A DNA stretch of 64,000 nt from Aneurinibacillus uraniidurans (GTDB taxonomy: Bacteria; Bacillota; Bacilli; Aneurinibacillales; Aneurinibacillaceae), in assembly GCF_028471905.1 (NCBI RefSeq), contig NZ_CP116902.1, positions 2,330,501-2,394,500 of the forward strand, written 5' to 3'. The stretch's first letter is position 1, and the number at the start of each line of letters is the position of its first letter. A program made the translations under genes and the position numbers. The notes below the pieces were generated by a model. It saw only the letters and a program-made list of their open reading frames with translations, was not told the origin of the DNA and ran no database searches. Positions 1 through 64,000 of this stretch are shown in pieces.

Positions 1-507
1 AACCGTCTTGCCTACATCGCAGGTGGTGGACGCTATGCGTTTGAAAACAAGAAGCTGCGCCTTTCCTCTCCAACCGCCGTCCCATCTGCGCCGCTTACGC
101 CAGACGGCTACGTAGACCGTGATCTGACCTGGGTATCTAACACGCATCTTGTTGTCTCACGTGCAAAAGAAAGCAAACTGTTCGCAAGTACCTCTCCTCC
201 ACCCTCCCGCTTATATGGCGTTACCATTCCAGGCGGTGTCGCACGTGCGCTAACCGACACACCAATGAATGGTGCGAGCGATATTGCACCTGTATACTTG
301 CCACGCAGCAACCAGCTCGCCTGGCAGCGGGCACGAGGAACAGAGGCAGATGTGTGGCTTTCCCGCCCGGATGGAAGTGTTCCACGCATCTGGATCAATC
401 GAATTGATGCTGCCCCTTCGTATTACGGACGCAGCCGGAGCGACGATGTGCTTAGCCTGTATGAGCGGACCGAACAGGCAGAGCAGAGCACGTTTCTACT
501 TCCGTAG
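1..507 (+). CDS. TolB-like beta-propeller protein, C-terminal part
   Basis: The reading frame is open from base 1, so the N-terminus lies outside the window; 168 codons remain. The visible part has short repeated beta-rich blocks with a DVWLSRPDGS element, the kind of strand-turn seen in WD40-like/TolB-type propellers of surface-associated lipoproteins. No catalytic motif is seen. The likely role is a secreted or lipid-anchored scaffold, but this is weak because most of the protein is missing. The gene ends about 100 nt before psiE, which runs in the same direction. Confidence 0.45.
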   Translation, partial: NRLAYIAGGGRYAFENKKLRLSSPTAVPSAPLTPDGYVDRDLTWVSNTHLVVSRAKESKLFASTSPPPSRLYGVTIPGGVARALTDTPMNGASDIAPVYLPRSNQLAWQRARGTEADVWLSRPDGSVPRIWINRIDAAPSYYGRSRSDDVLSLYERTEQAEQSTFLLP

Positions 508-606
508 CGTTAAAAAACTGTAAAAAAACGATAAACTCAGTCCCCTGTACGAAAAGAGCGTAGTATAATGATGCTGCAACGCCACCTTATTGTTCTGGAG
601 GATGTT

Positions 607-1023
607 ATGAATGTGTCCATAAAAAGGACGGTCCGCTCCATCACCATCTCAACCTTGTTGCAGGGAATACTTAATGCGGCTCTTCTTGTTCTTGCCGCCG
701 TACTGTGCATCCTGTTAGTTAAAGAAACACGACTGCTCCTACTGTCGCTGACGCAGGCCCCGGCTGTGCATGAAGTGCTCGAACACGTTCTGATTTTCTT
801 CCTGTATTTTGAATTCATCGCGATGATCGCCAAGTATTTTCAGGAAAACTATCACTTTCCCCTGCGCTATTTCCTGTACATCGGAATTACGGCGATGATT
901 CGGCTGATTATCGTTAACCACGACAATCCACTGCATACACTGCTATACGCCGGTGTCGTCCTTGTCCTGATTATTGCGTACTTCATCGTAAATTCAACCC
1001 CGCTACGCCGTGACCAACATTAA
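607..1023 (+). CDS. psiE: PsiE-family phosphate-starvation-inducible membrane protein
   Basis: A 138-residue protein with four hydrophobic segments and the PsiE features (HVLIFFLYFEF, then EN-HFPLRYFLYIGITA, then an IVNHDNP loop). In E. coli the family is induced by phosphate limitation; its molecular role is not established. An upstream in-frame ATG at 568 exists, but a GGAGGA ribosome binding site at 597-602 lies about 5 nt before the ATG at 607, so 607 is chosen. A bidirectional hairpin follows the stop codon directly. Confidence 0.85.
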   Translation: MNVSIKRTVRSITISTLLQGILNAALLVLAAVLCILLVKETRLLLLSLTQAPAVHEVLEHVLIFFLYFEFIAMIAKYFQENYHFPLRYFLYIGITAMIRLIIVNHDNPLHTLLYAGVVLVLIIAYFIVNSTPLRRDQH

Positions 1024-1025
1024 AA

Positions 1026-1071
1026 AAGGAGCGATCTCCATGCCCTGGTTGGCTTTGGAGACCGCTCCTTT
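1026..1071. terminator. Bidirectional intrinsic terminator between convergent genes
   Basis: Inverted repeat AAAGGAGCG-TCTCC / GGAGA-CGCTCCTTT with A- and T-rich flanks, between psiE (+) and the PfkB kinase (-). Confidence 0.8.
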
Positions 1072-1084
1072 CTGATTTACAATC

Positions 1085-2038
1085 TTATTTTACAAACAAC
1101 TGCTGAAATATTTCATCTGCCTGCATGTTATCACGAAGAGTTTGACAGTTGTTCTCTGGTGACTCAATCGTCCAGGCCGCGACCTTCGTACCGCATACAA
1201 CTGCTTCTGCAAGTGTCAAGCCACGAACAAGTCCCATAACCGTACCGGAGAAAAACGCATCCCCCGCTCCGCTTGAATCCACCATTTTGACCGGAAATAC
1301 CGGCTGATAACCCGCTTCTTTCGTGTGGCTATCATAAAATACAGACCCATTCTCACCAAGTGTAACAACGAACTGGCGCAGACCGTGTTTTTCAGCAAAT
1401 GCCGCCAATGCGGCTTGCTGGTCTGCACGTCCAAGATGGGTAAAGTCTATACCGAGCAGCTGATCTGCTTCAAAGTTATTACAAATAAACCCTTCCATCC
1501 CGTCAAGCAAGTCTGGATGCTTCTGAACAATATCCAGATTGCCTGGAATGCCATAGACTGGTCGGTTATAACGATGAGCTACCGTTAGTGTCTCGCGAGC
1601 GATCGCTTCCGTCAGATCGATTTCAAGTACAATATGAGTCGATTCAGACACGAGAGCATCGCCGTGCTGCTTCACTGCCGCTTCCAATGCGCCAAGGTTC
1701 GGCATCTGCGAGATCGAGCCAGCCAGATCGCCGTTCTCATTAAGAATGGCCAGCCACATGCCCATGCCTGCCTTTTCGCATGCTTGTACGTGCTTCGTCT
1801 CCACATTCACCCGCGCCAGGCGCGCGAGCACCTCATCCCCAAGACCTGTCCGATCTACCGACGACACAAGTCCAGTCGGCACTTCCAGGTTTGCCAGATT
1901 CTCCGCAACATTACGCCCTACACCACCGTGTACGAACTGAATGCTGCCAAGATTCCGACCATCTGGCTGGTATGCTTGTGCTGCAAAGCCTTTACAATCA
2001 ATAAAAATAGTCCCGATTACCGAAACAAATGGTTTCAT
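1085..2038 (-). CDS. PfkB-family carbohydrate/nucleoside kinase
   Basis: A 317-residue ribokinase-fold kinase. The N-terminal PfkB signature (GGVGRNVAENLA) and the C-terminal signature DSSGAGDAFFSG, which carries the catalytic Asp and the anion hole, are both intact. The substrate cannot be read from sequence; pseudouridine, ribose or similar sugars are typical for the family. Two starts are possible, ATG at 2044 or 2038. An AAAGGGG ribosome binding site is 3 nt from the first and 9 nt from the second, so 2038 is preferred. No clear operon partner; the next gene upstream (YdjM-like) runs the same way after about 50 nt. Confidence 0.85.
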   Translation of the reverse strand: MKPFVSVIGTIFIDCKGFAAQAYQPDGRNLGSIQFVHGGVGRNVAENLANLEVPTGLVSSVDRTGLGDEVLARLARVNVETKHVQACEKAGMGMWLAILNENGDLAGSISQMPNLGALEAAVKQHGDALVSESTHIVLEIDLTEAIARETLTVAHRYNRPVYGIPGNLDIVQKHPDLLDGMEGFICNNFEADQLLGIDFTHLGRADQQAALAAFAEKHGLRQFVVTLGENGSVFYDSHTKEAGYQPVFPVKMVDSSGAGDAFFSGTVMGLVRGLTLAEAVVCGTKVAAWTIESPENNCQTLRDNMQADEIFQQLFVK

Positions 2039-2090
2039 TTCCATTATCCCCTTTATCCGCTGCTGATTTCATTCGTCGACCTTAACTATA

Positions 2091-2900
2091 TTAAGATTTC
2101 GTTAAGATTTCAAGCGGAAGATGAGAACCGGAAAACCAGAGAAGTACAGTGGCTACTCCGAAAACAATCACAATCAGATGCTCACGAGCCCGATCTTTTT
2201 TCGTACGAATTAACGGCAGACGCACAGTAGGCGGAAACGGATGCAAATACCGCACACCTGAAACCGTTAGCGTATCCGCCAACAAGTGCGAAGCATACCC
2301 GATAATCCCTGCCATAAACAGCCCTCCTATCCGAAGTGACGCTTCTGCTTCGTACCAGATCGCCCCCCAGACAGCAAGTGCCCATAACGTGTGAGAATAT
2401 GTACGATGTGGAAAATGCGGAATGACGGCAATAAATAAGCCAAGCCAGATAAGCCAGCGCTCACTCCCCTGTATTCCCTGTGTCAGCCCAGGCAATGTAA
2501 ACACATGCTCGCCAAGACGCCAATACAAGCTACCTGCAGCAAGCAGCACACCCATTAAGGATAGCATCCAGCGACGAGCCGATTGATCCTTTAACACAAA
2601 CCCGACCCCGAGACAGAGCAAACCGACAATCGCAGTTCCAAACTGTTCATTGCGCGTACTGGGAAAGTAGCTAAGCAAAATGAGTATCACACCCACGTAT
2701 CCAAACAGACGGCGGATCCATATAAGCGGACGCTCCGTAAGTCGCCGCATTAAAAGACCGTCCACATCAAGATCTGGAACAAGTGCTGATGCCGCAGCCA
2801 ACGCCGTTATCCCTACTCCTTCTGGAAGTGGCGCCTGCACCCCTTGGGCAACGAGCAGGCCGCTCATAATCCCAAATGCAAGATGGCTTCGTCCCATCAT
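2091..2900 (-). CDS. YdjM-like (DUF457) membrane-bound metal-dependent hydrolase family protein
   Basis: About 269 residues with several membrane segments. Conserved His/Asp motifs of the family are visible: SHLAFG near the N-terminus, LVPDLDVDG, HFPHRTYSHT and GYASHLLADTLT. These would make a membrane-embedded metal site, but no reaction is established for this family. The start at 2900 is chosen because a GGGAGGG ribosome binding site abuts the upstream ATG at 2906 and is about 7 nt from the ATG at 2900. Confidence 0.8.
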   Translation of the reverse strand: MMGRSHLAFGIMSGLLVAQGVQAPLPEGVGITALAAASALVPDLDVDGLLMRRLTERPLIWIRRLFGYVGVILILLSYFPSTRNEQFGTAIVGLLCLGVGFVLKDQSARRWMLSLMGVLLAAGSLYWRLGEHVFTLPGLTQGIQGSERWLIWLGLFIAVIPHFPHRTYSHTLWALAVWGAIWYEAEASLRIGGLFMAGIIGYASHLLADTLTVSGVRYLHPFPPTVRLPLIRTKKDRAREHLIVIVFGVATVLLWFSGSHLPLEILTKS

Positions 2901-3007
2901 ACGCATCCCTCCCTTTTCTTCGCCATTATAACAGATTCACTCATGAGATACGGGGAAAATACACACACTAGTCATATCATTACGTTTCGGAAAGGAGACC
3001 GACTGCC

Positions 3008-3736
3008 ATGAACATCCGTATCATCAGCCTGCTTGTACTGTCTTTCATTCTGTTCGTAGGGAACGGATCTGCTGCTTATGCCGGAAAGCGAACCCGTGCG
3101 TACTGGGAGGCAACCGGTGATATTATATGGGACGTGTCTACAACAAAAAAATACATCGCGCTTACATTTGATGATGGCCCACATCCCCTTTACACGAAAC
3201 AAATTATGGCAGCTCTTGAAAAACACCATGCACACGCCACTTTTTTTGTCGTTGGACAACGGGTAGAACGCCATCCTGATCTCGTTCAGCAGATGAAAAA
3301 GCAAGGACATGAGATTGCCAATCACACATATAACCACCCGTCTCCGTCTAGAATCAAAGGGGCGGAACTAGAAAATGAAATCCGCCGTACGGATACGGTT
3401 ATTGAACAAACAATCGGCCAAAAACCAATCTTATTCCGACCACCAGGTGGACAATATAGCGAGAAAGTTGTGAAAGCTGCGAAAGCTGCGGGGGGACATC
3501 GTATTATTATGTGGTCCTGGACGCAAGATACAAAAGACTGGGCCAACCCAAGAGCCGCAAAAATCGCCGAACATGTGTGCCGAAACGCCCGACCTGGCAA
3601 TATTGTGCTCATGCATGATTTCGGGCGTGATCGCACTCAGACCGTACAGGCAGTCGAAACCATTCTTGATCGGCTCGAAAAAGAAGGGTTTCAGTTCGTT
3701 ACCGTTTCCCAGCTTTTATCCGAACGCGGCAAATAG
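3008..3736 (+). CDS. Secreted polysaccharide deacetylase (carbohydrate esterase family 4)
   Basis: A 242-residue protein with an N-terminal signal peptide ending near AYA and a single NodB-homology domain. Catalytic and metal motifs are present: TFDDGPH, the NHTYNHP zinc-ligand motif, RPPGGQ, and MHDFGRDR near the end. It probably removes acetyl groups from cell-wall GlcNAc or MurNAc. Its length and single domain fit PdaA/PdaB-like enzymes, but subtype and spore role are not shown. A strong AAAGGAGA ribosome binding site precedes the ATG, and a terminator follows. Confidence 0.9.
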   Translation: MNIRIISLLVLSFILFVGNGSAAYAGKRTRAYWEATGDIIWDVSTTKKYIALTFDDGPHPLYTKQIMAALEKHHAHATFFVVGQRVERHPDLVQQMKKQGHEIANHTYNHPSPSRIKGAELENEIRRTDTVIEQTIGQKPILFRPPGGQYSEKVVKAAKAAGGHRIIMWSWTQDTKDWANPRAAKIAEHVCRNARPGNIVLMHDFGRDRTQTVQAVETILDRLEKEGFQFVTVSQLLSERGK

Positions 3737-3758
3737 CATATTTTTCTTTTATCCAAAG

Positions 3759-3795
3759 AAAAAAGCTCCTGTTTTGTGAAAACAGAAGCTTTTTG
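3759..3795. terminator. Bidirectional intrinsic terminator
   Basis: AAAAAGCT-CTGTTTT / AAAACAG-AGCTTTTT hairpin between the convergent deacetylase and chemoreceptor genes. Confidence 0.85.
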
Positions 3796-3797
3796 TG

Positions 3798-5768
3798 CTA
3801 CACATTAAACTTACGTACAACTCCCTCTAATTCTTCTGCCATTTTTGTCAGAGAAGCTGAAGTCGCAGACACTTCCTGCATCGAAGCAAGCTGCTCCTCC
3901 GTACTCGCCGATACTTCAGTAATACTTGCTGACGTCTTCTCTACCGTCCGCGTTACAGAATGAATCGACGTAACGACTTGTTCAGTGTGAGCGGTAATCT
4001 CTTGTACAGCAGCTGCCACTTGTTGGATTTCATGCGTTACGCGGCTTACCGCTTCATATATTTGCGCAAAGGAACTTCCTGCACTTCCCACAACGCTAAG
4101 TCCTTTTTCTACTTCTCCTCTGCTAGCGTCCATAGAATGCAGTGCGGTGTCCATTTTACTCTTAATATCGTGGATTAAATCGGCCACTTTTTCTGCTGAG
4201 CTAGACGATTGCTCAGCCAACTTCCGAACTTCATCCGCAACGACAGCGAATCCTTGACCAGCTTCTCCCGCCCTTGCTGCCTCAATCGCTGCATTCAGGG
4301 CTAACAGGTTCGTCTGACCCGAGATATCGGTAATCAGTTTAGCAAAGTTGCCGATTTCCTCGATACTTGTATGCAGATGTTTGATAATACCGGATAACTC
4401 TTGAACGGAATGATTAATAAAATCCATCTGCCGCACAGTTACCTGAATCGTTTCCTTTCCTTCTTGCGCTATGCCCGATGTTTGTACCATCGCCGCTGAC
4501 GTACCTTGTGTATGTTTCGCGATCTCCTGAAGCGCTTGCGACATACCTGCAATGATCTCAGAAACTTTCTCTATATTTTTCGCTTCTTCTTCCGAGCTAC
4601 TTGCAATATCTAATACAGTTGTAGAAATATGTTCGGTGGCTAGCGTTGTTTCCTGGGAACCAACCATCAATTCTTCCGATGACGCAGCCAGATGATCTAC
4701 TTTTTCCTTTACCTCGCAAAGAACAGCCTGTAAAGCTCTTCTCATCTCATTAAAATGCTCACCTAATTGTCCAATCTCATCTTTCGAATGGATGACAACC
4801 TCTTCGGTTACATCTCCTTTGCTAATTTTGTCTGCCGCATGCTGCAACTGTGCAAGCGGCCGAGTAATGGAACGAATCACCACATACATCACCACAGCAC
4901 CGATCAATAACGATACGATAATCGTAAGAAGCGTCGTCCAAAAAATCCCTTGGACTCCCTCTGCTACTTCAGTCATTTGCATTGTTCCAGCGATTTTCCA
5001 GCCTGTCCGTTTATTCGTGACAAAAAATAATTGTTTCGCTCCGTCTTGATCTGAATACGTAATGTTACCGGAATCTTTCTCGAACAGCTTGCTAGCAATC
5101 ACTCCGGCTATGTTCTCGCCACTTTTTACTTCAGGATGTACTACCACTTTTTTCGTTCCATCTACGATAAATGCATACCCATGCTGACCGATTTTCTTTT
5201 GCTTTACGGTATTGCTTAAGTTCGTAAGATTTACATCAACCCCAATGACTCCACTTCCATCCTGCAGCGTTCTCGTTATGCCAACTACGACAGTATGGGT
5301 GATTTTGTCAAGATACGGCTCCGAAATAACTACGCTTCCTTTTGCTTCCATTGCGTTTTGATACCAGTCTCGCTTCCTGGGATCATAGTCCGAAGCAAGC
5401 TTGTCAGCTCCATCCGCAATCAAAAATCCCGCTGAAGTACCTACATAGGCAGATGTAACTTCAGGGTGTGTATTTTGAAAACGATGGATGATATCCATGA
5501 CAATCGGGCTTGTTCGACCCGTATACATACGCGCATCAATGGATCGAGAGAGATTATCCACATTTTTCATTTGCCCTTCTATCGATTCCGTAATCAACTC
5601 ATTAAGAGATTGTACATTGTCCATAGAAGATCTCATCATGTCCGCTTCAATACGATTTTTCGCAGCATTGTATGAAAAAAGTCCAATAATTAAACTCGGA
5701 ATCAATAACAGTAAGATAAACGCAATCTGTAATTTTCTCCCTACACTTGTTGTCATCCACTTAACCAT
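3798..5768 (-). CDS. Methyl-accepting chemotaxis protein with dCache-type sensor
   Basis: A 656-residue transmembrane receptor. TM1 lies near residues 10-30, followed by an extracellular double-Cache-like domain (about 35-275; ligand-pocket style YDPRKRDWY and VIGVDVNL), TM2, a HAMP domain and a C-terminal signalling hairpin with the highly conserved tip ([17 protein letters not shown]). The ligand is unknown; dCache receptors often bind amino acids or other small organic ligands. A GTG at 5777 would extend it by three codons, but that GTG overlaps the AAGGTGG ribosome binding site, which is properly spaced from the ATG at 5768. It is transcribed alone. Confidence 0.93.
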
Positions 5769-6075
5769 ATATGCCACCTTCCAAAATATTGTTTATAACC
5801 CACGTGTAAATAGTAAATAGCAATTTTGATGCCAAAAAAATCAAATGAAAAAGCCCAGTAAAATAGACCTATTACCAGTACTTTAGGAAAAACAATTCAA
5901 AAATGAATAGTTTTCCATGCATGTTTGAATCATATCTGGATTATCTCCATAAAAATGATGCACCTACGTATATTCAAGACATCTGCGGATATTTGGGCAC
6001 TTAGCTTTTTCACCTTTCTGCCCTACACACATATTTTAACTCAAGAAAAGAGTAAACCATTTAGGAGGTATACAC
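5769..6075. other. Intergenic region between divergent genes
   Basis: About 300 nt, AT-rich, holding the promoters of the chemoreceptor (-) and the Gly/Tyr/Pro-rich protein (+). I see no RNA gene or convincing small ORF. An imperfect direct repeat of TACTGG-type blocks lies around 5850-5880. Confidence 0.4.
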
Positions 6076-6366
6076 ATGAGTACAGACAGACAACAACAAC
6101 AACCATGGCAATCCGGACAATCAGGGCAACAATGGCAGTCGGGACAACAATGGCATCACGGACAGCAATGGCATCATGGGCATCATTGTGCTCCATATCC
6201 ATGGTATCCAGGGCAGCCGTGGCATCAATGGTATCATTTTTGTCATCCACATCACGGGTATCCAGGGTATCCAGGGCATCCGGGGTATCCGGGGTATCCA
6301 GGACATCCGGGAATGACAGGACAGCCAGGATATCCAGGGATGACAGGACAGCCAGGGCGTGAGTAA
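6076..6366 (+). CDS. Low-complexity Gln/His/Gly/Tyr/Pro-rich protein, probable spore coat type
   Basis: A 96-residue protein made of a Gln/Trp/His-rich first half (repeats of SGQQW and HHGQQW) and a second half of tandem GYPGHPG units with two copies of MTGQPG. There is no signal peptide, membrane segment or enzymatic motif. Such compositions are typical of Bacillales coat or exosporium proteins, but no family is recognised, so the role is inferred from composition. The ribosome binding site is a strong TTAGGAGGT. The high amino-acid bias means the other frames also stay open; this frame is chosen for its ribosome binding site and start. Confidence 0.65.
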   Translation: MSTDRQQQQPWQSGQSGQQWQSGQQWHHGQQWHHGHHCAPYPWYPGQPWHQWYHFCHPHHGYPGYPGHPGYPGYPGHPGMTGQPGYPGMTGQPGRE

Positions 6367-6416
6367 CAGTAGAGGTATCTAAAGCAGCCCTCCTATGACT
6401 GCGATTTCATAAAAAC

Positions 6417-6460
6417 AAAAAGCCTGCCCACTCTCTAAGAAAGAGAGTGGGCAGGCTTTT
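6417..6460. terminator. Bidirectional intrinsic terminator
   Basis: Very strong stem AAAAGCCTGCCCACTCTCT with its complement and a 4-5 nt loop, between the coat-like gene (+) and bdbC (-). Confidence 0.9.
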
Positions 6461-6461
6461 A

Positions 6462-6881
6462 TCATAGAGCTTTTGTTTCTCTGACTGACAATAGAACGGT
6501 AATACACCCAAAAGCAACGAGCGCTAAAAACGGAATCGTGATAAACCCTAACCAATTTATATACTGACCGTTACAGGGAACACCCGTTGTGCACGGAAGA
6601 ATGTCCTGCATACCAGGCACTTTTTGTTCAAGGTAGTGAAACAAAGAAAGCACCATTCCACTACTGCTTAGCACTCTAACATACGGAACGATATGATCGT
6701 CCTCCCGATACGCGGCCATTCCTAACAAAATAGCCAACGGATACATACAAATACGCTGGAACCAGCATAATTTACACGGTTCAAACCCCATAATTTCACT
6801 AAAATATAAACTCCCCAGCAGTGCAATAACGGAAATGATCCATGCAAAATACAGACGATACGTTCTTATAATCGTACTCAC
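6462..6881 (-). CDS. bdbC: Disulfide bond formation protein BdbC (DsbB family)
   Basis: A 139-residue integral membrane protein with four helices. The first redox pair, CKLC at residues 36-39, and the second extracytoplasmic Cys pair (PCTTGVPC) are intact. It would re-oxidise BdbD and pass electrons to quinone. Its ATG overlaps the end of the upstream bdbD by 4 nt, so the two are translationally coupled. The length fits the family. Confidence 0.92.
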   Translation of the reverse strand: MSTIIRTYRLYFAWIISVIALLGSLYFSEIMGFEPCKLCWFQRICMYPLAILLGMAAYREDDHIVPYVRVLSSSGMVLSLFHYLEQKVPGMQDILPCTTGVPCNGQYINWLGFITIPFLALVAFGCITVLLSVRETKAL

Positions 6882-7591
6882 TTTTTCCTTTCGTCCTTAC
6901 TCTTCAAAATTTCCGCTTTTAACGCTGTATAGTCAAATGCAGTATCATTGGAAAGTTTTTTGCCATTAATATAAATCGTTGGCGTACTATGGATACCCAG
7001 TTTTGTTACAATCGCTTTATCGTTTTTAACATCCTCGGCAAACGTACGATTTTCTATCTCTTTTTTCAATTGCTCGTAATTCACATGCAGATTGGACTTT
7101 TTCGCAAGTTGAACAAGAAAATCAGCCGTAGCCCAGTTTGTTCCCTCATCACCTTGCGCCGCATAAACCGCTTTATAAAACTTCCAAAACTCAGCCGGGT
7201 TCTGCTTATAAATCGCTTCGCCTGCTAACGCTGCTGTCATCGAGTCGGCTTTTGGACTGACAATCGGGTAATTAATAAAGTGTAATTGAACGACTCCGCT
7301 ATCAATAAAATCTTTTTGTAACCTTGGTATAATAGATTGGGCAAATTTTTTACAGGCTGGACATTTAAAATCTGCAAATTCCACGATATTTACTGGCGCA
7401 CGGGTAGATCCGATAGTTGGTTGTTTTTCGTACTGAAATTCTGCTTCGTCAACCGCTCCGACTGCACGCGATTCGGAAAATTTATGAAAGGCTACGAAAG
7501 TGACAACCACGACAAGAATAACTGCCAGTGTCCATAATACGATCCGCTGTATTTTTCGTCTGCTGTTATTTTCTGTGTATTCGTTTCCCAT
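6878..7591 (-). CDS. bdbD: Thiol-disulfide oxidoreductase BdbD (DsbA-like)
   Basis: A 237-residue membrane-anchored thioredoxin-fold protein: one N-terminal TM helix, then a DsbA-like domain with active site FKCPACKKF and the cis-Pro segment HSTPTIYI. It introduces disulfides into exported proteins; BdbC is its partner. An ATG 15 nt upstream (7606) is in frame, but it lies on top of the GGAGAAG ribosome binding site that serves the ATG at 7591. The gene begins 23 nt downstream of the LOV/GGDEF/EAL gene, which runs the other way relative to none of its neighbours (all three are minus strand), so read-through is possible. Confidence 0.92.
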   Translation of the reverse strand: MGNEYTENNSRRKIQRIVLWTLAVILVVVVTFVAFHKFSESRAVGAVDEAEFQYEKQPTIGSTRAPVNIVEFADFKCPACKKFAQSIIPRLQKDFIDSGVVQLHFINYPIVSPKADSMTAALAGEAIYKQNPAEFWKFYKAVYAAQGDEGTNWATADFLVQLAKKSNLHVNYEQLKKEIENRTFAEDVKNDKAIVTKLGIHSTPTIYINGKKLSNDTAFDYTALKAEILKSKDERKK

Positions 7592-7614
7592 GCACTTCTT
7601 CTCCATCTATTTTA

Positions 7615-9834
7615 TCATTCAATTAAATCCCAACTAGAATCCCTAACAAGTTCTTCTAAATCATGGGCAGGCACAGGTTTACTAAACAAATATCCCTGTA
7701 TGTTTGTACAGCCATAATGAAACAAATAACGCAGCTGCTCTTCTGTTTCTACCCCTTCCGCCAACACAGACAACCCGAGCGATTGTGCCAGATAGATAAC
7801 CATGCGAACAATCTTCTCGCTGCCCTCATGCTGACCAATTTGCCGAACGAACGACTGGTCAATTTTTAGTACATCAAGCGGATAATTTTGCAAGTAGCTA
7901 AGTGAGGAGTATCCTGTACCAAAGTCATCCATCGAGATGCGAATCCCAATGTGATGTAACTTCTCGAAAACTTTCATTACATGATCACTATGATTCATCG
8001 CCACATTCTCCGTAATCTCAAGCCCTAAACATTGCGGAGAAAGTCCTGTTTCTTGCAAGACTTTTTCGACGGTCGAAACAAACCCGCTATGAATGAAATG
8101 AGGCGACGAAATATTGACATGCACAGGAATCGGATCTCGTCCCCGCTCCTGCCAGCGTTTACTTTGCTGACATGCTGTATACAGCACTTGTTCTTCCACC
8201 GCAAAAATAAAACCTGTCTCCTCCAAAATCGGGATAAATACAGCCGGAGAAATCATTCCCCTTTTTGGATGCTTCCACCGAAGCAGCGCTTCTACACCTA
8301 TGATTTTACGCGAAATAGCATCGACTTGCGGCTGGTAGTACACTAGAAATTCTTGATTTAATATGGCTTTTCGCACACTGTTAAGCAATTCTAGGTTTTC
8401 GCTATTCTCACTGCTCATCGCAGACGAATAAAACGCAATCTGATTCGAGCCTTTGCGCTTGGCCCGATACATCGCCACGTCTGCAAACTGAATTAACATG
8501 TCCATATTTTCAGAATCATAAGGAGACATACTAATCCCGACCGATGACGTCAAATAGTAATCTTCCTCATGAAGTTGAAACGGGTGCTGAAAGCAATCTA
8601 AGACCTTACCCACGACCTTTTCGACTTCCGCGACAAATTGAAATGGCAAACAGACAATAAACTCATCCCCGCCATAGCGAGCAATCTGGCACGATGCATC
8701 CAGATTACGTGTAAGACGTCTGGCAACCTCTTGTAAAATCTCATCACCTTTTGCGTGACCATACGTATCATTAATGATTTTAAAGCGATCCAGATCGATA
8801 AATAATACCGCCATCTTCTGTTTATGTACAAGAGCTTCTTTGCCTAATTCCTCTCGTACATAATTCCGATTTAACAATCCAGTAACCGTATCCCGATATG
8901 CAAGCTCATTAATTTTTTTCGTGTATGAGTGAAATTCTAGCGCAACCGCTGCAACTTTTACGATTTCTTCTAACAACTCAACTTCTTCTGGAAGCGGCTT
9001 GCGCGGTTTGGAAAAATAAACGGCAAACGTCCCTAAAATCTCCTTACTATTATGCTCACGGATGAGGAAAGACCAACAAGCTTCTAACCCGCTCTCACGT
9101 GCAATGTCCCGAAAGTCCCGCCACAATTCACTTTCCGAAATCTTGTCTACAATAACATTCTTATTGTAATAAATCGCTGTCCCACAAGAGCCTACATTCG
9201 GACCAACTTCAATCCCATCGACCGCCTTGTTGTAAAAAGAAGGAAGTCCTTGTGCTTCTCCAATGTACAACTTTCCCTCCTGTGATGAATACAACAGAAT
9301 GGAACACTTAGCCTCTTCAAGGAAAACCGCTTCGAGAAGCTTACACAAATGAAGTAAAACGGAATGAATATCTTCCCCTTCATATATTTTTTTTAGCGTC
9401 TGATTTAGAATGACAAGCTTCTGATGCGTTCGCTTTCGATGGGTAATATCTTGCTGGATACCAATGAAATATAGAAGCTCCTGTTCTTCATTAAAAATCG
9501 GACTAATAAATACCTCATTCCAGAACGCCGTTCCATCTTTTCGATAATTTAAAATCTCAACAGTAACGGGCCTTTTTTCTACAATGGCCTCTCTAATTTT
9601 TTTTCTGTCATCCAGATTGGTTTTAGCCCCCTGAAGAAATCGACAATTTTTCCCCAGCACCTCTTCTTTTGTGTAGCCCGTGTTTGTTGTAAATACTTCA
9701 TTGACATAAATAATTGGATTATCATCTTGATGCGGGTTGGTGATCAGAACAGATGAAGTAGTATGTTCGGCGAAATTTTGTATTACGTCCAGAAACACCG
9801 CTTTCTTTATTCCTCTAGGCAGTTTCGCGGCCAT
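7615..9834 (-). CDS. LOV-GAF-GGDEF-EAL blue-light-responsive c-di-GMP enzyme
   Basis: A 739-residue protein. Residues about 20-135 form a LOV-type PAS domain with the photoactive-cysteine motif GKNCRFLQG (Cys64) plus flavin-contacting Asn/Gln positions (NYRKDG, FWNE, GIQQDIT), very like YtvA. A GAF domain follows (about 150-300), then a GGDEF domain with an intact RYGGDEF active site and an EAL domain with intact VEALLRW and DDFGTGYSS motifs. It could both make and break c-di-GMP, with light setting the balance; which activity dominates cannot be read. The chosen start has a GAAGGAAGG ribosome binding site; an in-frame start at 9900 has none. A c-di-GMP riboswitch lies 13 kb away. Confidence 0.93.
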   Translation of the reverse strand: MAAKLPRGIKKAVFLDVIQNFAEHTTSSVLITNPHQDDNPIIYVNEVFTTNTGYTKEEVLGKNCRFLQGAKTNLDDRKKIREAIVEKRPVTVEILNYRKDGTAFWNEVFISPIFNEEQELLYFIGIQQDITHRKRTHQKLVILNQTLKKIYEGEDIHSVLLHLCKLLEAVFLEEAKCSILLYSSQEGKLYIGEAQGLPSFYNKAVDGIEVGPNVGSCGTAIYYNKNVIVDKISESELWRDFRDIARESGLEACWSFLIREHNSKEILGTFAVYFSKPRKPLPEEVELLEEIVKVAAVALEFHSYTKKINELAYRDTVTGLLNRNYVREELGKEALVHKQKMAVLFIDLDRFKIINDTYGHAKGDEILQEVARRLTRNLDASCQIARYGGDEFIVCLPFQFVAEVEKVVGKVLDCFQHPFQLHEEDYYLTSSVGISMSPYDSENMDMLIQFADVAMYRAKRKGSNQIAFYSSAMSSENSENLELLNSVRKAILNQEFLVYYQPQVDAISRKIIGVEALLRWKHPKRGMISPAVFIPILEETGFIFAVEEQVLYTACQQSKRWQERGRDPIPVHVNISSPHFIHSGFVSTVEKVLQETGLSPQCLGLEITENVAMNHSDHVMKVFEKLHHIGIRISMDDFGTGYSSLSYLQNYPLDVLKIDQSFVRQIGQHEGSEKIVRMVIYLAQSLGLSVLAEGVETEEQLRYLFHYGCTNIQGYLFSKPVPAHDLEELVRDSSWDLIE

Positions 9835-10089
9835 GTGTATACCTTCCTTCTTCCCCAGACAAAAGTCATAAAATACGTACCCACTTATTGTTACTATCAT
9901 TATAGATCATACATTTATTGGCGAAAAGAGAAAAAGCTGCAGGTTTTTGATGCATTCCTACAAACTCTAGCAATTGCGTATTAGCAGGATATACACCCAT
10001 TTATGCTCCCTATATGCATAATTAGGCCAATAACTATGCCCTGTACACGGGCGTATACATATACATATCGAGAAAGGAGCTGATGGGCC

Positions 10090-10320
10090 ATGACCCGTTG
10101 TGTATGTCCGCGTTGTTCACCGATTTACGACCCGCCAAGAAGAATTTATCGAGATTTTTACCATCCACAAGAAGTTCCTGTGATCCATCCTATCCATATC
10201 ATTAATCGCCACCACTGTGTCCCGGTTTATAAACATTCATATTGTTATGTAACGAAAAATGAGTTTTATAATCGAGGCTGTTGTCATCACAAGAGACAAC
10301 ACACGAAAACCTCTCCATAA
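10090..10320 (+). CDS. CotD-like spore coat protein
   Basis: A 76-residue His/Cys/Pro/Tyr-rich protein. The central PVIHPIHIINRHH block and Cys-rich ends (CVCPRCSP, RGCCHHK) resemble CotD, an inner-coat protein of Bacillus. There is no signal peptide. A strong AAAGGAGCTGATG ribosome binding site precedes the ATG. It is a single gene with its own terminator. CotD genes are usually made late in the mother cell; I did not find an unambiguous sigma-K promoter here. Confidence 0.7.
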   Translation: MTRCVCPRCSPIYDPPRRIYRDFYHPQEVPVIHPIHIINRHHCVPVYKHSYCYVTKNEFYNRGCCHHKRQHTKTSP

Positions 10321-10333
10321 CGATGTACAAACA

Positions 10334-10378
10334 AAACAAAGGGCCACCTGTCCGACACGGACTGTGACCCTTTGTTTT
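10334..10378. terminator. Bidirectional intrinsic terminator
   Basis: AAACAAAGGG-CAC / GTG-CCCTTTGTTT stem with T-rich flank, between the CotD-like gene (+) and the AbrB-like gene (-). Confidence 0.85.
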
Positions 10379-10402
10379 ATTGTCATATAGACTTGCTATG
10401 TA

Positions 10403-10651
10403 TTATGATTTCAGCTGACTTACTTCTGCCAGGCAGCTCTCACACATTTTTTTCCCTTTGAATTCAGTTACTCCTTCAATCGAATCACAGAACATACATG
10501 CCGGCTGATATTTATGAAGAACTACTTTCTCCCCTTCAACAAAAATCTCCAGTCCATCTTTTATGTCGATTCCCAATGTGCGTCGGAGTTCGATTGGTAA
10601 CACAATTCGTCCTAATTCATCTACTTTTCGTACAATACCTGTTGCTTTCAT
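10403..10651 (-). CDS. AbrB/SpoVT-family transition-state regulator
   Basis: An 82-residue protein. The N-terminal half is a swapped-hairpin AbrB DNA-binding domain (ATGIVRKVDELGRIVLP, ELRRTLGI). The C-terminal half has a CMFCDS...CESC four-cysteine cluster that could bind metal. AbrB proteins repress post-exponential genes. AbrB and Abh of Bacillus are about 92-95 residues, so this is a slightly short relative. A good AGGAG ribosome binding site is present. It sits between two coat-like genes, but targets cannot be inferred. Confidence 0.88.
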   Translation of the reverse strand: MKATGIVRKVDELGRIVLPIELRRTLGIDIKDGLEIFVEGEKVVLHKYQPACMFCDSIEGVTEFKGKKMCESCLAEVSQLKS

Positions 10652-10760
10652 TTTTATCTCCTCACTCCTAATCCTTTAACATCACTATTATAGGGTATAC
10701 ATATGCTGGTGCAAGTGCAAAAACTGCATATCCATATATTCTTGACTTGTCTAACTAGGC

Positions 10761-10789
10761 AAACGCCCATTTTTTGTATACATAAAGGC
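10761..10789 (+). promoter_or_regulatory. Possible late-sporulation promoter with GerE-like box
   Basis: AAACGCCCATTT (10761-10772) fits the inverse of the B. subtilis GerE consensus RWWTRGGYNNYY. An AC at 10763 is followed after 16 nt by CATAAAG, which resembles the sigma-K -35 AC and -10 CATA elements. The coat-like gene starts about 65-70 nt downstream. Confidence 0.35.
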
Positions 10790-10853
10790 ATTTACCCAGT
10801 TATTTCATATTGTATTATGATCTAAAATTTAATTCAGAATGCGAGGATAAAAA

Positions 10854-11171
10854 ATGGAAAATTCACAAACTCCCTACACATATGATTCAACTCAGGACTA
10901 TACACAGGAAAATCATGTCGCTCCGGTAGCTTATCAGTCTGGCGAAAACGCAACGAGGCGTCCTGTTTTTGGTCACGGCTTTGGTCATGGCTTTGGTCAT
11001 GGCTTTGGTCACGGCTTTGGCCATCCATTTTTCGGAGGACCGTTCTTTGGGGGAGGGGGGTCGCTACTGCCATTTTTATTCCTAACACCGTTTCTTTTTA
11101 ATAATTCCTATAGTTCGTACCCATATCCGTATCCGGTTCCTTATCCGTACCCATATGGATATCCATACTAG
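10854..11171 (+). CDS. Low-complexity GFGH/YPYP protein, probable spore coat or surface type
   Basis: A 105-residue protein: a polar N-terminus of about 40 residues, four tandem GFGH tetrapeptides, a Gly/Phe-rich block, a short hydrophobic stretch and a C-terminal Tyr-Pro repeat tail (YPYPYP). There is no recognised domain. Composition suggests a self-assembling coat, crust or exosporium protein. The ribosome binding site is GCGAGGA, spaced about 7 nt from the ATG. Confidence 0.6.
   Translation: MENSQTPYTYDSTQDYTQENHVAPVAYQSGENATRRPVFGHGFGHGFGHGFGHGFGHPFFGGPFFGGGGSLLPFLFLTPFLFNNSYSSYPYPYPVPYPYPYGYPY
10971..11030 (+). repeat. 12-bp tandem repeat inside the GFGH protein gene
   Basis: Four copies of GGTCAYGGCTTT in a row plus one degenerate copy, encoding GHGF units. 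Such short coding repeats change copy number easily. Confidence 0.9.
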
Positions 11172-11208
11172 GCACACTGTGAAACCGAACAACCCCGTGG
11201 ACAATCGT

Positions 11209-11241
11209 AAGGCCACCTACCCAAACGGTAGATGGCCTTTT
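11209..11241 (+). terminator. Intrinsic terminator
   Basis: AAGGCCA-CTACC / GGTAG-TGGCCTTTT hairpin after the GFGH protein gene. Confidence 0.8.
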
Positions 11242-11252
11242 GCTATTCATTG

Positions 11253-11282
11253 ATTGACACTCGTGTCAATATATTCTAATAT
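11253..11282 (+). promoter_or_regulatory. Sigma-A promoter overlapped by a perfect palindrome (probable TetR operator)
   Basis: ATTGACAC-TC-GTGTCAAT (11253-11270) is a perfect 8-bp inverted repeat covering the -35 hexamer TTGACA (11254-11259); TAATAT lies 17 nt downstream as -10. A second, weaker TTGAC...GTCAA pair occurs at 11288-11307. This layout fits autorepression by the TetR protein encoded just downstream. Confidence 0.6.
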
Positions 11283-11322
11283 TTTAATTGACATTGATGA
11301 AAGTCAAAAAGGAGTGTGCACA

Positions 11323-11961
11323 TTGTCCCCACGATCCACCGAACAAAACGAACAAATTCGAACAGAAAGAATTGAACAAATTATGCAAGCTGCTCTGGAG
11401 GTGTATATCGAAAAAGGAATTAGAGGCACAGAAATGGGAGATATCGCAAAGAAGGCGGGCATTGCAAGAGGGTTAGTGTACTACTATTACAAAAATAAGC
11501 TGGATCTCTTTCGAGAGCTGTTCACTCGCTATATAGAACTCGCACAAACCTTCATCCAATCCCGTTTAACAGCCGAAGAGGACTCTCTTACGAAGCTGAA
11601 AAAGTACACACGATTTTATATGGAAATGGCGCAAAACAGACCCGATCTTATGAGATTTTACCGCAATATGGAGAACGACATTACGCTTGTGTTCGAAACT
11701 GATTCAGAAGCAGTGCGCAATAGCTATACGCTAAATACTCACCAACCCCTTATTCAAGCATTTGAACGCGCCATGAACGAAGGAAAACTAAAAAAAAGCG
11801 ATCCTAAAATCATCGTCAATGTGTACTGGGGAGCTTTAACCGGCACGCTTGATCTGTTTGTGAATGGTCAAATCAAGAAAGAAGACCTGGAACAGACTAT
11901 TCATCATGTCATCGATCTCATATTTAACGGCCTGCAACACAATAAGTGCGAAGGGATGTAG
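11323..11961 (+). CDS. TetR-family transcriptional regulator
   Basis: A 212-residue regulator with an N-terminal helix-turn-helix (IMQAALEVYIEKGIRGTEMGDIAKKAGIARGLVYYYYKNK) in pieces typical of TetR, followed by an all-helical ligand domain. The start is taken as TTG at 11323, because an AAAAAGGAG ribosome binding site (11306-11314) lies about 8 nt before it; the open frame extends further upstream but only through the promoter. The gene is followed at once by an alpha/beta hydrolase whose start is 6 nt after this stop, so the pair forms an operon. The inducer is unknown, perhaps an ester or lactone handled by the hydrolase. Confidence 0.88.
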   Translation: MSPRSTEQNEQIRTERIEQIMQAALEVYIEKGIRGTEMGDIAKKAGIARGLVYYYYKNKLDLFRELFTRYIELAQTFIQSRLTAEEDSLTKLKKYTRFYMEMAQNRPDLMRFYRNMENDITLVFETDSEAVRNSYTLNTHQPLIQAFERAMNEGKLKKSDPKIIVNVYWGALTGTLDLFVNGQIKKEDLEQTIHHVIDLIFNGLQHNKCEGM

Positions 11962-11967
11962 GAGAGT

Positions 11968-12816
11968 ATGTTTGAATATGCACAAACATTCCCCGTAGAC
12001 TTTACCGAAACTTCAGCTGCCATAAAGGACGGCTGCACCATTAAAGACGGTTCATATATGAGTCCATATGGCGGTAATGTGCCTGCTTATTTGATCGTTC
12101 CACATAAGAATGGTCCATTTCCAGCCGTGATTTACATGCATCCAGGTCAAGGGAGCCGAACAACTTTTATCGCGGAAGCTGAGTTTCTAGCATCCAAAGG
12201 CATTGCTTCTCTTTTGCTTGATGCCCCTTTTTTGCGTCGTGCTGTTCCGCAAGAGTTATCTGCTGAGCAGAGAGCTGCGAACTTACTAGAAGTGATCACT
12301 GATATTCAACTGTTCAAACAAACCATCGTAGATATTCAACGGGGAATTGACCTGCTTACTTGCTTAGACTATATTGATCCGAATCGTCTTGCTTATGTGG
12401 GACATAGCTTTGGGGCAACATGGGGCGGGGTTCTTGCCGGAGTAGAAAAACGTGTAAAAGCATACGCTCTCATCGCGGGTTATTCCCGTTCATCAGAGTG
12501 GCATCGCACAAGCAATCATCCGTTAGCCACTTTCATTCGCCACTCGTTATCAACTGAGCAATTTCACAATCTGGTAGTGGAGCTAGAACAGCTAGATGGA
12601 ATCCATTATATAAAAAATGCGTCTCCCGCATCTGTACTGTTTCAGTTTGCCTGCAATGATGAGTTCGTGTCGCAAAAACAAGCCGATGAGTTTTATGCGG
12701 CTGCCTGCCCGCCAAAAGAAATGATCTGGTATGAAACTGATCATCTATTTACGAAAGGTACCTGTGCTGCTGCTCATCAGGATCGAACAAACTGGATTAT
12801 TAACCATATAAGCTAG
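11968..12816 (+). CDS. Alpha/beta hydrolase (dienelactone hydrolase-like)
   Basis: A 282-residue serine-hydrolase-fold protein. The nucleophile elbow GHSFGA is present, an HPGQG loop can form the oxyanion hole, and a late acid/His pair is plausible (NDEFVS and TDHLF). The length and the SYMSPYGGNVPAYL start resemble dienelactone hydrolase/acetyl-esterase-type enzymes. The natural substrate is not evident. It is in an operon with the TetR gene and probably controlled by it. No signal peptide, so cytoplasmic. Confidence 0.85.
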   Translation: MFEYAQTFPVDFTETSAAIKDGCTIKDGSYMSPYGGNVPAYLIVPHKNGPFPAVIYMHPGQGSRTTFIAEAEFLASKGIASLLLDAPFLRRAVPQELSAEQRAANLLEVITDIQLFKQTIVDIQRGIDLLTCLDYIDPNRLAYVGHSFGATWGGVLAGVEKRVKAYALIAGYSRSSEWHRTSNHPLATFIRHSLSTEQFHNLVVELEQLDGIHYIKNASPASVLFQFACNDEFVSQKQADEFYAAACPPKEMIWYETDHLFTKGTCAAAHQDRTNWIINHIS

Positions 12817-12869
12817 TGTCCTCAAATGTTTACGCGATAAACCATTAGAACATAAGCGAGGTCTTCACT

Positions 12870-13034
12870 ATGATTTATTATGAAGTCGTTTGTTTTTATT
12901 GTAGACAACTGTTTAACGTATACGAGGGAACACCGGAATACAAATATGCAAAAGAAAGCCGAGACGGAAAACACGTCTGTGGATCATGCAGTCATACGAT
13001 ACAGCTAGAAGCCAGATTGAATTTTTTCAAGTAA
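12870..13034 (+). CDS. Small zinc-ribbon protein, YlaI-like (DUF2197)
   Basis: A 54-residue protein with two Cys pairs (CFYC and CGSC) framing a basic, Tyr-rich middle, and a helix-like tail. This pattern fits the DUF2197/YlaI family of small predicted zinc proteins without known function. The ribosome binding site GCGAGGT is moderate, about 8 nt before the ATG. It lies 53 nt after the hydrolase and 21 nt before the isochorismatase gene, on the same strand, so co-transcription is possible. Confidence 0.7.
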   Translation: MIYYEVVCFYCRQLFNVYEGTPEYKYAKESRDGKHVCGSCSHTIQLEARLNFFK

Positions 13035-13055
13035 TTCTGGAAAGGAGAATGTCTA

Positions 13056-13589
13056 ATGCAGGAACAGAAAACAGCATTGCTCGTTATTGATGCACAAATC
13101 GGGCCGCTCTGGGGAACGTATAAGAAAGAAGAAACATTGTCGGTTATTCAACATATAATCGCAAAAGCAGAAAAAGCAAGCATCACGATCATCTATATCC
13201 AACACGAAGAATTGCCTGGTGGTATGTTGGCCAAAGGATCACCATTCTGGCAGTTCACCCCGGAAATCTCTCCCCGACCGGAAGATTTTGTGATTCCGAA
13301 GCAGGCTGCGGATGCCTTTTATCAAACTACGCTCACAGACGAATTACAAAAACGAGAAATCAATCATCTTGTCGTGACAGGTGTTCGAACTGAGTACTGT
13401 ATCGATACAACTTGCCGTGCCGCCATAACACGAGGCTTTCATGTCACATTAGTAGAAGACGGGCATACTTCTGCGGATGCTGTCATACCAGCAGAAACAA
13501 TCATTCAACATCATAACCATACGTTACGTACAATTGGGACACCAGATAGAAGTATACATGTACTACCAGCCGATCAAATTGTGTTTTAG
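13056..13589 (+). CDS. Isochorismatase-family cysteine hydrolase
   Basis: A 177-residue protein with the family triad: Asp in LLVIDAQ, Lys in the VIPKQAADAF segment and nucleophilic Cys in GVRTEYCIDTTCR. Members include nicotinamidase-like and ureidoacrylate-type amidases; substrate not determined. A strong AAAGGAGAATG ribosome binding site precedes the ATG, and a terminator follows. Confidence 0.9.
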   Translation: MQEQKTALLVIDAQIGPLWGTYKKEETLSVIQHIIAKAEKASITIIYIQHEELPGGMLAKGSPFWQFTPEISPRPEDFVIPKQAADAFYQTTLTDELQKREINHLVVTGVRTEYCIDTTCRAAITRGFHVTLVEDGHTSADAVIPAETIIQHHNHTLRTIGTPDRSIHVLPADQIVF

Positions 13590-13599
13590 TCCCCTACTC

Positions 13600-13638
13600 A
13601 AAAGCGTGAATCCACCGTACAGCAGATTTCACGCTTTT
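13600..13638. terminator. Bidirectional intrinsic terminator
   Basis: AAAGCGTGAA / TTCACGCTTT stem between the isochorismatase-family gene (+) and the CPBP protease gene (-). Confidence 0.8.
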
Positions 13639-13648
13639 ACCTTCTAAA

Positions 13649-14353
13649 TTATAAAAAAATAACATATGCATTCCAGCTCATATGAAGGAGGATGGGTACC
13701 GCAAGCGAGTTCGTCCGCTGATACAGGAAACCGAACACTAGACCTGCAAGCATCGACGAAACCGGATACCCCGGATGCATGATGCCAAACAGCACTGCTG
13801 ACCCAAGTAAGCCGACAACTGGATACAAACGATCTGCTAAAATCCGATATAGAAACCCGCGAAACATTACTTCCTCTTTCACAGGCCCAACGATAATGAG
13901 TGCAATCAGCCACAGCACCTCCTGCCATCCTCCCGCCGTATGCCATTGCATATTGACTGGATTCGCCGTCGTCGTTTCAAACTGCCAGTATTTGATCATC
14001 AAAAAAGAAATAATAGATAAACAAACAAAGCCAAACATGATATACAAATACGTAGACAACCGCCGCAATGCTGACAAGCGAATCGACTGCATAATCGAAA
14101 TCCTCACATCTCGGTATAGTGCTACGATACTGAATACTACACACGCATCGAGAAACTGCCCCACGCTTCCAGTAAGCAAACGATAAGCAAACGATGTACT
14201 CGTAATTCCGCCCACAATCGCCATCAGCACTGCCGTAATAATCGTAAACGCAATATAGGTAAGAATGACTGACCAGAAGATATGCCAGCCGATTTTTGTC
14301 GGTTCTGGGGCTATTGGTGGCAGCTCTCCCGAAGATGTAATTTTCTCTCTCAT
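13649..14353 (-). CDS. CPBP-family intramembrane metalloprotease
   Basis: A 234-residue membrane protein with about six to seven helices. The three CPBP/Abi motifs are intact: EEVMFRG (motif 1), FGIMH (motif 2) and HMSWN (motif 3), giving Glu/His metal ligands in the membrane. The family processes peptides or prenylated proteins and can protect against bacteriocins; target unknown. A good GGGGTGAAAA ribosome binding site precedes the ATG. Confidence 0.9.
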   Translation of the reverse strand: MREKITSSGELPPIAPEPTKIGWHIFWSVILTYIAFTIITAVLMAIVGGITSTSFAYRLLTGSVGQFLDACVVFSIVALYRDVRISIMQSIRLSALRRLSTYLYIMFGFVCLSIISFLMIKYWQFETTTANPVNMQWHTAGGWQEVLWLIALIIVGPVKEEVMFRGFLYRILADRLYPVVGLLGSAVLFGIMHPGYPVSSMLAGLVFGFLYQRTNSLAVPILLHMSWNAYVIFL

Positions 14354-14519
14354 TTTTCACCCCTGGACATGTTTTGTATAGCTCTATCTTCTATCATTGT
14401 GCTGCATGTGTCCACGGCAAAAATCCAGAAGACTTAATAATCGTCCATTCTTTATGAAGTCTAGTCATTTTTATGTATTCTTGCATGTAATAAAGAGATT
14501 GCTGAAAGGAGGGAGTTCG

Positions 14520-14570
14520 ATGGGCTGTTCTTTATGTGGGAAAAAGAAAGGAAGCGGTAGGAAAAAGTAA
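14520..14570 (+). CDS. Possible 16-residue CxxC microprotein
   Basis: ATG followed by 15 more codons and TAA, encoding MGCSLCGKKKGSGRKK. The reason to list it is an almost perfect AAAGGAGGG ribosome binding site 5 nt upstream. The product would be a tiny basic peptide with a CxxC pair. No homologue is known to me; it could also be a leader peptide or chance. Confidence 0.4.
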   Translation: MGCSLCGKKKGSGRKK

Positions 14571-14588
14571 AGAATAACGCAAGAAAAA

Positions 14589-14625
14589 CCCCCGAAAGAC
14601 AGCACATAGTGGCTGGATTTCGGGG
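14589..14625 (-). terminator. Intrinsic terminator
   Basis: CCCCCGAAAGAC-AGC / GCT-TTTCGGGG stem; on the minus strand it is followed by TTTTTC and ends the GyrI-like operon. It may also stop transcripts of the small plus-strand ORF. Confidence 0.75.
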
Positions 14626-14630
14626 AGTAT

Positions 14631-15116
14631 TTACACAACCGCAATATAAATATCAACCTCTGCGTTCGTTGGATCGCAGCTTCTCGCATCGTACCATTCA
14701 AAATCTCCACTAAAGGCTCGCCTTACGTCTGAACTTTTAAACCACTCCCAAATGTAGGTCCATGCCTTAGGAACGACCTCTGAAATGAGTCCCTTCTCTG
14801 TTGTAAAAACCATGTATGTCGCTGCAGGAATTACTTTCGCAACCATGCCATCTGGGAGCTGTTCAAGCTCGGTACTTTCCTTTCCAATCACTACTGAATA
14901 CAAGCCGGACGCTCCATTCTCATAATCGGTATACAAACCAAACGTTACACCAGGGTTTATTTGAGCTGAAATTTTAGTAGGGATTTGCTCTGCAAAATAC
15001 CGCTCCCATAATTGCGGTATTTCCCCAGCTCCCGTCCTCTCCGATTCATTCGTTGTACGAGCTTCGATCCCGATTATTTTCATCTCATCTTTCTTTATAA
15101 TTTTTGGTGGATTCAT
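14631..15116 (-). CDS. GyrI-like / AraC effector-binding domain protein
   Basis: A 161-residue stand-alone effector-binding domain (duplicated SHS2 fold), with the family pattern IIGIEARTTN near the start, then VTFGLYTDYE, IPAATYMVFTT, and a W-EWF block followed by DFEWYD near the end. Stand-alone members bind cationic drugs or inhibit gyrase. The start ATG at 15116 overlaps the DinB gene stop in an ATGA and has its own AGGAGA ribosome binding site, so it is translationally coupled; a longer frame to 15143 lies inside the DinB gene. Confidence 0.8.
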   Translation of the reverse strand: MNPPKIIKKDEMKIIGIEARTTNESERTGAGEIPQLWERYFAEQIPTKISAQINPGVTFGLYTDYENGASGLYSVVIGKESTELEQLPDGMVAKVIPAATYMVFTTEKGLISEVVPKAWTYIWEWFKSSDVRRAFSGDFEWYDARSCDPTNAEVDIYIAVV

Positions 15117-15661
15117 TTCTCCTGCCTCCCTTCCATAAGCCATGTCTCAATCTTCTCTTTCTGGCGAAGGTGATGACGGTAATGCATTTCCACCAGCATA
15201 TACCACTCCTTCGCATGTAACGCACCTAGCCGAGGATGACGGACTGTATAAGATAGTGGAATCGCAGCAAGCGTAGGCTCAAGTTCACGCATTTGGTCTA
15301 GTACCTGCTTCAAACCAGCAGCAACCTGCTCTTTACTCTCTGGCTGCAACGGTGTGTACTCTTTCGAAGATGGAACATGGATTTTTATCGGTGGAAAGCT
15401 GCCTTGGGCAAATATAGCCTCTCCGTCTTCTGTTTTTCCCTCGACTGTATTGACATGCTGACCGATCTGGTTCCGACATGCCTCCACATTCCGAAGCTGC
15501 ATGTAGAGAGCCGAGTTGATTACATGCATATACATCTGCCCAAGCGACCATTCATTTTCAGATGGCTTATACATAAGCTGTTCTATGCTGAACTTCTCCA
15601 ATTCTTGAAGATATGCAGCAGAGAGTTCTTCTAGGCGGGATAAAGATTCTTTCGTATTCAT
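15113..15661 (-). CDS. DinB-superfamily (DinB_2) protein
   Basis: A 182-residue four-helix-bundle protein of the DinB/YfiT superfamily, not the DNA polymerase. Metal-ligand His candidates are in YMHVINSALYM and in the C-terminal HYRHHLRQK block. These proteins often act as thiol-dependent transferases or hydrolases, frequently in stress regulons. The ribosome binding site is AAAGGAGAAAT. It is followed by a coupled GyrI-like gene and preceded by a convergently placed terminator from the WYL regulator gene, which lies just upstream on the same strand. Confidence 0.82.
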   Translation of the reverse strand: MNTKESLSRLEELSAAYLQELEKFSIEQLMYKPSENEWSLGQMYMHVINSALYMQLRNVEACRNQIGQHVNTVEGKTEDGEAIFAQGSFPPIKIHVPSSKEYTPLQPESKEQVAAGLKQVLDQMRELEPTLAAIPLSYTVRHPRLGALHAKEWYMLVEMHYRHHLRQKEKIETWLMEGRQEK

Positions 15662-15697
15662 ATCATTTCTCCTTTCGTTCTCTATCGCCTACTATAC

Positions 15698-15733
15698 AAA
15701 AGCACTACTGACAACAGTATGTCAGTAGTGCTT
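15698..15733. terminator. Intrinsic terminator containing the WYL gene stop codon
   Basis: AAAAGCACTACTGACA / TGTCAGTAGTGCTTT is a 15-bp stem with a 6-nt loop. The last three codons and stop of the WYL regulator lie inside one arm, so translation to the end would hinder folding. Confidence 0.85.
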
Positions 15734-16663
15734 TATCATTTTTGCTATTTCTTCCTGAACTCGCTTCCGCAATGGTTCCGGGCTTAACACTTTAGCATCT
15801 GCCCCCCAACTCAACACCCATGGAAGCACTTCCTCAAATTGACGAACTCTAAGTACAACAAGCAGACCTTCCGAAGTTTCCTCTACTGCTTCCGTGTAAA
15901 AATAATTGTATTCCTTTACCTTATCCAAGAGATCCCGGTTCAGTAAAATATGTACCAGAACGTTACGATCATCAGGCGGTTCATATGTTTGCAAGTTAAA
16001 GCTGGATGGTCTTTCAAACTTCTCATCCAATAATGTAAGTTCATACATGCGCTGTAAGCGAAAGTGACGAAGTTCCTGGCGCAAATGGCAAAACGCAATA
16101 AGTGTCCATGTGCCACCTACAAACACAAGACCGTATGGCTCAACGGTGCGGGAACTTTGGCGATTACCTGTAGGTTCCGGTATTTTTTTCATATAGCAGA
16201 AGTGTACTTTTCTCTCCTCTAGTACAGCGCGACGTAGCAATCCAAGCACTTCCTCCGATTGCTCACTATCTGCTGTTCCCGTAAGCAGTTTTAAGCCCGC
16301 GCGCATCCTTACTGCTTCCCTTTGTACCGATTCAGGTAAAATCGATTCGATTTTCCCCCTAGACGCACGTGCCTTCACACGATAATTCACATCAAACTGC
16401 TGCTCTATGAAGTCGATTCCGAGCAGTAACGTGACCGCTTCTTCGGCTGTAAAACTGACAGGAGGCAAAAAATAACCATCAACTAATGAATATCCTTGAC
16501 CAGGGGCTCCTACAATCGGTACACCAGCCTCGCTAAGAGCCTGTATGTCCCGGTAAATCGTGCGTATGCTCGTCTCAAATATAGCAGCCAGATCTTCCGC
16601 TCGACTCGTCCCTGTACGCTGTAATTCTAGCACAATCGCTAACATACGATCCGTTTTATTCAT
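15722..16663 (-). CDS. YafY-type HTH/WYL-domain transcriptional regulator
   Basis: A 313-residue regulator. Residues 1-60 hold an HTH_11 domain (SRAEDLAAIFETSIRTIYRDI), followed by the PPVSFTAEEAVTLLLG linker and a WYL ligand-binding domain (TVEPYGLVFVGGTWTLIAFC-like core), then a WCX extension. WYL domains bind nucleotides or small ligands. The DinB-like and GyrI-like genes directly downstream are plausible targets. The ribosome binding site GAGGAAAGG is good. Confidence 0.9.
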   Translation of the reverse strand: MNKTDRMLAIVLELQRTGTSRAEDLAAIFETSIRTIYRDIQALSEAGVPIVGAPGQGYSLVDGYFLPPVSFTAEEAVTLLLGIDFIEQQFDVNYRVKARASRGKIESILPESVQREAVRMRAGLKLLTGTADSEQSEEVLGLLRRAVLEERKVHFCYMKKIPEPTGNRQSSRTVEPYGLVFVGGTWTLIAFCHLRQELRHFRLQRMYELTLLDEKFERPSSFNLQTYEPPDDRNVLVHILLNRDLLDKVKEYNYFYTEAVEETSEGLLVVLRVRQFEEVLPWVLSWGADAKVLSPEPLRKRVQEEIAKMIKHY

Positions 16664-16712
16664 AGGCTGCCCCTTTCCTCAAGCCATACTTATAACACCA
16701 CGAAAATACCCG

Positions 16713-17372
16713 TTACACTTCGACCCAATGCCGAACAATCTCCACATCGTCTCGATACTCAACATGCTCAGGCAGATCATTCGTATTTACACATAAACAG
16801 GCCAGATGCGTTTCATCGATATAATAGTGACGAATCGCCCAATTATTCTTCACCTCTTCTATGGTAAAAAAACATGCCGGGGTAATCAACCCTGTTCCGA
16901 TCGCTTTGCCAATCGCTTCTTTTTGCGTCCATTTTTCATAAAAAAACACCCAGCGATTCGCTTCTGTTTGCTGCAATAGCAAGGTAAACTCTTCTCGCGA
17001 TAAACACGCAAAAACAGTCGCAAAATCAAGCGGCTGAATTTCCTCTATATCAACGCCTACTCTTCCCTTGTCTGTCATGGCACATATAATCCATTTTCCC
17101 GCATGACTAATGGTAAAGTCCCCCTGCCAACTCGAGGACGCCTCTATATAAGGGCGTCCTCGTTGGTCTCGTCTATACCATTTCATCACATCTATATCTA
17201 GCTCATACTGTTGAAACATATAGTTTACTGTTAACATGCCTAGCAATGCTCGCTGCCGATCTTCTATTCTTTTATATTGTAGAATACGCTGCTGCTCCTG
17301 CGCTGGCAACTTGGCAAGATAACAGCTTAGTTTATCTGCAGAAATATAGCCCGTATTTCGTACGGCTATCAT
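16713..17372 (-). CDS. sfp: 4'-phosphopantetheinyl transferase, Sfp type
   Basis: A 219-residue protein, close to the about 224 of B. subtilis Sfp. The magnesium/CoA motif VGVDIEEI and the second motif FYEKWTQKEAIGKAIGTGL are intact. It transfers phosphopantetheine from CoA to the carrier-protein serine. The start at 17372 has an AAGGTG ribosome binding site and lies 2 nt after the stop of the NRPS gene, so this is the dedicated or shared activator of that NRPS carrier domain. A longer in-frame reading to 17474 would overlap the NRPS gene and is rejected. Confidence 0.93.
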   Translation of the reverse strand: MIAVRNTGYISADKLSCYLAKLPAQEQQRILQYKRIEDRQRALLGMLTVNYMFQQYELDIDVMKWYRRDQRGRPYIEASSSWQGDFTISHAGKWIICAMTDKGRVGVDIEEIQPLDFATVFACLSREEFTLLLQQTEANRWVFFYEKWTQKEAIGKAIGTGLITPACFFTIEEVKNNWAIRHYYIDETHLACLCVNTNDLPEHVEYRDDVEIVRHWVEV

Positions 17373-17374
17373 GA

Positions 17375-20300
17375 TCACCTTACTGCCACGTACTCCTTGG
17401 CAGCTGGGAAATATCCGATTGTAACAGCATGAGAGACTAGCACCTGTGTTAACGCCTGATCTGGCTTTGGACACTCGATTCCTTCTCTGCTTAAAATCTC
17501 TTGTGCTTCCTTACACACATACCGATATTCAGAATCGTGTGCTCCATCCCCTTCGAGCTGAGCTATCGCTAACTCAAACCCTTCAGTCTTTCTGCCGGAA
17601 TCATCTAGCTGGAATAAATACTCCTGATATTTCATCGGTTCTAGAAGCGTAATCTCATAGCCTAGCACTCGTAATTGTGTAATGAAGTCTGCATAATGAA
17701 TCTGTTCACGATTACATATGTGGAAGGTTCTTCCGTCCGCTTCTGGTTGACTGGCCAGCTTTACAATCGCTCGACTAGCGTAATCGACTGGTGTGATATC
17801 GACGTACCAATCCGCAGTAGGAGCAACACGTAAGAGCAGCATCGCTTTTATCATCCGGTAAAACGCATTGCTTTCAATGTTACGCTGGAATTTTCCAGAC
17901 TGCGTACGACCAACCAAATTACCTACACGATAAATCGTCGCAGCAACACCTTGCTGCATTGCCGCCCGTACAATGTTCTCTGCCTGCAGCTTACTATTGG
18001 AGTACTCATTTTCTAATACCACATCATATGTGAAATCACCATGTTTCACAAAGTCATCCCATTGCCCGCTCATCGCCAGGTCTTCCGGTACACTTACCGT
18101 TGAGATGTGATGAAAATGAGCACCTTGCTTATGACGAATCATGTCAAGTAAGAGCGCTGTCCCTCTTACATTTATTTTTTCAAAATGGGCGGAGTCTCCG
18201 AAATGACGAACATCCGCTGCACAATGAATAATCGCATCCAGCTTATCAGACAACTCAGCGCGCACCTCAGAAGATAGACCAAGATCAGACTCACTTAGAT
18301 CTCCTTCGACCATTACGATCCTATGCTGGAAGTCTTCTGTCTGAATATCTGGAAAATAAAAGTTCATCGTATCAAGCAGACGCTGACTAGGTGAAACGCC
18401 CCCGGAAACACGAATCAGACAATAAACGGTCGCTTTCGTTTCCTGCAACAGCTCATGGATGATGTGGGCGCCAAGATAACCGGTTCCTCCCGTTACAAGT
18501 ACATTCTGTGCTTCCTTCCACGCCCGATTCTTTGCCGCTTTTACCGCAGGAGGTTCTGTTAACTCCTTAATCTGGCGCTCTTCATTAGACAATGCCTGTG
18601 TCGGTGCTAACTCTTTTGCTTGCTCCACATATTCTGCTAATGCCGCAATCGTACGATAGCGGAAAAAATCCTGGATCTTCAAGAAAGGAAACGTAGGCTT
18701 GAGCAAGACAAGAATGCTGATGATTTTTAATGAATGACCGCCGCTTTCAAAGAAGTCATCCGTAACCCCGATTTCCTCTACACCAAGCACTTTTTCCCAT
18801 GCTTTGGCGATACATATCTCTGTCTCACTTTTCGGCTTTTCCCGATTTCCTTGTGTTAGGACAATCTTATCTTCTCTGCTCACTAATAGCTTCCGATCAA
18901 TCTTACCCGTCGGAGAAATCGGCAGATTCTCCAGGAAAATAAACTGTTCCGGAATCATATACCCTGGCAGCAATTGAGCCAGAAATAATCGTATGTCCTT
19001 TTCATTCAACGGATGCATACTACCTGTACTGTAGTACGTTACCAGTCGTTTATTCCCGTCTTCTTCTACCTTTGCTACAACCGCTACATGTTCAACATCG
19101 GCTTGCTTAGCAAATGCATCTTCAATTTCATCGATTTCAATTCGGTGACCGCGAATTTTCACCTGATTGTCCTTACGTCCCACATACTCGATATTACCGT
19201 CAGCTAACAAACGGACAATATCTCCCGACTTATATAAATACTCTCCTGAAGTATCAGAGAATAGATGCGGTACAAAAGCATCCGCTGTTTTATCGGGCTT
19301 ATTCAAGTATTCCTTAGCTAAGCCTACTCCACCGATATACAGCTCACCCGGTACATGAATTGGACATAACTGCCCATGTGGATCTACCACGTACGTTTCA
19401 TAATTGTCATACGGCTTTCCAATCGGAATATATACTTGATCGGATGGAACTTCTTCTTCGACAAGATAAATCGTAGTCCCTACCGTACACTCTGTTGGTC
19501 CGTATGCATTAAAAATCTTACTAGAAAGTCCAAAACGGCGCTGCCATAGACGTACGGTTTCACCAGTTAGTGCTTCACCTGCTACAATGATTCTCTTAAT
19601 TGTTTGCAGTTTAGGAATGCTTTCCTCTTCTAGATAAGCGGCAATTTGTTTAAAGAAGGCGGTCGGCAAGGCCAACGCTCCTGTTGCCTGTACCCTCTCG
19701 GCAGCATTCGCAAATTCTTCAATGGCCATCCGCTCCACATTCGCAAGCAAATGCAAACGCGCCCCCCAAAGCAATGCAGAAAATGTCTCGGCAATCGAGG
19801 CATCAAAGCTATAAGAAGCAAATTGCAGAAAAACATCCTCTGGCATACATTCATACGGTCCCCGCAAATATACGAGCAAATTGACGGCACCTCTATGAAG
19901 AATAACCGTTCCTTTCGGGTTCCCTGTCGAACCAGACGTATAAATCACATAAGCAGGATCTTCTGCCGCTGGATAGGTAGAAAAATGAATCGCGTCATAC
20001 GGAATCAACGATGCATCATCCACATACAGTACCTGAGCAGCATGCTCGGTCGAACGAATACATTCCTCCAGGGTACTTGTATATGCTGGTTTCGTGACGA
20101 TAAAAGCAGCCCGACTATCCCCAAGCATATACTCGATACGGGCAAGTGGATATTCCGGATCAATCGGGACATAAACACCACCCGCTTTCATAATTCCTAA
20201 TAGGCCTACTACAGTTTCAAGACTCCGTTCCATGAACAGAGCGACAAAGTCTCCTGTTTTCAGCCCATGATCGCATAGCATTTGCGCAACCTGATTCGAT

Positions 20301-21121
20301 TTGTTGTGCAGCTCTTCGTACGTAAGCTGTCCTTTCTCCGAGGAGAGGGCAATACGAGACGGAAATTTCGTCGCCGCTTCGATAAACAAAGCCGGAAGCG
20401 TCTTGTCTGCTGGAAATGCTCTTTTTGTATCATTCAGTGTCTGATACAGTTCCCGTTCTACCTGACTCAAAATCGTACATTTACGGAAATGAGCATCCGG
20501 TTGAGTTACCAGTGTTTCTAAAATTATTTGATATTGTTCAATAAAACGATGGATCGATTCCAACTTATATGCTGCAGCATGAAACTGTACTTCTACATCA
20601 CACTCATTTGAATGTACATCCACATTCCAGATCATTGGTACCGATTGTTCATTGCACGCGGCATCCCTTGTCGTAAAGATGGCCGGATACTGAATCGGTG
20701 TAGCCGTATGGAGGAAAAGGCGATGTTCAAGCGCTTCCCCTACTCGCATTTTTACTTCCTGTAACAGCTGCTCGAATGTCTCGATTCCCGCAAGAGAAAT
20801 ACGGAGAGGAAGAATGTTTATGTCTTCCCCCTCATAAACAGCAGGAATACCCACAATCAGGTCTTCCTCATACGTAAGCCGATACATCCAAGTAATATAG
20901 GCAGACAGCAGCATCGCTTCTATTTCGTTGTCACTCGCTTGGCATACATGATGTACCTTCTGTAGCCACGGTCCTTGTATCGAAACCTTCACCGATTCTT
21001 TTTCCGCATCGTATAACGAAAATCGCGAGAAATCGGCTGGTATTTGAATAATAGGCAGCGGCTCAGCCAATCGATCAAGCCAGTACCGTTCGGTAGTTTT
21101 TTCTTTTGTATACTCTTCCAT
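17375..21121 (-). CDS. Single-module NRPS: partial C - A - PCP - terminal thioester reductase
   Basis: A 1248-residue protein. Residues about 1-215 are the C-terminal half of a condensation domain (starts at YWLDRL, no HHxxxDG active site). The adenylation domain (about 240-740) has YTSGSTGNPKG, NAYGPTE, YKSGD and PTGKIDRK motifs. The carrier domain has DDFFESGGHSLK with the phosphopantetheine serine. The C-terminal reductase (about 880-1248) has VTGGTGYLGAH and the YSNSK catalytic motif. It would load one amino acid and release it as an aldehyde or alcohol. Reading the specificity positions by eye gives D-A-A-A-I-A-A-V-G-K, which suggests a hydrophobic substrate at low confidence. An sfp gene follows 2 nt later. 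Upstream, a chemoreceptor gene ends 50 nt away. Confidence 0.93.
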   Translation of the reverse strand: MEEYTKEKTTERYWLDRLAEPLPIIQIPADFSRFSLYDAEKESVKVSIQGPWLQKVHHVCQASDNEIEAMLLSAYITWMYRLTYEEDLIVGIPAVYEGEDINILPLRISLAGIETFEQLLQEVKMRVGEALEHRLFLHTATPIQYPAIFTTRDAACNEQSVPMIWNVDVHSNECDVEVQFHAAAYKLESIHRFIEQYQIILETLVTQPDAHFRKCTILSQVERELYQTLNDTKRAFPADKTLPALFIEAATKFPSRIALSSEKGQLTYEELHNKSNQVAQMLCDHGLKTGDFVALFMERSLETVVGLLGIMKAGGVYVPIDPEYPLARIEYMLGDSRAAFIVTKPAYTSTLEECIRSTEHAAQVLYVDDASLIPYDAIHFSTYPAAEDPAYVIYTSGSTGNPKGTVILHRGAVNLLVYLRGPYECMPEDVFLQFASYSFDASIAETFSALLWGARLHLLANVERMAIEEFANAAERVQATGALALPTAFFKQIAAYLEEESIPKLQTIKRIIVAGEALTGETVRLWQRRFGLSSKIFNAYGPTECTVGTTIYLVEEEVPSDQVYIPIGKPYDNYETYVVDPHGQLCPIHVPGELYIGGVGLAKEYLNKPDKTADAFVPHLFSDTSGEYLYKSGDIVRLLADGNIEYVGRKDNQVKIRGHRIEIDEIEDAFAKQADVEHVAVVAKVEEDGNKRLVTYYSTGSMHPLNEKDIRLFLAQLLPGYMIPEQFIFLENLPISPTGKIDRKLLVSREDKIVLTQGNREKPKSETEICIAKAWEKVLGVEEIGVTDDFFESGGHSLKIISILVLLKPTFPFLKIQDFFRYRTIAALAEYVEQAKELAPTQALSNEERQIKELTEPPAVKAAKNRAWKEAQNVLVTGGTGYLGAHIIHELLQETKATVYCLIRVSGGVSPSQRLLDTMNFYFPDIQTEDFQHRIVMVEGDLSESDLGLSSEVRAELSDKLDAIIHCAADVRHFGDSAHFEKINVRGTALLLDMIRHKQGAHFHHISTVSVPEDLAMSGQWDDFVKHGDFTYDVVLENEYSNSKLQAENIVRAAMQQGVAATIYRVGNLVGRTQSGKFQRNIESNAFYRMIKAMLLLRVAPTADWYVDITPVDYASRAIVKLASQPEADGRTFHICNREQIHYADFITQLRVLGYEITLLEPMKYQEYLFQLDDSGRKTEGFELAIAQLEGDGAHDSEYRYVCKEAQEILSREGIECPKPDQALTQVLVSHAVTIGYFPAAKEYVAVR

Positions 21122-21171
21122 TACACTATCACCCTTTTATTAGTTTCTATCTTTGGCTGCTATTCGTGTAA

Positions 21172-22908
21172 TTACAGATGGAAACGTTCAATCGTCTCTT
21201 TCAGCTCACAGACTACTTCATCTAATTCTTCTGTTTCCTTGGCAATCTCTTGCATCGATGCCAACTGTCTTGTCGACGATGAAGAAACAGCAGAAGCATT
21301 ACCTGCAAACTCTTGGGAAACGCCTGCCACTGATTCCATCGATGCTGTTACTTGTTGTGAACTAGCTGCCATTTCCTCAGACGTAGCCGATACTTCCTGA
21401 ATTTGTGCATTAATACTGTGAACTGCTTCTAAAATATAGGCAAAAGCTTGTCCTGCCTTTTCAACGACTTCCATTCCTACATTTACTTCCCTAACCGTAT
21501 GATCCATCGATGAAATAGAATGAGTCGTACTTCCTTGAATTTCCTGTACAAGATTTGCGATTTGCTGGGCGGATTGCGTGGACTGCTCCGCTAATTTCCT
21601 CACTTCATCAGCTACAACCGCAAATCCCTTCCCATGCTCACCCGCACGTGCTGCTTCAATTGCCGCATTAAGTGCTAATAAGTTCGTTTGAGAAGAAATC
21701 TCGGTAATAATGTCTACAATTTTACTAATTTCCTGCGAGTGCTCTCCTAATGATCTCACATCAGAAACAGATTGATTGACCGAAAGACTAATGCTTTTCA
21801 TCTGTTCGATTACTTTCTTCGTGATGATGTTTCCTTCTTCTGCTTCTGAAGCCATTGTATTCGAGACTTCAGAGATGCTGCCCGAGGTGAGCGCTACATG
21901 CTGAACTCCGTCTGCCAACTCCTGCGTAGCCTGTGAGCTGGCCATGATGCTCCCAACCTGCATCTCCGTACCGCTGGCAATTTCCTGAATCGCTGCCGAA
22001 ACTTGCTGATTCTCTTGCACAGTATTTTTAATTTCGGATGATAGTCTTGTTGATAAATGAGAAATGCGGGACGAAACATCCGTTACGTTATGAATAATCC
22101 CCCGCAGATTTTTGAGCATCGCATAAAAGCTTTTTCCTAATTCACCAATCTCATCGTTACTTTTTATTTCCTCAATTTCAATATTCAAATTCCCCTCCGC
22201 AATCATATGTGCTTTTTCGGACAGGGATTGAATCGGTGCCATCATACGTCTGATGATAAAATAAATAAGCAATCCACTAACAATGATAAAGAACAGCATC
22301 ATGTACAAAATTGTACTGGCTTCTTTCCATGCTTTTTGATTGACTTCCGCTACATTATAATCAACCACATAAAGCGCAATAACATTGTTGTTTTCATCTA
22401 CAATCGGCGCAAGCCCTGTTTTGTATTGACCGTACTGATCGCCATATACATCTGTAGCTTGAATTTTCTTCTGTTCAAACGACGTTTTCATCAGAGCAAG
22501 CAAATCCGGTGAGAGGCCTACTTCGTTCAGGTTCTGATTATATGGTACATCTGCTTTTCTTAGACTTGAACTCATTGCAACATTAAAAAACTGTCCATTC
22601 TTATAGGAGGCAATAAATAAGTTGGCAATAATTTTAGAATTGCCCATGATTTCATCCATCTTTTTTGTCATTTGCAGTGCATCCGGGTTTTTATCATTCG
22701 GCTGCGCAACGATGGATCGTACTTGATCCTGATTTACTTCTTCTGCCAGAATAGCTGCTGCATCATTCAACTGCTTGCTCATACTATTCAAGTTACTATT
22801 TTTAATCATAGAATATGCAGCTATACTACTAAAAACTCCAAAAGCAACTAAGATAGCAAGAGCCGCAATAATAATTTTCATACTTGCCGAACTTCTAATC
22901 TTCCTCAC
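21172..22908 (-). CDS. Methyl-accepting chemotaxis protein under riboswitch control
   Basis: A 578-residue receptor with TM1 (about 11-33), a Cache-like extracellular domain (about 40-190), TM2, HAMP, and a signalling domain with the conserved [25 protein letters not shown] tip in pieces. The start is GTG at 22908, 6 nt after a GAGGGG ribosome binding site; the nearby ATG at 22912 is out of frame. The leader holds a c-di-GMP-I riboswitch plus terminator, and the NRPS gene follows after 50 nt without a visible terminator. Confidence 0.93.
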
Positions 22909-23007
22909 TCATAACCCCTCCAGATCATCATCTTTCCTTATCCCCTGCAACACCTATAGTTCAACCCACCAAGTCAGCAAATTCTGTATATTCCCCCTTC
23001 AACAAAA

Positions 23008-23054
23008 AAACAACCCCTAATAAAACGAATGCACAAAGCAAGCAGGGGTTGTTT
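23008..23054 (-). terminator. Riboswitch-linked intrinsic terminator
   Basis: On the minus strand, AAACAACCCCT pairs with AGGGGTTGTTT across a 25-nt loop and is followed by a T-run, about 85 nt before the chemoreceptor start. The 5' arm (CAACC) can also pair with GGTTG at the 3' edge of the aptamer, so the two structures look mutually exclusive. Confidence 0.8.
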
Positions 23055-23057
23055 CGA

Positions 23058-23148
23058 ATGCAACCTGGCAGCCGTAGTCAGAAAGACCGTAGGCCCATAG
23101 CTTTGCGTCCCATCTTTTCAGAAGGTTTGCCAACATTTACATATTATA
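23058..23148 (-). promoter_or_regulatory. c-di-GMP-I (GEMM) riboswitch aptamer and its promoter -10
   Basis: The minus-strand RNA reads GGCAAACC, then a GAAA-capped hairpin, GGGACGCAAAGC, GGCCTACGG, a hairpin, and ACGGCTGCCAGGTTGC. These are the conserved blocks of the GEMM-I aptamer, including the GGGACGCAAAGC core and the tetraloop receptor. A TATAAT hexamer at 23148-23143 places the transcript start right before the aptamer. With the terminator at 23008-23054 it should control elongation into the chemoreceptor gene, most likely by termination when c-di-GMP is bound. Confidence 0.9.
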
Positions 23149-23398
23149 TATGTCACGTATGTTTAAATAACAACGAGGAAAATTTTACACTTTTCCTCAA
23201 ATTTTTTCAATAACAATCTACTAAATAGTACTTTTTTATCACCAAAGAGAGCAATTCAGAGATATTGAAAGCATTTCCATGCGAAAATCGTAAAAATTAA
23301 ATATAGAAAAAGATTTTATCCTATTATAAAGTTAGCATTTTACCGTAATAAAGGGTACAATTTAGATAGTTGAGTATTAATTCTAGGAGGATTCATAC

Positions 23399-24169
23399 AT
23401 GAAACGATTTACAGCCCTACTTTTTGTATTTGCAATGATGTTATCCGTCATTGCCGGATGCTCTAGTACTAGCAACAATAAAAAAGAATTAGTCATCGGT
23501 GTGGATGATCAGTTTGCTCCGATGGGATTTCGAGATGATAAAAACCAACTCGTTGGATTTGACATTGATTATGCACGTGCAGCCGGCAAAAAGATGGGAT
23601 ACAACGTTGTATTCCAGCCAATCGATTGGTCAGCAAAAGAATCCGAGCTGGCTAGCGGTCGCATTGATTTAATCTGGAATGGATATACCATTACGGATGA
23701 ACGGAAACAAAAAGTATTATTTACAAAACCATATCTGAAAAATTCACAAGTGATCGTTATCCCGGCGGCATCACCTATTAAAACTCTAAACGATCTTGCA
23801 GGTAAAAAGATCGGGCTGCAATCGATGTCTTCAGCAGCAGATGCGTTAAATGCAAATCCAATCAAAGCAAAAGTCGGTAACGTATCCGAGTACAAAGATA
23901 ATGTGTTAGCATTAAGTGATTTGAAAATCGGTCGCGTCGATGCACTTGTTATGGACGAAGTAGTTGCCCGCTATTATATGTCGAAAGAAAACAATACATT
24001 TAAATTACTTCCTGAATCATTAGCGCCAGAAGAGTACGGAGTCGGTGTTAAGAAAGGCAATGAAAAATTGTTGAATCAGCTGCAAAAAGCACTCGATGAC
24101 ATGAACAAAGACGGCTCAGCAGCCGAAATCTCTAAAAAATGGTTTGGCGAAGATAAGGTATTGAAATAA
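23399..24169 (+). CDS. Amino-acid ABC transporter substrate-binding lipoprotein (family 3)
   Basis: A 256-residue lipoprotein with signal and lipobox ending IAGC, followed by the family-3 fold: GVDDQFAPMGF, GFDIDYA, and WSAKESELASGRIDLIWNGYTITDERK in pieces. It binds a polar amino acid outside the membrane and hands it to the permease encoded next. The ligand is not clear; cystine or Arg/His types are the closest functional classes. Ribosome binding site CTAGGAGG. An attenuating hairpin separates it from the permease gene. Confidence 0.92.
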   Translation: MKRFTALLFVFAMMLSVIAGCSSTSNNKKELVIGVDDQFAPMGFRDDKNQLVGFDIDYARAAGKKMGYNVVFQPIDWSAKESELASGRIDLIWNGYTITDERKQKVLFTKPYLKNSQVIVIPAASPIKTLNDLAGKKIGLQSMSSAADALNANPIKAKVGNVSEYKDNVLALSDLKIGRVDALVMDEVVARYYMSKENNTFKLLPESLAPEEYGVGVKKGNEKLLNQLQKALDDMNKDGSAAEISKKWFGEDKVLK

Positions 24170-24188
24170 CATACGAACATATGAGAAA

Positions 24189-24220
24189 GAAACCCGGATT
24201 TCTTCAACGATCCGGGTTTC
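24189..24220 (+). terminator. Intercistronic hairpin (probable attenuator)
   Basis: GAAACCCGGAT / ATCCGGGTTTC stem between the binding-protein gene and its permease; the T-run is short, which would let part of the transcripts continue and give excess binding protein. Confidence 0.6.
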
Positions 24221-24240
24221 TCAATTAGGAGTATCGATAA

Positions 24241-24900
24241 ATGAGCATGGATTATATACTAACGACTACCCTTTCAATGCTAGAAGGCGCACAAATGACG
24301 ATTTTGTTATTTCTAATCGCCATTGTTGTGTCCATTCCACTCGGATTTATTTTAACGATGATGGCAAATAGCAAGCTTAAGCCGCTTGCCTGGTTTGCCC
24401 ATGGCTATATTTATGTCATGCGTGGAACCCCATTATTATTACAGCTGCTATTTATTTGTTTTGGTCTGCCTCTCATTCCGGTTGTTGGCGACTATCTGAT
24501 CATGGATCGGTTTGTCGCGGCTTGTGTCGGCTTTATTTTGAACTACGCTGCCTACTTTGCAGAAATCTTCCGCGGTGGTCTGCTAGCGATTGACAAAGGA
24601 CAATATGAAGCTTCACAAGTGTTAGGATTAAACAGATGGCAAACCATAACAAAGGTTATTTTACCGCAAATGTTCCGTGTTGCACTTCCTGCGGTTTCAA
24701 ATGAGTCGATTACACTCATTAAAGATACGGCATTGTTATATGCCGTTGCCGTTCCTGAATTGCTTCATTTTGCGCAAACGGCTGTAAACCGCGACTTTAC
24801 GATTGTTCCATTTTTTATTGCAGGTATCATGTACTTGCTGATGACGCTCGTATTGACACTGCTGTTTAAACTACTTGAAAAAAAGTTCAAATTTGAATAA
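24241..24900 (+). CDS. Polar amino-acid ABC transporter permease (HisM type)
   Basis: A 219-residue membrane protein with about five helices, the FRGTPLL-type loop (VMRGTPLLLQLLF) and the EAA coupling motif (GQYEASQVLGLNRWQTITKVILPQ in part). It is the transmembrane half of the transporter. The ribosome binding site is TTAGGAG. The ATPase gene follows 15 nt later. Confidence 0.93.
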   Translation: MSMDYILTTTLSMLEGAQMTILLFLIAIVVSIPLGFILTMMANSKLKPLAWFAHGYIYVMRGTPLLLQLLFICFGLPLIPVVGDYLIMDRFVAACVGFILNYAAYFAEIFRGGLLAIDKGQYEASQVLGLNRWQTITKVILPQMFRVALPAVSNESITLIKDTALLYAVAVPELLHFAQTAVNRDFTIVPFFIAGIMYLLMTLVLTLLFKLLEKKFKFE

Positions 24901-24915
24901 AAGGATTGGCACCCA

Positions 24916-25659
24916 ATGGATATGATTCAAGTTTCAAATCTAAAAAAATCGTTTGGACACGTGGATGTACTAAAAAAGATTACGTTTTCGATCCAGAAAA
25001 ACGAAGTTGTCGCGGTTATCGGTCCCTCAGGCTCAGGAAAAAGTACGATGCTTCGCAGCCTGGTCGACCTAGAGCATGTCGATGGCGGGAGCGTTTGTGT
25101 GCAAGGGGACTATCTCGTTAAAGATGGAACGTATGCGAACAGCAAGGATATAAAGAAAGTCACATCGAAAATGGGCATGGTGTTTCAGCATTTTAACCTC
25201 TTCCCCCATCTAACCGTAAAAGAAAACCTGGAACTGGCACCTAAGCATGTAAAGAAAGAGCCAGCTGCAGAGATCAGTAAGCGCAGTCGTGAGTTGTTAG
25301 ACAAAGTTGGCTTGGCTGCGAAAGCAGATGCGTACCCTGCCAATCTTTCAGGTGGACAAAAGCAGCGTGTTGCCATTGCTCGTGCCCTGATGATGAAGCC
25401 GGATATTATTCTTTTTGATGAACCGACTTCCGCACTTGACCCGGAACTGACAGGTGAAGTCTTGCAAGTTATGAAACAGCTTGCGGAAGAACACATGACC
25501 ATGATTGTCGTCACACATGAGATGGGATTTGCCCGGGAAGTGGCGAACAAAGTTATGTTTATGGACAACGGTGAAATTTTGGAATCCGGCACACCTGAAC
25601 AGCTCTTTACGAATCCACAATTCGAAAGAACAAAAGCATTTTTACAGCGAGTTTTGTAA
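24916..25659 (+). CDS. Polar amino-acid ABC transporter ATP-binding protein (GlnQ/HisP type)
   Basis: A 247-residue ATPase with Walker [11 protein letters not shown]-loop at FQHFNLFPH, signature LSGGQKQR, Walker [13 protein letters not shown] and the H-switch VVTHEMGFA. It completes a three-gene importer. Terminator follows. Confidence 0.95.
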
Positions 25660-25662
25660 AAC

Positions 25663-25710
25663 AACAGCCTGGCATTCATCCCGTTAAAAAAGGGATGTGT
25701 CAGGCTGTTT
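25663..25710. terminator. Intrinsic terminator
   Basis: AACAGCCTG-ATCCC / GGGAT-CAGGCTGTT hairpin between the ABC ATPase gene (+) and the CotB-like gene (-). Confidence 0.8.
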
Positions 25711-25724
25711 TCCTTATCGTATCG

Positions 25725-26399
25725 CTACGGTACGTGTATGGTTTTAATATGCTGTAAATTCCAACATACCATCTCTCTATCCGCCGTAATAAGCGTAAGC
25801 CTGTTACGACCCACCTTCTGCAGTAAGCCTATTTTTTCATCATTGCCGCCCCCATCTAGGACAACGATCTGATTTTCTAATTTCTCACATTGGCTTTCAA
25901 ACGTTCTGGCTAATGGGATAGAGGTAGGATTAACAGGTAGGGATTGGTTGCTTAATGAATACGGTACAGCAGCTTGCGGATACGGAAGTAGACATTTCAG
26001 ATGGTTCATCGAGATAAACATCGTTTTGTACACAGGGGAGTAAAAAACAAAGTAATCGTTCATAATGCTTGTCAAATACCCATGAATGGATTTATTCCCT
26101 GTCACGTAAATTTGCACAAATTGCCCTTTCGCATTTGTGAGCGTTTTACGAAATGAGATCGAAGCAGTATCGCTTTCAATGGGTGTTTCTACTGGCAGAC
26201 TATCTGTCGACGTTTCCTCCCTTTTGACTTCTTTTACCCGCTGAATATGGACAGTTGGAATATAGAAAAAAGCAGATGCGCTATGATCGTATACAACCAG
26301 AATATCCAACCCGCTATCTATGAGTGTACCTTTGTAGTAACTTTCCCCTGAAATCTTGACCTCTACATGTTTTCCGATGAAATGATGAAACTCATTCAT
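25725..26399 (-). CDS. CotB-like spore coat protein with three Sm-like repeats
   Basis: A 224-residue protein with three similar blocks of about 55-60 residues: FHHFIGKHVEVKISG...YIPTVHIQRVK, then KGQFVQIYVTG...FISMNHLKCL, then LENQIVVLDGG...WNLQHIKTIHV. Each block ends in a [FWY]-[NSP]-x-x-HIK/HLK-like strand, as in the repeats of B. subtilis CotB. It lacks the Ser/Lys-rich tail of CotB. The start at 26399 has a GGGAGACAC ribosome binding site; a longer open frame runs to 26567 into the next gene and is not used. Confidence 0.7.
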   Translation of the reverse strand: MNEFHHFIGKHVEVKISGESYYKGTLIDSGLDILVVYDHSASAFFYIPTVHIQRVKEVKREETSTDSLPVETPIESDTASISFRKTLTNAKGQFVQIYVTGNKSIHGYLTSIMNDYFVFYSPVYKTMFISMNHLKCLLPYPQAAVPYSLSNQSLPVNPTSIPLARTFESQCEKLENQIVVLDGGGNDEKIGLLQKVGRNRLTLITADREMVCWNLQHIKTIHVP

Positions 26400-26431
26400 A
26401 GTGTGTCTCCCTTCTCCTATAAAATAGAGCT

Positions 26432-27778
26432 TTAAAACAGCCAGGAAACCCAATAATATAAGACAACTAACGTAAATAGTGTGGCAGGCGGAATGACGAC
26501 TAGTGTGATTTTTATATACTGCCACCAGGTGATTTTTACTTTTCCGCGTCTTACGATGTGCATCCACATCAGCGTAGCCAGTGTTCCCATTGGGAAAAGT
26601 AACGATCCCATGTCGCTTCCAATTACATTAGCTAAATACGAGATTTTTAGGGCGAGTGGGTCGAGGTTCATATTCATAAGTGTCAGGGTGCCAACCATAA
26701 GCGCAGGGTGATTATTAAATATATTGGATAGAACAGAGAGGAGCGCTCCCATCATGACACTCGCATGCAGCAAGTTGCCAGAAGAAACGATCGGATGCAT
26801 GAAATCAATCAGCCGTGCCGTTAACCCAATGTTGTGCAGGCCGTAAATAATAACATACATACTAAAGGCGAAAACAAGAATATACCACGGTGTCTTTTTC
26901 AACATATCCATCGGGGATATCTTCAAGTGAACCCAACGCCATCCTAACAGTACAAGGGAGCCAATGACAGCTACAATCGAGACAGGAATCGCCAAATATG
27001 AAGCAACAAAAAGACTGACACGAACAATCAATACGAAAAGCAGGATATTTCGCATAAACCGGGAACGTTCCTTATCCAATGAAGGAGAAGGCCTCGTTTT
27101 GAGAGGATGATAGGTAGAGGTTGTAAGACCTGTGACTGTAGTAGGTACGGTTTGCGGAATGACTTTGTAAAAACGAAGAAACAGGAGCCCAACGAGGAAC
27201 AACAACCCTAGCGTAGCAGGAACAAACATCATCGCCGTGTGCATGTACAAATCCATATGCACGATTTTTAATGCGATTAAATTCACAATGTTACTTACCC
27301 CAATCGGAGCGCTAGAAGCGGTGGCGATTAATCCCCCGGATAATAGGTAGGGGATTTTTTGATGATTTTTCAAGCCCATATTATTGAGTAACATCACTAA
27401 AATAGGTGTTGTGATTAAAATACTGCCATCGTTATTGAAAAAGAGGGTCATGAGAAAACTCAAAAGATTGACATACCAGAATAAGCGAATCCCCGATCCC
27501 CCTGCTCTGGCAGCGAGCTTCTCGGCCACCCAGTGAAAGAAGCCAAAGCTCTCTAAGACAATCGCCATCACAATCGTTGCCATAATCGTAATCGCTGCCC
27601 CGCTTATTGTTTCCGTGATCTGGCCTAGATCAGATAAGGAAACACTCCCGCTGAGCAAAACAAAGATCGCACCCACTGTAGCCGGAATAGCTTCATTTAC
27701 TCCCTTAGGCCTCCACAGAATAAACACTAGCGTAACCAAAAAAGATAAGATGGTCATCCAAACCATAAGTTGGAACAC
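26432..27778 (-). CDS. ArsB/NhaD-type ion transporter
   Basis: A 448-residue protein with about eleven to twelve helices and two pseudo-symmetric halves, with FFNNDGSILITTP in the first and FNNHPALMVGTL in the second, as in the ArsB branch of the ion transporter superfamily. It may export arsenite or antimonite, but no arsR, arsC or arsA lies nearby, so the ion is uncertain. The start is GTG at 27778, 7 nt after an AAGGGG ribosome binding site. The CotB-like gene follows after about 30 nt. Confidence 0.8.
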   Translation of the reverse strand: MFQLMVWMTILSFLVTLVFILWRPKGVNEAIPATVGAIFVLLSGSVSLSDLGQITETISGAAITIMATIVMAIVLESFGFFHWVAEKLAARAGGSGIRLFWYVNLLSFLMTLFFNNDGSILITTPILVMLLNNMGLKNHQKIPYLLSGGLIATASSAPIGVSNIVNLIALKIVHMDLYMHTAMMFVPATLGLLFLVGLLFLRFYKVIPQTVPTTVTGLTTSTYHPLKTRPSPSLDKERSRFMRNILLFVLIVRVSLFVASYLAIPVSIVAVIGSLVLLGWRWVHLKISPMDMLKKTPWYILVFAFSMYVIIYGLHNIGLTARLIDFMHPIVSSGNLLHASVMMGALLSVLSNIFNNHPALMVGTLTLMNMNLDPLALKISYLANVIGSDMGSLLFPMGTLATLMWMHIVRRGKVKITWWQYIKITLVVIPPATLFTLVVLYYWVSWLF

Positions 27779-27980
27779 ACTTTTCCCCTTCCTTCTTGTG
27801 ATTCATGATGTAATGTAAAAATAGAGCCCCCTTCATGTACAAGACGGCACTTGTCCTACCCTCCCCTCTGTCCTTATGATCAACTTGTACTATATGTATA
27901 TGTAAATAGATAAGACAAGCTTTAGGCACGTCTCTATTTTTCGATAATTCCACTGCTGCGCATCCTTAATACATCCAAAT

Positions 27981-28005
27981 AAAAAACCGCCCCCTTGGGA
28001 GCGGC
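27981..28005 (-). terminator. Intrinsic terminator of htpG
   Basis: On the minus strand GCCGCTCCC-AA-GGGGGCGG followed by TTTTTT. Confidence 0.85.
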
Positions 28006-28037
28006 ATTGTAGTCTATCTTTAGATCATGAAGGGCTA

Positions 28038-29918
28038 TTACACCATAATCTTGCAAATGTTATTTGTAAATTCTACTGGATCATGGATCGGTAGTCCTTC
28101 AATCAGAAGTGCCTGGTTATATAATAAGTTTGTATATAAATGTAATTTCTCTTTATCTTTTGCCAATGCATCCTGCAAGGAGCTAAACACCTCGTGATTC
28201 GTATTAATTTCTAAAATTTTTTCTGCTTGTATGTTCTGGTTATCCGGCATTGCGTTTAGTATTTTTTCCATTTCGATCGTTACTTCACCGTCTGTAGACA
28301 AACATACCGGATGTGTTTTTAATCGTTTCGATGCTCGTACATCCTTTACTTTGTCTGCAAGTATATGTTTCATCTCCTCAAAGAGGGCTTTGTTTTCGTT
28401 TTCTGCTGAATCCGTATCGTTTTGACTTTCTTCTGCTTCAATCCCTAAATCACCGCTTGATACCGATTTGAACTCCTTATCTTGATAAGTCGTGATCATT
28501 TTGATGGCGAACTCATCGATATCATCTGTGAAATACAGGATTTCATATCCTTTTTCCAATACGAGCTCTGTCTGCGGCATTTTCTCAATTCTTTCATACG
28601 TCTCTCCTGAAGCATAATAAATATACTTCTGATCTTCAGGCATTCGTGAAACATATTCCGCTAACGTAACGAGCTTCTTCTCTTTTGAGGAATGGAACAT
28701 CAGCAAGTCTTGCAGCAGTTCTTTATGACTTCCGAAATCACTATATACGCCGTATTTTAACTGTCTGCCAAATGATGTATAAAATTGTTCATACTTCTCA
28801 CGTTCATCTTTTAGTAGACTTTGCAATTGACTGGCGATTTTCGTTTTGATGTTTTTCGCAATAACCTTCAGTTGTCGGTCATGCTGTAACATCTCGCGTG
28901 ATATATTAAGCGATAAATCTTCTGAATCGACCATTCCTTTGACAAAACTAAAATAATCAGGCAGCAAATCCGCGCATTTGTTCATAATTAATACGCCATT
29001 TGAATAAAGCTCTAATCCTTTTTCATATTCTTTCGTATAGTAGTCAAATGGCATGTTCTCCGGAATGAATAAAACGGCATGATATCGCACGACACCATCG
29101 ACGCTAAGATGGATATGTTTGATCGGCTTGTCAAACCCGTACCGTTTTTCTGTATAAAAGTTCTCATAGTCTTCAGACGTAAGCTCACTTTTATTCTTTT
29201 TCCAGATTGGCACCATGCTGTTTACAATCTGTTCTTCCTGGTACTCTTCAAATTCACCTTCGCTGTCTTCTTTCGGTCTTTTGCGTGTAACATCCATTTT
29301 GATTGGGTAGCGAATAAAATCAGAGTATTTTTTGATAATGGCTCTCAATCCGTACTCTTCTAGATACTCACCATAATTCTCATCTTCTGTGTTCTCTTTA
29401 ATTTTTAGGATAATCTCTGTTCCTACTGCATCTTTCTCAGTCGTCACAATTGTATATCCATCAGCGCCTGTAGATTCCCATTTGAAAGCCGTATCGCTTC
29501 CTACAGCCTTACTAATGACTGTAACAACGTCCGCTACCATAAAGGCTGAATAAAAGCCCACACCGAATTGACCGATAATATCATACCCATCTTTTAATTC
29601 GGTTTCCTTTTTAAAGGCTAACGATCCGCTTTTCGCAATCGTCCCCAGGTTATTTTCCAGTTCTTCTTTTGTCATCCCGATGCCCGTATCGGAAATTTTC
29701 AATACACGGGTTTCCTTGTCGGCCACCACTTTTATGTAGTAATGATCTGGATCAAAATGTAACGCATCATCTGTTAGTGCTTTGTAATACATTTTGTCAA
29801 TGGCATCGCTGGCATTAGAAATTAACTCTCGCAAAAATATCTCCCGCTGCGAATAAATAGAGTTAATCATCATATCTAATAGTCTTTTCGATTCTGCTTT
29901 AAACTCTTGTTTTACCAT
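28038..29918 (-). CDS. htpG: Hsp90 chaperone HtpG
   Basis: A 626-residue protein of normal length. The N-terminal GHKL ATPase motifs are visible: [16 protein letters not shown] and [13 protein letters not shown]; the middle domain (NISREMLQ) and dimerisation domain follow. It is an ATP-driven chaperone for stressed or labile proteins. Ribosome binding site AAAGGGGAGAG. A perfect CIRCE operator and a sigma-A promoter lie just upstream, so it should belong to the HrcA regulon. Monocistronic with its own terminator. Confidence 0.96.
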
Positions 29919-29969
29919 TACACTCTCCCCTTTCCATACAAAAACAACTCGAATATGCGAGTAACATAA

Positions 29970-29996
29970 TTAGCACTCAACCATACAGAGTGCTAA
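29970..29996 (-). promoter_or_regulatory. CIRCE operator (HrcA binding site)
   Basis: TTAGCACTC-N9-GAGTGCTAA, an exact match to the CIRCE inverted repeat, about 50 nt before the htpG start. Confidence 0.95.
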
Positions 29997-30004
29997 TTAT
30001 TATC

Positions 30005-30033
30005 TTGATAACACATTCTTGATTTTGTGTCAA
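30005..30033 (-). promoter_or_regulatory. Sigma-A promoter of htpG
   Basis: On the minus strand TTGACA (30033-30028), 17-nt spacer, TATCAA (30010-30005); CIRCE follows directly around the expected transcript start. Confidence 0.65.
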
Positions 30034-30242
30034 TATGTATACACCTGTTCGCAACGGTTTGTCGGTCGTTTTCAATGCGCTATTGCTTTGCCAAGCCTTG
30101 TTAACTCTGAGGATGTACGAGCCGCTTATAAAAAAGAAAGAGAAGCATATGGAATGGTGGAGTGGAATAGGATGATCCCTTCTACCCCTTATACAAATAA
30201 AGAACCTGCCTAATTTATCAACTTAGACAGGTTATAGAAATG

Positions 30243-30375
30243 CTAATCATTAAATTGTGGAATACCATTCCCAAGTACAACGAATTTTCCTTTTCCATTT
30301 GGTATCCAATCTTTAAAATCTCCTTTATAAGCCGCAATTCTACTTGGTGTATGATACAATTTATTTAAATGCTTT
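30243..30375 (-). pseudogene. Short open frame without start, possible gene remnant
   Basis: A frame of about 40 codons downstream of the lipoprotein gene stays open and reads with coding-like composition (for example HTPSRIAAYKGDFKDW, then PNGKGKFVVLGNG), ending in TAG at 30243-30245. It has no ribosome binding site and no ATG. It may be the C-terminal end of a lost gene. I do not recognise the family. Confidence 0.25.
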
Positions 30376-30915
30376 CTGAATTAATGGCATTGTCTGATTA
30401 ATCATTTGACTACCAGCAACCATTTTGTCAGTCGCTTTATTAATATATGTTACATCATTCTTGTCGATACCTTTCGCAATTAAATCAGGGACTTTCTCAA
30501 ACTCAGCAATTGCTTTCATATAAGAGTTGTGGACTTCTTGAAATCGTGGTGTCGGCTTTAATTTCTTCGCATCATCTACTCCATTTTTCAACATTGCCAA
30601 AGCTGCTGCCATCTTCTTTTTCCAATTATCCGAACCATCAAACTGTTGTGAGACTTCACTCATTTGTAGTAATGCTTTAGTCAGAGCTGTTGTATTCGCA
30701 ACAAATGCACTCTGATATTCTTTATCTGCTTCTGATAATCCATTTGTTTCTACTTTTGGTTCAGGTTTAGGTTGTTCTACTGGTTTAGTTTCTTGAGCGG
30801 GTTGTGTTTGAGATTGTGTTGAAGTTTCTTTTGGTGCAGATGCTTCTTTTCCTCCACACCCAGATAATAATGCAAGGCTTATCATGACAGACAGAAAAAT
30901 TGTGACTTTTTTCAT
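30361..30915 (-). CDS. Lipoprotein of unknown function
   Basis: A 184-residue protein with a signal peptide and lipobox LLSGC, a Pro/Gln/Lys/Thr-rich linker (residues about 25-60), then an all-helical domain of about 120 residues (SEADKEYQSAFVANTTALTKALLQM start). No enzymatic motif is seen. The architecture is that of a cell-surface-anchored helical bundle. A good AAGGAGAAG ribosome binding site precedes the ATG. Monocistronic. Confidence 0.7.
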   Translation of the reverse strand: MKKVTIFLSVMISLALLSGCGGKEASAPKETSTQSQTQPAQETKPVEQPKPEPKVETNGLSEADKEYQSAFVANTTALTKALLQMSEVSQQFDGSDNWKKKMAAALAMLKNGVDDAKKLKPTPRFQEVHNSYMKAIAEFEKVPDLIAKGIDKNDVTYINKATDKMVAGSQMINQTMPLIQKAFK

Positions 30916-31113
30916 TTGTTTCTTCTCCTTATATTGTATTTAGTACGGTTAAAACATTACCATATTATGTATTAAGATTGAAGAAACAAATTATATATTT
31001 TTACTACATTAGGGATAAATTTACAAAGTTATCATCCATATGGATACAACTTGAAAAGTTACGATCTCTACTCTAGAATTACACTCGCTCCATTCCCCAT
31101 ATCATTATTGAAA

Positions 31114-33150
31114 TTAATCCCATCTATCAATTTTAATAATTCGTGTAGAGTTGTTTGATGTTATTTTCAGAGTCAAATTCCATTCACTATCTTTTGAATA
31201 ACCTACTCCACATGCAGAAGCATTCTCAATTTCTTCAATTGGAGTATTTGCAGTATAAGCTTCTAATGTCTTGCGAATTTCATGAAGTTCAGATTTAAGC
31301 GTCTCATTAAAGAATCCTCTACCTTTCCCTTCAGACAAATCCTTACATCCGTCCAGCAAAAAGAAAATATGCTGACCTGAATGAGTAACCTTCTCTTCAT
31401 TCCATAGATTTGGAGAATTGGTGATGCCTTTTACCTTAATAAAGTTGTTTAATTGAACATTCCATGAATTATCAGATGAATAGTTTGTGCTAGAGATGTT
31501 CGGGTGTTGTCCCTTAACATAGTCAAAAGTGAACACAGTCTCTTTGAAGCCAGTATTTCCGGCAATGCCATAATAGGAGTAAATCTGACCGTTTATTTCC
31601 AATTCTACCTTGAATGGAGTCTTTCCGTTTCCTCTTTCACAATAGTTGTGAACATAGAAGACGTATTCGTCTTTTGGTGCATGACCATTACTCCACCGAA
31701 TGTTCTCAACTGGCGAATAGTCTCTGTGACTGCCACCATTCATATCAATATCCAACCAACCACCACATCTACTCTTTTTATCTCCGTAGTAAATGTGTTC
31801 ACCAGTAGGAGTTATACAATGAAGATCAAGGTCTGTGTATCCTTCCCAAATAAGTGAGCATCTGATTTCGTTACCCTCGTATCTTCCTCCTGCACTTTCA
31901 ACCCTACGCTTAATTTCACCATCAATCCCACCATGATAATACCAACTAAATGGATTATCCCATTGTAAGATGTTAGGAGCGTCTTGATCGGAAGCAGTAA
32001 CAAGAGCCATCAGCCTGTTAGGACTGTCAACCATAACCTCGATACTTTCTGCTGTAGATAACACGGTTCTTTGGAATTTCTCCCATGTCATTACTGTGTT
32101 CGGCAAGTTAACTTTTGCTTTCTTTTCTTTAGGTGCTATATTGCTAAATACACCAGATTTTTCGCTTTTCTTACTAACACTTTCTTTTGCTTTCCAAAGA
32201 AAGTGCGGTATTTCCTCGAATGTTGCGTATCTTCTTTGTAGAGAGTTGGCAATCCCAAGTTTCTTAACAATTCTTTCAGCTTGTTCAATATTACCTTGTG
32301 ATGGAGCCACTTGCGACCTCATATAATTAGATGGATTCATTTTCTCTGCAAATCTACGAGAAATTAGATCGAAAGATAATCCATTAACAATGTCATCAAG
32401 CAATGTTCCAATCATGCTACTCTTTACATGACAGAATCCAGCAGGAGCAGTAGCAACAGCTAACCAAGTTATATGGTCAAGATTACGACCACTCTTAGCA
32501 TTACTACGTTTGTTGTGTACTTCTTGCACAAATTTAGCAACACCAAGAACTCTGTCAGACCTATAAAGAGATTCTGATTCCAATAATGTTACTGCTTGAT
32601 TTACAGCCTCTAAAGGATATTCCACTAATCCAGAAACCAAAATCCTAAAGTCCTCTCTCTTTTCTGCCATTTCTTGCCTGGATGTTTTTAGTCTAGAGTG
32701 AAAAACTTTTTCTGTTGGAAGTGTTACTGATATGTGATCCCATCCACCAGAAGTAGGTGTACCAAGAACTCTTTCACTTGAAACAAATACCCCTGTAACT
32801 CTCGATTTAAGTATGATTTTCTTCATCGCTTTAACCGATTCGGCGAAGAATTTAGGAACATCATTTTCATTCCACAAAACCGAACTTACTTCACCATCTT
32901 CAGAAATAGATACAAGTCCACCAAAACGATTCACAAAATGTCTGCAACAGCTACAAGTATAATGTTGTCTTGCTTCATGTGGTAAATTTTCAAGAAATAC
33001 TTCAAACAATTCCTCTGCATCAGTAGTAAATAGTGGAACATTATCAAAAGTAGAAAAATGACGTATAATCGCCTCACTGAATTGAGGATATTGGTCATTG
33101 CTATTATCATACTCAGCATTATTAGATAAAATTTTGTTATCGTTATTCAC
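31114..33150 (-). CDS. Large hypothetical protein with a DUF2135/YfaP-like domain
   Basis: A 678-residue cytoplasmic-looking protein without signal peptide. Residues about 60-85 hold a CSCCRHF cysteine cluster followed by a small beta block (GGLVSISEDGEV). The middle (about 100-400) is helical and unrecognised. Residues about 430-545 resemble the DUF2135/YfaP beta-sandwich (LIWEGYTDLDLHCITPTGEH, YYGDKKS-GGWLDIDMNGG, SPVENIRW, YVFYVHNY). A further beta-rich C-terminal domain follows. The start is GTG at 33150 after AAGGAGTGGG. The gene is AT-richer than its neighbours and sits beside tRNA genes, which suggests acquisition. Function unknown. Confidence 0.75.
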   Translation of the reverse strand: MNNDNKILSNNAEYDNSNDQYPQFSEAIIRHFSTFDNVPLFTTDAEELFEVFLENLPHEARQHYTCSCCRHFVNRFGGLVSISEDGEVSSVLWNENDVPKFFAESVKAMKKIILKSRVTGVFVSSERVLGTPTSGGWDHISVTLPTEKVFHSRLKTSRQEMAEKREDFRILVSGLVEYPLEAVNQAVTLLESESLYRSDRVLGVAKFVQEVHNKRSNAKSGRNLDHITWLAVATAPAGFCHVKSSMIGTLLDDIVNGLSFDLISRRFAEKMNPSNYMRSQVAPSQGNIEQAERIVKKLGIANSLQRRYATFEEIPHFLWKAKESVSKKSEKSGVFSNIAPKEKKAKVNLPNTVMTWEKFQRTVLSTAESIEVMVDSPNRLMALVTASDQDAPNILQWDNPFSWYYHGGIDGEIKRRVESAGGRYEGNEIRCSLIWEGYTDLDLHCITPTGEHIYYGDKKSRCGGWLDIDMNGGSHRDYSPVENIRWSNGHAPKDEYVFYVHNYCERGNGKTPFKVELEINGQIYSYYGIAGNTGFKETVFTFDYVKGQHPNISSTNYSSDNSWNVQLNNFIKVKGITNSPNLWNEEKVTHSGQHIFFLLDGCKDLSEGKGRGFFNETLKSELHEIRKTLEAYTANTPIEEIENASACGVGYSKDSEWNLTLKITSNNSTRIIKIDRWD

Positions 33151-33320
33151 ATTTTCCCACTCCTTTTTTATAGTTTTTATTTTAAAATAACATAAAATGG
33201 AACAATTAACTTCCTTTATTTTGTCAAATTGTTAAATTTACTTAGAAGAGACCGTTATTTCAGACAAATTTTTAAACTCTATTTCGTCTTAAAAATCTTT
33301 AAGAGCAAATTTCAACAACA

Positions 33321-33372
33321 AAAAAGCCACTCTTCCTTTAATTCGAATTGAATTAAAGGAAGAGTGGCTTTT
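33321..33372. terminator. Perfect long hairpin, intrinsic terminator
   Basis: AAAAGCCACTCTTCCTTTAA and its exact complement around a short loop (stem over 20 bp), T-rich on both sides. It ends the tRNA transcript (-) and isolates the DUF2135 gene. Confidence 0.85.
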
Positions 33373-33376
33373 ATTT

Positions 33377-33411
33377 CTTATAGTGGGTTTCCGTCCGATC
33401 ACTATAAGTTT
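33377..33411. repeat. Inverted repeat 3' of the tRNA genes
   Basis: CTTATAGTG / CACTATAAG arms 17 nt apart, followed on the plus strand by TTTTATT. Role unclear; possibly a second termination or processing signal. Confidence 0.4.
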
Positions 33412-33454
33412 TATTGGTGAGAAAATCCCATAATCCTTGCGTGCCAAGGCGTGA

Positions 33455-33530
33455 TGCTGGTGACAGGATTTGAACCTGCGACCCCTTCATTACGAGTGAA
33501 GTGCGCGTCTGCCAATTCCGCCACTTCGGC
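33455..33530 (-). pseudogene. tRNA-like gene, apparent Leu/Thr chimera (anticodon CGT)
   Basis: On the minus strand the 5' half (GCCGAAGTGGCGGAATTGGC, then AGACGCGC) is that of a tRNA-Leu, while the anticodon arm (CTTCA-CTCGTAA-TGAAG, anticodon CGT) and T-arm plus CACCAGCA end are those of a tRNA-Thr. The two acceptor strands, GCCGAAG and CACCAGC, pair at only about four of seven positions. A CCA end is absent (ATCA follows). It is probably a non-functional recombinant, 3 nt after the tRNA-Gly. Confidence 0.65.
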
Positions 33531-33533
33531 AAA

Positions 33534-33607
33534 TGGAGCGGGTGAGGGGAATCGAACCCCCGCCTCAGGCTTGGGAAGCCGGCATTCTACCATTGAACTA
33601 CACCCGC
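33534..33607 (-). tRNA. tRNA-Gly (CCC anticodon)
   Basis: Complete cloverleaf on the minus strand: acceptor GCGGGTG / CACCCGC, D-arm GTTCAATGGTAGAAT, anticodon loop TTCCCAA (anticodon CCC), T-arm GGGG-TTCGATT-CCCC, discriminator T and encoded CCA. One mismatch in the anticodon stem (C-T) is seen. Confidence 0.9.
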
Positions 33608-33765
33608 AATATCATACTTACATTTACAACTATACTAATAACCGTGTCAATGTATTAATGACATAAATTATTATATCATAAATATACTTATTATGCATCA
33701 TTATCCGGATTTTACACCTTCATTAATGGTAAAAATATGATAAGTTACATAATGAGGTGATACAT

Positions 33766-34251
33766 ATGCAAATTTTCCGTCCGTTTAAGTGTTATGATCA
33801 ATCGGCTCGTTTTTTATGTGATTCCAGACTTAATAAGCAAGTTCTAGAGTGCTATCAAGTTGCTAAATCAATTTTAGTTCATATGACTATAATGGAGGGA
33901 CGCGGAGGATACTTTAGACATCCCATCACCCAGCATGTATACAACAATGGAAGGCCCTATCTTCCATCACTTTATCAGTTTATGGAGGCTTGCAATCGCG
34001 AATGGCTACGTAGAGGGAAGAATCGCGGAAGCGAGTTTGCTGCCAAAATAGAGAATTTACGACTGATTGTTATTAAACACCACGATCAATTTAGCTGGGA
34101 GTATCTGCCGCCCTTTTACTGTTATGGTGATGACAGAGTTTATCATGAAGAACAGGTTTATCAATTATATCGAAAATTACTGAAGCAAAAATGGGGGACA
34201 GATAAAATCATTCCCAAGTGCAGTATTATTCTCAAGCATACGAATACATAA
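33766..34251 (+). CDS. Pyrimidine dimer DNA glycosylase-like protein (Pyr_excise family)
   Basis: A 161-residue protein whose N-terminus (MQIFRPFKCYDQSARFLCD, then RLNKQVLECYQVAKSI) and middle (HPITQHVYNN, CNREWLRRGK) match the pattern of the Pyr_excise-type family found in actinobacteria and phages, related to T4 endonuclease V. It may act on UV lesions; activity is not shown, and the classical T4 catalytic N-terminal Thr is not the first residue here. The start at 33766 has a GAGGTGAT ribosome binding site; the GTG at 33757 overlaps it. Confidence 0.6.
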   Translation: MQIFRPFKCYDQSARFLCDSRLNKQVLECYQVAKSILVHMTIMEGRGGYFRHPITQHVYNNGRPYLPSLYQFMEACNREWLRRGKNRGSEFAAKIENLRLIVIKHHDQFSWEYLPPFYCYGDDRVYHEEQVYQLYRKLLKQKWGTDKIIPKCSIILKHTNT

Positions 34252-34257
34252 AGCACC

Positions 34258-34287
34258 AAAAAGCCCCACCATCACGGCAGGGCTTTT
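34258..34287 (+). terminator. Intrinsic terminator
   Basis: AAAAAGCCC-CC / GG-GGGCTTTTC hairpin directly after the Pyr_excise-like gene. Confidence 0.8.
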
Positions 34288-34360
34288 CCTTACCTCTACT
34301 TATCTTGTACTTGTCAATCGGTTCTGCTTTACTCAAGAAGGAAAGTCCCACAGCATGCCT

Positions 34361-34768
34361 CTATCTTACAAATGTAATAAAGTCAAGATTAACCGGTTCA
34401 ATACCGCCTGCACGAAGTCGTGAATTCATTTGTCCTCGATGATACTGACCGTGTAATGCTACATGAGTTAAAATATCCCGTACAGAATTCGTAAACTCTT
34501 TTCCTTTACTATTTGTGTAGGATATTGTTTTATCTAAGTCAGTATTCGCTAAATTAGTTAAAAACGCTGTAAAGCTCTCTTCATTTTGTTTAACAAGTTC
34601 TGCACAGACTTCGATATCGACCTCCGACCAGATGGGAAGCTGTGAACTATCCAGTCCTTGTAACCTGGTAATCCATACTTTTTCTGCAAGAAGAATGTGG
34701 GAAAAGCACTGCTTCCCCCCCTTCGTTTATTTCATCATACAAAGCAATTCTTTCTTCTATGATAGCTC
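34361..34768 (-). pseudogene. Frameshifted, N-truncated DinB-superfamily fragment
   Basis: The last about 110 codons read well (HILLAEKVWITRLQGLDSSQ, then VRDILTHVALHGQYHRGQMN) and keep the DinB His ligands (THVALHGQYHRGQ). Upstream, the frame breaks at a run of seven G on the minus strand (34716-34722 region); removing one G joins it to an upstream segment ending in the 3' end of the sigma-factor gene. No start codon or ribosome binding site is found, so it is either a pseudogene or a sequencing slip in the G tract. Confidence 0.65.
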
Positions 34769-35674
34769 CTATTCGTGACTCGTACACACAATAATATGTT
34801 TGAGCTTATCAGGATTTACGATATAAAAGATTCGCTCTATCTTGTTTGTATTTTGATTCCAAGCAAAACTGAATATTCCAATAGCCTCGTCATTCTTCGT
34901 TACAAGAATCCCCGGTTGGTTATTCACTCTCACTGCCAGTGCCTTTTTCCCGGAAAAGAACTTCGTGGCAATGGCATGCAACAATACTAGGACACGTTTT
35001 CTACTTGCAATTTGGTTAATAGCTGTCACTACTTTACCTCCTCCATCTGCAACAAGGATTACATCACTTGTAAGGATATCCGAGATTCCTTGAATATCCC
35101 CTCTCGATAAAGCTGAAATAAATGTAGTGACTTGTGATTGTTGAGTCTGATATGACATGTCGGTCTCATTAGGAAGTACAGTCATCTTCTTCTTGGCTCG
35201 CCCAAACATTTTACGACAATTTGGCTCCGTAATGTGTAACATATCAGCAATCTCACTGTGTTTTAAATGCAATGCCTCTCTTAGAACATAAACGACCCGC
35301 TCTGCTGTAGACAGTCTCTCCATGAGAACGACAAATGCATAGTATAATTGCTCATTTTGAACCACTTGTTCTGAGGGTTCTATCTGTGAGCCGTGCACAA
35401 TCGGTTCTGGCAGCCAAGTACCGACATAGGTTTCTCTCTTTTTCCTGCTTGATTTCACTTCATTTATACAACGATTTATGACCATCTTGCTTATATACGA
35501 CTTTATACTGGTAATATCAACCTGACTATTCCCGTTTATTTGAAGTCTTACAAATGTATCATGGACAATATCTTCAGCATCTACTAGGGATCCGAGCATT
35601 TGGTACGCTATCGAAATCAAGTAAGATTTGTAACTTGTGTATAACTCGTTTAACTCTAAATCATGCTGCTTCAC
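34769..35674 (-). CDS. ECF41-type RNA polymerase sigma factor
   Basis: A 301-residue sigma factor with region 2 (YQMLGSLVDAEDIVHDTF), region 4 (LSTAERVVYVLREALHLKHSEIADMLH in pieces) and the C-terminal SnoaL-like extension that marks ECF41. Its signature motifs are present: WLPEP between the regions and DGGGKV in the extension. In ECF41 members the extension modulates activity in place of an anti-sigma factor. The start is GTG at 35674 after AAGGAGGG. The NAD-dependent epimerase gene lies 19 nt upstream and is the expected target. Confidence 0.88.
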   Translation of the reverse strand: MKQHDLELNELYTSYKSYLISIAYQMLGSLVDAEDIVHDTFVRLQINGNSQVDITSIKSYISKMVINRCINEVKSSRKKRETYVGTWLPEPIVHGSQIEPSEQVVQNEQLYYAFVVLMERLSTAERVVYVLREALHLKHSEIADMLHITEPNCRKMFGRAKKKMTVLPNETDMSYQTQQSQVTTFISALSRGDIQGISDILTSDVILVADGGGKVVTAINQIASRKRVLVLLHAIATKFFSGKKALAVRVNNQPGILVTKNDEAIGIFSFAWNQNTNKIERIFYIVNPDKLKHIIVCTSHE

Positions 35675-35693
35675 TGTACCCTCCTTATTACGA

Positions 35694-36545
35694 CTACAAG
35701 CAATTTTTAAAGCCCTCAGACCAAGAAGGATAGATGGGCTCCCATCCATATTTGTTTCGAGCTTTATTGTTCGAAGCACCGCGCTCACCGCGATTCCTGC
35801 CTGCTTGAATAGAAGGTTGAGCTGCTCCGATGGCAGAAGCATAGGCTGGTAACCACAGAGTTCCTGGTGCAGGACTATCATCTACAATATTTACCAGACC
35901 AGATGGCCAATCTAGTGCCAACAAAGCCGCTCTTGCTGCGTCTTCAACATGTAGAAAAGAACTTACACCGTTGGTCGCTACAAGTTCCTTCCTACGTACC
36001 TGATCGGCCACGATTCCATCTATCGCATACCACGTTCCCGGACCATAAAGAGTCCCATATCGAAGTATGACAGATTCCGGCATTTCGGTCACCTTTTCTT
36101 CTAAAGCCGCAATGCCGTCAATCGTCGTTTTTCGAGGCATGGGAGCATGGATGTCCAACGGTACCTCTTCCGCAGCCGGAATATCACCATCTTCATATGC
36201 CCAGGAAATGCTTTGGGCAATCATTCGTTTAACTCCCACAGATTTTGCGGCATCTACAAGATTCCTTGTTCCCTCGATTCGTATTCTCGCATTATCAACC
36301 GAACTCCCTGTGCTCAATGATGTAAGTTGGTGAATGACTATATCCGGCTGAGATTTTTGCAGTGCAGCGAATACAGCATCCCGATCAAATGCATCTGCTA
36401 CTACCGGTTTTACACCCATCTTTATTATTTTGTTTACATGTGATTCATCACGAATCATTCCAGATACTTCATGACCTTCTTCCACCAATAAAGGAATTAA
36501 AAAACGTCCGATCACACCAGTTGTACCAGCAACAAAAATTTTCAT
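35694..36545 (-). CDS. NAD-dependent epimerase/dehydratase family protein, ECF41 partner
   Basis: A 283-residue short-chain-type enzyme with the GTTGVIGRF dinucleotide motif, and later LRYGTLYGPGT and VEDAARA segments as in NAD-dependent epimerases. A classical YxxxK is not evident; the equivalent region reads TTIDGIAALE, so the catalytic Tyr may be lost. It precedes the ECF41 sigma gene by 19 nt, the usual arrangement of carboxymuconolactone decarboxylase/oxidoreductase/epimerase genes with ECF41 factors. The ribosome binding site GAGGAGGTA is strong. Confidence 0.85.
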   Translation of the reverse strand: MKIFVAGTTGVIGRFLIPLLVEEGHEVSGMIRDESHVNKIIKMGVKPVVADAFDRDAVFAALQKSQPDIVIHQLTSLSTGSSVDNARIRIEGTRNLVDAAKSVGVKRMIAQSISWAYEDGDIPAAEEVPLDIHAPMPRKTTIDGIAALEEKVTEMPESVILRYGTLYGPGTWYAIDGIVADQVRRKELVATNGVSSFLHVEDAARAALLALDWPSGLVNIVDDSPAPGTLWLPAYASAIGAAQPSIQAGRNRGERGASNNKARNKYGWEPIYPSWSEGFKNCL

Positions 36546-36625
36546 ATCAGTACCTCCTCACAAAATACGAGATAGAAATACCTCGGGGTTCATAGTTAAG
36601 ACAAATTAGACCCCTATTTTGTGAC

Positions 36626-37681
36626 TTAAAATGAAAATTTCAACTGCTCGTACACCTGTGCTGTTAGGTTGCTTAGTCGAATCCCAAACAAACGAATCGG
36701 GCGATCCGAAAAATGCAGCTCATACGTCTGCATTGCGATTCGATAAATATCATCCGCTCGATCTGTTGGTACTTCCAGTGTGATGCTGCGAGAAACAGCC
36801 TGGCGATAATCGAATTTTACCTCTACCGAGACCGTTGCGGCCCGTTTATGCTGACGCTGTACTTTCTCAGCCAGCTTGTGACTAAACTCACGAGCCGTTT
36901 GCTCAATTAACGAGTGTTCCATCGTATCGATCGCAAACGTACGGGAAGAGCCAATACTTTTCTCCCCCTTCTTTCGCTCTGGATTAACTGGGGAAACATG
37001 CGCTCCCCATGCTGCCTTATACAAATACTCACCCTTTTTCCCAAACCACTGCTGTAAGTCTTCTACTGGGTGAGCTGCCAATTGTCCGATTGTATGAATT
37101 CCTTTCTGATTTAACTTCTCGGCTGTGCTTTTGCCGCAGCCATGCAGCCGCTTGACAGGCTGCGGCCAGAAGTATGCTTGAAACTGACGCTGCCCCATCT
37201 CCACAAATCCGCGTGGTTTTTTCACATCGGCACACATTTTCGCAATGAGCTTATTTGGTCCGGCCCCGATACTGCACGGAATGCGCAACTCGGATTCCAG
37301 CTTGTGTTGAATATAAGAGGTAACTTCTTTAGGAGAATGACCACGCTCGATGATTTCTGTGATATCTAGGTATGCTTCATCAATAGAAGCCACTTCGCAA
37401 GGTGCAATGCGAGCAAGAAAGCGCATGATGGCCTCGGAGTATTGACGATAGAGAGCATGCTCGGGCCGAACAAATACCGCCTTCGGACAACATTTCCACG
37501 CATCACGGTACCGCATTGTTGTATACACCCCGTATGCCTTTGCCTCGTAGCTGGCTGCCACCACAATCCCCCTCCGCTTCTGCGGGTCCCCTGCAACTAT
37601 TATAGGTTTGCCGCGCAACTCTGGCCGCATGCTTTGATGCACAGAAGCAAAGAAAGAGTTCATATCACACAATAAAATCAT
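36626..37681 (-). CDS. dinB: DNA polymerase IV (Y-family)
   Basis: A 351-residue translesion polymerase. Palm-domain motifs are intact: LLCDMNSFFASV with catalytic Asp, and ASIDEAYLD with the Asp-Glu pair; RLHGCGKSTAEKL forms the helix-hairpin-helix, and the little-finger domain follows. The end LKFSF could be the beta-clamp-binding region. The ATG at 37681 is chosen for its AGGTGA ribosome binding site; a GTG at 37690 lies on that site. Confidence 0.93.
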   Translation of the reverse strand: MILLCDMNSFFASVHQSMRPELRGKPIIVAGDPQKRRGIVVAASYEAKAYGVYTTMRYRDAWKCCPKAVFVRPEHALYRQYSEAIMRFLARIAPCEVASIDEAYLDITEIIERGHSPKEVTSYIQHKLESELRIPCSIGAGPNKLIAKMCADVKKPRGFVEMGQRQFQAYFWPQPVKRLHGCGKSTAEKLNQKGIHTIGQLAAHPVEDLQQWFGKKGEYLYKAAWGAHVSPVNPERKKGEKSIGSSRTFAIDTMEHSLIEQTAREFSHKLAEKVQRQHKRAATVSVEVKFDYRQAVSRSITLEVPTDRADDIYRIAMQTYELHFSDRPIRLFGIRLSNLTAQVYEQLKFSF

Positions 37682-37781
37682 CACATTCACCTACTTTTTC
37701 CATCCACTTTATCTTATCCTCATTATAAGAACATATATTCCTATGCACAATGTTTTTTATTTATTTTATTGAAGAAGAAAT

Positions 37782-37810
37782 AAAGCCTCCCACTCATCCG
37801 GGAGGCCTTT
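37782..37810. terminator. Intrinsic terminator
   Basis: AAAGCCTCCC / GGGAGGCCTTT hairpin; nearly the same hairpin recurs at 59052-59080. Confidence 0.75.
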
Positions 37811-38036
37811 AACTGTATACCACTCTTTGCTCGACTTAGTGTATGTTTGGATGCCAACTATTATTACACGTTATTGCTCATTATTTTAGAAACTATGCGT
37901 TTTGCAATCCCCTCTAATTCATCAAAAGTTAAAAGGTATTTCATATTTTTTTAACCGGCCTGTAATATACGTTCTTTATTATTTATCTTGTAGCATCAGG
38001 ATTTACAATGCTAATGCATAGGAGAGGTAATGTACA
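37811..38036. other. Intergenic region
   Basis: AT-rich stretch before the FbpA-like gene; contains its promoter. No RNA gene recognised. The only minus-strand ORF with coding look is 26 codons and lacks a ribosome binding site. Confidence 0.4.
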
Positions 38037-38195
38037 ATGATGGCAGCTAGCAAACTGGATAAGTATATAGAGAAATTGTTGCAACTGGGTATTTTCAAAA
38101 TTAACGATCATCAACTGTATGAGTGTTCAGAGAAAGAAGTGAAGCAAGCACTGTTTCATGCCTTATTACAAAATAAAAAAATACAAATACAATAA
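38037..38195 (+). CDS. FbpA-like (Fur-regulated basic protein) small protein
   Basis: A 52-residue protein; the segment KYIEKLLQLGIFKINDHQLY fits the Fur-regulated basic protein family (FbpA), which in B. subtilis helps in the iron-sparing response. It has a basic C-terminus (QNKKIQIQ). The ribosome binding site is AGGAGAGG. No clear Fur box is found immediately upstream, but the iron permease operon begins 2 kb away. The next ATG, one codon later, is equally possible. Confidence 0.6.
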   Translation: MMAASKLDKYIEKLLQLGIFKINDHQLYECSEKEVKQALFHALLQNKKIQIQ

Positions 38196-38198
38196 GAC

Positions 38199-38230
38199 AA
38201 ACCCCACTACCCAAACGGGCGGTGGGGTTT
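38199..38230 (+). terminator. Intrinsic terminator
   Basis: AAACCCCAC / GTGGGGTTTGT hairpin 4 nt after the FbpA-like gene. Confidence 0.85.
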
Positions 38231-38303
38231 GTCCTGCCTACTACCGATGAGGAACTATGATCAAAAGAACTCTCGGCAGCTTATTAGCATGGCCTTACTC
38301 TTT

Positions 38304-38750
38304 TTATTTCATTTTTTCAACATCAGTTAGAACACCATCTAATTCATCAATGGACTTATTAAGAACCGTTTTATCCAGCTTTTGAGCTTTTGCCCCACCT
38401 TGGATAATGCCGAGTGGCTTTTCTACTTTTTCGTAAAGATCAGGATGTTTCTCCTTTACTCCATCTTCGAATTTGCTCCACGATTCTTCCAGCTTTTCAG
38501 CACCTTCTTTTACTTTAGCTGCATGATCAGCCTGTACTTGCGTCTTCATATCTGCAAGTGTTTGCTTCATTGCTTTTGCTCCTTCACTAGGAGAGGAAGC
38601 TGCCTGTTCAGTAGAAGAGTTTACCGTAGTGGCTGTTTGAGAAGATGCTGCTGGCTGGGTATCTGCTTTCTTTGCTTCTTGTGTACCGCAAGCTGTTAAT
38701 GTAAGAGATGCTGCGAATACGGCTGGTACGATTACTTTAGATAGTTTCAT
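38304..38750 (-). CDS. Lipoprotein partner of FTR1, helical domain
   Basis: A 148-residue lipoprotein with lipobox LTAC, a Ser/Thr/Ala-rich linker (about 25-60) and a helical domain with LEESWSKFEDGVKEKHPDLY. This domain resembles the two extracytoplasmic repeats of the FTR1 protein encoded just upstream (pattern W-x-x-[FV]-E-[DG]-[GI], then a second helix with acidic residues). It lies 13 nt downstream of that gene, so it probably delivers or scavenges iron for the permease. There is no M75 domain, so it is not a full EfeO. Confidence 0.75.
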   Translation of the reverse strand: MKLSKVIVPAVFAASLTLTACGTQEAKKADTQPAASSQTATTVNSSTEQAASSPSEGAKAMKQTLADMKTQVQADHAAKVKEGAEKLEESWSKFEDGVKEKHPDLYEKVEKPLGIIQGGAKAQKLDKTVLNKSIDELDGVLTDVEKMK

Positions 38751-38763
38751 GTTTCATTTCCCC

Positions 38764-40266
38764 CTATGATGCTTTGTTTGTTTGTAATTTTTGATTTATT
38801 TTACTATCCTTACGCTTATTCCAAATAACAGTAGCAATGGCTGCTGTAAGCAGAATAGCCTGTGGAATGATACTCTCCCACGTAGGATAAATGGCAAAAG
38901 ACTCAATCGAAGGAAGTCCACTAGCCTGCGTGGCGGGCAATAAACCTGCCAGCTGTAGACCGTGAATGCCCATCCCCAAGAATTTGAAGCACAAATAGAA
39001 TACGAGAATGCTCGAAACGATGAAAAATGGACGCATCGGAATTTTTAATCCTACCTTGAGAATTAAGTAAGAAAGAATCACAAGACTAAGTAGTCCGATT
39101 CCAATCCCGGTTACCAGACTTGTTAAACTAATGGAGGAAGCCATCCCGATATAAAAGAGAACGGTTTCCGTTCCTTCCCGAAATACAGCTAGGAAGGACA
39201 AAATAGCAAGGGACATAAGACTTCCCGTAGCAAGTGCTTTTGTGCTTTGGTTCCGGATATATTCCTGCCATTGAGCCGTACTTGATTTGCTGTGGAGCCA
39301 ATAGCTCATATAAAGGAGCATGACCGCAGCAAACAATCCAGTCCAGCCTGCTATTAAGAAGTTATTATTGCCAAACGTTCCGGCTGAAAACAGCATTTGA
39401 ACAATAATGCCTAGAATGATACTGACAGCAAAGCCAGCACCCACTCCGTAAAAAATCCACTTCTTCTTATCTTCATGTCCTGCTTTTTTCAAGAAGCCAA
39501 GCAGAGCTACTACAACAAGTAAACCTTCCAATCCTTCGCGCAGGAGAATCGTAACAGCATCCACCATGGTATAGCTTGTTTTCGCTCCTAGTGGTGCAAG
39601 ATAATCCCGCATCGTTTGCAGCGTTTTTTCAGCTTCCGCTTTTTTCGGAGGATTCGATGACAATAGCGCATAAGATGTCACCATATCCTTCTCGGCATCT
39701 GCGTACACTTTAGAGGACTGTGTCAATACAATTCCTTCCACATCCAGCCACATGGAGCGAACTTTCTCAACATCCCCTTTTGCGCCTTGAATGTCATTCT
39801 TTTTAACCTTAACAATGGCCTGGTCAATTAAAGAAACGAGCCCTGCTATATTCCCTTGATCAGCTTTCGGTGCTTTATCCGCAGATGATTCTGTCGGAAA
39901 CTGACCTGCGATAAACTTTTCATTTACCTGCTCAAGCTGTTTCAGGTTTGTTAGCAGTGTATTTTTATCGACAGGCTGTTGAGCAAACGCAAATTGCACT
40001 TGCCCCATCGCATCTTCAATATCACGATATGCCTGCATGGACTGCTTTTTAATCCCATCTTCTACAGAAAGCCATGTAGAAGAGAAACTGTCTATTTTCT
40101 CCTGTGCTGCTTTTATATTTCCGCTCTGCACAGATTGGATCGCCTGTTCGACAAACTGGTTTTCTTTCTTCATGTCGTCCACTGCACTGTTAGCAAAAAT
40201 ACTAGCAGGCAGTATGAGCGTTAAGAATAGCAGGATAACCAGTCCAGCTCCTATTCTTCTTTTCAT
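38764..40266 (-). CDS. efeU: FTR1-family iron permease (EfeU type)
   Basis: A 500-residue protein with a signal peptide, an N-terminal extracytoplasmic helical region (about 30-235) with two related repeats, and a seven-helix permease. Both iron-translocating RExxE motifs are present: REGLE (about residue 248) and REGTE (about residue 363). It takes up iron. An EfeB-like peroxidase gene is absent here. Ribosome binding site GGGAGGAGAAG. Fur boxes flank its promoter. Confidence 0.93.
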   Translation of the reverse strand: MKRRIGAGLVILLFLTLILPASIFANSAVDDMKKENQFVEQAIQSVQSGNIKAAQEKIDSFSSTWLSVEDGIKKQSMQAYRDIEDAMGQVQFAFAQQPVDKNTLLTNLKQLEQVNEKFIAGQFPTESSADKAPKADQGNIAGLVSLIDQAIVKVKKNDIQGAKGDVEKVRSMWLDVEGIVLTQSSKVYADAEKDMVTSYALLSSNPPKKAEAEKTLQTMRDYLAPLGAKTSYTMVDAVTILLREGLEGLLVVVALLGFLKKAGHEDKKKWIFYGVGAGFAVSIILGIIVQMLFSAGTFGNNNFLIAGWTGLFAAVMLLYMSYWLHSKSSTAQWQEYIRNQSTKALATGSLMSLAILSFLAVFREGTETVLFYIGMASSISLTSLVTGIGIGLLSLVILSYLILKVGLKIPMRPFFIVSSILVFYLCFKFLGMGIHGLQLAGLLPATQASGLPSIESFAIYPTWESIIPQAILLTAAIATVIWNKRKDSKINQKLQTNKAS

Positions 40267-40333
40267 TCTTCTCCTCCCTATCTACGCATTTCCTAATCCT
40301 CACACTGTTACTTAACTAGCACGATTAGGAAAT

Positions 40334-40405
40334 TAATAATCATTATCATCGTTTTTCTATAGTTATTCTATCCATCTCATTCTCTCCAGTCAATAATAAT
40401 TTTCA
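40334..40405 (-). promoter_or_regulatory. Sigma-A promoter with two Fur boxes for the iron permease operon
   Basis: Minus-strand TTGACT (40393-40388), 17-nt spacer, TAGAAT (40370-40365). A Fur box TGATAATGATTATTA (40348-40334) matches the 15-nt TGATAATNATTATCA core at all but one position and lies just past the transcript start. A weaker copy, TGAAAATTATTATTG (40405-40391), overlaps the -35. Iron should therefore repress the operon through Fur. Confidence 0.8.
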
Positions 40406-40470
40406 TTCTTACACTTTATTTATATGATATGAATTAAATGGTGTGTACAACCTTTTTAGTGTCCTCTACT

Positions 40471-40505
40471 ATTTGGGCGATATATTCAATTATTACGCCC
40501 ATTTT
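40471..40505 (+). promoter_or_regulatory. Possible GerE-like inverted sites before a coat-like gene
   Basis: ATTTGGGCG and CGCCCATTT lie 15 nt apart as an inverted pair, both close to the B. subtilis GerE consensus. The same CGCCCATTTTTT block occurs before the GFGH protein gene at a similar distance. Confidence 0.3.
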
Positions 40506-40578
40506 TTATTAACTCATGTTCCGCCCTCTGGGTATTCACATAGGATGTAACTGTTCAAATATGAAGGGAGATGACAGC

Positions 40579-41094
40579 ATGCATTATCCGAATTATCCTG
40601 TAATGGGTGCAATGACTCCAATGCCGAATTATCCTGTGATGGGTGAAATGGCTCCGATGCCAAATGCCCCTGTGATGAGCGAAACAGCACCAATGCCGAA
40701 CGCTCCTGTGATGGGCGAAACAGCGCCAATGCCAAACGCCCCTGTGATGGGCGAAACAGCGCCAATGCCAAACGCCCCTGTGATGGGTGCAATGTATCCT
40801 ATGCATGGAGGAATGCACCACATGCACCATGTTCACTACGTATCTCCTGTAAATCCGTCTTTCGTGCATTTACTGTGTAAACTGATTGGACATAAGGTAG
40901 TAGTCGAAACCGTCCGTGATAAATGCGTAGGAAAACTTATAGATGTGAAGCCAGATCACATCGTACTTGAGTCTATGCATGCAGTTTTCTTTATTCGGAT
41001 TCAAGAAATTGTTGCAATTATGCCAATTAAGCATTGTCATCATTGCCATCACCACAAGAAACACCGTGATGATATAGAAGTTCAAAGTACCTAA
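40579..41094 (+). CDS. Repeat-bearing spore-coat-like protein with a YuzF/DUF2642-like domain
   Basis: A 171-residue protein. Residues 1-75 are tandem 12-residue units of the type APMPNAPVMGET; a His/Met block (GGMHHMHHVHYV) follows, then a 55-residue beta-rich domain (LLCKLIGHKVVVETV, HIVLESMHAVFFIRIQEIVAI) similar to the small Sm-like domains of coat-associated DUF2642/YuzF and CotB proteins, and a His-rich tail. The start has an AAGGGAG ribosome binding site 10 nt away; an ATG at 40561 is in frame but lies upstream of that site. Probably a spore surface protein. Confidence 0.65.
   Translation: MHYPNYPVMGAMTPMPNYPVMGEMAPMPNAPVMSETAPMPNAPVMGETAPMPNAPVMGETAPMPNAPVMGAMYPMHGGMHHMHHVHYVSPVNPSFVHLLCKLIGHKVVVETVRDKCVGKLIDVKPDHIVLESMHAVFFIRIQEIVAIMPIKHCHHCHHHKKHRDDIEVQST
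40597..40776 (+). repeat. 36-bp tandem coding repeat, five units
   Basis: Five consecutive 36-bp units beginning CCTGTRATGRGYG and encoding PVMGETAPMPNA-like blocks; units four and five are almost identical, so copy-number change is likely. Confidence 0.9.
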
Positions 41095-41118
41095 ACAAGG
41101 CAGGAAGGAAACAATCAA

Positions 41119-41174
41119 AGAAAGAGATGCTGTCTCGGTCGCCATATTCTGGCCTTTGGGACAGCATCTCTTTC
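41119..41174. terminator. Intrinsic terminator
   Basis: GAAAGAGATGCTGTC / GACAGCATCTCTTTC, a 15-bp perfect stem with a 25-nt loop after the coat-like gene. Confidence 0.8.
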
Positions 41175-41280
41175 CTGTATGTATTGAAGTTTTAATTCAA
41201 AAAAAATTTAAAAATAATTCAGAATCGACTGATTCAGACGCTACATATACGAATTTTAGCGGTTTTCCCCTTGCTTTTTA

Positions 41281-41298
41281 TTGGCATACAATTTGCTT
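41281..41298 (+). promoter_or_regulatory. Candidate sigma-54 (-24/-12) promoter
   Basis: TTGGCATACAATTTGCTT: GG and GC elements are exactly 12 nt apart, with TTGGCA and TTGC as in the sigma-54 consensus TGGCAC-N5-TTGC. As a sigma-A promoter it would need a 19-nt spacer. An imperfect palindrome GAATC-GACT-GATTC lies about 50 nt upstream (41222-41235) and could bind an activator. Confidence 0.5.
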
Positions 41299-41307
41299 CA
41301 TATGAAA

Positions 41308-41399
41308 TAATAGCAATAGGTTTCTCCTTTTAAAATTTCTGTTGGACTCTGACGCTTTAGGAAGCAAGATTGCACCCCTTTCTTGCTTCCTCTTTTTTT
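41308..41399 (+). ncRNA. Candidate small RNA driven by the sigma-54-like promoter
   Basis: From the predicted start (about 41308) to the terminator GGAAGCAAGA / TCTTGCTTCC-TCTTTTTTT (41360-41399) there is no ORF with a ribosome binding site. The transcript would be about 90 nt and has a TTTCTCCTTTT stretch (41330s) complementary to a ribosome binding site, as in regulatory RNAs that block translation. It lies between convergent genes. Confidence 0.4.
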
Positions 41400-41413
41400 A
41401 TGTGTTAGCTATA

Positions 41414-42055
41414 CTACCACACCTTAATCAGTCCATATAAAATCAACAGCATACCCGGAAGATAATTTGCTCGACTAAGCCAGCGTATATCCCTACACAT
41501 CGCACCCAATCGCAAACCGGTAATAAGGAGTATTCCGTTACTGATTCCAATAAAGAGTGCTGTTAGCCAGGGAGTATATCCGATTAGTGCCGCACCGATT
41601 CCGGCTCCGAAAGCATCCAGGGAAAGAGCAAGCCCTAAGAGGAGTGCCTCTATTCCCGTAATCGTTCCCGAATGATTGACATCTGCTTCAGCAGGTTGAC
41701 GCAAGATCTCGCTCATAAGACCGATCGGTGTTTGTGTAGAATCATCCGAATTATGTGTACTCTCGTCTTCCTGTTTTGCTATTTCTGTCTGTTGACGGTA
41801 CATTTGATAAACAGATCGGATTCCGATTAGTACAATTAACAATCCTCCAGCTGCTTGAGCAATGCCTGGCGAAATAAAAGAAGACAGCCCGCGACCGATT
41901 TGCATGGATAAGAACAGAGCGGTCCCAGAACAAACCATAATAATCAGTATGGAACGTATAGGTACACACATCCGTCTTATCCCATAAGTCATCCCGGCAC
42001 TTAATCCGTCCAGGCTTACTGTACATGCAAATGCCAACAGCGAGATGACCTTCAT
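41414..42055 (-). CDS. ytaF: Sporulation membrane protein YtaF (MntP-like)
   Basis: A 213-residue protein with six helices in two related halves separated by a polar loop (about 85-130). The repeated motif appears as CTVSLDGLSAGMTYGIR in the first half and LALSLDAFGAGIGAALIG in the second, as in YtaF/MntP-type exporters. Its ATG shares a base with the stop of the upstream gene (TAATG), so translation is coupled. The cation is unknown; it is the last gene of the P-type ATPase operon. Confidence 0.85.
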   Translation of the reverse strand: MKVISLLAFACTVSLDGLSAGMTYGIRRMCVPIRSILIIMVCSGTALFLSMQIGRGLSSFISPGIAQAAGGLLIVLIGIRSVYQMYRQQTEIAKQEDESTHNSDDSTQTPIGLMSEILRQPAEADVNHSGTITGIEALLLGLALSLDAFGAGIGAALIGYTPWLTALFIGISNGILLITGLRLGAMCRDIRWLSRANYLPGMLLILYGLIKVW

Positions 42056-42438
42056 TATCCCTCAGCTCTATCCTGTACAAGCGCAGACTGATTCATCATG
42101 TCAGCCGTTCTCTGTGGCAGACGTGCCATTCCTTCCATTACTGAATTGTTAAAAACGAGATTGCCTGCCTGCATCCCAACCGTGCGCCCTACTCGATCAC
42201 CAAGAAGTCCGCCTACAACTGATCCGACTACCGTACCAACGCCTGGAAAAATAGTCGTACCAAGTATAGCCCCGTATTCGATTCCTGCCATAACACCTAG
42301 AGCGACTCCCACGTTTTTAGTCGTATGAGCTGCGTATTGTGTACCTGACATACTACCGCTTTGTAATTGTCGCGTATTTTCCCACTGCGACAAACCACCA
42401 GAAATCACACCGGCCCATAGTGATGTTCCGCGAAACAT
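42055..42438 (-). CDS. Glycine-zipper protein of unknown function
   Basis: A 127-residue protein with a central Gly-zipper region (IEYGAILGTTIFPGVGTV, then VGSVVGGLLGDRVGR) able to form tightly packed membrane helices, and polar ends. Similar stretches occur in outer-layer and spore proteins, but no family is certain. Ribosome binding site GAAGGAGGG. It lies in the P-type ATPase operon and overlaps ytaF by one base. Confidence 0.6.
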   Translation of the reverse strand: MFRGTSLWAGVISGGLSQWENTRQLQSGSMSGTQYAAHTTKNVGVALGVMAGIEYGAILGTTIFPGVGTVVGSVVGGLLGDRVGRTVGMQAGNLVFNNSVMEGMARLPQRTADMMNQSALVQDRAEG

Positions 42439-42502
42439 GACGATCCCTCCTTCATCTATTTACTTTGTAGTATGAACGATTTTGCTACCGTTATACTTAC
42501 CT

Positions 42503-42733
42503 TTACCAGCGCCATATTTTAGGGAAAGAAATCCATGATAGAAGATTTAACTTGTGTTCCTTCCCCTGGGTTTTTACCATGCCAAAAAATTCGCCAAAAA
42601 ACACTTCCCATTTCTTACCGATTTTCTCTTTGCTACTTTGATCGGTGAGCACCATTGCAATGCTTACACGCAGCGCCTCCCGTAAGTGGGCAAACGCCTG
42701 TTGAAGATGATGATCTACTTTTTGCTCTTCCAT
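42503..42733 (-). CDS. Small hypothetical protein
   Basis: A 76-residue protein with a helical N-terminal half (HHLQQAFAHLREALRVSIA) and a basic C-terminus rich in Lys and Trp. No signal peptide. I do not recognise a family. The ribosome binding site is AGAGGA. It lies 11 nt after the DUF5132-like gene, so it is part of the same operon. Confidence 0.55.
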   Translation of the reverse strand: MEEQKVDHHLQQAFAHLREALRVSIAMVLTDQSSKEKIGKKWEVFFGEFFGMVKTQGKEHKLNLLSWISFPKIWRW

Positions 42734-42744
42734 GCCAGATTCCT

Positions 42745-42987
42745 CTATTCGTAAATTTCTCTATCTACCCGTTTCTTAAGCCGATCAAACTGGGCTTCTG
42801 CCACAATGTCTTCTACTTCTTCTTTGGCGATACGGGCAGTCGTGCATAATCCAGTCCACGCAGCGGCTGCCGTTCTGGCCCCCATGTTTCCTGCAACACT
42901 TACAGTTGTTTTCACAATCGGGAGCAAAACGGGAGCAGCTAGCAGCATGGCCCCACCGATTACAGCACGTTCAAGATTTATCCTCAT
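42745..42987 (-). CDS. Small membrane protein, DUF5132-like
   Basis: An 80-residue protein with one N-terminal hydrophobic segment (GGAMLLAAPVLLPIV), a Gly/Ala-rich middle and a charged amphipathic tail (EEVEDIVAEAQFDRLKKRV). This form is typical of DUF5132-type proteins that accompany HMA_2-containing P-type ATPases. Possibly an accessory subunit. Ribosome binding site AAGGAAGTGA; 12 nt after the ATPase gene. Confidence 0.6.
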   Translation of the reverse strand: MRINLERAVIGGAMLLAAPVLLPIVKTTVSVAGNMGARTAAAAWTGLCTTARIAKEEVEDIVAEAQFDRLKKRVDREIYE

Positions 42988-42999
42988 GCTTTCACTTCC

Positions 43000-45900
43000 T
43001 TATGCCGCCTGTACAACAGGACGAGATCGTATCGGTTCCGGACTTGCCCCCAAACCGCTAAGCAGCGGTTTGGAAACAAGACTTACTGTACTTCCTACAA
43101 GCAGAACTTGCAGGAGTTGATGCAGCCCAAGCGGAGCTGTGTGGAATATTCGGGCCAGTCCCGGTACGTAGATGACCGAGAAGAGAGCCAACCAGGAGAT
43201 TCCAAGCGCCCCGACAAAGAACTTATCGCGCGTCCACTCTGAGAATCGCTGTCCCTTCTCCTGTCTCCAGGAGAATGTCTGACTTAGCTGCCCCGCTACG
43301 AGCGTGGCAAACGCCATTGTCCGGGCAACCGGCAGCGACACCCCGGCAGCCAGGCTCGTTGCGAACAAGCCGAGCGAACCAAGACCGAGGATCGAGCCGC
43401 GAATCATGACTTTCTTATACAAACTCCGATCGACAATATCCTGCTTTTCTGTGGTCAGCTCTTTATTGCCCGGATTAACAGCCAGCACTGCGGCTGGCAG
43501 CGCATCGGTCAATAAGTTCATCAGCAAGATTTGCACCGGCACGAGCGGAATTGGCATACCAGCAAGTACCGCAGCGCTGCTGACGATGACTTCAGCCAGA
43601 TTGCCCGTCAGAAGGCAGCCAATAGCCTTCCGAATATTCCCGATAATCGTTCGGCCTTCTTTGACACCGTCCACAATCGAACCGAAATGATCTTCTTTCA
43701 GTACCATATCTGCCGACTGTTTGGTCACTTCAGTACCTGTTCTGCCCATCGCGATGCCAACGTCAGCTTTCTTAATTGCCGGGGCATCGTTTACCCCGTC
43801 TCCCGTCATCGCTACAAGCTGTCCAGTATGCTGGTACGCCTTCACAATTCGTAGCTTATGCTCAGGTGATACCCGGGCAAAGATTGAGACATTCGGAACA
43901 ACCGCTATTAATTCAGCTTCGCTCATCCGGTTTACTTCTCCCCCGGTCAGTACGCGATCACCATCCCGATAAATCCCAAGCTGCTTCCCGATTGCCATTG
44001 CTGTGATCGGATGGTCACCCGTAATCATGACCGGTTTCACGCCGAGACGAATCGCTTCCTCAATCGCGATTGCCGCTTCCGGCTTCGCCGGGTCGATCAT
44101 TCCTACCATACCGACATAAATCATCTGTTCGTCGGCCGCACTTTCACACGTTTCTTCTGTATTCAGCGGACGGTAGGCAAAACCGAGTACGCGCAATGCG
44201 TCTGCGGCAAATGCTTCATTTTGCTGGAGAATGCTTGCTCTGATCTCATCTGTTAGCGGATAAATAACACCCTGATACTGATAAGAGACACAGCGTTTCA
44301 GCGTCGCTTCCACCGATCCTTTAGACATGAGGAAGCATTCATTTTCTTTGCCTTCTTCATGGCAAATGACACTCATCGTGCCATGATACGAATCAAACGG
44401 AATCTCCCGCTTACGCTGCCAATGGGCAAGCTGTTCTTTATGCACTCCGCCTTTGGCCGACAGCGTCAGCAGCGCCCCTTCGGTAGGGTCGCCCTTCATC
44501 GTCCAGTTTCCTTCTTCCTGTGTAAGGGTACTGTTGTTGCAGAGCACACCGATGTGGAGAATCTGGGCAATGTCCTTATCAGCAGCAAGCGTCTCTCCTG
44601 CACGATTCACAATCTCGCCCGATGGATCATATCCTTCCCCAGTAGCCTGCCATACTTCATGTACAGTTGCCATACGAGTAACGGTCATCTCGTTTTTAGT
44701 CAATGTTCCGGTCTTATCCGAACAGATAACTGACACACGGCCAAGCGTTTCTAGTGCTGAGAGCTTACGCATGATCGCATTGCGCTTCGACATACGACGA
44801 ATCCCCGCACTAAGCGCAATTGTAATCGTTACCGGCAGCCCTTCTGGAATGGCCGAAGCAATCAGGGCAACAGAAGTCGGTACCATCTGGCCGATTGTAT
44901 TGCCGCGAAGCAGGCCGACTCCTAGTACGAGAATCCCCGCTGCAAAAGCGCCTTTCACGAACTTTTTGCTGATGGAGGTCACTTTTTCCTGTAATGGGGT
45001 CGTTACTTCTTCATCTTTTAACAGCGAGGTCAGATACCCAATTTCTGTGTTCATCCCGGTTTCCACGACAACGCCCAGTGCTTTGCCGCGTGTAATGTTT
45101 GTCCCCATATAAACCATGTTGCTTCGTTCCGCCAATGCTGTGTCGGTCGCCACTGTACCAACCGACTTCTTCACCGCCATCGATTCACCGGTGAGGGCGG
45201 CTTCATTCACTTCCAGGTTCCAGTCCGAAATAATCCGTATATCAGCCGGAACACAGTCACCTGCTTCGAGCACAACGACATCGCCTGGTACAAGATCAAC
45301 AGAAGAAAGTTCACATTCGGTACCGGAGCGGATTACCTTGCACATTGGTGGCTGGAACTCATTGAGTTCATCCACTACTTTCTCTGCTTTTTGTTCCTGT
45401 ACAGTACTGATGAAGGCGTTAGCTATCAGCACAGCTGACATCGCTACGCCGTCAAAAATATCCCCGGAAAAAATCGAGAGTGCGGCCGTACCGAGCAGCA
45501 CAAGTGTGGTAAATTCTTTGAATTGACGGGCAAACCGCATCAGCCAGGGTGACTTTTCGGCAGGAAGCAATTGATTAAGTCCGGTTTTGGCCCGAATGCC
45601 CGCAATGCTTTTCTCTTCCAGTCCGATCTGCTTATCGGTATGCAGCTTAGAAAGGACATCCGCTTCCACTATGGAATACCACGAGGTGCCGCCCCGCTTT
45701 TCGATTTGTGGTTTAGCTCTTTCCTTGCCAGTCGTATCTATACTATTTTCCTGCTTAATATGCCGGGTAGCTCGCGTAATCCATAACAGCTTCAGTGCAT
45801 CAGCAATCAGATTGACAAGCGGCGCAAGCAGCCTTCCGGTTACCATAAGCCCTGTTCCCGCTACATTCCACAGCGCTGTCCATTTCCGATGCTGTCCAGT

Positions 45901-47208
45901 TACATGCTCTGCATGTTTTGCGTAAGCATAATTCTTTGCTAGATGCTTTAGCTCCTCGATATGCAGATAACCGCATGCAACCTTTTCGAAGCTCGGGTTG
46001 TTCGTAATAACAAGATACTGCTTATTATTTTCCCGTTCTGGCGAGAAGCTCTCTTGTGCAATCCGGGTGAATTCCCGTTCCTCCGGGGCAGTTTTCTGTA
46101 AAATTCCGATTGAATCTTCTAGAAACCGAACCTGCACATGAGGATACTGTTCCACAAACTGTCTTACATACATCGCTTCTTTTTTCGGTGATTCTTCCCC
46201 ATTAAAGAGAAGACTTGTATCTTCGACAACTAACTCCTGAACTTCAGCCATTTCACATAGTGTGATATTTTCCGGAAGAGTCACACCATCTTCCTTCGCT
46301 TTTAATTCCTGCGCTTTCCACGCATGTTCCTCCGCTACCAAACACGGCTGCGGGTTCGCAGCAAGTAATATACCCAGCGTATACAGTGGATTGCGTGTAA
46401 GAACAAACGCAGCTCCCGCCAGCCCAAAACCTAACGTAGTGGCTCGGCTTGCATACGTTTTTGTCTGGCTTGAGACGTATTGAGCCGAGTCTGTTTCTTT
46501 GCTAAAATGCTTCGTTCGCTGCCACTGCAGGAACTGGAGCGCACTAATGCCAGCCAACACGAGCAGATTCTCACGTATAAGCGCCAGGCCTAACGCAGCT
46601 GCCCCAAGAACGAGATCTCCATTTAAACGCTTTTCATGTGAAAAGCGCCTATATCCCTGTTTTAGAATGGGATACCCGCTTACAATCGAAAAAATGCCTG
46701 CGGCTGAAAACAGTCCCGTACTGCTTGCAAGTTGCGACCGCCCCATAAGCAATTGTTTTACACCCAGCACACCCATTCCGACGACAGACGCCGTAAGAGC
46801 GACCGGTGGTTTATCTTCTACTTCTCGCTTGTCCACCGGCATGACTCGAAAATGCTCGGAAATCCCCTCCGACGCATCCGCAGTCAGCACAGCAGCACTT
46901 GCTGTCTCAAGCACAGTCTGCTCATCCGGACCTTCTCCGAATTTCGAATGCCGCGCCGCATACTGTTCTTCTTCTAGCTGTTGCAGTAGACGGCAAAGAG
47001 TATGTGCTGAAACAATCGCGGTATCATATTGAAGTAGTACCCTTCCTGTAAATGGACAGGCACTGACGTTCACACGTTCGGTATTTTTATGAAAAAAGGC
47101 TTCAATCTTCCGTGCAAACGCGGTATCTCCTTTTAACCCGTATACTTCGATACGCAGCCTACCGGGCAGCGAACGAATAAATCTTTCTCTAAACGTAATG
47201 CATGCCAA
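43000..47208 (-). CDS. Large P-type ATPase: HMA_2 domain, degenerate P1B-like half, intact P2A-like half
   Basis: About 1402 residues, against about 900 for a normal P2A pump. Residues about 5-75 resemble HMA_2 (no CxxC). Residues about 115-490 contain membrane segments and a decayed P1B-like core: the conserved SPC-like motif is replaced by NPQPC and the phosphorylation motif by VEDTSLLFNGE. From about residue 540 the second half has TGES (about 671), PEGLP, the phosphorylation motif SDKTGTLT (about 829) and TGDGVNDAPA, so it should be active; PEGLP points to a Ca/Mn-type pump. The start is taken as TTG at 47208, since AGGAG precedes it by 8 nt; the open frame extends to 47256. It heads a five-gene operon. 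Confidence 0.85.
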   Translation of the reverse strand: MACITFRERFIRSLPGRLRIEVYGLKGDTAFARKIEAFFHKNTERVNVSACPFTGRVLLQYDTAIVSAHTLCRLLQQLEEEQYAARHSKFGEGPDEQTVLETASAAVLTADASEGISEHFRVMPVDKREVEDKPPVALTASVVGMGVLGVKQLLMGRSQLASSTGLFSAAGIFSIVSGYPILKQGYRRFSHEKRLNGDLVLGAAALGLALIRENLLVLAGISALQFLQWQRTKHFSKETDSAQYVSSQTKTYASRATTLGFGLAGAAFVLTRNPLYTLGILLAANPQPCLVAEEHAWKAQELKAKEDGVTLPENITLCEMAEVQELVVEDTSLLFNGEESPKKEAMYVRQFVEQYPHVQVRFLEDSIGILQKTAPEEREFTRIAQESFSPERENNKQYLVITNNPSFEKVACGYLHIEELKHLAKNYAYAKHAEHVTGQHRKWTALWNVAGTGLMVTGRLLAPLVNLIADALKLLWITRATRHIKQENSIDTTGKERAKPQIEKRGGTSWYSIVEADVLSKLHTDKQIGLEEKSIAGIRAKTGLNQLLPAEKSPWLMRFARQFKEFTTLVLLGTAALSIFSGDIFDGVAMSAVLIANAFISTVQEQKAEKVVDELNEFQPPMCKVIRSGTECELSSVDLVPGDVVVLEAGDCVPADIRIISDWNLEVNEAALTGESMAVKKSVGTVATDTALAERSNMVYMGTNITRGKALGVVVETGMNTEIGYLTSLLKDEEVTTPLQEKVTSISKKFVKGAFAAGILVLGVGLLRGNTIGQMVPTSVALIASAIPEGLPVTITIALSAGIRRMSKRNAIMRKLSALETLGRVSVICSDKTGTLTKNEMTVTRMATVHEVWQATGEGYDPSGEIVNRAGETLAADKDIAQILHIGVLCNNSTLTQEEGNWTMKGDPTEGALLTLSAKGGVHKEQLAHWQRKREIPFDSYHGTMSVICHEEGKENECFLMSKGSVEATLKRCVSYQYQGVIYPLTDEIRASILQQNEAFAADALRVLGFAYRPLNTEETCESAADEQMIYVGMVGMIDPAKPEAAIAIEEAIRLGVKPVMITGDHPITAMAIGKQLGIYRDGDRVLTGGEVNRMSEAELIAVVPNVSIFARVSPEHKLRIVKAYQHTGQLVAMTGDGVNDAPAIKKADVGIAMGRTGTEVTKQSADMVLKEDHFGSIVDGVKEGRTIIGNIRKAIGCLLTGNLAEVIVSSAAVLAGMPIPLVPVQILLMNLLTDALPAAVLAVNPGNKELTTEKQDIVDRSLYKKVMIRGSILGLGSLGLFATSLAAGVSLPVARTMAFATLVAGQLSQTFSWRQEKGQRFSEWTRDKFFVGALGISWLALFSVIYVPGLARIFHTAPLGLHQLLQVLLVGSTVSLVSKPLLSGLGASPEPIRSRPVVQAA

Positions 47209-47386
47209 TGGTCCATCTCCTCTCCCTTCTTCCGTAATTCCCAAATTACAAATCATAACGTGTAGTATTGGTTGTGATAAACCGTTCTATACGTAAAAAT
47301 TTGTTGAAATCATTTTTTACGATGTATAAAGATGGACAGATTATGTCACAATAATGGCTATATATTGATTAAGGAGGAGAAGTAAT

Positions 47387-47758
47387 ATGTTGAAAAAACT
47401 ACTTCCCAAGTCTCCCTTAGGCATCGTTCTCACCGCCGCTGCCGTTATCTTATATGCATCACCTGAAGCAAGAAAAGCAGTTCGTAAGGCTGCCGTCAAA
47501 GGCTTATCGGCACTTATGGCTCTGACAGAACAAGTTAAAGAAAGTACTTCTTCGATACGCAACGAGCTTTCCGAAACGATGCGTGAAAGTGAAAAAGTAG
47601 AAACTAAGGAGCCTTCCAAACTCGATACACATACAACATTTACATACAACACAGAGATCGAACCGGAAGATTTCCTGAAAAGCCCGGGGCCATTAAATGT
47701 AATGAATGATGAATACTTGAAAAAGCACGCTACAGAGATTCCGACAAAACTACATTAA
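47387..47758 (+). CDS. Hypothetical protein with N-terminal membrane segment
   Basis: A 123-residue protein. Residues about 10-26 are hydrophobic, followed by a basic amphipathic region (EARKAVRKAAVKGLSALMA) and a charged tail ending in PGPLNVMNDEYLKKHA. No known domain recognised. The strong AAGGAGGAG ribosome binding site supports it. It is transcribed divergently from the large P-type ATPase operon and may be related to it. A terminator follows. Confidence 0.65.
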   Translation: MLKKLLPKSPLGIVLTAAAVILYASPEARKAVRKAAVKGLSALMALTEQVKESTSSIRNELSETMRESEKVETKEPSKLDTHTTFTYNTEIEPEDFLKSPGPLNVMNDEYLKKHATEIPTKLH

Positions 47759-47772
47759 AGGTTGCAACATGC

Positions 47773-47801
47773 AAAGACCGGATAACCTGTCCGGTCTTTT
47801 T
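47773..47801 (+). terminator. Intrinsic terminator
   Basis: AAAGACCGG / CCGGTCTTTTT hairpin. Confidence 0.9.
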
Positions 47802-47830
47802 CCATACACCAAACGACGAGGTACAAGATT

Positions 47831-49933
47831 ATGAAAAAAACGAATCAAAAAACACCGGATATTAGCCTGCCCACATACTACAACAACCGGGAGCTTAGCT
47901 GGCTGGCATTTAACGAACGGGTGCTAGAGGAAGCACAAGACGACAGCAATCCGCTCCTGGAGAGGTTCAAGTTTCTGGCAATTTTCAGTTCTAATCTGGA
48001 TGAGTTCTTTATGGTACGGGTCGCTGGATTAAAGGACCAAATTAAAATCGGATTTACTAAGCCAGAGGACAAATCAGGGCTTACCCCTAAGCAGCAGGTT
48101 GATGAAATTACTAAAAAAACAACAGGTCTGGTAACCACTCAATACGCCGTCTATCATAAGATTCTGCACGCACTGCACCATGAGCATATAAAGATTGCCC
48201 GCATACAAGATATAAACGAAACGCAGTATGCGTACCTTGAGCAGTTATTTGAGCATACATTACTTCCGATTTTGACGCCGATGGCTGTAGATACGTACCA
48301 TCCGTTTCCCAAGCTGTTGAATAAACGAATTAATCTTGCTGTTTTTCTGAGTCGGAAAAACGATCCGAAACAGGAACGACTGCTTGCGATTGTACAAGTA
48401 CCCGCACTATTCAGTCGATTTATTCAACTACCAGCCGCTCAAGACAAGCATATCTTCATCCTGCTCGAAGATGTACTCTGCCATTTTATGTATAAGCTAT
48501 TTACTGGCTACGATATCCTTTCGGTCTCCGAGTTCCGGATTACCCGCAACACTGATTTAACCATTGATGAGGAAGATGCTCAGGATTTTCTCCGCGAAAT
48601 CGAAAAAGAATTAAAAAAGCGCGAACTCGGTGCAGCCGTTCGGCTGGAAATTCGTGAGAACGAGGTAGACCACACCCTCCTTCCGTATTTGCTCAACGCA
48701 CTAGGCATTGAACAAAAAGATGTGTACGCCGTTAGCGGTCCGCTGGACTTAACGTTTCTATTCGCTTTTTACAATCAGCTTGCAGACACGAAAGAACACC
48801 TTATTTATGAAAAATTTACGCCGCAGCCGACTCAAGATTTTCTTGAAAGCCACAATGTCTTTGCGGTTATAGAAAAGCAGGACGTGTTGCTTCATCATCC
48901 GTATGAATCTTTCCAACCCGTGATTGATTTTCTGTGCCAGGCGGCAGATGATCCAGGCGTGATGGCGATTAAACAAACACTCTACCGTGTCAGCGGCAAT
49001 TCACCGATCATTAAAGCACTAAAGCGTGCAGCCGAAAACGGCAAGCAGGTAACCGTTCTGCTTGAACTGAAAGCACGTTTTGACGAGGAAAACAATGTAC
49101 ACTGGGCTAAAGAGCTAGAGGAAGTTGGCTGCCATGTCATCTACGGAATGAATCGACTGAAGACCCACAGCAAAATCACGCTCGTCGTCCGGCATAAGGA
49201 AGGGAAAATTCAGCGCTTTGTTCATCTTGGTACGGGAAATTATAATGACGTTACAGCCAAAATTTATACCGATGTCGGCTTTTTCACCTCGCATCCAGAG
49301 TTCGGAAAGGACGCTACCGACTTCTTTAATTATTTAAGCGGTTACTGTGAAAAACCATCGTTTTACCATCTTTGTACGTCTCCCTTCGATATACGGGACG
49401 AACTGATGCGACTTATTGATGAAGAAATCGAATGCCAGCGCCAAAACGGTACTGGACATATCATTGCCAAAATGAATTCCATGACAGACAAAAAACTTAT
49501 GATGAAGCTGTACGAAGCATCAAGAGCAGGCGTAAAAATCGAGCTGATTGTACGGGGGATTTGCTGTCTTCGTCCCGAAATGAAAAATGTGAGCGAAACG
49601 ATTACGGTACGCAGCATCGTCGGACGATTCCTTGAGCATGAAAGGATTTTTTACTTCCATCATAACCATAAAGAGAAGGTCTTCATCTCTTCGGCAGACT
49701 GGATGACACGTAATATGGAAAACCGGGTAGAAATTATGTTTCCTATCTATGCAGATCATCTAAAAACCCGGATTAAAGAATTTTTGTCCGTTATGCTAAA
49801 AGATAACGTTAAAGCACGCGAACAAGGGGCAGACGGCAAGTATCGCTATGTATCTCCGAAGAAAGGCGAACCACGGATAAACAGCCAGCAGGTTTTCTGC
49901 ATCCAGGCTTATGAAGCGGGGAAAGACAATTAA
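47831..49933 (+). CDS. ppk: Polyphosphate kinase 1
   Basis: A 700-residue protein, the standard Ppk1 length. The N-terminal domain starts YYNNRELSWLAFNERVLEEA; the catalytic HKD-like regions include KTHSKITLVVRH with the phosphorylated His and LGTGNYND, and the second includes SSADWMTRN. It makes polyphosphate from ATP. The preceding gene ends in a terminator, so it has its own promoter. No ppx lies in the window. Ribosome binding site is weak (ACGAGGT), 7 nt away. Confidence 0.96.
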   Translation: MKKTNQKTPDISLPTYYNNRELSWLAFNERVLEEAQDDSNPLLERFKFLAIFSSNLDEFFMVRVAGLKDQIKIGFTKPEDKSGLTPKQQVDEITKKTTGLVTTQYAVYHKILHALHHEHIKIARIQDINETQYAYLEQLFEHTLLPILTPMAVDTYHPFPKLLNKRINLAVFLSRKNDPKQERLLAIVQVPALFSRFIQLPAAQDKHIFILLEDVLCHFMYKLFTGYDILSVSEFRITRNTDLTIDEEDAQDFLREIEKELKKRELGAAVRLEIRENEVDHTLLPYLLNALGIEQKDVYAVSGPLDLTFLFAFYNQLADTKEHLIYEKFTPQPTQDFLESHNVFAVIEKQDVLLHHPYESFQPVIDFLCQAADDPGVMAIKQTLYRVSGNSPIIKALKRAAENGKQVTVLLELKARFDEENNVHWAKELEEVGCHVIYGMNRLKTHSKITLVVRHKEGKIQRFVHLGTGNYNDVTAKIYTDVGFFTSHPEFGKDATDFFNYLSGYCEKPSFYHLCTSPFDIRDELMRLIDEEIECQRQNGTGHIIAKMNSMTDKKLMMKLYEASRAGVKIELIVRGICCLRPEMKNVSETITVRSIVGRFLEHERIFYFHHNHKEKVFISSADWMTRNMENRVEIMFPIYADHLKTRIKEFLSVMLKDNVKAREQGADGKYRYVSPKKGEPRINSQQVFCIQAYEAGKDN

Positions 49934-49936
49934 AAA

Positions 49937-49954
49937 AGCGTACCAAGGTACGCC
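49937..49954 (+). terminator. Short hairpin after ppk
   Basis: GCGTACC-AAG-GTACGC followed by a T-rich stretch; the IS remnant starts at its 3' side. Confidence 0.55.
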
Positions 49955-50650
49955 CTTATTATTGTGAAGATAATGGACGACCTCTGTTGATCCTTTAGTT
50001 CTCTTCAAAATGATGTTTATTGGCTATTTGTATGGCATTCGTTCTGAACGGCAGCTGGAAAGAGAAATCCAAATGAATATTGCGTATCGCTGGTTTTTAG
50101 GACTGGGATTCACGGACCCTGTTCCTGATCATACAACCATTAGCTGGAATCGTCGTACTCACTTTAAGGGCACAATTATTTTTCAGGATATTTTCATGGT
50201 CGAACCCGAAACAAAGGCGTATGTGGAAGCGTTAAATCAAGCCGTTGAGGAGGATCGACTTTCCCATGGAAAAAAGCCGTTGAAAGAACAGCAGGAAATG
50301 TACATGATTCTATGCCGTACCTTGCTCGTTTAGATCGCCAAAGATTGTCCATTACTTTCTCAATGTACACAGTCCAAAAATCATCAAAAGATCATCACTC
50401 GTCATTTTTGGGAAGAATGCAAGGAAACGGTGCGAGAAAATCGATTATCGAAGTCAGGGAAAATTCTTTATAAAAAACGAAAAGAAAAGATTGAGCGAAG
50501 CTTCGCGGATGCAAAAGAACTCCTTGGGCTTCGCTATTGCTGTTTACAGGGAAGAGATAATGTGCAGGAACAGGCGCTTATGACAGCAGCCTGTCAGAAC
50601 ATGGAGAAGATTGCCAACCCTCTATCCTAGCTTGGCTAGATGGTTGAGAG
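49955..50650 (+). mobile_element. IS1182-family transposase remnant
   Basis: The piece at 50010-50230 reads MMFIGYLYGIRSERQLEREI and DPVPDHTTISWNRRT, typical of IS1182 transposases. Upstream, the YCEDNGRP block is joined to it by a 1-nt frameshift (about 49984). From about 50330 to 50630 the C-terminal part (CTQSKNHQKIITRH, RSFADAKELLGLRYC, QALMTAACQNM) continues, but about 200 central codons are missing. It is a decayed copy without visible terminal repeats. It marks the left edge of an accessory region. Confidence 0.8.
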
Positions 50651-50780
50651 GGCTTTTCCTCAAAAAATATCCTTTAAAAAATGTGTAGAGAAACGATGGG
50701 TTTCTCTACACTCTGAAGCTGCTTTTAATAGCTTTTTTTTCATAAAGTTATAAATTTGAATTAAATTAGCATATAAGCTT

Positions 50781-50850
50781 CGATTATCATTTTGATACAT
50801 ATAATATTTTATGACTATATTCAATGTTCCCTCTATGATAAAAGTATCAT
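50781..50850 (+). promoter_or_regulatory. Twin palindromes upstream of sel1 copy A
   Basis: TATCA-TTT-TGATA (50785-50797) and ATGATA-AAAG-TATCAT (50835-50850). Both are conserved upstream of the inverted copy at 56415-56480, so they are likely operator sites of a shared regulator. Confidence 0.5.
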
Positions 50851-50944
50851 TTAACCAGAAATGGAAGGTAAATGAATCAAGGTGTCGAAAAGTTTTTTAC
50901 TGGAATGAAAATAATTACATTAAATTAAATAGGGGGAAAAATTT

Positions 50945-52513
50945 ATGATAAAGTTATGGGGAAATAAACATATCGCTCATAAAATCCAGCAGTCAAAAGA
51001 GTCTCGTTTTTTTCTTATTACAATGCTTTCATGTGCTTTCGTTTTCGCTCCATCTATCGTCAATGCAGCTACAACACTAGATAAAAACAGCCAAGACAGT
51101 CTCTATACGGGGTCTGTAGAATCTAATAGTGAATCATTTAAAACCCTCCTGAAAGAAGCAGAAGCAGGGGACGATGAATCACAGTATCTAGTTGGAGAGG
51201 CATATTATTACGGTTCAGGAGAAGTTCAAAAAAACTATAAAAAAGCATTTGAATGGTATATGAAATCAGCTGTACAAGGCAATATAGATGCACAGTATAC
51301 AATTGGATATTTTTATTATAGAGGCTTAGAGGTATCTAAAGATGATAAAAAAGCGATGGAGTGGTACCTCAAGGCCGCTGAGCAAGGGCAAACTTCGGCT
51401 CAAACTAGTGTTGGAGATTTTTATCGCCAAGGGATAGCTACCTCTCAGGATTATAAAAAAGCAATGGAATGGTACCTCAAGGCCGCTGAGCAAGAGAATG
51501 CTGTTGCTCAGTATAATATAGGTAATTTATATTTCAAGGGGGCGGGCGTTACCAAAGACTATAAGAGAGCAATGGAATGGTACCTTAAGGCTGCTGAGCA
51601 AGAAGATGCTTATGCTCAATGTAATATAGGAATCTTATATGAAAATGGCTATGGTGTTACTAAAGATTATAAGAAAGCAATGGAATGGTACCTCAAAGCT
51701 GCTGAGCAAGAAAATGCTGTTGCTCAGTACAATATAGGTCTTGCATATGAAAATGGACACGGAGTTGCAAGAGACTATAAAAAAGCAATGGAATGGTACC
51801 TCAAGGCCGCTGCTCAAGAAGATGCTTATGCTCAATGTAATATAGGCGTTTTATATCATAATGGATTCGGCATTACCAGAGACTATAAAAAGGCCATGGA
51901 GTGGTACCTCAAGGCCGCTGAGCAAGAGAATGCTGTTGCTCAGTATAATATAGGAATCTTATATGAAAATGGCTATGGTGTTACTAAAGATTATAAGAAA
52001 GCAATGGAATGGTACCTTAAGGCTGCTGCTCAAGGAGATGCTTATGCTCAATGTAATATAGGAATCTTATATGCAAATGGCTATGGTGTTACTAAAGATT
52101 ATAAGAAAGCAATGGAATGGTACCTTAAGGCTGCTGAGCAAGAAGATGCTGTTGCTCAGTACAATATAGGTCTTGCATATGAAAATGGACACGGAGTTGC
52201 AAGAAACTATAAAAAGGCCATGGAATGGTACCTCAAGGCTGCTGAGCAAGAAGATGCTGATGCTCAATGTAATATAGGCGCTTTATATCATAATGGATTC
52301 GGCATTACCCGAGACTATAAAAAGGCCATGGAGTGGTATCTCAAAGCCGCTGCTCAAGAGAATGCTAATGCTCAATATAATATAGGATTCTTATATGAAA
52401 ATGGACAGGGAGTTGCTAAGAATTACAATAAAGCCCTGGAATGGTATCAGAAAGCAGCCAAACAGGGAGATCAAGATGCACAAGATCGAATTAAGGCTTT
52501 GCAAAAAAAATAA
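50945..52513 (+). CDS. Secreted Sel1-repeat protein, copy A
   Basis: A 522-residue protein with a signal peptide (about 1-42, ending VNAA) and about 12 Sel1-like (TPR-type) repeats of 36 residues, each with the DYKKAMEWYLKAAEQ core. These form a solenoid for protein-protein binding. No catalytic domain. Copy A has four repeats more than copy B (55187-56320). The ribosome binding site is AGGGGGAAA. It is the left arm of an inverted gene pair. Confidence 0.88.
   Translation: MIKLWGNKHIAHKIQQSKESRFFLITMLSCAFVFAPSIVNAATTLDKNSQDSLYTGSVESNSESFKTLLKEAEAGDDESQYLVGEAYYYGSGEVQKNYKKAFEWYMKSAVQGNIDAQYTIGYFYYRGLEVSKDDKKAMEWYLKAAEQGQTSAQTSVGDFYRQGIATSQDYKKAMEWYLKAAEQENAVAQYNIGNLYFKGAGVTKDYKRAMEWYLKAAEQEDAYAQCNIGILYENGYGVTKDYKKAMEWYLKAAEQENAVAQYNIGLAYENGHGVARDYKKAMEWYLKAAAQEDAYAQCNIGVLYHNGFGITRDYKKAMEWYLKAAEQENAVAQYNIGILYENGYGVTKDYKKAMEWYLKAAAQGDAYAQCNIGILYANGYGVTKDYKKAMEWYLKAAEQEDAVAQYNIGLAYENGHGVARNYKKAMEWYLKAAEQEDADAQCNIGALYHNGFGITRDYKKAMEWYLKAAAQENANAQYNIGFLYENGQGVAKNYNKALEWYQKAAKQGDQDAQDRIKALQKK
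51622..52485 (+). repeat. 432-bp internal duplication of four Sel1 repeats
   Basis: The block starting with TAATATAGGAATCTTATATG at 51622 recurs at 52054, exactly 432 bp (4 x 108) later, and the three following repeats also match in order (ENGYG, ENGHG, HNGFG types). This accounts for the length difference to copy B. Confidence 0.8.
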
Positions 52514-52570
52514 TCGATTATGATTATAGAATAAAGCCTTCCTATCTTAGAAAATGATTTTTTAATGTAT

Positions 52571-52608
52571 AAAAAAGGTTCGAGCCTTATTTCTCTCGAA
52601 CCTTTTTT
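52571..52608. terminator. Intrinsic terminator, left copy
   Basis: AAAAGGTTCGAG-N10-CTCGAACCTTTTTTT after sel1 copy A. The same sequence in reverse orientation stands at 54403-54436. Confidence 0.9.
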
Positions 52609-52616
52609 TATATATC

Positions 52617-52955
52617 TTAGAGATGTATACTGATTAACTTCTCCATCAATTCCCGTACTAGCTTCACACAGCGGTCATTATCCGACGTCAAATTATCCCC
52701 ATCCGAAAAATGAAACGGATAAATATTATACCTCGACGGTGGATAGCGTTCATCAATAATCTCCAGCGCCTTACGGTACGCAGACGAACAAATCGTCCCG
52801 CCACTCTCTCCCTTAGAGAAAACTGCCTCTTCCGTTACTTCCTTCGCCTCTGTATGATGGGCAATAAACACAATCTCCACTTTTTCATACTTTGTGCGCA
52901 AAAAGCGCAGCATCCAGAAAAAGAAACTGTGCGCTACATACTTTTCCATCTGTCC
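52617..52955 (-). pseudogene. yhbH: yhbH 3' fragment
   Basis: About 112 codons match the C-terminal part of the sporulation protein YhbH (DUF444): [49 protein letters not shown] and [15 protein letters not shown]. Similarity begins within the MDTSGSMG-type metal-binding region, of which only GQ remains; upstream is unrelated DNA (CAGCCGCATAAGGCTG hairpin). The first about 275 residues are missing, so it should be inactive. Confidence 0.85.
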
Positions 52956-53114
52956 CACAGCCTTATGCGGCTGTCTTCTTATACCAATCCCCAGTGTTAA
53001 GCAGTAAACAAATTCCTCTTTCTTAAAACTCTTTAATCTATTTTATAAACCATGATACCATGTAATTATATTTTTTACATAAAAAAAGAAAATAAGGATA
53101 AAGAGGTGAAGATA

Positions 53115-53474
53115 TTGAAAATAAGAGAGGAATACACCTGCCCATTAGAACTGACACATGATATTACAAAGGGTAAATGGAAACCGATTATATTATGGCA
53201 GCTACGGCTTGGTAACACATCACTTACAAATCTTGAAAAGGATATTCGAGGTATTAATCAAAAAATGCTTATAGAACAGCTAAAAGAACTTTTAGAATTT
53301 GGAATGATCGGCAAAAAAACATTTGATGGTTATCCACTAAAGGTTGAATATTTTTTAACAGAGCGTGGAAAAAAAATGCTTGAAGCTATTAGCATTATGC
53401 AACAGATAGGCGTTGAGCTTATGCGGGAAAACGGAATGGACGAGGTACTAAAGGCAAGCGGATTTATTGAGTAG
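53115..53474 (+). CDS. HxlR-family transcriptional regulator
   Basis: A 119-residue winged-helix protein: CPLELTHDITKGKWKPIILWQL core, and a wing (FDGYPLKVEYFLTERG). The Cys before PLE is the usual position in redox- or aldehyde-sensing HxlR proteins. The start is TTG at 53115 after AAAGAGGTGA. The flavin-binding gene follows after about 100 nt and is the likely target. AT-rich compared with the core genes. Confidence 0.88.
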   Translation: MKIREEYTCPLELTHDITKGKWKPIILWQLRLGNTSLTNLEKDIRGINQKMLIEQLKELLEFGMIGKKTFDGYPLKVEYFLTERGKKMLEAISIMQQIGVELMRENGMDEVLKASGFIE

Positions 53475-53578
53475 TTCAGCCATCATACCCACGAAAAAGT
53501 GTGTAATTTACGAATTAGTTGTGAGACATTACCATTAATTATGTTCCTAACAAATAAATTCACATGGAGGGTATCAAA

Positions 53579-53998
53579 ATGATAGATATAGAGAAAACAA
53601 TAGGAAATTTAATTGATAAAATTGGTGTTTCTTTTATCGGCTCTATAGATAATGAAGGATTTCCAAATATGAAAGCCATGTTACCACCTCGAAAAAGAGA
53701 AGGAATTAAACATGTTTATTTTACTACGAATACCTCGTCTATGAGAGTAAGACAGTATAAAGAAAATCCGAAAGCAAGCGTGTACTTTTGTGATACCCGC
53801 TTTTTCAAGGGCGTAATGCTAAAGGGAACTATGGAAGTGCTTGAGGATAATGATTCCAAAGAAATGATTTGGCGTGAGGGTGATACTATGTATTATCCTT
53901 TAGGTATAACTGATCCCGACTATTGCGTTTTAAAATTCACAGCACATAATGGGCGATTTTATAGCAATTTTAACTCAGAAAGCTTTACTATTGATTAG
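53579..53998 (+). CDS. Pyridoxamine 5'-phosphate oxidase-family flavin-binding protein
   Basis: A 139-residue split-barrel protein with the family pattern VSFIGSIDNEGFPNMKAM, VYFTTNTSSMRVRQYKENP and VYFCDTRFFKGVMLKGTMEV. Stand-alone members act as general-stress FMN-binding proteins; the substrate is unknown. The ATG at 53579 follows a GGAGGG ribosome binding site; an ATG at 53564 overlaps it. Probably controlled by the HxlR gene upstream. Confidence 0.85.
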   Translation: MIDIEKTIGNLIDKIGVSFIGSIDNEGFPNMKAMLPPRKREGIKHVYFTTNTSSMRVRQYKENPKASVYFCDTRFFKGVMLKGTMEVLEDNDSKEMIWREGDTMYYPLGITDPDYCVLKFTAHNGRFYSNFNSESFTID

Positions 53999-54152
53999 GA
54001 TATCACTTGGTAATCTTAAAGTTTTACATAGAGAAGATGATATACATATTTTTGATTGGTAAATTTACGAATTAGGTTAGCTAATTAAACATCACACCGT
54101 TCCCCTAAACATACTTTGTAAGTGTAAGCATCATACGAAGGGTGTGTTCATC

Positions 54153-54368
54153 TTGAAAGTTAGTGTAAACGAGATATACTCTAACGGATCATCCGGTAAA
54201 TTTAGGGTTGAACGCAAGATTTTATATATAGGTGATGAGGAGCAGGGAAAAGAGACATTAATATACATGGTAATTAGGGGCGAAGAAAGAGGTTTATGCT
54301 TTAAAACAACTATACATCATTTTTCTAATTGGGCTAAAGAGAACGTTCAGAGCCATAACATAATCTAA
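54153..54368 (+). CDS. Hypothetical protein in the island
   Basis: A 71-residue protein (MKVSVNEIYSNG start) with mixed beta and helix and a Trp-containing C-terminus. The start is taken as TTG at 54153 after GAAGGGTG; a GTG at 54144 is possible. I do not recognise a family. It lies just before the reverse-orientation terminator at 54403. Small and without homologues known to me, so only moderate support. Confidence 0.45.
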   Translation: MKVSVNEIYSNGSSGKFRVERKILYIGDEEQGKETLIYMVIRGEERGLCFKTTIHHFSNWAKENVQSHNII

Positions 54369-54402
54369 AACAACAAGGTAACTAAATGAAGGAATATATA
54401 CC

Positions 54403-54436
54403 AAAAGGTTCGAGAGAAATAAGGCTCGAACCTTTT
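54403..54436. terminator. Intrinsic terminator, right copy (inverted)
   Basis: AAAAGGTTCGAG-N10-CTCGAACCTTTT, exact reverse complement of the core at 52571-52608; ends the OmpA-like gene on the minus strand. Confidence 0.85.
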
Positions 54437-55055
54437 AATCATTGGTGGGTGTTATCAAAATCTCGACCCGTCTATTTTTTTGTCGATTCTTATCCGTATC
54501 GTTAGAGGCAATCGGTTTCGCTTCCCCATATCCTTTTGTTGTGAATGCAAGCAATTCTAGGGATGCTGCGTTTTTAAGATATGTTTCTACTTCTTTTGCC
54601 CGTCTCTCTGACAAATTAACATTATAATTTGCGTCTCCTTGACTATCCGTATGGCCGTAAATCTGCACATTTGCTTTTTGAATTTTTTTCAGCTCACCAC
54701 TAATGTCATCAAGAACTTTTTTTGCTCCGTTTTTCAGGCGGCTGTCGTCATAGTCAAACAGCACTGTATCAGGGATTTCTATTTTGACCTGCTTCTCATC
54801 CGAGGTAACTTGCACGTTGTTATTATTGATATGAAACTCGATTGGCTTTCCTGGCTCAATCGGTTTGCCTGGAGTAATCGGCTTGCCCGGTTCAATCGGT
54901 TTGCCCGGGGTGATTGGTTTACCAGGGGTTATAGGCTCACCTGCTTCAATTGGTTTTCCCGGCTCAATAGGAGCAGACTCTTTTGCCTTTTCTTCGGTTT
55001 GCGTACAGCCGATAAGGAACATTGTCAATAGGACAGCACCTATTTTCTTATACAT
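54435..55055 (-). CDS. OmpA-family lipoprotein with PGKPI repeats
   Basis: A 206-residue lipoprotein: lipobox LIGC, a spacer of eight PGKPI[ET]-like hexapeptides (about 30-75) and an OmpA C-terminal peptidoglycan-binding domain (VLFDYDDSRLKNGAKKVLDDI, YGHTDSQGDANYNVNLSERRA, GYGEAKPIASN). It would tie the membrane to peptidoglycan, which is unusual in a Gram-positive. It lies downstream of sel1 copy B on the same strand. Good AGGGAGGAC ribosome binding site. Confidence 0.85.
   Translation of the reverse strand: MYKKIGAVLLTMFLIGCTQTEEKAKESAPIEPGKPIEAGEPITPGKPITPGKPIEPGKPITPGKPIEPGKPIEFHINNNNVQVTSDEKQVKIEIPDTVLFDYDDSRLKNGAKKVLDDISGELKKIQKANVQIYGHTDSQGDANYNVNLSERRAKEVETYLKNAASLELLAFTTKGYGEAKPIASNDTDKNRQKNRRVEILITPTND
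54844..54972 (-). repeat. 18-bp tandem coding repeat (PGKPI units)
   Basis: Seven to eight near-copies of an 18-bp unit coding for PGKPIE or PGKPIT inside the OmpA-like gene. Confidence 0.85.
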
Positions 55056-55111
55056 AACAAAGTCCTCCCTTGTATCTTGTTGCTATGTATTTCCCAAATA
55101 AATAGGACTCT

Positions 55112-55170
55112 CCTGAATCCGTGGCGGAAAACGTTTGGCACCTTAAAAGTTCAATCGCCACGAATTCAGG
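55112..55170. repeat. Inverted repeat between sel1 copy B and the OmpA-like gene
   Basis: CCTGAATCCGTGGCG / CGCCACGAATTCAGG arms about 29 nt apart. No T-run, so it is not a simple terminator; it might be an end of a small repeat element or a regulatory hairpin. Confidence 0.6.
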
Positions 55171-55186
55171 TTATCATCCTAGTCGA

Positions 55187-56320
55187 TTATTTTTTTTTCA
55201 AAGCCTTAATCCGATTCTGTGCGTCCTTATCTCCCTGATCGGCCGCTTTTTGGTACCATTCTATAGCTTTACTGTAATTTTTAGTAACGCCTTCTCCATT
55301 TTCATATAAGATCCCTATATTATATTGAGCATCAACATCGCCTTGAGCCGCAGCCTTGAGGTACCACTCCATCGCTTTTTTATAATCTCTCGTAACGCCC
55401 GTGCCATCGTTGTATAGCACTCCTATATTATATTGAGCACCGGCATCCCCTTGTTCAGCAGCCTTGAGATACCATTCCATCGCTTTCTTATAATTTCTTG
55501 CAACCCCGTGTCCCGTTTCATATGAAACACCTAGATTGTACTGTGCATCAACATTTCCTTGTTCCGCGGCTTTGAGGAACCATTCCGTTGCTTTTTTATA
55601 ATCTTTAGTAACGCCCCATCCGTTTAAATATAAACTGCCTACATTATATTGAGCATCAGCATCCCCTTGAGCAGCAGACTTAAGGTACCATTCCATCGCT
55701 TTCTTATAGTCTTTGGTAACGCCCGATCCCTTTAAATATAAATTACCTATATTATACTGGGCATCAGCATCCTCTTGCTCAGCAGCCTTAAGGTACCATT
55801 CCATGGCCTTCTTATAGTCCTGAGGGGTAGCTATCCCCTGGTGATAAAAATATCCAACGCTAGTTTGAGCCGAAGTTTGTCCTTGTTCAGCAGCCTTGAG
55901 GTACCACTCCATCGCTTTTTTGTAATCCTTCGGTACCTCTAAACCTTTATAATAAAAATATCCAATTGTATACTGTGCATCTATATTGCCTTGTTCAGCT
56001 GATTTCATGTACCATTCAAGTGCTTTTTTATAGTTTTTTTGAACTCCTAAACCGTAATAGTATGCCTCTCCAACTAGATACTGTGATTCATCATCTCCTG
56101 CTTCTGCTTCTTTCAGGGCAGTTTTGAATAATGCAGCGTCAGATTCCGTAGACTCTATATAAATACTATCCTGGCTGTTTCTATCTAGCGTTGTGGCTGC
56201 GCTGCCGACAGATGGAGAGAAAACAAAAGCACATGAAAGCATTGTAATAAGAAAAAACCGACGTTCTTTTGACTGTTGAGCTTTATGGGTGATATGTTTG
56301 TTTCCCCATAACTTTTTCAT
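55187..56320 (-). CDS. Secreted Sel1-repeat protein, copy B
   Basis: A 377-residue paralogue of copy A in opposite orientation. It has the same type of signal peptide (about 1-42) and eight Sel1-like repeats of 36 residues (KNYKKALEWYMKSAEQGN, DYKKAMEWYLKAAEQGQT and similar). The first three repeats and the promoter region are very like copy A. Ribosome binding site GAGGGGGAAA. The OmpA-like gene follows on the same strand. Confidence 0.88.
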   Translation of the reverse strand: MKKLWGNKHITHKAQQSKERRFFLITMLSCAFVFSPSVGSAATTLDRNSQDSIYIESTESDAALFKTALKEAEAGDDESQYLVGEAYYYGLGVQKNYKKALEWYMKSAEQGNIDAQYTIGYFYYKGLEVPKDYKKAMEWYLKAAEQGQTSAQTSVGYFYHQGIATPQDYKKAMEWYLKAAEQEDADAQYNIGNLYLKGSGVTKDYKKAMEWYLKSAAQGDADAQYNVGSLYLNGWGVTKDYKKATEWFLKAAEQGNVDAQYNLGVSYETGHGVARNYKKAMEWYLKAAEQGDAGAQYNIGVLYNDGTGVTRDYKKAMEWYLKAAAQGDVDAQYNIGILYENGEGVTKNYSKAIEWYQKAADQGDKDAQNRIKALKKK

Positions 56321-56414
56321 AAATTTTTCCCCCTCTTCAATTCGATGTAATTATTTCCATCTCAGTAAAAATCTTTTCGACACCTCGATTGATTTACCTT
56401 CCATTTCTGATCAA

Positions 56415-56480
56415 ATGATACTTTTATCATAGATAGAATGTTAAATACAGTCATAAAATATCACATTTATCAAAATGATA
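56415..56480 (-). promoter_or_regulatory. Twin palindromes upstream of sel1 copy B
   Basis: ATGATA-CTTT-TATCAT (56415-56430) and TATCA-AAA-TGATA (56468-56480), matching those before copy A in sequence, order and spacing. Confidence 0.5.
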
Positions 56481-56609
56481 ATAGAAAAAGGCGCGATTGC
56501 TCACGCCTTTGCTGATTACTTGAGATTCGCGGTAAATCTGTTTGATATCTGGTATAAATCTTCCATTTGTACACATCTTACTAGTACATCAATTATGGAG
56601 GATAACAAA

Positions 56610-56777
56610 GTGAATAAACACAACCATAAAAAGAAAGCCACTAACGCAGCAAATCCTACCAACTCATTTGATCTTGTAGTTGATGGGTTTGAACACATGA
56701 TGAACCCATCAAAAGAAACCATGCAAAAGATTGAATCCGATCGGGATGATAATCCCGATGATGTAACACTTATTTAG
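56610..56777 (+). CDS. Small hypothetical protein
   Basis: A 55-residue protein (MNKHNHKKKATNAANP start) with a basic N-terminus and a very acidic tail (DRDDNPDDV). The start is taken as GTG at 56610, 8 nt after a GGAGG ribosome binding site; a longer frame from 56475 would run through that site and lacks one of its own. No family recognised; small charged proteins like this occur among sporulation products. Confidence 0.5.
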   Translation: MNKHNHKKKATNAANPTNSFDLVVDGFEHMMNPSKETMQKIESDRDDNPDDVTLI

Positions 56778-56817
56778 ATATGATCAAACACATAAGTTTT
56801 ATCATATCTACATGCAG

Positions 56818-58545
56818 CTACTCTTCATCATCCCGCTCAATCGGTACCTGCACATAGTTGCCCGTAAATGCATCGACATAATCAACTGCATTTTCGGAAC
56901 GTTCCCATGTATACGTCAGAATAGGAGCAGGACCCTTCTGACCAAAATAGGATGGCCATAGGTATTCCAGTTTTAGCTTTTTGTTTTGCATGAAGGATTC
57001 GGCCGCTTTTTCTTTTGACGTTATTCCCTCTGGCGCAGGAAGAGAAAGCTTTTCCTTATAAGGAGCAAGTGAAAAACCGATAACTTTTCCAGTTACTGCA
57101 TCAACCGTTACACTGTATGAACGATCCGCGATCGGGATGCCCTCATAGCGTTCCTGGAACCAGAAATGATGATTTTGCCGTTCGTTTCTTGAAAACGTAG
57201 AGATGTTTTCCTTGTCTGCCCAGGATGGCGGCTGTTCCTCTTCCCATATCATATATTGGACCTCCAACTCCTTGGCTGTAGGACTTGCATACTTTTCGAT
57301 GAATGCAAGTGCTGTTGCGAAAGCTTCTTCCTTATTGACTGCTGCTGGGCGATTGTTTTCTGCATTCATATCCAGGCCTGCGCTCGTAATCAAGCCGCTT
57401 GCTTTTTCTATGGTTATATTAATTCCAGAGCCTTTTTGATCGCTCCCATAATAGTGGGCATATGGATATTGTTCTTGCCTAGTAGAAAAAGGCCAATCGG
57501 GTTTTTGTAGCTGCACCTGGCTAAAGTCGAGGTTAAACACTTTACTTAATACTTCTGCTGTTTCTTTTTCTGAATGAGCAGTCAACTTATTCCCTTGCGG
57601 ATGAATTTGCACCACTTTCCACGGAGCAAAAAAGAGAGAAACTTGTTTGAGTTCTTCCCCTGTCATACTGCTAATTGGCTTACCGGTTTGAGCATCGAAA
57701 GTTCCATATACATTCATCAAATCATAGCGCAGTACCGATTTTGTTTTTTGTGTTCCTGTCGGAGGATAGCTATATATTTCCGGCTGCTCTTCCTCGTATT
57801 GGAGCGCAAGACTATCCGAAGTAATGAGCTGTTTTTTCATATCCTCAGCAGATCGAATATGGGCGATAGTTGGAATCGATATATTTTTTAGATTGGGCGG
57901 ATTGTATGCCAGTCTCGTAACATGCCCTGCAGCATCCACGTTTATACGAAGAAAGTCATTCCCTGAAACCGGAATATTGTTAAGCATAAGCGGGAATTCG
58001 ACTTGAAGGTTTGCCCAGGTAGTTGGATTTCCGTTCTCGTCATACGTCGTAGATGAGCCGCTTCCATGTGAGGTAGGTTCACCAAATTGTTTTCGTCCTT
58101 CAGCTCCCAGCCAATTGATAAGGAATTGCTCCGCCTTCTCTTTAGCTAACTTGGTAGATGGCTTTTTTTCAGAGGCCCATTCTTTCATTTGAATATCGAA
58201 TGATCGAAGCTCTCCTGTTTCCAGATCAAAGACAAGATTTGCATTGGAAGGAATATTGTCTCCCTTGAACAAAGCTTCATCATTCGGTGCATCTGTAAGC
58301 GAAACATAGAATATCTTGTTATCATCATCTGGCATACTCATATGAATGCGTAGTTGCTTAAAAGCGGGTTGCAGCGCGAACAGTTTATCCATTTTCTTTT
58401 GAATCGTTGGAGGGATTGAGGTCACTTTCATGGCGATGGCTGTCTGCTCGATAGCGGTCGGCTTGCTTTCCTGTTCTGCGGCCAGCACTGATCCTGACGG
58501 AAACAGTGCGGCTGTCAAAAGAAGGACGGTAAATGATCGTTTCAT
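56818..58545 (-). CDS. Secreted YcdB/YcdC-repeat (PepSY-like) protein
   Basis: A 575-residue exported protein with a signal peptide (about 1-22) and two related YcdB/YcdC modules: first about 100-330, second about 340-560, each with an EKAEQFL-type helix (LAKEKAEQFLINW; NKEEAFATALAFIEK; TSKEKAAESFMQ) followed by beta strands carrying VDAxTGxV (VDAVTGKVIGFS, VDAFTGNYV). PepSY-like folds inhibit proteases or act in the cell envelope; no activity is shown. Ribosome binding site AAAGGGGAG. Confidence 0.8.
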   Translation of the reverse strand: MKRSFTVLLLTAALFPSGSVLAAEQESKPTAIEQTAIAMKVTSIPPTIQKKMDKLFALQPAFKQLRIHMSMPDDDNKIFYVSLTDAPNDEALFKGDNIPSNANLVFDLETGELRSFDIQMKEWASEKKPSTKLAKEKAEQFLINWLGAEGRKQFGEPTSHGSGSSTTYDENGNPTTWANLQVEFPLMLNNIPVSGNDFLRINVDAAGHVTRLAYNPPNLKNISIPTIAHIRSAEDMKKQLITSDSLALQYEEEQPEIYSYPPTGTQKTKSVLRYDLMNVYGTFDAQTGKPISSMTGEELKQVSLFFAPWKVVQIHPQGNKLTAHSEKETAEVLSKVFNLDFSQVQLQKPDWPFSTRQEQYPYAHYYGSDQKGSGINITIEKASGLITSAGLDMNAENNRPAAVNKEEAFATALAFIEKYASPTAKELEVQYMIWEEEQPPSWADKENISTFSRNERQNHHFWFQERYEGIPIADRSYSVTVDAVTGKVIGFSLAPYKEKLSLPAPEGITSKEKAAESFMQNKKLKLEYLWPSYFGQKGPAPILTYTWERSENAVDYVDAFTGNYVQVPIERDDEE

Positions 58546-58679
58546 TATATCTCCCCTTTACTATGTAAAAATTACAATATATTACCATGATACAGATAAA
58601 TAAAATGATTTCAACATTATTTTCCAAATTATATAGTTTTGTATCAATAGATGGTCATCTGCCTGTTTCCTATCTAAAA

Positions 58680-58708
58680 GAAAAAGCCACTCCATCGGAG
58701 CGACTCTT
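58680..58708 (-). terminator. Intrinsic terminator
   Basis: On the minus strand GCTCC-GAT-GGAGTGGC followed by TTTTTCTTTT, just after the small gene at 58718. Confidence 0.65.
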
Positions 58709-58717
58709 TAGCCTTGC

Positions 58718-58897
58718 TTATTGCCAATATAGAAACTGGTACCCTTCTGCCTGATCCGCTTCCTCATTATCCAACTGGTTATCTTCATTTAAAATAAAGC
58801 TTGATACATCTGTATCCACTTTGTCATTTAGATACTGATTTTCTCCTGGGGCAAATCGTGCTGTAAGAAGGGAATCGTTTTCTTTCTTTTTATCCAT
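58718..58897 (-). CDS. Small acidic hypothetical protein
   Basis: A 59-residue acidic protein (MDKKKENDSLLTARFAPGEN start; end EGYQFLYWQ) with an AAAGGATG ribosome binding site about 10 nt before the ATG and a terminator after the stop. No signal peptide or known domain. It resembles no family I can name. Monocistronic. Confidence 0.5.
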   Translation of the reverse strand: MDKKKENDSLLTARFAPGENQYLNDKVDTDVSSFILNEDNQLDNEEADQAEGYQFLYWQ

Positions 58898-59051
58898 TAA
58901 CCATCATCATCCTTTCTGCAATTGGCTACCATACATTTATTATGTCCTGTACGATTGCGTTAAATCCTTTTAAATCAGGGGTTTGACGCTTTTTGCTGTG
59001 TCTTATTGCTTCAGTTTTGGTTATCCCTTCCTAAAAAATCTCTAACAAAAT

Positions 59052-59080
59052 TAGGCCTCCCACTTATCCGGGAGGCCTTA
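59052..59080. terminator. Intrinsic terminator of the SLH protein gene
   Basis: AGGCCTCCC / GGGAGGCCT hairpin, almost the same as that at 37782-37810. Confidence 0.75.
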
Positions 59081-59138
59081 ATTATAACGGATTGCATGTA
59101 TTTACGACTGATTTACTACCCTTCTACCTGCACAAACA

Positions 59139-62100
59139 CTATTTTTGTTCTAACATATTAAGAAGCAGAACAACAGCCTCTGCTCGGGTAGTTGAATCAT
59201 TGGGGACAAATTGATTATCGTCTCGTCCGTGGATTAAACCTTTCTCCAACAAAGCACTTACAAAGCCTCGTGCCCATTCTGGAATTTTTTCATTATCTGA
59301 AAATGTTGTCGATGGACGATTCTTCACTTCTAACTTCAGAGCACGTGCAAGAACACTAGCCATTTCCGCTCGTGTAATTTCCTGATTGGGACGAAACGTA
59401 CCATCTGGATAACCGTTTACAAGCCCTTTTTTCACCACAAGAGAAAGGGATTGTTCCGCCCACTTCGGAATTTCCTCCTGATCATGGAATGATGTTACTT
59501 CCTCTTCACCCTGTAGTTGTAGAGCGCGTGCCAATAGTGATACCCATTGAATGCGTGTTACTGGCTGGTTTGGACGGAAGCTTCCATCCGGATAGCCGCT
59601 TACCAACCCCTTTTGCACAGCCTCTTGAATCTTTTCTTTTGCCCAGTGTTTCTCTATATCGTTAAAAACAATTGGGGAAGGCGGAACCTTTGGCGGCTCC
59701 GGTTGCTTCACTTCCACAGGAGGTAATTGTACAGTAGACGAAGAGGAGCCTCCCCCACCACTACTACCTCCCCCATTCGAAGCGTACGCACGGTATAAGG
59801 TAAGCTTATACGTTTTCTTTGTACCATCCTGAGCAGTCACTACAACTGCTACTACACTGTTCCCTTCAGGAACATGGATCGATTTGATTACACCGTTATT
59901 TTGTGTCTGACCATTTATCGTCATGGATGCATTCGTATCGTCTAACGTCGCCAACAAGTCAATGGACGTACTTTGATTCGGAAGAGTGAGTGTATACTCT
60001 GTTACCCCTGGATCAAATATCGGATTTATCGTTCCTTGATTCACTGTAAGATTACGCAGATTCGCATTTGAAGACAGTGGTTGGCTAGGCTGTGTGATTA
60101 CAACAGCTACTGTTTTTGTATGACCATTGTTTATGATAGTTACTTCTATCGTGCCTGGCTGCGCTCCAGATGCAACCGTGATCAATCCATTTGGGCTGAC
60201 GGTTACCAGATTCGTATTGGCCGATAAATAGGTAGTTCCTTCCGATCCTGCTGTCACATCTTTTGTGCTTCCATTAGACATTGTCGCTTCAACATATAAC
60301 TGATGTGTGGCTCCCGGCAACAAGGTAATGGTATCTGGTGTCACCCCAATACTCGTTACGGTTGGTGCAGGAGGTGGTGTTTCTACTCCAATAAGAGTAG
60401 CAGTTCCAAGATTTCCCTGATACTCAGCCGTAACAGTAACCGTATCGGCCGATGTAACGTTCACCAGTCCGTTCGTTACACCTGCTATTGCTGGTTTATC
60501 TACAGACCATGTTGATAAGCTTGTTACATCTGTAGTTGCACCATCAGTAAATTCAGCTATTGCTCTATACTGCTGCGTTGCTCCTACCTCAACGGTTGCC
60601 GTAGAAGGTGTGAGAGTTAGCTGAGTCACAGTAGGTGGAGGATTCGTTGTAAACGTGATAATTGTGTCTGCTCCGGTAGGTGCTCCCGTTACCGCATTAG
60701 CTGCAACCCTTACTCTCACCGTACGGTCTCCACTTAGATCCGGATGGTTACTTCCGGTATACTGGACATACGCGCCCCCGTCTACACTAAACTCCATTGC
60801 TGTTGTTAAGCCTGTGATTACATTATTTAGGTCATCCGCTGTTACCTGTGGTGCTCCTGGCGGACTTACCAGTGTAATGGAGTTCGTAAGGGAAGTTTCG
60901 TTCCCTGCATCATCACGAAGCTGCATATGAACGGTTTTACTACCGTCCCCAGCAGTAAGAGTCCAGCCCTTAGTAGATTTCACCGTTTCCCAGTTAGTCC
61001 ATGTACTTCCGTCATTGGAGAACCGCATATCGGTACTTCCACTCTCAGTAATATCAAGCGTGACACTTTCGCTTGATGTAAACGCTGCTCCGTTGTTAAT
61101 CGTGAACGAGCCAGTTGGCGGTGTTTTGTCTATCGTAAAAGAAATGGTTGTTGTATTTCCCGCAGCATCCGTGACAACCAAAGTATACAAGCCTTCATTA
61201 CTTATTTTTGTACCATTTGTAAAGGGTGAGCCGTTTAATGTAGCTGTTCCTTCGTTAAATGTAACGGTCAAGTCAGTATTAACTGTTTGACCATTACTCA
61301 CTCCTGTCACAACCGGTGGTACTGTATCAATTGTCCACGTATACGTTGCTGGAGTTGAATCTACATTTCCTGCTGCATCCTTTGCTCGTACAGAGAAAGT
61401 GTGACTCCCTGTACCTAAACCCGAGAGAATAGCAGGAGAAGTGCAAGCCGTATATGCCCCTCCATCTAGGCGGCATTCAAATGAGCTACTTCCCTCATTT
61501 GAGGTAAACGTAAATATCGCTCCTGTGCTACTTGTAATTCCAGCAGGCCCTGACGTAATAAAGGTATCTGGTGGTGTCGTATCTACTATAATCGTGTCAC
61601 TAAAAGAAGACACATTTCCTGCCCCATCACGAAGATTCATATAGACGGTTTTATTCCCTTCTCCAGCGACAAGAGTCCATGACTTCGAAGCACTAAATGC
61701 CTCCCAAGAACTCCATGTGGTATTATCGTTGGAGAATTGCATTTGCGTCACTCCACTAGCATCCGTACCTGTTACATTGAGAGTGACACTCGTAGAAGAT
61801 GTATAAGAAGAATCATTGTTAATCTTCACAGCTCCAGTTGGAGGAACGGTATCTAAAATAATTGTATCGGAATACGTATCTGATACTAATCCACCTGCAT
61901 CCTGGATTTGCATGTACACTGTTTTACTACCGTCTCCTGCTGCAAGCGGCCAAACTTTAGTTGTGGATACTGTTTCCCAATTACTCCACGTCGCATTGTC
62001 ATTGGAAAATCTCATGTTAAGGGGGTCATTTTCTGGATCAGAGGCATTCACTTCTAGTGTGACAGTAGAAGATGATGTATAGGCTGCCCCAGAGTTTATT

Positions 62101-62720
62101 GTAATGGATCCTGTCGGGGGACTAGTAACAGGGTTATTCGTAACATAAGTAGCAAATTGCTCATTGGATGTATCATGTGTTGGACTAGCCCAGCCATTAT
62201 TGAAATGAGCCAGAGTTACCCATAAAGCATAAGAGGGTGGGATTTCACTAGATGTAACTACCTGACTGCCATCAATGCTATACTTGTACGTTTGATAACG
62301 TATTTCCTTATTGTATGATACTGTTTCGATTTTAAATCTGGAAATCGTCGCCCAACGTGCATCTACCGGTATGGACAGTGGATTAGTCGTCTCTAGCACC
62401 TGATTATTTCTGCTATAAAGATATACTTCATCCCGAGAATCTGAAGACCATCCATTATCACGAATTGTCTTAGCTACTACCCATTTTGCGCTTGAAGGAG
62501 GGGTAGAGCTTTCGCTAATCTGTATCCCATCACTATAAACATAGTTCGTTACACTACCTAAATAACTACCATTATGATACGTATAGGATGCTAATACTTG
62601 GGCATTAGATACTGCTGCAAAAGATTTTTCGCTTGTGAAAATGGAAAGACAGGTAAAAAAGAAAAGTATAAAGGTTAATGCTATACGCCTTGCTCTTTTA
62701 GAAGAAGGGCTTTTAAGCAT
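59139..62720 (-). CDS. Surface protein with Ig-like repeats and three SLH domains
   Basis: A 1193-residue exported protein. After a signal peptide (about 1-35) come repeated blocks (about 200-480 and 540-640) with WSNWETVSTTK and GDGSKTVYMQ-type motifs; then bacterial Ig-like group 2 domains (TPSTATVEVGATQQY; TPDTITLLPGATHQL); a cadherin-like beta-sandwich (LRNLTVNQGTINPIFDP); a Gly/Ser linker; and three SLH domains at the C-terminus (WAKEKIQEAVQKGLVSGYPDG, then KGLVNGYPDGTFRPNQ, then KGLIHGRDDNQFVPND). SLH domains bind pyruvylated wall polymer. The GYPDG motifs are intact in the first two. Ribosome binding site AAAAGGGGG. Confidence 0.92.
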   Translation of the reverse strand: MLKSPSSKRARRIALTFILFFFTCLSIFTSEKSFAAVSNAQVLASYTYHNGSYLGSVTNYVYSDGIQISESSTPPSSAKWVVAKTIRDNGWSSDSRDEVYLYSRNNQVLETTNPLSIPVDARWATISRFKIETVSYNKEIRYQTYKYSIDGSQVVTSSEIPPSYALWVTLAHFNNGWASPTHDTSNEQFATYVTNNPVTSPPTGSITINSGAAYTSSSTVTLEVNASDPENDPLNMRFSNDNATWSNWETVSTTKVWPLAAGDGSKTVYMQIQDAGGLVSDTYSDTIILDTVPPTGAVKINNDSSYTSSTSVTLNVTGTDASGVTQMQFSNDNTTWSSWEAFSASKSWTLVAGEGNKTVYMNLRDGAGNVSSFSDTIIVDTTPPDTFITSGPAGITSSTGAIFTFTSNEGSSSFECRLDGGAYTACTSPAILSGLGTGSHTFSVRAKDAAGNVDSTPATYTWTIDTVPPVVTGVSNGQTVNTDLTVTFNEGTATLNGSPFTNGTKISNEGLYTLVVTDAAGNTTTISFTIDKTPPTGSFTINNGAAFTSSESVTLDITESGSTDMRFSNDGSTWTNWETVKSTKGWTLTAGDGSKTVHMQLRDDAGNETSLTNSITLVSPPGAPQVTADDLNNVITGLTTAMEFSVDGGAYVQYTGSNHPDLSGDRTVRVRVAANAVTGAPTGADTIITFTTNPPPTVTQLTLTPSTATVEVGATQQYRAIAEFTDGATTDVTSLSTWSVDKPAIAGVTNGLVNVTSADTVTVTAEYQGNLGTATLIGVETPPPAPTVTSIGVTPDTITLLPGATHQLYVEATMSNGSTKDVTAGSEGTTYLSANTNLVTVSPNGLITVASGAQPGTIEVTIINNGHTKTVAVVITQPSQPLSSNANLRNLTVNQGTINPIFDPGVTEYTLTLPNQSTSIDLLATLDDTNASMTINGQTQNNGVIKSIHVPEGNSVVAVVVTAQDGTKKTYKLTLYRAYASNGGGSSGGGGSSSSTVQLPPVEVKQPEPPKVPPSPIVFNDIEKHWAKEKIQEAVQKGLVSGYPDGSFRPNQPVTRIQWVSLLARALQLQGEEEVTSFHDQEEIPKWAEQSLSLVVKKGLVNGYPDGTFRPNQEITRAEMASVLARALKLEVKNRPSTTFSDNEKIPEWARGFVSALLEKGLIHGRDDNQFVPNDSTTRAEAVVLLLNMLEQK

Positions 62721-63228
62721 TATTCGTAGCCCCCTTTTTGTAATTAAAATTATAGTTCATAGATAATAATGTTACCTTTATAAGTTCCACCACCTTTTGT
62801 TTATTTATTTTTACGATACATCTGTGAAATGAAAAAATGGGTTGCGTGAAAATTATACCATTGACTTTACTGTCTACTCAGTCACATGTTTGGTCATAAT
62901 TTCAATGAGGTAGATGGTTTTTTAGGCCTATAAGCTTGAGTTTCCTTACTCAATTACCACCAGTACGAAGCAAGTTGAAAAATCCATTTTAGGGAAGTTA
63001 GCCTGTCTAAGGAGGTTACACTACTGAGACGCACGGTTGTCGTCTAAACTTGGAGAATGATTTTGACCAAACTCAATGTATAAGAGAAAACTTAGCACTT
63101 GAAGAAAATTTCTTAATAGATTAAGATAGTTCAAATACAGATCCGCATTTTACATATTGCGAATTTGTAATTTATTAGAGAAGAAACGAGTATCTAATCT
63201 GGTTGGATGGAGTTGAGTTGTTGTGGCA
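62721..63228. other. Intergenic region with no recognised gene
   Basis: About 500 nt. It contains the promoters of the SLH gene (-) and the FAA-hydrolase gene (+), an AAGGAGGTT ribosome-binding-like site near 63010 with no ORF behind it, and a short GC-richer block. I see no RNA gene or intact mobile element. Confidence 0.4.
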
Positions 63229-64000
63229 ATGCAAGTAATACGAAAAACACAAACGATAGTTCGCTATCAGAATCATGATGGTAAAATATACTACGGAATT
63301 GTTGAGGATGACGAAATTTTACAATTGTCCAGTGATTTTACTGAAATCGCAAATAATCAACTAAAATATGATGGTGTAAGAGTTAAATATAGCGATGTGA
63401 AAATTTTGGAGCCTGTAATCCCCTCCAAAGTGGTTAATTTCGGTTGGACATATGCGGAACACGTAAAAGAAGTTGGAGGACAGGCCAATCTCAAACAACC
63501 ACTTTTATTTTTAAAACCGATATCTGCCTTGATTCCAGATCAGGGGGAAATTATTCTTCCGCCAAATGATTTAACCAATCAGGTCGAGATGGAGGGCGAA
63601 TTAGCGCTCGTTATTGGGAAACGCGGCAAAAATATAAAAGAAGAAGATGCATTAGATTATGTTTTTGGCTGTACGGTATTTAATGATGTGACTGCAAGAG
63701 ACCTTACACAAACAGATCCCCAGTATACACGCGGAAAAGGTTTTGACACGTTTGGTCCTTTGGGTCCATGGATTGTGACAGGTGTAGATCCAACTAATTT
63801 ACGAATCGTTACAACTTTAAATGACAAGACCGTACAAGATTGTAATACCAATCAGATGTCATTTTCTATTCCTTTCCTTATTAGTTGGATTTCACAGATT
63901 ATGACACTGGAGCCGGGTGATATTTTGGCTACTGGTTCACCTTCTGGCAGTTGTCCAATGAAGTCAGGCGATGTCGTATCTGTAGAAATAGAGAATATTG
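63229..64000 (+). CDS. Fumarylacetoacetate hydrolase-family protein (partial, runs off the window)
   Basis: The frame is open to the right edge (257 codons). The family core is present: FGWTYAEHVKEV, PLLFLKPISAL, EMEGELALVIGKRG, FGCTVFNDVTARDLT, GKGFDTFGPLGPWIVT and the metal-site acidic residues. It is like 2-hydroxyhepta-2,4-diene-1,7-dioate isomerase/FAH enzymes of aromatic ring cleavage. Start is ATG at 63229 or GTG at 63223, whose GGATGGAG ribosome binding site is about 10 nt away. The C-terminus and any operon lie outside. Confidence 0.88.
   Translation, partial: MQVIRKTQTIVRYQNHDGKIYYGIVEDDEILQLSSDFTEIANNQLKYDGVRVKYSDVKILEPVIPSKVVNFGWTYAEHVKEVGGQANLKQPLLFLKPISALIPDQGEIILPPNDLTNQVEMEGELALVIGKRGKNIKEEDALDYVFGCTVFNDVTARDLTQTDPQYTRGKGFDTFGPLGPWIVTGVDPTNLRIVTTLNDKTVQDCNTNQMSFSIPFLISWISQIMTLEPGDILATGSPSGSCPMKSGDVVSVEIENI

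Follow-up and report, generated by a model that had tools for sequence, protein, structure and literature searches.

Gene order at the locus

The window, which is the whole 64,000-nucleotide stretch of Aneurinibacillus uraniidurans DNA analysed here, carries on its minus strand a c-di-GMP-I riboswitch aptamer, an intrinsic terminator, and genes for a methyl-accepting chemotaxis protein (MCP), an NRPS-like amino-acid reductase (A-T-R), and an Sfp-type enzyme. The features are listed in 5′ to 3′ order, each with its basis in parentheses.

23182-23210 (-), candidate sigma-A-like promoter TTGAAA-17-TAAAAT, 5′ of the aptamer (consensus scan only)
23056-23141 (-), c-di-GMP-I (GEMM-I) riboswitch aptamer (RF01051, 67.0 bits, ligand-contact positions present)
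23007-23055 (-), intrinsic terminator, the expression platform (hairpin dG -18.4 kcal/mol, U-run)
21172-22908 (-), MCP gene, 578 aa (open reading frame list)
21122-21171 (-), MCP to A-T-R gap, 50 nt (terminator scan)
17375-21121 (-), NRPS-like amino-acid reductase (A-T-R), 1248 aa (open reading frame list, Pfam/NCBIfam domains)
20417-21121 (-), half condensation domain of the A-T-R protein (C-terminal half, C-lobe only), residues 1-235 (Condensation profile, fold)
17411-18505 (-), thioester reductase domain of the A-T-R protein, residues 873-1237 (TIGR01746, motifs)
16713-17372 (-), sfp, Sfp-type 4′-phosphopantetheinyl transferase, 219 aa (Pfam ACPS, sequence)

The original prediction made from this DNA had placed a chemoreceptor gene behind the leader, ending at 21172, and sfp 2 nt past the stop of the NRPS gene; the open reading frame and its Pfam domains bear out the former, and the ATG of sfp at 17372 the latter. 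The 50-nt gap had been described as lacking a hairpin, with a terminator there named as evidence against a single transcript, and our scan of the minus strand from 21171 to 21122 listed no terminator-like site. A transcription start inside the gap may be compatible with the sequence, and we infer that MCP and A-T-R are co-transcribed. The number of hits in the promoter consensus scan, the TTGAAA-17-TAAAAT candidate included, was at chance level. A WYL regulator (15722-16663, 3′ of sfp) was rejected as an operon member on the gene order of genome G005, because an ABC-transporter trio separates WYL from sfp there. The block of aptamer, MCP, A-T-R and sfp lies on the other side of this trio in G005, and therefore either the block moved as a unit or the trio moved.

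A predicted c-di-GMP-I riboswitch with a terminator

A GEMM-I leader had been proposed together with an Rfam search, and this search matched RF01051 over the whole model at 23141-23056 (67.0 bits compared to a gathering cut-off of 35, E 5.9e-11); a non-significant score, which had been named as evidence against the proposal, was not seen. The ligand-contact positions G11, A38, and C82 (G20, A47, and C92 in Vc2 numbering) are present; C82 was assigned via alignment, while the equivalence of G11 and A38 comes from a passage of PMC11218506 that equates G11/A38/C81 of the Bc1 aptamer with Vc2 G20/A47/C92. The sequence thus supports a genuine c-di-GMP-I aptamer, for which c-di-GMP binding is predicted, followed by a terminator. 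The source genome (3.85 Mb) has six RF01051 matches, each above the cut-off and the window aptamer among them, and 21 GGDEF matches, of which 19 are above the cut-off. Our covariance model R2 used the structure given by Rfam in place of R1 (RNAalifold, 8 pairs).

The terminator predicted behind the aptamer was recovered as a hairpin at 23055-23007 followed by a U-run, and none of 60 leader shuffles was as stable. Terminators were present in all 14 leaders scanned, each matched in stability by 0-3 of 60 shuffles, and that of a fifteenth leader was recognised by eye; L053, whose gene start had been miscalled, was left out of the terminator, shuffle, and antiterminator sets. The suggestion that the 5′ arm of the terminator can pair with the aptamer edge held only in part. 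The pairing of GGUUG (23065-23061) with CAACC (23051-23047) does occur in the predicted nascent-RNA fold, but it is not above chance (window p 0.204 compared to shuffled platforms; nascent fold z 0.45), nor does antiterminator pairing exceed shuffled controls over 11 leaders (Fisher p 0.19; near-relatives L037, L039, and L172, with p 0.756, 0.015, and 0.706, left out). We therefore do not treat the antiterminator as a statistically supported feature of the leader set. A longer pairing in the nascent fold joins the terminator loop GCUUUGUG (23039-23032) to the aptamer core CGCAAAGC (23107-23100), to which it is complementary with one G-U.

The leader is tentatively read as an OFF switch, in which c-di-GMP would favour termination. 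The same operon under an ON switch, in which bound c-di-GMP would block termination and the products would be made in sessile or surface-attached cells, is in our estimation unlikely: the aptamer (to 23056) and the terminator (from 23055) do not overlap, the terminator stays intact when folding is constrained to form the aptamer, and in the ligand-free nascent fold the aptamer core is broken and some of the terminator 5′ arm is sequestered, even though the pairing evidence for an OFF switch is at chance level and passages of PMC11218506 report that Bc1 activates a reporter in B. subtilis and that its T1 terminator is opened at high c-di-GMP. Bc1-mcpE of Bacillus thuringiensis is the closest studied case, and its behaviour counts against the explanation proposed below. 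As described in the same source, it resembles the window in having a class I aptamer, intrinsic terminator(s), and an MCP gene next, and differs in having two terminators and no in vivo response to c-di-GMP; the word "nonribosomal" is absent from the main text of that paper.

An extracytoplasmic sensor of predicted Cache fold

The chemoreceptor consists of an extracytoplasmic single Cache sensor at residues 35-190, followed by HAMP (50 bits) and MCP signalling (MCPsignal, 166.7 bits) domains in Pfam. By sequence, the Pfam Cache profiles gave no match for the window MCP, and PDC matched in 3 of 20 relatives. The structural model of the sensor (pLDDT 90) had Cache-fold matches, among them CitA 2j80 (Z 14.5, rmsd 1.8 over 123 residues) and KinD 4jgp (Foldseek E 2.3e-06), which places the modelled sensor in the extracytoplasmic Cache/PDC fold. 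Members of the sensor family also occur outside A-T-R loci: a second copy is present at a separate site in Paenibacillus genomes, and in three genomes (L199-L201) the family adjoins a convergent PLP-decarboxylase gene, which would make an amino acid a possible shared ligand. Our guess is that the receptor binds either the enzyme product or its precursor amino acid.

A stand-alone A-T-R reductase and an optional Sfp

The NRPS-like protein has AMP-binding (276.3 bits), PP-binding (39.4), NAD_binding_4 (183.1), and Thioester-redct (218.4) matches in A-T-R order, and its reductase domain scores 218.4 bits against the TIGR01746 cut-off of 213.35 and contains the GGTGYLG and YSNSK motifs. The original prediction of a one-module NRPS had to be abandoned, as did a complete C-A-T-R architecture. 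We describe the enzyme as half-C-A-T-R because Pfam Condensation covers only profile positions 191-327 of 456; the half-C model has a C-lobe fold, with a TM of about 0.8 to C domains by query and about 0.4 by isolated C-domain target, and the HHxxxD[GA] motif occurs in none of the 56 orthologues, the window protein included. In nine shorter orthologues (999-1060 aa) the half-C is largely or wholly missing. Judged by its domains, the protein is a stand-alone reductase with no functional condensation domain and would not make peptides; its product should be an amino-acid-derived aldehyde able to become a pyrazine. The secretion of a small signal, also part of the original prediction, is suggested by analogy alone.

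The Sfp-type enzyme matches PF01648 (ACPS) at 46.9 bits compared to a cut-off of 25. An Sfp-like open reading frame lies beside 13 of the 56 orthologues, a count from a one-sequence search that may miss divergent members; Sfp was accordingly rejected as an essential part, and sfp is an optional neighbour.

Each part of the locus is of a known kind. Carboxylic acid reductases and the L-aminoadipate reductase Lys2 share the A-T-R logic, with the window protein scoring 356.6 bits to TIGR03443 and 144.8 bits to NF041592, below the cut-offs of 1030.1 and 1300; to our knowledge these enzymes have no link to a receptor. In NCBIfam, the A-T-R protein and Sfp come closest to the aureusimine synthetase AusA (NF047350) and PPTase AusB (NF047349), respectively, but their scores fall far short of equivalog level (687 of 2500 and 77.9 of 225). 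AusA, too, has a terminal reductase domain, but unlike the window protein it is a two-module enzyme. The R domain of AusA was used in PMC7586950, passages of which describe the ATRed of Xenorhabdus indica, an enzyme that makes a pyrazine with phenylalanine as the proposed source. Like the window protein, that ATRed is a stand-alone A-T-R minimal NRPS; it releases an amino aldehyde, and for the window protein such release and a pyrazine outcome are predicted. The window protein differs in its N-terminal half-C, its MCP partner, and its c-di-GMP switch, and the word "chemotaxis" is absent from the main text of that paper. Our literature search found no paper on the combination of a c-di-GMP-I switch, an MCP, and an A-T-R enzyme, and the combination is not a proven signalling circuit.

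Conservation of the receptor-enzyme pair

The comparison of gene order across genomes, proposed earlier as a check, showed that an MCP gene lies directly 5′ and on the same strand in 51 of 56 unique orthologues from several families, collected with a profile (A1) that was built from seven MCP-adjacent proteins and is biased toward such loci. We reject chance adjacency on this basis. Among control NRPS loci, 0 of 62 have an MCP directly 5′, a weak control because these loci span many phyla, some non-motile, and some are cut short. The profile search listed matches in 65 of 398 genomes, from which 38 rows were taken in addition to loci already in the set; rows left out were mostly frames >2000 aa. 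The 56 exclude duplicates (L055, L158, L163, L180) and L186-L188 (profile score <1000 bits or frame >1330 aa), and no MCP was found at these latter three. Over 31 loci, MCP and A-domain distances correlate at 0.76 for the signalling domain and 0.57 for the sensor (Mantel 0/1000 for the sensor), although for sensor and A domain the partial correlation is just 0.21 once the other domains are accounted for. A quick tree of 48 rows, L186-L188 included, gave long-branch warnings.

The aptamer is found 5′ of the locus in 15 of the 56 orthologues and in none of the other 41, so the MCP-A-T-R pair can do without the switch; in the window's family all five orthologous loci have the aptamer ahead of the pair. 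These data bear on the view that the riboswitch governs the chemoreceptor only and that the A-T-R gene is expressed from a promoter of its own, with an unrelated function and an inherited adjacency. Switches of this class have been described ahead of MCP genes (a passage of PMC11218506 calls Bc1 "frequently found upstream" of them), two of the five other aptamers in the source genome precede MCP or MCP-like genes by our own reading of the translations, and MCP to A-T-R gaps, which range over 0-345 nt in the 51 loci, are long in some. We nonetheless consider receptor-only control distinctly improbable given the pairing across families, the lack of any terminator-like site in the window gap, gaps of only 0 nt (L185) and 14 nt (L040), and one locus (L169) in which the aptamer stands directly before the A-T-R gene with no MCP between.

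Other controls were sought in loci that lack the aptamer. A sigma-D promoter has no general support, as L178 (11 of 12; shuffles at most 10) was the only one of 43 loci with a best score outside the range of the shuffles. The leader of core Paenibacillus is conserved in sequence in 17 loci, but a second riboswitch was rejected, as RNAalifold gave weak structure with almost no covariation. Around L041 and L042, an Rfam search recovered no riboswitch, the sole hit being CRISPR-DR12 (30.9 bits compared to a cut-off of 37) inside the L041 leader.

Proposed mechanism and meaning

We propose, with a probability of roughly two in three, that the locus is one operon under termination control by a c-di-GMP-I riboswitch and encodes a single-Cache chemoreceptor, an ATRed-like A-T-R reductase, and an Sfp-type enzyme. 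At high c-di-GMP, in sessile cells, the bound aptamer would leave the terminator free and the operon off; at low c-di-GMP, in motile cells, the aptamer core would pair with the terminator loop and 5′ arm, allowing read-through. The Sfp-type enzyme would load the carrier domain of the reductase, whose half condensation domain is presumably vestigial, and an amino acid would be activated, tethered to the T domain, and released as an amino aldehyde that may dimerise to a dihydropyrazine or pyrazine or be reduced further. The receptor would most likely sense the enzyme product or the source amino acid. The computed parts of this scheme are the aptamer, the terminator, the domain make-up, and the conservation of the MCP-A-T-R adjacency and of the switch.

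The recurrent pairing of sensor and enzyme suggests that cells may make and sense a small molecule, or its precursor, under one control, and would add small-molecule synthesis to the motility and surface genes of the c-di-GMP-I regulon. It also offers a candidate function for a little-studied family of stand-alone A-T-R enzymes and a short ligand list to test for an orphan Cache receptor family. It is possible, at somewhat below even odds, that the A-T-R enzyme yields an antimicrobial or a metabolic by-product with no signalling role and that the receptor guides cells toward the substrate amino acid. The antimicrobial 2,5-bis(1-methylethyl)-pyrazine of Paenibacillus (PMC5481530, in passages that do not name the gene) fits this, as does the shared amino-acid ligand possible at the PLP-decarboxylase loci; taken alone, it would leave the conservation of the MCP-enzyme pair unexplained.

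A further and doubtful extension of the one-operon scheme is a self-contained synthase-receptor module in which a small amino-acid-derived molecule made by the A-T-R enzyme (amino aldehyde, amino alcohol, or pyrazine) would steer cells via the dedicated chemoreceptor of that operon, and c-di-GMP would control the making of the molecule as well as its sensing. If the receptor does sense the product of the adjacent enzyme, the pair would be the chemotaxis counterpart of an autoinducer synthase and its receptor, and an intracellular messenger would determine whether a cell sends out the signal and also follows it. The window code DAAAIAAVGK, extracted with GrsA numbering, bears no more than a loose likeness to aromatic codes, and we therefore claim no A-domain substrate. 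The A-domain pocket varies between lineages, with 23 distinct ten-residue codes in 48 proteins (20 in 45 when the non-orthologues L186-L188 are left out), and such a module would therefore be a family of private chemotactic signals.

Riboswitch and gene layout

The riboswitch-led chemoreceptor-NRPS-Sfp layout of the original prediction is real and conserved beyond what a single sequence could show; its parts are of known kinds, and the unusual element is a recurring receptor-enzyme pair, partly under c-di-GMP control. An Rfam scan of the whole window gave three matches above the curated cut-off, two tRNAs and the c-di-GMP-I aptamer (RF01051) expected in the leader. The predicted terminator behind it was also recovered as a hairpin with U-run, and none of 60 leader shuffles formed one as stable.

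Features of the proposed operon
23141-23056 (-), c-di-GMP-I aptamer, full model, 67.0 bits against a cut-off of 35, E 5.9e-11
23055-23007 (-), hairpin and U-run directly after the aptamer, dG -18.4
21172-22908 (-), gene for a methyl-accepting chemotaxis protein (MCP)
17375-21121 (-), gene for an NRPS-like amino-acid reductase (A-T-R)
17372 (-), ATG of sfp

As proposed, sfp starts two bases past the NRPS stop, and a sequence scan listed no minus-strand terminator-like site in the 50-nt MCP-NRPS gap. Promoter-like matches between 16600 and 23450 numbered 13 against 15.4 in shuffles and therefore carry no weight as evidence.

Conservation of the receptor-enzyme pair

Within the window's family, five of 11 sampled genomes, its own counted, encode an A-T-R orthologue; in each of the five an MCP gene lies immediately upstream, itself preceded by a class I aptamer (that of locus L039 was called as the related family RF03167). 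An MCP also lies upstream at 18 of 18 loci from Paenibacillus, Gorillibacterium, Lysinibacillus and Sporosarcina relatives, whereas none of 62 other NRPS loci from the same search has one there. With a class-wide search (398 genomes, 38 rows fetched), the orthologue set comprises 56 unique members with profile scores of at least 1000 bits and frames of at most 1330 aa, after removal of four duplicates and of three rows outside these limits. In this non-random sample, a same-strand MCP immediately precedes the A-T-R gene in 51 of the 56, at a distance of 0-345 nt; the exceptions are L169, L181 and L182-L184, and in the last three an MCP from the same family sits downstream of A-T-R instead. An Sfp-like ORF lies just downstream of A-T-R in 13 of 56. 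Across 31 thinned loci, MCP and A-T-R distances correlate at 0.76 for signalling domain and A domain and at 0.57 for sensor and A domain (Mantel 0/1000), the latter falling to only 0.21 given the other domains.

In a related genome of the same genus, the ABC-transporter trio that neighbours the window's block sfp-A-T-R-MCP-aptamer is found at the other end of that block, which we read from gene order as a local rearrangement that kept the operon block whole. The trio is of amino-acid type and occupies 23399-25659 in the window and L037:3409-5670, on opposite operon flanks in two species of one genus.

Distribution of the aptamer

Our own covariance model placed an aptamer upstream of 15 of the 56 orthologues (the window, L037-L040, L051, L053, L056, L087, L168-L172 and L185), each confirmed by Rfam, and scored at best 19.2 bits on the 62 control NRPS loci. 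On a quick A-T-R tree (48 rows), aptamer presence requires five changes against a mean of 13 with shuffled labels, so the aptamer either is old or has been regained many times. In L169 the aptamer and terminator (6726-6956, -) directly precede A-T-R with no MCP, which is the strongest indication that the switch acts for both receptor and enzyme. The L169 A domain carries G where Asp235 (GrsA numbering) is usual.

Two further aptamers deserve mention. That at L056:3950-4034 (+) has A at the Vc2 G20 position, which is G in the other 13 aligned; G-to-A at this position is associated with cGAMP-responsive GEMM-Ib switches. A second c-di-GMP-I aptamer at L170:9219-9309 (+; 87.7 bits), divergent from the operon's own, precedes a 226-aa putative DNA-binding ORF (translation read by eye).

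No aptamer was found in core Paenibacillus A-T-R loci. Upstream of the MCP these have a strongly conserved leader (L045 ~3964-4067, +, and 16 further loci) with the blocks GACACCTATGG ... CCAAGACCATGGTCGCA ... GGAGGGGATC; structure support for it was weak, and in L041 Rfam returned one CRISPR-DR12 match below cut-off and nothing else. L178 and L179, of a family whose A-T-R loci have no aptamer, carry a sigma-D-like TAAA-N16-ACCGATAT/C about 93-100 nt ahead of the MCP, which exceeds its shuffles in L178 alone.

Direction of the switch

A terminator was present in all 14 leaders scanned, and by eye in L053; in L170 the scan took a larger composite hairpin. Shuffles were as stable in 0/60 cases for ten leaders and in 2-3/60 for L051, L087, L171 and L172. 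When the whole leader is folded, aptamer-like folding and terminator coexist. The predicted fold of a nascent RNA ending in the terminator loop disrupts the aptamer, pairing its core CGCAAAGC to terminator-loop GCUUUGUG and its edge GGUUG to CAACC of the terminator 5' arm. This fold reads as an OFF switch, in which c-di-GMP would favour termination, a direction to which we give roughly two chances in three. The proposed pairing of terminator arm and aptamer edge appears in the nascent fold, but shuffling the platform gives pairing just as good (p 0.204 for the window; p 0.19 by Fisher's test on 11 leaders). Individual leaders range from low p (L038 0.035, L039 0.015, L169 0.020) to high (L037 0.756, L056 1.0, L170 0.786, L171 0.771), and a duplex-energy test of 5' arm plus loop gave mixed fractions of 0.003 to 0.89. 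Bc1-mcpE, the best-studied MCP-linked case that we came across, is reported to be insensitive to c-di-GMP in vivo (PMC11218506).

The A-T-R enzyme

The enzyme gene had been taken for a one-module NRPS, a description that has to be revised to A-T-R with a half condensation domain. The Pfam Condensation match is restricted to profile positions 191-327 of 456 and is followed by AMP-binding, PP-binding and thioester-reductase domains (Pfam and family searches); residues 1-235, when modelled (mean pLDDT 84.6), match NRPS C domains over about half their length. Since only this half is present, HHxxxD[GA] occurs in 0/56 orthologues, and the half domain is mostly or wholly missing in nine shorter ones (999-1060 aa; L044, L056, L057, L087, L173-L176, L185), peptide bond formation is not expected. 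The protein is a stand-alone A-T-R enzyme, predicted to activate one amino acid and release it reductively. This architecture has a known precedent in Xenorhabdus indica ATRed, whose authors isolated a pyrazine and propose that it forms by dimerisation and then oxidation of an amino aldehyde derived from phenylalanine (PMC7586950); the same route is stated for monomodular NRPSs ending in a reductase domain (PMC8658869).

The carrier serine is kept in 48/48 proteins, and reductase YxxxK in every motif variant except one (CTNSK). Ten-residue A-domain pocket codes, read with GrsA numbering, vary widely while these are kept (23 distinct codes overall, 20 when only the 45 orthologues are counted), so that the substrate probably differs between lineages.

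The receptor and its sensor family

No Pfam assignment of its own was found for the window MCP sensor, and its model (mean pLDDT 90.1) forms a single Cache/PDC domain, with KinD 4jgp as best Foldseek match and CitA 2j80 aligning at Z 14.5 and rmsd 1.8 over 123 residues. A sensor profile matched in 76 of 398 genomes; the best 30 among the matches listed are A-T-R-linked receptors. The family extends beyond A-T-R loci, with a second copy elsewhere in core Paenibacillus genomes. All ten fetched sensor-family loci without A-T-R lack the aptamer, and in three the receptor adjoins a PLP-dependent decarboxylase gene (PF00282).

Receptor and PLP decarboxylase loci, genes convergent, no A-T-R
L199:2865-7156
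L200:1580-6471
L201:3441-8409

Because the genes converge, they do not share one operon. These decarboxylases score under NCBIfam cut-offs. In L200 the decarboxylase gene has one for a sodium:neurotransmitter-type symporter (PF00209) as its neighbour, and by appearance so does that of L201. The recurrence of amino-acid-consuming enzymes (A-T-R, PLP decarboxylase) beside the receptor family fits an amino acid or amino-acid-derived compound as ligand. The pair may represent a signal made and followed by the cell.

In a search mostly outside subscription journals, which makes an absence weak, we found no paper that brings methyl-accepting chemotaxis together with a c-di-GMP riboswitch and a nonribosomal peptide, and none on A-T-R enzymes or on methyl-accepting chemotaxis with thioester reductase in Paenibacillus. 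Judged by titles, the papers found on riboswitch/c-di-GMP/NRPS or chemoreceptor-NRPS operons do not treat the receptor-enzyme pair.

c-di-GMP in the genome

The genome (one contig, 3,853,322 bases) holds six class I aptamers and 21 GGDEF matches, 19 of them above cut-off, so c-di-GMP is probably in use in this organism. The other five aptamers precede an MCP, a short MCP-like protein, a CBS-domain protein, an HD-GYP protein and a large surface-type protein, products named by reading the translations by eye. One GGDEF domain (148.2 bits) lies in a 763-aa open frame in the window, at 8440-8901 (-), about 8 kb from the operon.
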